64,000 nucleotides of DNA, from NCBI GenBank assembly GCA_905160935.1, contig CAJHZI010000475.1, positions 913,501-977,500 on the forward strand, given 5' to 3'. Source of the stretch: Enchytraeus crypticus (lineage: Eukaryota > Annelida > Clitellata > Enchytraeida > Enchytraeidae). Positions 1 to 64,000 of the stretch are shown here, one piece after another. The notes under the pieces were generated by a model. It was not told the DNA's origin. It made no database searches and saw only the letters and a list, made by a program, of their open reading frames with translations. The first letter of the stretch is position 1. Every line of letters starts with the position of its first letter. Both the position numbers and the translations under genes were made by a program.

Positions 1-323
1 AAACCCTAAAATTTAGGTGAACATAAAATTTAGTTAATCAACAGTCGCAGAAGTCAGATTTTCAGCCTTCAACAAGCAGGATTTTTCTAAAGAGAATAAT
101 TCCAGGCGGTATAATTGTATTATACTTAAATTATTAATAGACAATCTGACAATTTCAAAAAACAATCAAATATTTTTAACAATTTTTAAAACAAATTAAC
201 AGTAATTGATTTGACTAATCCTTGCGGAGTATCTGACTAATTAATTAGTATTCTAACAAATACATGAAAATATACTAAATTAAATACATTAAAATAATGT
301 AAGGTATAATTTTAAGCCTTGAC
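1..323. other. Receptor intron 4, partial
   Basis: AT-rich sequence downstream (minus sense) of the exon 4 donor. I see no further exon; TM6 is not here. Confidence 0.6.
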
Positions 324-30694
<30,371 letters not shown>

Positions 30695-30727
30695 TGTCTT
30701 TTTAGACCATAAAAGTATTCCACAGTA

Positions 30728-30880
30728 GTTTGATAAAGTATTAATACCGTATCAGTATTCCTCGTATTTGGATATAGTATTGAGACTATATCAGTATTCC
30801 TCGTATTTTGACACAGTATTGATACTGTAGCAGAATTCCTCAGTATTTTGATATAGTATTGAGACCGCATCAGTATTCAT
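30728..30880. repeat. About 50-bp tandem repeat, three to four copies
   Basis: Units with TATCAGTATTCCTCGTATTT, then ATAGTATTGAGAC. Immediately 5' of the receptor start exon, so it may lie in the promoter or 5' leader. Confidence 0.75.
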
Positions 30881-31024
30881 TCGTGTATTCATCAAAGCGA
30901 TATCTACGTTATGCCAGGAGTTAGTAAGTGCTCAACTGAGTTATATCAAATATTCAACTATTTCTTGTCGTTTTGTTAAAACTAATCAAGCCATTTAATC
31001 ATACAGTATAGAGTAAGTGTCGTA

Positions 31025-31100
31025 AGAGACGAAGAGCAAAGCGGAAGACACAGAAGAGTGGAGGCGCTATATGCCGTGGACCTGCCAGTAAGCAGTGCAC

Positions 31101-31137
<37 letters not shown>
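31025..31137 (-). mobile_element. (CT)n-linked repeat, family C
   Basis: GGAAGACACAGAAGAGTGG, GGACCTGCCAGTAAGCAGTG, CACTAAGAGAGAG(n): minus-oriented copy with its GA/CT tract at 31100-31137. Confidence 0.7.
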
Positions 31138-31139
<2 letters not shown>

Positions 31140-31142
<3 letters not shown>

Positions 31143-32650
31143 ATGTTATTAGCAGCATTTACTACTAACTCTACTCCATGGACTATACTATAGGATATTA
31201 AGAAGAGATTGAAGTAAGAAGAAGTACTAGTCGACACATTGTGACGGTAAAGAAATTAATAACAATATACCAAACCTAGTTAAAACTATCGCACCAAATC
31301 CATTCCTTCTCTCCCAATTTATATTTTAGCAGCCATTTACGAACACATAAATCTCTTGCAGATTCTATTCTTAACTTAACCGGAATTGTTGAATCTAAAC
31401 AGTTAACTGAAAGCAGCACTGAGCTTACAATCTAGCCAGTCAAATATATTTTTTTTCTTAATTTACTTCTTCCTGAAGTGCTAAATTTTCACTAGCGGTT
31501 TAGTTCAGGCGCAGCGGCGTCCATTAGCGGCTGTTTACCGCCGGATCTCCTGAGATTAAAAGATTTATGACTCGATTAAAAGAACTTGTCTAAGAGAGAA
31601 TTCTACACAGGACGTGTCGCTCCGAGCTACCGTCCTCCATGACGATAACTCTTGTCACAGCGTGATATAGACTACCAGGCGCTAAGCACTGAGGTGTTTA
31701 ACAACTCAGGTCAGTAAGAAGTCTGTGATTTATCAGTGAGGTGGATCTTCAGAATCTGCATGCGTTTGTAGAGGATGACTACTGCATGTGCAAAGCAATA
31801 CAACTAGAAATACACGGATGCGACAATTTTGCAATCAAAAAATCTAAGGTTAACGTCAGTTTCCTCACTCGAAAGCGATATCAATGGACAAATTCAGCTG
31901 CTTGAGTAATTTGGGCGGATCGATGGAGTGCTCATGTGGGAGAAAAATCTTAAGAATTAATTAATTTATGAATTACTAATGAGTTAACTATTAGAAATTA
32001 TTAAGTAATTATTAAATATCAATGAATTGATTGATGAATAGCTATCGAGTGAGATATTCGATGGAAATTATTACAAAGGGAAATACAATTTAATAAGGAA
32101 GCTGCAGTAATAGCCAACAAGTGTTAGTATGAAAAGACATGATTTAAGACTTGCAAGATAAAATCTATAATATATGATAAAAGGTACGTAAGATAAGATA
32201 TGATTTAAGATATGATTATAAGACATATAAGATATATAAGATATGATATAAAACATGTAAGATATAAAAGATAAGATATGATATAAGATCTGTTATAAGA
32301 CATATAAGATATCTGAGATAAGATATTATAGCATTTATCCGACATTAATCACAAACATTTCATTAGCTCCACCTGTCGAGTGGTGACGGACTTACAAGCA
32401 GAGATCTCTCTGATGTGGGATTACATTAAGATTAGGCTCTGAGAAGACTCTGATCGTATTTCCTGCGACAGTGGAAAAACATTGACCTGTGGCGGACGAA
32501 AGGATGGGGGGAAGGGCAAGAGCTAGGGAGGGGGAGAGTGGGTGATAAAGATGATGTTAAATTATTATTTATAAGAGAAACGTTGATAAATATGAAGGAA
32601 ATTGAAATATACAAAGTTGAATATAAGCAACTTACAGTCTAGGCCTATGT
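31140..32650. other. Intergenic AT-rich stretch
   Basis: Upstream of the receptor. A SINE-A tail fragment lies at 31838-31886 and degenerate ATAAGATAT repeats at about 32150-32330. No gene recognised. Confidence 0.5.
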
Positions 32651-32656
32651 CTACAG

Positions 32657-32659
32657 TAC

Positions 32660-32717
<58 letters not shown>

Positions 32718-32744
32718 GGCCTATGTATGTTTGTATGTTTGTAT

Positions 32745-32796
<52 letters not shown>

Positions 32797-32802
32797 TATA
32801 TA

Positions 32803-32877
<75 letters not shown>

Positions 32878-32885
32878 TGTATACA
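32657..32885. repeat. (TA)n arrays with ATACTGTATA spacers
   Basis: Three long TA tracts separated by TATACTGTATA or AGGCCTATGTATGT. Confidence 0.92.
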
Positions 32886-33232
32886 AAGAGAGAGATATGT
32901 GTGTGTATGTATGTGCGCGTGTGTGTAGGCCTATGTGTTAACGTCAAATATGGTAATCAGGCAATTTTCGATTTACGTAAGCATTTCGGCCAATTCGCGA
33001 ACTGTCTAATAGCATTAGCTTCATAGAAAACACGATAAATCCTTAGTGTACACCCTGTAACATAATTCTACTTAATTATGTGCTTATTAAATACTCAATC
33101 GCTGATTTTTGGGCTAGCTGGACGAAATATCCGAGCAAATAAAAAATGAACGTGATTTATGAAATGCTTCCAAATTTAATCTCTATAGTAATTTGTCAAT
33201 AATTATAGACTAATTTCATAACCTATCAATCA

Positions 33233-33286
33233 ATAACCTATCAATTGATAACCTATCAATCGATAGGTTATCAATTGATAGGTTAT
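33233..33286. repeat. 54-bp near-perfect palindrome
   Basis: 27-nt arms (33233-33259, 33260-33286) with no loop, matching at 26 of 27 positions; internally repeats ATAACCTATCAATTGATA. More partial copies sit on both sides. Confidence 0.85.
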
Positions 33287-33657
33287 CGATAACCTATCAA
33301 TCCATTAACTACCAATCAATTATTAATTGCGCTATTCCTAACAGACGCTTTACTTAATTACTACAATTAATTACAGGTGACTAATTTAACTGGTACTATG
33401 AATTACCAACAACTTAATTACTACAATGAATTCCATGGGCTTAACTTAATTACGGTTAATTAAGGCTACTACAATGTATTACATACGCAGAACACTTAGA
33501 CTACTATAAAGATCTACAGATTGTCAATTCGATTATTATAGTAAATTATATATTAAATTATTTCTAGACGAAACCCTGCTGTGCATCTGCCAGCATCGTA
33601 TACTATCTGATCAGTTCTAATACAGCCAGTTCAACAGCTCATCCGTAGCGCCTTGTG

Positions 33658-33866
<209 letters not shown>

Positions 33867-34137
33867 CTCACTTGTCCAGTGAGGCTAGTTGCTCCAGAAG
33901 CTCTGTTCTAGAACATCTCAATTGTTGAGCGGCGGAGACATGCGCGATTCTAGAACAGAGCATGGTAACACTGTCGGCAATCAGTTACATACCACTACTG
34001 TCAATATGTGACGGTTAGATCTCCAGCCTGTAGAAATGTTGTAGTTTCGTCGTGTATCCGGATTGTTGAAGAATAGAGCTTGGACAAGAGCATACGAAAG
34101 TTTAGTGTTTCAATCAATATTAGGACCATAAACAGAA

Positions 34138-34460
34138 CATCATCATCATCATCATCATCATCATCGTTGTCGTCGTCATCTTTCATTGTATGTGTCGCTT
34201 TGTATTACATGCTTTGATGATAATGTCAATCTCAGTTTGACTAGGGTCGGGATAAGAATAGATCTTCTCCAATCCTCTCTGTCCCACATTATATCATCAG
34301 TCAATCCCAAATTTTTTATGTTCTTCATAATTACCGCATCAAACGTCAGTTGTTATCTACCTCTTTCTAGCTTAACATCCAGCTCTTCCTTCCAAACTCT
34401 CTTCAGTGCATTCTCATTTGCCTTTCGCGCAATATTCATTCCGTGTACGTAAATTGTGAT
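34138..34460 (+). mobile_element. (ATC)n-linked dispersed repeat, family D relative
   Basis: (CATCAT)n at 34138-34165, then CAGTTTGACTAGGGTCGGGA at about 34232, then a body unlike the other copies (CTCTTCCTTCCAAACTCTC). Mosaic. Confidence 0.55.
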
Positions 34461-34538
34461 AATACTGTATACCATTATATCACATATACTATTCCAATAA
34501 CATAACAAGCTGTAAACTGTACAATAAACTGTAAACGA

Positions 34539-34600
34539 CGTCCCTGACATCATCCCTGGATGAGGCAACGGACGTTAAACCTTTACTCTTATTTATTAAA
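34539..34600 (+). mobile_element. (ATT)n-tailed retroelement 3' end
   Basis: GACGTCCCTGACATCATCCC, then CGGACGTTAAACC. Confidence 0.7.
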
Positions 34601-34649
34601 CATTTTAGTAGACTTTTTATTAATATTGTCAGTAATCTAATAGAACAAT

Positions 34650-34790
34650 GGCTGGAGCCAGTGGCGATGTCGGTAAGTTATTCTACCGCGGATCAGAATG
34701 TGCGGTGTACAAATCATAGGCTCTCCCGTCACGACGTCGTTTTCGATTGAGGAAAATGACGTTTACATTAGCTTTACCAGCTTTGCTTTA
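34650..34790 (+). mobile_element. tRNA-derived SINE-A
   Basis: Full length, with A-box TGGCGATGTCGG and a damaged B-box (GTACAAATCAT). Confidence 0.82.
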
Positions 34791-35321
34791 GCTTTACAAT
34801 CAGGCGAGACAGTGTTTTAGTTTTCCAGACGATTTAATATACGAGAATACACACAAAGCCGCTTTTAGATCCACGCAACTTCGGCTGTAAGCCAACAGCT
34901 GATTTACATTTAACTAATGATTAATTTACGCCTCTGTTTAGGTTTAAACCATTGATTATCTCACTAGTGAATACGGCCATTAGCGGATCCGACTGACTGA
35001 ATACGAAATATGCATTCATCTTTTTTAGTGCTTTCAAAGCGGCAGGTTCGAGGAGTATATTTCTACTCAGTCTGTTTCACGCTCATGAAAGAGCAAGCTA
35101 TTATATACACAAATTGATCATATCAAACATTTTAACCAAACCATAACGATGTCTTTGGCTCAGATCCAATAGCCTATGGGTTCTGAGGTGGTTTTTCACT
35201 GCCTTCCTTAATTCTCGCCCAGCCGCCTCTTACGTTTAAACAAATAGGAACTAGTCATCAACGACTTGGACACATCACCGTTTAAAACAGACTCATAGTC
35301 AACCGGCAGAAGTACTACTTT

Positions 35322-35323
<2 letters not shown>

Positions 35324-35373
<50 letters not shown>

Positions 35374-35392
35374 CGGGAGAGAGAGAAAGAAC
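35324..35392. repeat. (GA)n microsatellite
   Basis: GA tract. Confidence 0.9.
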
Positions 35393-35621
35393 TATATTTA
35401 TTTCAATACACTCAATATATACAGTGACATACACAAACAAGGCCGTCAAAGAGGTCACAAGTAACCTATCTAGTTGACCACCCCTCAGTCATCACACAAA
35501 TTGAACTGCCACACCACTCCGTTCTATAAACTTCTACACTACTACTATCTAATTCACTCTCAGATATATTTACAGAAGAGAGAATGCAGTAAGGTAAAGT
35601 AAACACACAATCACGCATTTC

Positions 35622-35850
35622 GAAATGATCAACTATGTTGATATCTAGCACTTTTAATACCACATGTTGAAACCGTTAGGCAATTCAGTCCATTTTTCGT
35701 ATAACCAGTCCAGTGAATGTCTGCGATTTTACTCTCAGATCAGCGCGGCTGGGATTCGATCCCACGAGAGTTCAATTCACCCCAGAATCTGTCATTTAAA
35801 ACTTCATGACCTTACCCCTAAGCTATTGAGACAATGTCAGTGCCACTGAC
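35622..35850 (-). mobile_element. tRNA-like SINE-B
   Basis: Minus orientation. From the right: TAGCTTAGGGGTAAGG (A-box-like), then B-box GGGATCGAATCCC region, then ATCTGAGAGTAAAATC and CTGGACTGGTTATACG. Related copies at 38376-38570 and 40703-40940; A to B spacing is longer than in a tRNA. Confidence 0.75.
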
Positions 35851-35879
35851 TCTTTAGCTATCAGATATACACACAGAGT

Positions 35880-36439
35880 CAGCATTCAATCAATCAATAC
35901 GCCTAATAATAAATAAATAATAATTAATAACAACTAATAATAAAATAAATTTAAATTACACACGACACCGTTTACAAGTGTCTGAATCATTGCGTCATCA
36001 ACGCATTTTGCAGTACAGGGTCGAGATAAAAAATCTCATATTTTACAATAATTTTGATAAAAATTTAGCAACACGCGAATGAATGTGTTTTCAACACAAA
36101 ACAACTCAGATTTTCTACCAAAAGGCAATTGATAATCAATATTCAAAGTGCATTTCTAGCATTTGATTCTGAACACGGTACCATGGCTCAAAATTCTAGG
36201 CAATATTTAGGGGCAGAGTACATAGCATACTGATCAGTATCCCTTTAAATCACTGCGCGCTAGGTTCAAATCCAGAGCTCGCTGGCCTCCGAGACAATGA
36301 ATGTAAAAATCGACTTTAACAGTTCTTCTTCTTCTTATTTGCTTCTACGACACGACTTGAATGAGATCAACTACATAGTATAGTCCTCCCCCCCACATCA
36401 CGACCCTCATAGTGCAATCTACCCCCCCCCCCTCTCCCA
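35880..36439. other. Intergenic stretch
   Basis: AT-rich; (AAT)-like run at about 35905-35950; C runs at 36389 and 36423-36434. No gene recognised. Confidence 0.5.
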
Positions 36440-36444
36440 GGATA

Positions 36445-36890
36445 AATCAATCAGCCACCTTGTGCTGCAACAGCACTTAATTGTGCTTCACTAGCACTTA
36501 ATTGTGCTTCAACAACATTTAACTGTGCTTCAACAGCATTTAACTGTGCTTTAATAGCACTTAACTACGCTTCAATAGAACTTGACTGTGCTTCAACAGC
36601 ACTTATCTGTGCTTTAATAGCTCGTAACTGTGCTTCAATGGCACTTAATTGTGCTTCAACAGCATTTGACTGTGCTTCAATAGCATTTAAATGTGCTTCG
36701 ATAGCACTTAACTGTGCTTGAATGGTACTTAACTGTGCTTCAATAGCACTTAACTGTGCTTCAATAGCATTTAACAGTGTTTCAAAAGCACTTAATTGTG
36801 CTTCAATAGCACTTAACTGTGCTTCAATGGTACTTAACTGTGCTTCAACAGCACTTAACTGTACTTCAATAGCACTTGACTGTCTAATTC
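36445..36890. repeat. 21-bp hairpin minisatellite
   Basis: About 21 units of TGTGCTTCAATAGCACTTAA plus C. Each contains the inverted repeat GTGCT-TCAAT-AGCAC, so the array encodes a string of 5-bp hairpins. Downstream (minus sense) of SIAH. Open Ala/Leu/Asn/Ser frames are artefacts of the period. Confidence 0.9.
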
Positions 36891-37065
36891 ACACTAATGT
36901 TAATCCTGTAATAACAACATCCTACCGGCCTAATGACATCTGACTATTACTATTAACAATTGGCAGTTTACTAATTACCTGGCCATAAACTTCTTATATT
37001 TAAATATTTACATATAAATTAACTTGAGTTTCCTGTAACAACCTCCACAGTGTTATCTTAAATGT

Positions 37066-37683
37066 GTTATCTAACATATGCTATATAGCATTAGTTATCT
37101 AGCACGTGCTATCTAGCAGGCATTATTTAGCATATACTAAGCAGCATGAGATATCTAGCACATGTTATCTAGCACATGTTATTCAGTACATGTTATTCAG
37201 TACATGTTATTCAGCACATGCTATTCAGCACATGTTATCTAGCACATGTTATCTAGCACATGTTATCTAGCACATGTTATCTAGTGCATGTTATCTAGCA
37301 CAGGTTATCTAGCACATGTTATCTAGCACATGCTATCTAGCACATGCTAGCTAGCACATGCTATCTAGCACATGTTATCTAGCACATGTTAGCTAGCACA
37401 TGTTTTTCAGCACATGTTATCTAGCACACGTTATCTAGCACATGTTATCTAGCACATGTTACTCAACACATGTTAGCTAGCACATGTTATCTAGCACATG
37501 TTAGCTAGCACATGTTATTCAGCACATGTTACTCAACACAAGTTAGCTAGCACATGTTATCTACCACATGTTATCTACCACATGTTACCTAGCACATGTT
37601 ATTCAGCACATGTTATTCAGCACATGTTATTCGGCACATGTTATCTAGCACATGTTATTTGGCACATGTTATTCAGCACATGT
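37066..37683. repeat. 14-bp satellite that begins inside the SIAH coding end
   Basis: About 43 units of AGCACATGTTATCT or AGCACATGTTATTC. On the SIAH sense strand the first unit, AACATGTGCTGAAT, contains the last two sense codons and stop (Met-Cys-TGA). The whole visible 3' flank of SIAH is this array. Confidence 0.93.
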
Positions 37684-37850
37684 TGATGGTGACGTTAATG
37701 CTGAGGTTACCGTTGTCTGCAAACAGCTGAGCGACGTTAGTATCAAAGACGAGACAGTCGCTGCTGTTGATTGCTGATTGGACGCCGTCGTGTATAGAGC
37801 GTGGTGTGGCTTCCCACGTTAGTCGCCTCTTTAACCCGTTCAACTCTAGT
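37673..37850 (-). CDS. SIAH1: SIAH exon 6: C-terminus and stop
   Basis: 178 nt, [20 protein letters not shown] to [12 protein letters not shown]. Acceptor TTGAGCAG|A. The final twelve bases double as the first satellite unit. Confidence 0.95.
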
Positions 37851-39602
37851 CTGCTCAACAATGTAGGTTAATAAATCAGATAATCAATCAATCAGTTAAT
37901 CAACAGATCAATCAATCATGTATAGAGCGGGGTGTGGCTTCCCACGTTAGTCGACTCTTTAATCCGTTCAACTCTAGTCTGCTCAACAATGTCGGTTAAT
38001 CAATCAATCAGTTAATATATCAATCAGTTAATCAATCAATCAGTTAATCAATCAATTAATCAACAGATTAATCAATCATGTATAGAGCGTGGTGTGGCCT
38101 CCCACGTTAGTCGCCTCTTTAATCCGCTCAACTCTAGTCTGCTAAACAATATAGGTTACTCAATCAATCAATTAATCAATCAATCAGTTAATCAACCAAT
38201 CAGTAAATCAATCAATCAATTAATCAATCAATCAGTTAATCAATAAATCAGTTAATCAATCAATCAGTTAATCAACAGATCAATCAATCATGTATAGAGC
38301 GGGGTGTGGCTTCCCAGGTTAGTCGTCTCTTTAATTCATTCAACTCTAGTCTGCTCAATATCACTATATAAAAAAGCTAAACACGCATTATAGTGAAATG
38401 ATCAACAGGGTTGATATCTAGCACTTATCATACGCTTAAACCGTTAGGCAATTAAGACCATTTTCTGTATAACCAGTCCAGTGAATGTCCGAGATTTTAC
38501 TCTCAGATCAGCGCTGGGATTCGAACCCATGAGGGTGCAATTCACCTCAGGATCTGTCATTTAGGTGCTGAACTAACCTGTAGGCACTGAACTAACCTGT
38601 AGGCATTGAACTAACCTGTAGGCAAAGTTTTCAGCCTGTTTTCTCGTGCCTATGAGCTGTACTATTGTGTAGAAGAGTTGATTGCCCTCAGTCTTCTCTT
38701 GTTTCTCTAGCACCAGCATGAAGTGATGCCCAAAACACGTCTGCATCATCACCCAGTCCACTGCACCGGGCAGGTTTATATCTGTCGCTAGAAACACTAT
38801 GTCCTCACCTAGTCAATCAATCAATCAATCAATCAATCAGTCAATCAATCGATCAGTCAATCAATCAATTAATCCGTTCGTCAGTCAATCAATCAGTCAA
38901 TCAATTAGTCAGTCAATCAATCAATCAATCAATCATCACCCAGTCCACCGCACCAGGCAGGTTTATATCTGTCGCTAGAAACACTATGTCCTCACCCAGT
39001 CAATCAGTCAATCAATCCATCAGTCAATCAATCAATCAATCATCATTACCCAGTCCACTGCACCGGGCAGGTTTATATCTGTCGCTAGAAACACTATGTC
39101 CTCACCTGGTCAATCAATCAATCAATCAATTAATCAATCAATGAAAACTATGAGATGTGTTTGAGGCACTGAGACCTTGTAAACATATAGCACAGTGATG
39201 ATAACTATGAGAATAGGCACGCAGACCTTGCAATGTTGTGATGGTTTTGTGTTGTTGCAGTAGATGAGGCATAACCTGGTCCAGTGACCCCTGCCACTTA
39301 CACGAGGCACCAGGGCATGGGCACCCGTAGGGTCTAAATCAATCAATCAATCTATCAATCAATCCATCAAAAGATCAATCAATACATTAATCAATCTATT
39401 AATCCACTAATAGTTCACATTAATATAGTGAAGCTCTGAACGAAATTATAATAAATCGAAAGAACAAATGTTAATAAATAAAGATTATAAAAAACCATTA
39501 AAAGCTTAGAAAGATAAAAGCTCAAAACTGACTTTAAGAACCAATTCTCAAACCTTGAACCAGAAATGTATAACTATCTTTGAAATGATTTATAATTAAC
39601 TA

Positions 39603-39660
<58 letters not shown>

Positions 39661-41790
39661 TTAATTAAATGATTAATTTAATTAATTAATTAAATGATTT
39701 ATAATTAACTAATATAATTAATATATATATATGAATTAATGAAATGATTTATAATTAACAGACAATATTTAGTCTGCCGAATTACTTACACATTTTTCCT
39801 TCCAGTAGCTCTACAGTGAAACCTTGAAATCCTACACTTTTTTCTCTAATGATTCAAATCCCACAGTCAATGAGATGAAAATATTATCGAGACTTGACAC
39901 TACAAAAGATATATATCTTGTAAATTTCAAAACTATCTGAATATTGAGGATAGCTAAACATAAAAATAGAACACACGAAATAGAACATACATAGATAAAT
40001 AGACAATAAATATCAGCAAAACATTAATTGTAGAATACATCAAAAGCAGAAGCTGATGAACTACATTGAAACCCATCTTCAGCAAAGTCTTCATTAGCTT
40101 CGAAAATTGGATGAACTTCAAGAAATCTTATCTTTCTGCTTTAGATTCTTCTCTAATTTTTTCTCTAATGATTCAAATCCCACAGTCAATGATATGAAAA
40201 TATTATCGAAGACTTGACAGACCTGAATTCACAACCGTCTTCATGATTTGTTTTCTCTGTGTGGGGTAGCGTGCACTCGCAGCCATAGTTAACGTACCGA
40301 CATGGGAATAAGACCTGACCCGCAACTTTTTCCATCGCTAGATTCCTTATGTTACCTTGAAAAGTAATCACACAAAAATTAACCAAATGTACGATACTGT
40401 ACATGTATTTGCTAATCGATGTTATGGTTGCTATTTTGCTAATTTGATGTTACGATTGATATGCTTGTCAATCAATATTATTGTGTTAGTCGAGAATATT
40501 GAAAAAAAAACACCAAACAGCTTTTAAAATTATATTTCTTAGACTATATATATTTTCTGACGAAGGCACAGGGGGCCCACCTCTTCATAAGCAGAATCCC
40601 ACAAGAATAAAGGTATATCAAAATGAATGTTATAGATGGTCTAAAGATCCACTCGTACGTGAACACGAGGAAGAAAACGGAGCATAGAGATGAGTGGATG
40701 TGTTGTACAGTAAACACGCATTATAGTGAATAATCAACTATGTTGATATCTATCACTTTTAAAACCACACGTTTAATCCGTTAGGCAATTTAGACCATTT
40801 TCCATATAACCAGTCCAGTGAATGTCCGAGATTTTACTCTCAGATCAGCGCAGCCGGGATTCGAACCCACGAGGTTGTAATTCACCTCAGGATTTGTCAT
40901 TTAAAACTTCATGACGTTACCCCTACGCTATTACGACATTCAATACTAACTGCCTACTGGCAGGTCCATGTATACCATGGACCTGCCAGTAGGCAGTGCA
41001 TTAAGAGAGTGACAGAGATATATTTTAGGTAACATCCATTAGACAGTTCTAGACAGCCTATTTACGAGAGCTCTGCAGCGATACTAACCGAGAGGACCTC
41101 TGCACGTGGGACAGAACTGAAGCTTGGGTCGACAGTGCGAGCAGACAATATGGCCGCTCTGACACTGCATGATTGGCGGAAGAGCATAGTCAAAACACAC
41201 CGGACACTCAAATATAGACGCTAGGTCCTGACTGCCTCCCGCTCCCCCTGTCAATCAATCAATCAATTAATCAGTCAATAGGTCAATCAATCAATCAATT
41301 AAACAATCAATCAGTCAATTGAACAATTAATCAGTGAATAAATCAATCAATCAATCAATCAATTGAACAATCAGTCAATATAGCAATCAATAAACTTATC
41401 AAATCACTTAGAAAATCAATGAATCAATTAGATCACTAAATCTAAATATAATAAATAAATAATATTAAATAATAATAATTAATAAATAATATTATAATAA
41501 CATATAGTAATAATAGTAATACTAATAAATAGTAATAATAATAAATAAATAGTAAAAAATAAATAAATAATAATAAATAAATAGATAAACAATAAATAAA
41601 TAATATAAATAAATGTAGATCAATAAAAGTAGATCAATAAATCAATCAAGGATTCCAAGAAGAATTGTGTGTGGCCATACGAACAAAATAAATAAAGAAG
41701 TATAGAATCTTAGAGTTCTTAGCTCTTACCGGCTGCAGCTGCAGCCGAGAGTCCTTTCACCATATTCGCTGCTGCCGTCTGTCTACTCAT
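37673..41790 (-). CDS. SIAH1: SIAH (seven in absentia) E3 ubiquitin-protein ligase, six exons, complete
   Basis: RING-type E3 ligase that ubiquitinates substrates for proteasomal destruction, cytoplasmic and nuclear. Exons 41790-41730, 41247-41089, 40355-40223, 39333-39227, 38808-38616 and 37850-37673 join in frame to 276 residues. MSRQT start; RING C35, C38, C49, H53, C56, C59, C66, C69; [12 protein letters not shown] linker; two zinc fingers (about residues 90-153); then the substrate-binding TRAF-like fold with [52 protein letters not shown] and the INVTINMC end. Vertebrate SIAH1 is about 282 residues and usually has few coding introns. Oddities: duplicated pieces of exons 5 and 6 inside introns, a triplicated donor, and a satellite starting at the stop codon. 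Head-to-head with the SR-rich gene, 2.2 kb apart. Confidence 0.95.
37912..37978 (-). pseudogene. SIAH partial exon 6 copy A
   Basis: Duplicate of the exon 6 acceptor (TTGAGCAG|A) and the first 22 codons: [21 protein letters not shown], then TGA supplied by the adjoining GATT array. One residue differs from exon 6. Frame and AG intact. Confidence 0.88.
38072..38138 (-). pseudogene. SIAH partial exon 6 copy B
   Basis: Same 67-nt segment: acceptor [29 protein letters not shown] then D and TGA. Frame and AG intact; 160 bases upstream of copy A. Confidence 0.88.
38284..38350 (-). pseudogene. SIAH partial exon 6 copy C
   Basis: Same 67-nt segment: acceptor [30 protein letters not shown] then D and TGA. 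It is the first acceptor of this type met after the exon 5 donor. Confidence 0.88.
38376..38570 (-). mobile_element. tRNA-like SINE-B inside SIAH intron 5
   Basis: Same core as 35622-35850; B-box GGGTTCGAATCCC on the minus strand near 38520. It directly abuts the triplicated donor region. Confidence 0.75.
38571..38620 (-). promoter_or_regulatory. Triplicated 5' splice site of SIAH exon 5
   Basis: Three copies of a 19-nt unit containing CCTACAG|GTTAGTTCA; candidate exon ends at 38616, 38597 and 38578. Only the first keeps the SIAH frame into exon 6 (19 and 38 are not multiples of three). Confidence 0.85.
38616..38808 (-). CDS. SIAH1: SIAH exon 5: first half of substrate-binding domain
   Basis: 193 nt, [20 protein letters not shown] to KQAENFAY. 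Acceptor GACTAG|GT at the edge of a GATT array; donor CTACAG|GTTAGT, which recurs twice downstream at 19-base spacing. Confidence 0.95.
38811..39000 (-). pseudogene. SIAH partial exon 5 copy D, acceptor lost
   Basis: 38934-38997 duplicates the exon 5 start (GTGAGGACATAGTGTTTCTA onward to VDWVM), but the acceptor AG reads GG. 38811-38933 is ATCA repeat. Confidence 0.8.
39032..39105 (-). pseudogene. SIAH partial exon 5 copy E, acceptor intact
   Basis: Acceptor GACCAG|GT followed by [20 protein letters not shown], then M-I-D and TGA from the repeat. It is reached first after the exon 4 donor. Confidence 0.85.
39227..39333 (-). CDS. SIAH1: SIAH exon 4: zinc finger 2
   Basis: 107 nt, [20 protein letters not shown] to HKTITTLQ. 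The correct frame differs from the longest open frame here. Acceptor GATTTAG|A, in a GATT-type context; donor CAAG|GTCTGC. Confidence 0.9.
39340..40200. other. SIAH intron 3
   Basis: (ATCA) repeat at 39337-39400, (TA)n at 39607-39657, and TTAATTAAATGATT repeats at 39657-39750. A block TTTTTTCTCTAATGATTCAA, CCCACAGTCAATGA at 39838-39875 recurs at 40155-40195, a 300-base spaced duplication that abuts exon 3. Confidence 0.7.
40223..40355 (-). CDS. SIAH1: SIAH exon 3: linker and zinc finger 1
   Basis: 133 nt, [18 protein letters not shown] to NHEDGCEF. Acceptor TTTCAAG|GT; donor TTCAG|GTCTGT. Confidence 0.93.
40703..40940 (-). mobile_element. tRNA-like SINE-B inside SIAH intron 2
   Basis: Best-preserved copy: GCGTAGGGGTAACGTCATG head, B-box GGGTTCGAATCCC, then ATCTGAGAGTAAAATCTCGG. 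Confidence 0.78.
40944..41015. repeat. Inverted pair of family C ends
   Basis: CTGCCTACTGGCAGGTCCAT followed by its inverse ATGGACCTGCCAGTAGGCAG with an 8-base spacer, giving a strong hairpin in SIAH intron 2. Confidence 0.75.
41089..41247 (-). CDS. SIAH1: SIAH exon 2: RING domain
   Basis: 159 nt holding the whole C3HC4 RING ([13 protein letters not shown] to CPTCRGPL). The acceptor, GATTGATTGACAG|GG, is part of a GATT array. Donor CTCG|GTTAGT. Confidence 0.95.
41251..41660. repeat. (ATCA)n and (AAT)n arrays filling SIAH intron 1
   Basis: ATCA repeats at 41251-41430, then AATA/AAT repeats to about 41650. GATT on the sense strand, joined to the exon 2 acceptor. Confidence 0.9.
41730..41790 (-). 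CDS. SIAH1: SIAH exon 1: N-terminus
   Basis: 20 codons plus one base, [20 protein letters not shown], the same start as vertebrate SIAH1. Donor GCCG|GTAAGA. Confidence 0.9.
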
Positions 41791-44020
41791 TATGCCTCTT
41801 AAATCTATGCACCAAAAAAAATCACAATATTATTGAATTTAATGCAAAACTAAACTTGTTTAAAATGTTACTTATGTAACTTGTGTTCAAATATCAACTT
41901 CCACTGTATCTCTATTGAGATACCCGCAACTGACAGGTCATAGACATGTTTCTTACGCAGGATTTTCTGGGTTTTTACTAGCATCGTTTATTGGACACCC
42001 TGCTCATAGGTCAGGAATAGTTTTCATAGTGCTGAATGTTGTGATGGACAGCAGTAGCACTTCTATCGTGTACTTACTGTCATTGTGTCACAAGATCAAT
42101 AACGAGAACACCATCGATCAATAAGCAGTCAAGATAATCAAAACGACTAGCAGGCCACCAGTATAACATTTAATACAAATAACTTATTTGATGCCTATCT
42201 AATTCTAATATCTGTTGAGCCTACCCAATTTATAATTTCTTACTAAAACCGAAGATTGAGGTGACACATAAAATAATTATAAGTTTAAACTCGCTCCATT
42301 TGATATGAGATTGACTAATATAATATTTACATTAATAAATTGTATATTTATCAGAGAAAAGAAACAACTGCTAAAGATTACACATAAAATTATCTCGGCA
42401 TAGTTCGACAAAGTTAGAAAGTTATTTCACTTACAATATATTTTAGTATTTTTGCCGACAATGTCAAATATATGTTATTATTAAACAAAAATGTTTTTGT
42501 TTATTTAAAGAGGCACTAAATCTCGATACTCTACGTATGTGGCTAGAAATATACTATTGATGCTAGTTTAACTAAACTTAATAGTAAACTAATTTAACTA
42601 ATTTATGACATTATGATGATCATAAAGTGCTGAGGAAGGGGATTAAGATACATTTAGCGAAATTAGCATTGTATAATAGTTTCAATGTTATGGTTAGATG
42701 GGAAAATGGCGAAATTTAACAGATGTTTATTTATTCTGTGTTAGCATTCACACAATTTTTTTATTAAATGACGACAATAAAAGCAACAATTTGCCTAACA
42801 ACAATAATACCAAATTTAACGTTACAACAACATAATTAGTGTGCTACTGTTGCCCAACTTGCCCATGATAATTGAGAGCATGAAGCTCTATGGAACCAAA
42901 TTCAACCGATGAGTAGGGTGAAGGTTTTAAAAATGGTATTAACCAAAATCCGGGAATTCATTCCAAGGACTACGTTGTCAATGCAAATATACTAAGCGTC
43001 ATAGATTCTGGAAGGAACTCCTTAGACCAGCTTTCTGGATTTTGAATATTGCAGCCCTATTTTGATTGCAGCATATAGAGGTCTATTTTTGCTTGCTTTG
43101 AACTAGTAATGTCCGTTGTTGTCATTGACTAGTCTGAATAGTCTGATCTGTTCATTTTTCGCATAGCTTTTTACCTATACATTTTGGTCATCGTTTGAAT
43201 TTGGATCTATAGTGCTCAATGTTGTACAGCCAAAAGAAGAGCTCTATTTTTTGTGTTTATTGTTATCACTGCAGCACATGAATGATTTGCTATTAAACAC
43301 AATGGCATTTCCGCTTCCGTTACAGTAGTGAGCTAGGAGTGTTTTTGTTTTTATGTGTACTTCGATCATTGTAATAGTTAGGACTGTTAGGTAATGATCG
43401 TACACAAATCGTTAGGATCTCTACGACTAATCTAAGTGACAAGACGTCGTGATTTAGTTATGAGGTTTTAAGCGTTAGTGCAGTAATCGCGTATTAACAT
43501 TTTCGAGAACTTTCAGTGATTTTTTTCCTTGCTGTTCCTAAATTCTTGCTATTTAGAATTGTAAAAAAATAATTTAGCCCTTTCTAGTTAATTTTAATGC
43601 GCTAATCAAATACGCATATTTTTATTTCGTGTGTAGTCGTTGATTTTTGGTGCCGATTTTGCTTATTGTTAAACGCTGAGTGTTTATTCTTCATCAGATC
43701 GACCATGTTAATTTAGCTTACTATTTGGATTTTTTAAACAGATACTGTGGTTATTTTTGATACTGTACAATCAATTACTACATACTATACAACCAATGTA
43801 GAGTGTAGACATTCGAAGTTTCATGCTAAGTGAGTTCCTTTTATGGAGCTACTGTTGTGCATATGCAGACAACTGTGATTGAATATTTTTACAAAAAAAT
43901 GTATCATCTATTCTATACGTTGACTGTGGTTTGAGTAGAATTCAATTCACCGTGGATTAGTACTCGTGTCTGCTGTATGTAAATTTAAAAATTGCTTGAA
44001 GGCTATCTCAAGGATTTTAA
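41791..44020. other. Divergent intergenic region, SIAH and SR-rich gene
   Basis: 2.2 kb AT-rich, free of the SINEs and microsatellites that fill the rest of the window, so it probably contains both promoters and leader sequence. I cannot place start sites. Open frame 41915-42124 is unrecognised. Confidence 0.55.
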
Positions 44021-45589
44021 ATGGATAACAATTCTAAATCAGTAGACGAAATTAGAAAATCTTCAGAGGAAGAAGATGAATTCGAGCGAATAATGCGTAC
44101 CATGCCATCGATGCCTCCAAAGCGCCGATCCAGCAAGATCAGTGATCAAGAAGACTCTGACTCAGTGGCCCACAAAAGCGTTTTAGAAAGTGCTGACCGA
44201 GGGGAAAGTTGGAGCGTTGGAAAGCAAGCGAGGCGACCAAAATCGCAGTTTGAAGAGGGTGCTACTGGTACGAGTGATTTCAGAAATGGGTCCGACAAAT
44301 CAGTATTGGATTATTCTAAGATTAGCGATAAAACGAAAAATAATTTCATCTCTGGCGGTGAGCACAAACGTTCAGAGTTAGATAGCAGAAATTCCAGCAG
44401 TCAAAGAGAAGAGGGTAAAGGATATGACAAGTCGTTAAATGACAAAAGCTACTCTAAATCGAGTAGCTCCCCTCGTAGATCTCGTGAGAGAAAGGAGAAG
44501 AGAAGAGACTCATCATCTCATAAAAGTGAAGCATCTCGAGATCGAGAAGTATCTCGTCGAAGAGATGGTAGTCCAGCTGGACGGAGACATGATTCTAGAA
44601 GAGATTCTCATAAAACAGATCGAGACAGACATTCTGAGAAGAAATCTGAAAGAAAAGAGAGTAATATTGAAATTAATGTATCTAACGATGGATCAAAAAG
44701 ATCTGTAAAAGTTCCTGAGAAGAACGACGATGGCTCAATCAGGGAAGAGACTACGAACGATGGACGAAATTCTTCGGACGATCGTACTTCTCGTAGTAGT
44801 ACCTCTGCCTCACGTGTTCTAGCTGATATATCACTGGACAAGCATAAAACTGAATCAGTCGGTCGTGCTGCTGAGCTAAACGTTAAGTCAAAGAGACGTA
44901 AGTGGGATATGATGGAACCTAGCGCATCGAACGAATCGCTGTCGAAGTCCTCTGCCGTGTCGTCCACATTCGAGCGCCCGTCCCTCACAAACGTCGTCAG
45001 TTCTTCAGAGTCGCGTCTTCTTTCCGTGTCACCTGCCTCCAGTTCCTTCACGTTGGAGGCCGCGGAGGAATTCAACAAGAAGCAGTTCGATGCCGAGTGG
45101 CAGGGAATGATGGAAGGAAGCCAGTCACCTTTTCCGACATTTCCTAGATTGGACGGAACAAATTCTTCTGCCGGTTCTGCTAAATATATCCAGGATTTTA
45201 ACAGTCCCGCAACATCACACGTGAGTTCTCAGAACAACTTCAGAAATGTAGCGGCTGTTGGCAGCAGTTCATCCACGATGTTATCTAGCGCTGAGCCAGC
45301 TTCTGTGCCGTCTCGTGTCTCTCGCAATAATAGCGTCGATACGGAAGTTGTCGATATGGAGGTGTCGTCAATTTCCAGTAATGAGCTCAGAGCGATGTCT
45401 CCTGAGGGAGAGACAGAGTTGAGACTCAGAGGAGAGAAAGGTGATGCTGTAGAGGATGAGACGCTTGAAGGTGATGCGAGCGGGGAGAAAAATATGAGGA
45501 GAAAAATGGTGACCTTTAATTGTCCGGATGACAGCGAAGCTAACGAAAAGAAGAGGCGCATTATTGCTGGCCGATTTAAATCAGAGAAG
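44021..45589 (+). CDS. SR-rich gene exon 1
   Basis: 523 codons, ending KSEK at donor GAGAAG|GTTGGT. Rich in Ser, Arg, Asp; contains SPRRSRERKEKRRD. Confidence 0.88.
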
Positions 45590-48500
45590 GTTGGTTACTC
45601 ATAGACTTACTTGCCACTATAATTGTTGCTATTATTATTATTATTATTATTATTACTACCTTTGAACTAAAATCACTAAAGAAAGATTATTTTAATTTTA
45701 ATGTTGGGCCATTCCATGTCAACTGGTCCAAATTCTGAACACCTTCCCAGGTGACCATCTCAGGTTTGCCTGAAATTTACACCATGTGAGGTAAAATATG
45801 TCTCTAGGCTAGGTATAAAATTTTAATGAAATTGGTTCACCGGTTTTGAAGTTGTGACGATTTTGGTGATCCCACCGTTGGTCGTATTTTGTAAGAAAAT
45901 CAAAATGTGTCTAAAATCTTTTCAACTTTGAAGGGCCGCAACCCTGTTAGTTCTTATCCAATATAATAGTAATATTATTTCTCATATGTACATTGTTTGC
46001 TTAGGTTGTAGTAAAGAAGGCTGATGCACAGGAAGTGGTAGTGGCGGAGCTGAAGGAGTATCTAAAGCCACTTTACCTCAAGCGTAGGCTCTCTAAGGAT
46101 GAGTACAAGGAAGTCATGCGAAGAGCCGTTCCTAAGGTATATAATTTGATTTTATTGTTTTTTACTTTTATTAGTTTATTTGTTGATGTTAGAGACTGAT
46201 ATCGTTATGAATGATCAGGAAGTGTTCAATAACTTCCATACTTAATTTGCTTTTGTTTGTGTAAAGTTAATGAGTTTCAGAATACTTTAACACCAACATT
46301 ACTTGTAGTTTTATGGTAAAGTCTAATGTTCATTAAGAAAGTCAATTTGCTAGATAGTTTTGCAAGTTATTGATTTTTGATGGCATTGTAGTCTAAGGAA
46401 CAGATATTGCTGATGAGAATTTTTCTATATATTTATATCGATTTATGAATTAATATCAACATGTCTTCTTTAATCTTTACACTAATCAGAGTATTAAAGG
46501 TTCATTTCTATGGGAAAAAGTCCTCATATAAAATATATATACCATATTATGCCATATGTATTATAATGTGTATCATCATCATCATCCTGCCTTGAATCCC
46601 AGTTTAACCAGAGTCGGGATACAAATAGAATGTCTCAAATCCTCTCAAATTCTCTGCCACACCACTAGCCAATGCCCTATTGGAGACTTTTCCATTCATT
46701 TAAATTTTTGTAGCTATTTCTGGAGCCTAGGTGCTCACCAACCGAATGCCCTCTCTGACGTTGGTATGAATCTTAGTGAGCAATTTAATATATGATGTAT
46801 ATAATATATAACATAGTATTGTAGTAACGTCACTGCTGGTTAAAAAAAAGCTAAAGCTAAGGTTAACGTCAGTTTCCTCACTCAAAAGCGATGTCAGTGA
46901 CGGGCGAGCCCAGGATTTGAACCCGCACCTACTGATACGCGGTCGAGTATCTTACCGACTTCGTCATTGGCTCCAGCCAATGGCGAAGTCGCTCTGTATA
47001 GTCGCTTGTAGCTCTATTGCGTGAAATGTTTACGTAGATAATCCACGGCAAGCGCAACGACCTCTCCCAGGCTCGTATCCACGCCTACGCCAGCGGCTAC
47101 GTCAAGAAGGTCCTGGCGCGACGCAGGGCCAACATGAACGATGGGGACCTCTCTCCCGACCTCCCTCCCCCGCCCCCTCCACGTATCCCCTCCCCTACCC
47201 AGGCGACTATTCCACCGCCGCCACCTCTGCCACGACCACAACAGAGGAATTCTCTTGCTGGAGGTCATCCAAGCTCTGTCGCTGAATCTTTTCCTCCGCT
47301 TGATTCGAGTGTTCCGGCAATGCCTACTACCCGCGTCTCTGCCACTATGGTATCGGTAGCTTCTCTTCATGATTCAGCACCGCCTCCTCCTCCTCTTATA
47401 AAGATTCAGAATATCTCCACCACCACCCTCCCTTCTCTGCAGGACACTCTACCACCCCCTCCTCCACCTGTTCCCTTCACCCAGGATCCTCATGTGATGC
47501 TTGTTGCTCCTGTGCTTGAAGGATTTGATCAAATCCCACTTCCTTCTCGAGCACCGGCTTCTCTTCCTGCACTACCTCAGGAATCTCCACCCCCTGTGGT
47601 TCTCAGTGCTCCCCCTCCCCCCGATCCTGCCCCTTTTGATTTGACACCTCGGCCTCAAATAGCTGGGCAGCTGAATCCCCCACTCGTTCTTGGGGTACCC
47701 CCTCCCGCTCCTAAAAATTCTACTACCGGCATAAAACCTTCATTGCTGCTTCCATTCTCCGGGTTTATTGGGTTGGCTTCGGGTGGTAACATGCGACCGC
47801 CTCTGCCGTTTGTTTCAGCGGCAGCTGGTGTAGGAGGAATATCTGTGTGTTCTTCGTCTTCTAGCGTGATTGAACAACCAGCGGCTAAGAGTGGATTGGT
47901 GAATCAGAGAGTTACTAATGAAGAGTTAGTTAGAAGTGAATTAGCTAAGCAAGGACTAAATAATGAAGGTTCAGTTGAACAGGTTGCGAGGGATCAGGAT
48001 AAATCAAGTAAGGGTGACTCTGGTAAAAGTTTTATACTTGGCTCAAAATCAGATCCCATTGGTTTGTCAGCTGCTTCAAAGTCGGTGTCTTCGAGAAACG
48101 ACAAAATTTCTAGTGCAGAAGATTCAAGAGCATCACAGTCAGGTGATCGTCGCAGGGAAGAAAGTTCTAGAAAATCTGATGGGTCTATTAGAAATAAGTC
48201 AAGTTCAGGTCGTCACGAATCGTCTAGAAATGCGTCAAGGTCAGATCATAGAAGATCAAATAAACATTCACGGTCACATTCTCGTAGCTCTTCGAGAGAG
48301 AGGACAAGTCGTGAATGTGTGAAGACTTCTGACACTAATAAAAGACACCGAGATTCTGACTCGAGAATAAGTAGATCAAGTCCTGGTCGCAATAATTCGC
48401 CCAGATCAAGGTCAAGTTCAGGTCGAGCTAATTCTTCAACAACCAGGAGAGACCATCGTGGTAGCAATTCTCCGAAAGTAAGCCCTGGCCGTTCTGTGAC

Positions 48501-51500
48501 ATCTAAGAAGAGGTCAGATGAACGGGAATTGTCGAGAGCTAAATCTGGGTCAGGTCATGCTGAATCAGGTCATACCATACCTTCATCTGGGTCAGGTCAC
48601 AGTCAGGAGAGGTCATCAAGTGCTCATGATAAAGATTCTTCAAAAAATAATAAGAGACAGAGTAGCGATGAGTCATCAAGAAGTAGATCAAGATCGAGTG
48701 ATAATAAATCAAAAGCCGCTAGGTCAGAGTCTGGTCATATTGAATCATCTAAAACTAGGTCAAGATCTCCTGTTGCAGAAATTAGGTCAGACTCTATGTG
48801 TGTCAAATCGTCTAGAGATAGAAAGCGCTCAGACGACTCTGAGTCTAGAGATAGAAAGCGCTCAGACGACTCTGAGTCTAGAGATAGAAAGCGCTCAGAT
48901 GACTCTGTGTCTAGAGATAGAAAGCGCTCAAACGACTCTGAGTCGTCTAGACGTGGAACTAGTTCAGAGAGTGCAGACATCTCAGCCGCTGATGTCAAGT
49001 CTTCGTCGGGTCGCAGACGTTCACGTGATGTCCACAGGAAGAGAAAAGCCTCTGCCGAGGAGAAACAAGGTCCTGAAGGAATCCATGACAGCGTCAAGTC
49101 TGCAGTGCTGAACGATTTTGCTGGCTCATCGCCCGTGAGACAGTCAAACAACAGGTGTAAAAAGAGAAAAGCATCTAACGACTCAAATCCTGAACTGTGT
49201 TCAGAGGTTAACGGAGACCAGGCAAAACCTTCCAAGAGTAGCGGAGAGATATGTGACGTTGGATCTAACGTCCAATATGGCCGCAGTAAGAGTGTGTCAT
49301 CTGATGAGTCTAGGGGCAGGTCCAGCGGCTCTATGGAATCTGAAGTAACCATGGTAACTGAGGCAACAGCAGCTTCTGCTGGGAATACGTCGATTAGACG
49401 AGATGATTCTCTGAATTCTAACAGCTGTGAGTCGAACATTCATGACGAAGGCACTGGCAATGTACCCCAGGTCGGATCTAACACTGGTGATAAGAAGTTG
49501 GATGATAGTGAAGATGATCACAGAGATAGAGGCAACGTCACGTGCTCTCTGGACGAACTGAGTCAGATTTTGGCGAGAAATAAGAAAAGATGTGCCAGCG
49601 GTTTTAAATCAGCGGACAAGAGCAGCGGCGATCTGGAGAACTGTAACAAGAAGCGCAGAGACTGTTCACCGGACCCTGACGATACTCGCAGGAAACGCAC
49701 AGATAGTGAAAGCAGTAGCGGCAAGATGTTGTCAGAGTCTTCCAGCGGGAAAATTGCCGAGAATAAGTTATCAAAGAGTAGAGTTGAGCTCGGTACAGAG
49801 TCACTCAGTGATTTTAAAGAGATTAAAACCGCATCGAAAGATCAGAATAAATCTCAAATCGGGTTTAAATCGTTTCAGCTGAAACCCTCGCATCATGCCG
49901 ATGTTGCCAAGTCGAGTAGTTTTGAAAGAGTGGGTAGCACTGTAGCATCAGAAGAGGGTGGTTCTGATAAAATCACTGATCTTAAAAAGCCTGCTAAATC
50001 GAACTCAGATGAAACTGGTCTTCGCGTTAAGTCTCGTTTTGCTGACGGCAGCAGAGCTTTAAAATCTAAGACTGATGAAATTTCTGGAAGTTATAAAGCT
50101 AAACATGATAGAGATGGTGGCACTTCTAATGCAAAATCTTCTACATTTGGCAGCAATGCTAACTCATCACGATCAGCCGTTAGATCAGCCGGTAGATCCC
50201 GCTCTCCCGATGGTGAGGCGATTGTTATAGACGATTCACCCTCGCCAGAGTATGAGGGGTTGACTGAGCCGCCGCTCACCTCTGGACCCTCCATAGTAAT
50301 AGAGGATGATCACTTGCCAGGACTGGACATTTCCCTCATACCGCTGCCCTCTGTTGAGTCCACACTCGACATACCCTTGCCTCCCGAGCCATGTGCAGTG
50401 CTACCCACTCACTCCCTCCAATCCAGTGCCTCCACAAGTGAAGCGAGTATTTTGCTGCATGATCGTCATGTTGGTAGCGATATAGATGGGATGGAATCGA
50501 CAAATCTTTCAGTCGGTTTTGAGATAGATAAGAAGGTGGGGCTGGTCAGTCCTAAAACTGTCAATCAGGACGCGAAGAGGATTGAATTAATCAATGACTG
50601 TCTTGTAAACAATGAATCGACCAATCAGAATCTTTTCAGTGATGCAACTAATCAAGCTGTTACGGATGAAGCATCTGTCTGTAGAATTGGCGGAGGTGGA
50701 GATACATTTTCTGAAAAGCTTTCATGTTCTAACTCGACAGATCTATCCGCTAGCGGTACAGAATCGGTCGTTAAGCCCAAAAAACCTCGAAGGACATTTA
50801 CCTCAGAACCGGTTGTCACTCAGATGGAAGTCACGCCTCCTGAGCCTCCTATGCAGTCGGCTGAACCCGCCGAACAGACGAAGTCGTTTGGTATTTCGTT
50901 CAGCTTTCAGAAGCGAGTGGTCGCAGCCTCAAAGTCAGGCTCTCAGACTATTGTTCCGTCTGACGCATTCATCGAGGCTGCTACTGAAGAACTCTCAACA
51001 AGATCTCATCCGAGTCGTTTAATTTACGACGATTGTCCGGTTTTATCTAATGAATCTAAACGTTCGAACGAGTCAAGTTTCTGCAATTTGTTGGATTCAA
51101 GTGAATCGAGTATTGAAAATAATCCTTCAGCCTTAAGTAGCGTTCAGAATTCATTACCTTCCGCTGAGAGTAAAAGTGATATAATTCAGCCGTCGAGTAA
51201 CGCTACGTCTTTGGATCTAGCTAGCGAGAATCGGTCGTTGGACACCCAAAAGATTATAAACTTCTCAACAGAGGCTGCCAGTGACAGTAATATAGACGAT
51301 ACAAACAAAGCTGAACAAATAGTAGAGCCAAGTTGTTCTTCGGAACAATCTAATGTAGAATCCTTTGAATCTAATGCATTAAACATTGCAGATTCTAATG
51401 TGTTAAACATTGCAGATTCTAATGCGTTAAACATTGCAGATTCTAATGCGTTAAACATTGTAGATTCCAGCATGTTGTCGTCATGTATTGATAACGAAAC

Positions 51501-51552
51501 TGTAACGTCTTCGTCTTCTAACGTAGAGGCTAGTAAGTCTGATGTGATCTAA
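44021..51552 (+). CDS. Large Ser/Arg-rich nuclear protein with SFR19/PHRF1/SCAF-type module, three exons
   Basis: Exons 44021-45589, 46005-46136 and 47038-51552 join in phase 0 to 2071 residues. An in-frame TAA abuts the ATG, fixing the start. Order: acidic/Ser-rich N-terminus with ERIMRTMPSMPPKRRS (22-40); KSKRRKWDMM (about 290); helical module at 524-600 (ELKEYLKPLYLKRRLSKDEY, EVMRRAVPK, YASGYVKKVLARRR) like the C-terminal domain of PHRF1, SCAF11 and SCAF1, which link RNA polymerase II CTD with splicing; proline-rich stretches (607-720); RS/Ser-rich region (about 909-1242); two SUMO-interaction-like motifs IVIDD (1629) and IVIED (1653); and a long Ser-rich tail. In known family members I recall the module at or near the C-terminus; here 1470 residues follow. 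Function is inferred: co-transcriptional RNA processing. Confidence 0.85.
45590..46004 (+). other. SR-rich gene intron 1
   Basis: TTA tract at 45631-45654, then a non-repetitive block 45700-45960 (GGCCATTCCATGTCAACTGG to GGGCCGCAACCC) with the look of a dispersed repeat, though no second copy exists in this window. Confidence 0.5.
46005..46136 (+). CDS. SR-rich gene exon 2: core of the SFR19/PHRF1-like module
   Basis: 44 codons, VVVKKADAQEVVVAELKEYL to MRRAVPK. Acceptor TTGCTTAG|GTT; donor CCTAAG|GTATAT. Too short to stand out as an open frame but clearly coding by phase and similarity. Confidence 0.88.
46137..47037 (+). other. SR-rich gene intron 2
   Basis: Contains a family D fragment (46570-46780, following a short ATC tract) and SINE-A (46848-46979, minus). 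Confidence 0.7.
46848..46979 (-). mobile_element. tRNA-derived SINE-A next to a splice acceptor
   Basis: Full-length minus copy ending 58 bases before the exon 3 acceptor; GGATTTGAACCC B-box complement intact. Confidence 0.85.
47038..51552 (+). CDS. SR-rich gene exon 3
   Basis: 1504 codons plus TAA, an unusually long exon. Acceptor TTTACGTAG|ATA has a poor pyrimidine tract and sits 58 bases after a SINE-A. Begins IIHGKRNDLSQARIHAYASG, completing the helical module. In-frame repeats: an 11-residue RDRKRSDDSES unit four times (48811-48942) and an 8-residue SNALNIAD unit four times (51370-51465). Confidence 0.88.
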   Translation: MIHGKRNDLSQARIHAYASGYVKKVLARRRANMNDGDLSPDLPPPPPPRIPSPTQATIPPPPPLPRPQQRNSLAGGHPSSVAESFPPLDSSVPAMPTTRVSATMVSVASLHDSAPPPPPLIKIQNISTTTLPSLQDTLPPPPPPVPFTQDPHVMLVAPVLEGFDQIPLPSRAPASLPALPQESPPPVVLSAPPPPDPAPFDLTPRPQIAGQLNPPLVLGVPPPAPKNSTTGIKPSLLLPFSGFIGLASGGNMRPPLPFVSAAAGVGGISVCSSSSSVIEQPAAKSGLVNQRVTNEELVRSELAKQGLNNEGSVEQVARDQDKSSKGDSGKSFILGSKSDPIGLSAASKSVSSRNDKISSAEDSRASQSGDRRREESSRKSDGSIRNKSSSGRHESSRNASRSDHRRSNKHSRSHSRSSSRERTSRECVKTSDTNKRHRDSDSRISRSSPGRNNSPRSRSSSGRANSSTTRRDHRGSNSPKVSPGRSVTSKKRSDERELSRAKSGSGHAESGHTIPSSGSGHSQERSSSAHDKDSSKNNKRQSSDESSRSRSRSSDNKSKAARSESGHIESSKTRSRSPVAEIRSDSMCVKSSRDRKRSDDSESRDRKRSDDSESRDRKRSDDSVSRDRKRSNDSESSRRGTSSESADISAADVKSSSGRRRSRDVHRKRKASAEEKQGPEGIHDSVKSAVLNDFAGSSPVRQSNNRCKKRKASNDSNPELCSEVNGDQAKPSKSSGEICDVGSNVQYGRSKSVSSDESRGRSSGSMESEVTMVTEATAASAGNTSIRRDDSLNSNSCESNIHDEGTGNVPQVGSNTGDKKLDDSEDDHRDRGNVTCSLDELSQILARNKKRCASGFKSADKSSGDLENCNKKRRDCSPDPDDTRRKRTDSESSSGKMLSESSSGKIAENKLSKSRVELGTESLSDFKEIKTASKDQNKSQIGFKSFQLKPSHHADVAKSSSFERVGSTVASEEGGSDKITDLKKPAKSNSDETGLRVKSRFADGSRALKSKTDEISGSYKAKHDRDGGTSNAKSSTFGSNANSSRSAVRSAGRSRSPDGEAIVIDDSPSPEYEGLTEPPLTSGPSIVIEDDHLPGLDISLIPLPSVESTLDIPLPPEPCAVLPTHSLQSSASTSEASILLHDRHVGSDIDGMESTNLSVGFEIDKKVGLVSPKTVNQDAKRIELINDCLVNNESTNQNLFSDATNQAVTDEASVCRIGGGGDTFSEKLSCSNSTDLSASGTESVVKPKKPRRTFTSEPVVTQMEVTPPEPPMQSAEPAEQTKSFGISFSFQKRVVAASKSGSQTIVPSDAFIEAATEELSTRSHPSRLIYDDCPVLSNESKRSNESSFCNLLDSSESSIENNPSALSSVQNSLPSAESKSDIIQPSSNATSLDLASENRSLDTQKIINFSTEAASDSNIDDTNKAEQIVEPSCSSEQSNVESFESNALNIADSNVLNIADSNALNIADSNALNIVDSSMLSSCIDNETVTSSSSNVEASKSDVI
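48811..48942 (+). repeat. 33-bp in-frame coding repeat, four copies
   Basis: TCTAGAGATAGAAAGCGCTC plus 13 bases, nearly identical at DNA level, encoding SRDRKRSDDSE; indicates recent expansion. Confidence 0.92.
51370..51465 (+). repeat. 24-bp in-frame coding repeat, four copies
   Basis: TCTAATGCATTAAACATTGC plus AGAT, encoding SNALNIAD. Confidence 0.92.
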
Positions 51553-52500
51553 TTCAGTTCAGTGTTGCCGACTCTATTGTGAATTATTTATGTTATGTAG
51601 ACTGAAGTCTGACCTCACTCTTCTCTCATCTAAAATCTGCTTTATATCTCTGTTATTCACCAGCTAGTGCCACTGTAGCTAGAGCTACCGTACAGTAGTC
51701 TTAATTCTAAACCACCTTTTATTAAGAAATCATTTCAATGGCAGATGTCTCTGTAAATATTCATTTATGTCCAAACTGACATCTGCTAAAAAAAAATGTA
51801 GCTGTCGCCCGATTGCGTCGCTTTACGGTCTTCCTTTAACAAAAGCAATAAGGATTGAGATGTTGACAGAGTGGTTGTCATATAATTAATTAATTAATTA
51901 ATTAATTATTAGTCTGGATGTTAAGATGAGATTTGTTTAAAAATATGTTTATCAGATATAATATAAAATATTGTTTTTATTATTTACAGTAATTGTAAAG
52001 TGTGTGAAGCTGATAATTCTGAGTCGTGTTAGATCTTAGGACTAATAGAAGACAGAGAAGATTTATTTCTCTATTTCTCTTTGTGCTGTAGGTGTATAAA
52101 AGTGTACTAATGTTGGACACGCTAACTGAAATTAAATAAACATCCACGCTTTAAAGATTTTTAAGCATGCCATTGTTGACTGTTGTTGTTAGTTTATTAA
52201 AACTGACAACAACAGTCGGCATAGCAACAGTTTATTGTTGTGTTTTATTTAAACCTACTTGAATACCAACAGAAGAGTTATAGATTTAATTAAGTACCGT
52301 GTAAGAAGATTTCAATGATGTCAGTATCAAAGCAAATTATATTTTATATGTGTATAAAATATAATTTCTTTACACACACACCCATGCATATACACACACA
52401 CCCACACGCTTCGTGCACATCTGTGTAAACAATTTGTCAAAGTATATTGTGTTATATTGCAGGTTTTGTTTGCTTTTACTTCAGTTGTTTATTGATATGC
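51553..52500 (+). other. 3' flank of the SR-rich gene
   Basis: Probable 3' UTR: AT-rich, no repeat until an (ATTA)n tract at 51882-51910 and CA repeats near 52373-52415. Confidence 0.6.
52135..52140 (+). terminator. Candidate polyadenylation signal AATAAA
   Basis: Canonical AATAAA about 580 bases after the SR-rich gene stop. Confidence 0.55.
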
Positions 52501-52609
52501 TTTTAAAGATTATACCTTACATCCTGAGCCCATAACAACAAAAATTTGCTTACAGAAGAATGGCTGCACATATTTATAATAATGTGTATGATTGTATGTG
52601 CTATTGCAT

Positions 52610-52612
<3 letters not shown>

Positions 52613-52686
<74 letters not shown>

Positions 52687-52772
52687 TATATATATAAGTG
52701 TATATATATATATATATACAAGTATATATATATATACAAGTATATATATAAGTATATATATATATATACATA
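52613..52772. repeat. (TA)n array
   Basis: TA tract, then ATATATAAGT-type repeats. Confidence 0.92.
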
Positions 52773-52862
52773 ACAAAAATTGTATAATATAATGTGTGAG
52801 TTATTGGTTTGTTATGTCTAATCTATATAGCTTGGTTCATGCACTATTAATGTAATAGTTTC

Positions 52863-53110
52863 AATAATAAAGATTTAACAGCCGTTTCCTCATCCACAGA
52901 TGACGTTGGGAACACATTAACTCTTCACTGCTCTTACAGCCTCGTTGTCGTGGCTTTGATGTGTGGACTGTACACCAGGTTGCTATGCCGACTGTGGCCT
53001 GTGCTGATGCTGCTCTACTTTCTACTTTGAATACTTCTATGAGATTTTGCAGCTATCACTTTATGCTTTGCCATTTTTCTATGATGGTTTTGGATGGGTG
53101 AATTTAATAT
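52863..53110 (-). mobile_element. Possible retroelement remnant with (ATT) tail
   Basis: AATAATAAAGATTTAACAGC, then CCTCATCCACAGATGACGTT match the (ATT)n-tailed 3' end on the minus strand. The adjoining 52920-53100 is unassigned; a short plus frame there is not recognised. Confidence 0.45.
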
Positions 53111-53201
53111 AGAATAAATAAAATGAAAGGAATTTACTGTAGCCTAGCGCCTGAAGCATTGAGCAACTGGTTCATTCTGGAATCCTCTCTGAGCTCATGA
53201 G

Positions 53202-54625
53202 ATAAATAGATAATAGTTAGATAAATATTAATTAGATAATAGTTAGATAAATATTAATTAGATAATAGTTAGATAAATATTAATTAGATAATAGTTAGAT
53301 AAATATTAATTAGATAATAGTTAGATAAATATTAATTAGATAGTAGTTAGATAAATATTAATTAGATAGTAGTTAGATAAATATTAATTAGATAATAGTT
53401 AGATAAATATTAATTAGATAGTAGTTAGATAAATATTAATTAGATAATAGTTAGATAAATATTAATTAGATAATAGTTAGATAAATATTAATTAGATAGT
53501 AGTTAGATAAATATTAATTAGATAATAGTTAGATAAATATTAATTAGATAGTAGTTAGATAAATATTAATTAGATAATAGTTAGATAAATATTAATTAGA
53601 TAGTAGTTAGATAAATATAATTAGATAGTAGTTAGATAAATATTAATTAGATAATAGTTAGATAAATATTAATTAGATAATAGTTAGATAAATATTAATT
53701 AGATAATAGTTAGATAAATATTAATTAGATAGTAGTTAGATAAATATTAATTAGATAATAGTTAGATAAATATTAATTAGATAATAGTTAGATAAATATT
53801 AATTAGATAGTAGTTAGATAAATATTAATTAGATAATAGTTAGATAAATATTAATTAGATAATAGTTAGATAAATATTAATTAGATAGTAGTTAGATAAA
53901 TATTAATTAGATAATAGTTAGATAAATATTAATTAGATAGTAGTTAGATAAATATTAATTAGATAGTAGTTAGATAAATATTAATTAGATAATAGTTAGA
54001 TAAATATTAATTAGATAGTAGTTAGATAAATATTAATTAGATAATAGTTAGATAAATATTAATTAGATAGTAGTTAGATAAATATTAATTAGATAGTAGT
54101 TAGATAAATATTAATTAGATAATAGTTAGATAAATATTAATTAGATAATAGTTAGATAAATATTAATTAGATAAATATTATTATTAGATAGTAGTTAGAT
54201 AAATATTAATTAGATAGTAGTTAGATAAATATTAATTAGATAATAGATAGTAGTTAGATAAATATTAATTAGATAGTAGTTAGATAAATATTAATTAGAT
54301 AATAGTTAGATAAATATTAATTAGATAGTAGTTAGATAAATATTAATTAGATAGTAGTTAGATAAATATTAATTAGATAGTAGTTAGATAAATATTAATT
54401 AGATAATAGTTAGATAAATATTAATTAGATAATAGTTAGATAAATATTAATTAGATAGTAGTTAGATAAATATTAATTAGATAATAGTTAGATAAATATT
54501 AATTAGATAGTAGTTAGATAAATATTAATTAGATAATAGTTAGATAAATATTAATTAGATAATAGTTAGATAAATATTAATTAGATAATAGTTAGATAAA
54601 TATTAATTAGATAATAGTTAGTTAA
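53202..54625. repeat. 26-bp satellite, about 55 copies
   Basis: Unit TTAGATARTAGTTAGATAAA plus TATTAA. Nearly all variation is one A/G position (GATAATAG versus GATAGTAG), intermixed along the array. A single-base deletion near 53618 and irregular units near 54170-54245 are the only other disruptions seen. Confidence 0.95.
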
Positions 54626-54639
54626 GATAGTAATTCATT

Positions 54640-55195
54640 AAGCGTCGTTAGTGAGACTCTGCTGTATTAATTTCTTGCAAGATAACTTGGTTACATGGAA
54701 TGTAACTCAGAATTATTGGATAGAAAAAAGCAAATCTTCAAAAGTTATTAAAATGATTATCAAAGCTGACAAATTTGATGAGTACCGGTCTTAAACAGCA
54801 TCTTCAGGTATGCCACATTTTCATTTTGCTATCGGAAACTATTTGTATTTGCTGATAGAACTTGTAGACCTCTTAAAGTGCTTTATGCATTAACAGCAAG
54901 TAATGTGGTGTTCTAACACAGAAAGTAAACTTTCACTATTATAAGCACTCAGTGGTCGAGAGAGACATGTAGATAAGACGAGTTGCTGTTGTTGTTGTTT
55001 ACCCATGTGACTATGCCTGTCGCTGACATCTATTAACATTACTGGGGTGGTATGGAAGACTAAGTCGTGTTAACCTGTGCACTGATCAACAGAACCTGCA
55101 TCATTCTGCACATGCAGCGAGTCTGTAGGTCGCCAAGTAGTAGCCTTAGCATATATAAAATGTGATATTATATAGATGTGCATGTATATATAATA
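54640..55195. other. Intergenic stretch
   Basis: No gene or repeat recognised; a short (GTT) tract near 54984. Confidence 0.5.
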
Positions 55196-55200
55196 GAAAG

Positions 55201-55201
<1 letters not shown>

Positions 55202-55254
<53 letters not shown>

Positions 55255-55325
55255 CTTTCTATGATGGTATATCATACTATGATGATATATATACAGGTAT
55301 ATATATATATATGTGTGTGTGTGTG

Positions 55326-55376
<51 letters not shown>

Positions 55377-55421
55377 CGTCCCTGACATCATCATTGGATG
55401 AGGAAACGGACGTTAAACCTT

Positions 55422-55458
<37 letters not shown>

Positions 55459-55514
55459 CACCTGTTGTATTATTTTGCCTCTCTATATATTATTTTGCCT
55501 CTATAATACAACAG

Positions 55515-55572
<58 letters not shown>

Positions 55573-55589
55573 CTGTTGTATTATTTTGC

Positions 55590-55642
<53 letters not shown>
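55202..55642. repeat. (TA)n arrays with embedded inverted repeat and retroelement tail
   Basis: Four TA tracts. Between them lies the (ATT)n-family retroelement end (55374-55428, plus) whose tail passes directly into TA. An inverted repeat at 55457-55518 pairs CACCTGTTGTATTAT with ATAATACAACAGGTG; a further copy of CACCTGTTGTATTATTTTGC starts at about 55570. Confidence 0.85.
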
Positions 55643-55646
<4 letters not shown>

Positions 55647-55964
55647 TTAATTTGTACAGTCTTTTAAAATGTAGTGTGACGTGTCATTAATCTAACGACT
55701 ATGTCGCCAGCTACATAGATCATATGCTTGTGTTTACCCTTCCAATCTGCACTAGCAGCCACTCACAGTGCTTTTACTAATGTTGTAAATATATATTATT
55801 GGTCGTTTGATTAGCATTGTATATATTGAACAAAGGTATTTACTGTTGGTGATTAAAGGCACATAAAATGTTGTTGTTAAGTACGTCTATTGTAACAAGA
55901 GTTTATTGTCCATTTTCTCTGTCCTCAATGTTGTCAGAGACGCTTCAATAGCTCAAAGTGAAGA

Positions 55965-55967
<3 letters not shown>

Positions 55968-56012
<45 letters not shown>

Positions 56013-56051
56013 TATATATATTATATATATATTATATATATATATACATGT

Positions 56052-56087
<36 letters not shown>

Positions 56088-56088
56088 G

Positions 56089-56119
<31 letters not shown>

Positions 56120-56130
56120 ATATATACCCT
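55968..56130. repeat. (TA)n array with ATACATGTATA spacers
   Basis: TA tracts broken by TTATATA and ACATGT. Confidence 0.92.
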
Positions 56131-56139
56131 TATATATTA

Positions 56140-57160
56140 ATAATTATATTAATAATTATTAAAACGATTATGCGATAAAATAATAATTATTGACAGCACT
56201 GATATGGATGTCTATTGAAGTTTTCTAACGTATTGCTAACAGAATATCTTTATAGGACTACACTACAACAAATCTCTAGACTGTTTTTATTTCATACAAA
56301 TAGGCACACACTTATCCCTGCCGACTTTAATCTCCTAGCGACGTCTCGACTACATTAAATCTAAATATTTATCGGCGGCTTTAGACAAATAAAACATTAT
56401 TACATTATTATTGAACTGGATTTAACTCAAAACCATTTAGTTTGCCTGAAATCCACACACCATAATGTTAAAATCAATGCGCAACAAAGAGTGCAACAAA
56501 CTCTGTGCTCTTTAGATAGTCAATAAATTTGTTAGTGTATTCAGAATCTGAGGCCATCACAAGAGATTGATATAGAATAATTCTGTCAGGTAAGATTTGT
56601 AATTCCCAAAGAAGCTAGAGGATAATTTCACTTCAGTATTTTGTAATGACATTACAGCACATTTAAGAATCTATTTGTCAATAAAGGCTCTCGCAACATA
56701 ACTGCTAATGAAGTGTTGTGGTATACATTTCTAATAAAATTAAAATTTATTTTTAAAACTAATAAAATGTGATTCATTCCATAATACTCACTCAACTATA
56801 TGAAGTCGTTCACCTAGATTGGTAAAGAATATGAGCAGTTTTAGACATTTTCAACCATTCATTCAATACAAATGTGCAGCAAAACTATATATGTCCGTGT
56901 GTTCTTTACTGAGAAGTAAATGCAGATTGAAAGAATATGAAACAAGCCTCAGTCACATGTAGATCAGACTATTGAATTAGCAATGTATCAGTCGCCCACA
57001 AGCTTACCAGAGCAATACAGGATTACTCTCTACCATACATCAATAGGTCAAAATTAACACGTCAACTAGAAAACATCTGTAACCCAGAGGTCTGACTCGA
57101 AATGTTGATTCAGTAGAAAATTGCGAGATTAATGACTGGCACAACTATTGAGAACCCAAA
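56140..57160. other. Intergenic AT-rich stretch
   Basis: No gene or repeat recognised. Confidence 0.5.
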
Positions 57161-57164
57161 AACA

Positions 57165-57490
57165 AGTTTAACTTCAGTTTCCTGCTCGATAGCATGTCAG
57201 TGTCGGAAGAGCACAGGATTTGAACCCTGCACCTATTGGTTGGCAGTTGAACAACAAGCCACCTGCTTACCACAAGGACAATGTCTAAGAATGACGTCCC
57301 TGACATTGCCTTATGGCGACGAACCGGACATTACATTCTTATTGACTGAATGAGCCAGAGAGCTGAGTTATAGAGCTGAGTATGTCAGTGTCGGAAGAGC
57401 ACAGGATTTGAACCCAGCACCTACTGATTTGAACAACACGTCACCGGCTCACCACCAGGACAATGTCTAAGACTGAATGAGCCAGACAGC
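57165..57490 (-). mobile_element. Diverged SINE-A subfamily, two copies in tandem
   Basis: GTCAGTGTCGGAAGAGCACA, GGATTTGAACCC, and CACAAGGACAATGTCTAAG at 57180-57290, repeated at 57383-57470. A (GATT)-family 3' end (57294-57345) sits between them. A third member is at 30139-30225. Confidence 0.65.
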
Positions 57491-58167
57491 CGATTGGTGG
57501 CTGAGGATTGTTGGTTAAACGACACTAAGTGCTCAGCTGTGCGGCTCAAGAAGTCGTATCAGGAGTCTATCCAATACACCGGTGGTCACCTGACTATACA
57601 AGAGTACTACAACCACGCTACGACAAACTGCCACACAGTGCCGATGTCTGTTTCTACATAGAAAGCAATACTCTCAGGTGTGGGCCAGAGTATAGTCAAA
57701 ATTAAAATAGATAAAATTAGTATAAAATTTACCCAATAACCTCAACTATTTAGGTAATGGCTTGACGAGACGCTCTTTGCGCTTCTGACCATGACGTTAA
57801 ACCCATATATCATCAACTTTGTAGGTAATCATGTTAACCACTTGGCAATCCAACAGGTAGAGACACTAGCAGACACTAAACACAATCTCGCATTAAGATC
57901 TATATAATTCATAATTCATATAAATGAGAGGACAATCGTTTAGATTGTTTACACAATAAATACACGAACACAGACACACTAACAACCACACGCACACAAC
58001 ACCGATGAGCTTTATAAATTAAACTTTCAATTATATTATGAGCTATATAGACTAAACGCTGCCACTCTAAACAGCACTCGCTCCTGCTGGTGACACCCAC
58101 TGGTGACAGATGAGCGGTGGTTCACTGTAGCTGATGGTTGATCTTTAGCTCGACAGACAGCAGACGG
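57491..58167. other. 3' flank of histone H3.3
   Basis: No clear AATAAA on the minus strand close to the stop. No second gene recognised. Confidence 0.5.
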
Positions 58168-60599
<2,432 letters not shown>

Positions 60600-60679
60600 C
60601 TAGCTGCATCAAAACAAAAATACAGTAGAATTATTTGGCATCAAAATGTATGGAATTAAATTATAACATACTTGTTTAG

Positions 60680-60804
60680 GTAAAAAGTTAATGTCAGTTT
60701 CCTCACTCGAAAGCGATGTCAGTGACGGGCGAGCCCAAGATTTGAACCCAGCACATACTGATCCACCATCAAACAACTTACCGAAATTGCCACTGGCTCC
60801 AGCC
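60680..60804 (-). mobile_element. tRNA-derived SINE-A upstream of H3.3
   Basis: Minus copy, about 120 bases before the H3.3 start codon; followed by (ATT)7 at 60847-60866. Confidence 0.82.
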
Positions 60805-60869
60805 TAAGCACTTAGTGGTAGAAGCTCTTTAGCGGATTAAACCCTTATTATTATTATTATTATTACATG

Positions 60870-63162
60870 TGCCTAAATAACAGAACTGAACGAAGTACTT
60901 ACAGTATCGTAAATGAGCTATAAGTTTAGAAATAGAATGATTTACAAAATGCTGACCTGTTAAAAATAATTACAGAAATTTCTAAACATCTATTTCCAAG
61001 ACAGGAATTTAATGCAATGAATAATGTCAGGTTATGCTCTGGCATTATGTACAGATCAACCTACACATACAGTGTGTCATAATACCATATCCCTCAACCA
61101 ATGAGCTACCTTTAATTTAGCTGAGCTCAGGTATTTTATATTTGGACTCCCTCTGATGTCAGCACAATTTTTACCTCCCACGATAGGAGAAAAATTCTAA
61201 TAACAAATTTCATCTTAGAAGTTTAGGATTCAAATTTGTTTCATTCCAAACTCCACCATCCATATTCCTTTTTAATACGTACTCAGAAATTTTATAACTT
61301 CACATATTTTGGATTAAAAACTTAATAATTACTTACAGATTTTTTACATAGTGCCACTCTACGTAATGCTGTAGAGGCTGTAGATGAACAAAGAATACTG
61401 AGTGGTCCAAGACATAAAATAGCAGCTAATAATCTACTATACTTGTGTTACTATCATATTATCAAATTTACATTCCAATACAACTTGAAATTATATTTAA
61501 ATTTAATTTAAATTTACATTTTCAATTTACCAACTCATCAAATAGCCAGGCAGGATCTCGAGCTTAGAATTTATGTTACAAGATTTTCACAATTTAAGTC
61601 AACAGCTTAATCAAAAAGCAGGCAAACAGTTTAAAATCAAGGCCAAGAAATCACAATATAATGCCTAAATTTTTGTTTAGACAAGCCAAAATTAATCAGC
61701 CAAACCTATCATTCAACATTAAGCTTCAATAATTTATAAAAAAGATATTATACTTACGCCCAACCTTTTTTAACTATTAACTATTTTTGTTAACTATTAA
61801 ATCCATTAAAATCTTTAAATCTGCCATCAAAAGAGACTAATAATAAGAAGAGATCACGGAGTCTGGTCTGAAACTTATTTGTTTAGATATTAAAAATTAA
61901 TTTACAAAACACAAAACTTAGCGAACATGTTGTTACTTAAATATATACTTAGCTGACCAAATTAAAAACATAAAATTTAAATTGAAGATGTTACTTAGTA
62001 TTTTAGTCGAAATACCATAAAATAAATCGATCACGGACGGGCCCAAGTGTAATACACCTAATTTCTGAATTAGGCAGGAACAATGAATTGTTTTAACAAA
62101 GCGATTATTAAAGGCACGTAGGTTTAAGTTAGTAATTATCTACCAATCAAATGTCAAAAAAACAACTATTAAAGAACATATTAATTTACAAAATTGTTTA
62201 TACTAACTATATGAAACTGTATAAATATAAAAACAGAGAGATTTACATTTTAATGTTAGGTGGCTTCTTCACATCAACGCTGAGACGAGAAAATAAATTA
62301 TTCAGTAAACTGTAAACAAACGCTAAGAGTGGAATTTCTAGAAATCTAAAAATAGAATTATGTAACGTTTACGATGATAGGCTGACCAATTATATCGAAA
62401 ATCTCTATTGGTCGCGAAATATAGAAATTCTGAACTAAATTTTGCTGAAAATTCTGAAAATTAATTCGAAATTTAAAAAAATGACATTTTTCAAAGATAA
62501 GATTATAATATTTGTAATAGAGTCTAAATGCTAAATCTCAATGTATAAATCCTTCTAATTATATAAAATACTCAACGAAAGGATTGCTATATTCGAGCAG
62601 TACCAACTTCATGCTCATTTTCCTTTAATATTGCAAGATCTACTGAGAAATATGCTAGAAAATAATAATTAAAAATGCCAAACTCAGTAATCCAGCTATG
62701 ATTAGCTACAAAGGTTCCCAGATGTTGATTTTTTCAGAGTAAAACAAGAAATGCTCTTAATGTTTCTCTCGGCTAAAAATTTTGCTCTTAGTTGAAGGCT
62801 GTCGCTCATCAATTTTTCCATCTTTCTTGTAATTTCCATGACTTCAAGACTCAGGTAAAGCAATAAATTTATTATTAGGCGTCTTTTGCGTTGACAACAC
62901 CTTCAAATAGCTATATCCATGATCATGTTTTGAATCAATCATTATCTTGGATATAGCTATTTTAAATATCATTTATTGTAAAGTTAAAATCAAGAAAATT
63001 TGACGAACAACAATAATAAGGGAGAAATACTTAACGGAAACCCGCGATTAGAATTCATAACAATAACAAATCTGAGACAGAAATTTTCAACTCAAGAATT
63101 TTGACTGAAATTTGAACAAAGCGAAGCACAGAACTACCTAGAAAACGGCGAATATCCTAGAC
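60870..63162. other. Divergent intergenic region, H3.3 and WIPI
   Basis: AT-rich and nearly free of microsatellites; likely contains the H3.3 leader exon and both promoters. CCAAT-type motifs occur at about 62385 (plus) and 62408 (minus); start sites not determined. Confidence 0.5.
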
Positions 63163-63251
63163 ATGGCTTCTGGACTGCTCGGGTTCACCGGGGCCACAGG
63201 CGATACTGCCCAACTGCCTGTTCGTTTCCTAAATTTCACTCAAGACTTGAC
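63163..63251 (+). CDS. WIPI2: WIPI exon 1
   Basis: 29 codons plus two bases; donor TTGAC|GTAAGT is a near-consensus site. Confidence 0.85.
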
Positions 63252-64000
63252 GTAAGTGCTATTGGTCGCACCCAGTTTATCAGCTGATTTGTACTTAAAA
63301 TGCGTATTAACTGGTACTATTGTAAGAAGTGTTGTTGAATTCTTGTTTGAACTTAGAGTGAGAGTGATAGGATATTTAGATATTTGACCAAAGTGCCGTG
63401 TGTTAAATGTCTTGAATGTTTTGCGTATTATTTTTTTAAGTTAAGCATTTGAAATGAACAAGAATGATAATAATTTAATGTGGACAAATATATTTGGGTT
63501 ACTCCTCTACAGTGTAATAACATTAAAATTCTAATATTACATTTCATTCACTTTAATAAAATAGTCTTATTTATTAGATTTGTGTATAATCAAATATATT
63601 TAACAGTCTCTGAATTTCTTTGTATCGAATATTGCTAACTTAGTAAAATTGAATGGAATATATATTGTAATATCCCTTCAGTAATTCATAATTTAGACTT
63701 TTCTTTTTGTGTATTGTTTGTTTGTCGTTTGTTATTCAGTTCAAAGCCTGTGCCTTCCAAAAATGGCAAGAAATTAAATATAGTTATACTTAATGGTTAT
63801 TAGAATTTTATAATAATTAATTTAAGAGTGTTAATTTTCAATATTTGATATTTATTATAAATATAGATACAATTAAATTACTCTGCAATTGTCTTGCCGT
63901 TGTCAGAAGCCTAACTGTTGCAACAAAGACTGGCTACCGATTCTACTCGTTGACTAATCTTAAAGGACCAGAGAAGATTTACAGCTGTGGTGCGTCAGGT
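63163..64000 (+). CDS. WIPI2: WIPI1/2-type (Atg18) autophagy beta-propeller, 5' part
   Basis: Phosphoinositide-binding WD-repeat protein that acts at forming autophagosomes. Exons 63163-63251 and 63907-64000+ give 61 residues: MASGLLGFTGATGDTAQLPV, then RFLNFTQDLTS, LTVATKTGYRFYSLTNLKGP, EKIYSCGASG. This aligns from memory with the WIPI1/2 N-terminus (NFNQD-x-TSLAVGSKSGYKFFSL). Later propeller blades, including the lipid-binding FRRG motif, are beyond the window. WIPI1 versus WIPI2 cannot be decided from this piece; the symbol is provisional. Confidence 0.85.
63907..64000 (+). CDS. WIPI2: WIPI exon 2, cut by window edge
   Basis: Acceptor CGTTGTCAG|A completes Thr30; 31 further codons to the last base. 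Confidence 0.85.

Follow-up and report, generated by a model that had tools for sequence, protein, structure and literature searches.

Tandem units that carry copies of splice sites have been described in the lancelet globin genes as mirages. According to that report, the units carry AG/GT signals, inner units are homogenized whereas outer units are excluded, and mirages seem, by RT-PCR, not to disturb splicing (PMC3087553). In human segmental-duplication genes, internal tandem repeats with units of ~30 bp on average occur at exon-intron boundaries and are accompanied by altered or newly formed introns for which transcripts are reported (PMC2812944). Tandem duplication is also the basis of the Rogers model of intron gain (described in PMC3087553; also PMC4974935). 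In the literature searched, which misses most subscription journals, the name mirage was not found applied to any gene of another group.

Here we describe exon-edge copies in a SIAH gene located in a stretch of 64 kb (hereafter the window) and in a related locus of the same genome. The mitochondrial COX1 of the host is open under codes 4, 5, 9, and 13 and has a protostome-like appearance. Probably, then, the host differs from the carrier of the described mirages in not being a lancelet, and the novelty of the case probably lies mainly in the taxon, i.e., in mirages of a probable protostome. Weaker COX1 matches on three other contigs (C361, C424, and C796; L013-L015) are broken by TAA or TAG and are likely nuclear mitochondrial DNA copies.

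Repeated exon edges in the two SIAH loci

The window contains a complete six-exon SIAH coding region (41790-37673, minus strand) with a spliced frame of 276 amino acids and a stop codon. This gene model is predicted, its exon borders being taken from sequence and homology. The product has the Pfam domains Sina_RING, Sina_ZnF, and Sina_TRAF, and the 123 residues encoded by exons 5 and 6 align over their full length with solved SIAH1 chains. The coding exons are:

41730..41790, minus strand: SIAH exon 1, coding part (spliced ORF)
41089..41247, minus strand: SIAH exon 2, RING (spliced ORF and Pfam domain)
40223..40355, minus strand: SIAH exon 3 (spliced ORF)
39227..39333, minus strand: SIAH exon 4 (spliced ORF)
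38616..38808, minus strand: true SIAH exon 5 (homology and spliced ORF)
37673..37850, minus strand: true SIAH exon 6, the last coding exon (spliced ORF of 276 aa; 59 residues matched to SIAH1; Sina_TRAF)

Introns 4 and 5 are 60 and 52% repeated, respectively, as measured by a near copy at 21 or more of 24 bases. Three of the five SIAH acceptors (at 41247, 39333, and 38808, minus strand) directly adjoin GATT tracts. Since TTGAT fits the animal branch-point consensus, such tracts could supply many branch points. Intron 5 holds three copies of the start of exon 6, which are parts of repeat units spaced at 128, 160, and 212 bp:

37912..37978, minus strand: exon 6 start copy c1, ending in SIHD-TGA (sequence comparison)
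38072..38138, minus strand: exon 6 start copy c2, ending in SIHD-TGA (sequence comparison)
38284..38350, minus strand: exon 6 start copy c3, the outermost unit of the cluster, ending in SIHD-TGA; its upstream flank is not GATT-type
37867..38290, minus strand: GATT-type tracts between the exon 6 copies (TRF and repeat families)

Most of what the sequence-only reading had said about this cluster is borne out. The three copies precede the true exon, AG stands before all four starts, the phase is identical, and the proposed acceptors (37850, 37978, 38138, and 38350) coincide exactly with the minus-strand bases at which the exon sequence begins. Copies c1, c2, and c3 read (R)LEL...PRSIHD and then a TGA derived from the repeat, so that splicing to any of them would drop the last 37 of the 276 residues, as counted on the spliced translation. 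Coding differences are indeed few: the three copies differ from the true exon 6 at 3, 3, and 6 of 60 bases, respectively, a likeness that excludes chance, and among themselves at 4 to 7. Of the acceptors in competition, three of four are nearly identical over ~20 bases before and ~60 bases after the splice point, and the outermost copy (c3) shares the exon part but only the last ~ten intron bases. With flanks so nearly identical, the selector of the right acceptor must be largely elsewhere, with the body of the exon, length, and 3' end processing as candidates.

The claim that each copy is closed by a stop supplied by the repeat holds for the origin of the TGA, but the three stops are not independent. 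All three copies share one exon-to-GATT junction, in which CTATACA is joined to TGATTGATT (with TGATTGATTAA in c2 and TGATTGATTGA in c1 and c3), and a single origin is therefore the simplest account of the stops. The described layout of exon 6 is likewise correct but incomplete, since the start of exon 5, the exon 5 donor, and the stop codon are also repeated:

38925..38995, minus strand: exon 5 start copy A, with the acceptor AG lost (GG), running into a GATT tract and a stop
39032..39105, minus strand: exon 5 start copy B, with AG kept, running into a GATT tract with a repeat-derived stop
38568..38624, minus strand: exon 5 donor, GCCTACAG followed by GTTAGTTCA, in three 19-bp tandem copies
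37065..37684, minus strand: 14-bp minisatellite starting in the last SIAH codons and the stop (AACATGTGCTGA)

Thus, AG is kept in four of the five exon 5 and exon 6 start copies of this gene and lost at 38995. Compared with the lancelet mirages, the SIAH units are alike in that they are arranged in tandem across exon edges, in that both acceptors (exons 5 and 6) and a donor (exon 5) are affected, and in that many but not all units keep their splice signals. They differ in that a large part of several units consists of GATT tracts, the unit spacing reaches 212 bp, and the stop codon, too, seeds an array. An Rfam scan of the window at gathering scores gave no match.

The genome of the host comprises 524 Mb in 802 contigs, and a search of it revealed a SIAH relative, SIAH-b (locus L007), on another contig. 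No GPCR match was found near it in the five fetched stretches (49.5 kb), and the H3 gene in its vicinity has the opposite relative orientation to that in the window; because of this different neighborhood, SIAH-b was treated as a paralog. Its tandem units span the starts of exons 3, 4, 5, and 6, the end of exon 5, and the stop codon (five exon edges and the stop), with the repeats at the exon 4 start and the exon 5 donor being free of GATT. Both exon 6 copies of SIAH-b (b_d1 and b_d2) carry the same exon-GATT junction as those in the window. The number of copies is two in SIAH-b vs. three in the window, a difference between two loci of one assembly that may parallel the copy-number instability between haplotypes of the lancelet mirages. 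AG, phase, and stop are intact in b_d1, b_d2 has indels and has lost the frame, and both exon 5 copies of SIAH-b are frame-shifted by a one-base insertion each. The suggestion that an intact AG, frame, and stop make the window copies meaningful decoys is therefore not supported, as comparable copies have lost either AG (38995) or the frame (SIAH-b); one duplication junction together with recency accounts for their intactness. Divergence between the two loci is uneven, exon 2 being 96% identical over 145 bases and exon 3 75% over 138, which suggests conversion between the paralogs.

As in the human boundary repeats, minisatellites overlap exon-intron boundaries in SIAH and vary between paralogs; compared with the units reported in PMC2812944, the SIAH acceptor units are longer, and they are described here from genomic sequence. 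The SIAH duplication carries splice signals, as in the tandem-duplication model of intron gain, whereas the copies sit inside the existing intron 5 of the gene model, with no new intron seen there.

History of the exon 6 copies and coding constraint

The tree was built for the six alignable exon 6 copies (a_true, c1, c2, c3, b_true, and b_d1), b_d2 being left out because of its indels. Among the 105 trees there is one shortest, with 19 steps, and there are four with 20 steps. The shortest tree separates the two SIAH loci and places the outermost copy, c3, deepest within its locus; two of the four 20-step trees do not keep c3 in that position. Inner units that are alike and a boundary unit that is excluded are features of the lancelet mirages as well, and they are found here on small data, in the shortest tree and not in all of the 20-step trees.

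Private singleton changes comprise five nonsynonymous and one synonymous in the exon 6 copies vs. zero and four, respectively, in the true exons (Fisher test, one-sided P = 0.024, two-sided P = 0.048; small numbers). Site 18, the direction of which is uncertain, was counted once per group, and without it the counts are 5/0 and 0/3. The paralog, used as an outgroup, shows several states to be shared, and the private changes carry no signal of constraint. For instance, AAT, AGA, and ACC of c3 are also present in the true exon of SIAH-b, and these states are therefore probably old. The unpolarized count over the exon 5 and exon 6 copies, which left out the junction codons and had no outgroup, gave 3 nonsynonymous and 9 synonymous differences (P from 0.0003 to 0.0011, depending on the mutation model). 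The constraint on the copies to which this 3/9 count had pointed was rejected, the count being superseded by the paralog-polarized singletons (5/1), although both counts are small. As judged from the aligned copies, the coding constraint expected of a functional alternative exon does not appear, with private changes at 5/1 and frames lost in the paralog, and selection for the use of the copies is not supported.

Exon-edge copies in other genes

In the window, the start of exon 2 of a rhodopsin-family GPCR gene (28250, minus strand) has one copy 106 bases upstream (28356; 22/24 bases matched), which comprises the acceptor and the first 11 exon bases. Altogether, 19 edges of three genes were examined, including the SIAH start and stop codons. 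Five of them have a near copy at 21 or more of 24 bases, namely the exon 5 start, exon 6 start, exon 5 donor, and stop of SIAH, and GPCR exon 2, and no near copy at this threshold was found for the other 14. The histone H3 gene of the window (59115-60603, minus strand) has an intron (59275-60441) that holds an array of 51-bp type with 9 acceptor-like GCTGTT..AG units; the strict first motif pattern matched the true site alone in this intron, and a looser pattern matched 9. A relative on contig C604 (L009:6213-6494) is devoid of this intron and keeps a donor-like GT after ALQ.

The generality of the copies was assessed on all 27 proteasome matches and the best 30 of 151 Ras matches in the host genome. 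In 6/27 proteasome matches and 8/30 Ras matches (best 30 of 151), some coding positions have a high-complexity copy nearby, at a distance of no more than 500 bases. Among these 57 matches (Ras again represented by the best 30 of 151), 14 have copies when weak cases are included, and 9 have at least 10 copied positions; one of the nine stronger cases (L033) consists of a repeat in the interior of a match that contains stops and is perhaps not an exon edge. These counts refer to copied positions in matches and not to individually mapped exon edges. A clear case is a proteasome exon start (L028), in which the likely acceptor and ~30 coding bases are copied 126 bases upstream. The structure is therefore not confined to SIAH. 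Copied positions are rarer inside the exon matches (4.4% for proteasome and 2.8% for Ras, the latter in the best 30 of 151) than in the flanks (9.8 and 8.7%, respectively), as expected if coding sequence resists repeats.

The 5/19 edges compare with 6.6% of high-complexity window positions at 21/24 (P = 0.007, post hoc), whereas over all window positions the background is 16% at 20/24, and against that background the edge excess fails to convince. When arrays were placed at random, P was 0.03 for SIAH-a (4/6 arrays) and 0.001 for SIAH-b (6/9) with an overlap of at least 5 bases, and 0.13 (3/6) and 0.004 (5/9), respectively, with an overlap of at least 10; this test is suggestive only, because the arrays were merged by hand and the two loci are related. 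An enrichment of arrays at exon edges is not established. It is possible, though doubtful, that exon edges are preferred and not merely tolerated as starting sites of tandem arrays, that near-identical splice-site copies accompany a considerable minority of the conserved exons, and that real exons are continually rewritten by exchange over their first tens of bases.

Origin and possible use of the copies

We consider it very probable, from the comparison of sequences, that the exon 6 copies are mirage-type repeats subject to neutral repeat turnover and not a built-in switch to a shorter protein. Most likely, the decoy interpretation reduces to repeat turnover at exon edges, which is of a kind already named. 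The evidence read directly from the DNA comprises one junction in the three window copies and in the two paralog copies, clustering by locus, altered coding in the copies, and the reappearance of such units at further exon edges and in further genes. A segment made up of the end of intron 5 and ~60 bases from the start of exon 6 may once have been rejoined to an intronic GATT tract, and the resulting tandem unit would then have multiplied as GATT tracts slipped or underwent unequal exchange. The real exon would be the last unit, still attached to the rest of exon 6, the others being neutral passengers of the intron. Exchange would keep the inner units and the true exon start alike within each locus, and the outermost unit would largely escape it. 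The true site is presumably still used in normal splicing, with the copies having no effect on it. What speaks against this reading is that AG and frame are kept in 3/3 exon 6 copies, that the unpolarized count alone would suggest constraint, and that human exon-intron-boundary tandem repeats can alter splicing (PMC2812944).

It is very unlikely that the copies are functional alternative starts of the last exon, yielding SIAH minus its last 37 residues, e.g., for a dominant-negative effect or dosage control. The stop of such a short form would lie in the last exon and should therefore escape junction-dependent decay; AG, phase, and stop are intact in b_d1 as in all three exon 6 copies of the window, and boundary tandem repeats in human paralogs can give alternative splicing (PMC2812944), which is the strongest printed reason found against assuming the copies to be silent. 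However, of the private changes in the copies, five are nonsynonymous and one is synonymous. In SIAH-b, b_d2 and both exon 5 copies are frame-shifted, one exon 5 copy in the window is without AG, and similar copies occur at unrelated exons. Even less credit is due to an assembly artefact, i.e., a repeat collapsed or expanded: simple-repeat arrays are difficult to assemble, but the copies mutually differ at 4 to 7 of 60 bases, and a second locus on another contig has a version of its own in which the junction is identical. Target-site duplications of a mobile element, with the GATT tract as its remnant, are just as improbable, although a dispersed repeat of ~200 bp lies directly beyond the outer copy (38371-38563), since the units are unequal in length and run head to tail, and the mirages at the exon 4 start and the exon 5 donor of the paralog are free of GATT.

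If mirages outside lancelets are as frequent as the small sample indicates, they would plausibly provide material from which new introns and altered exon edges arise, as has been proposed for the lancelet globins (PMC3087553). Mirages are a pitfall for gene annotation as well. The remaining interest lies in the tolerance of splicing to mirages and in whether exon edges really attract arrays; if they do, such loci would offer a genome-wide natural test, outside lancelets, of acceptor choice by the spliceosome when the candidates are nearly identical.

The dispersed ~200-bp repeat is present in the window at 35609-35814, 38371-38563, and 40709-40919, and outside it at L007:1229-1435, L007:8883-9090, and L009:8045-8258. 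A reverse transcriptase fragment (Pfam RVT_1), probably from a LINE, is located at 11680-12372 of the window.
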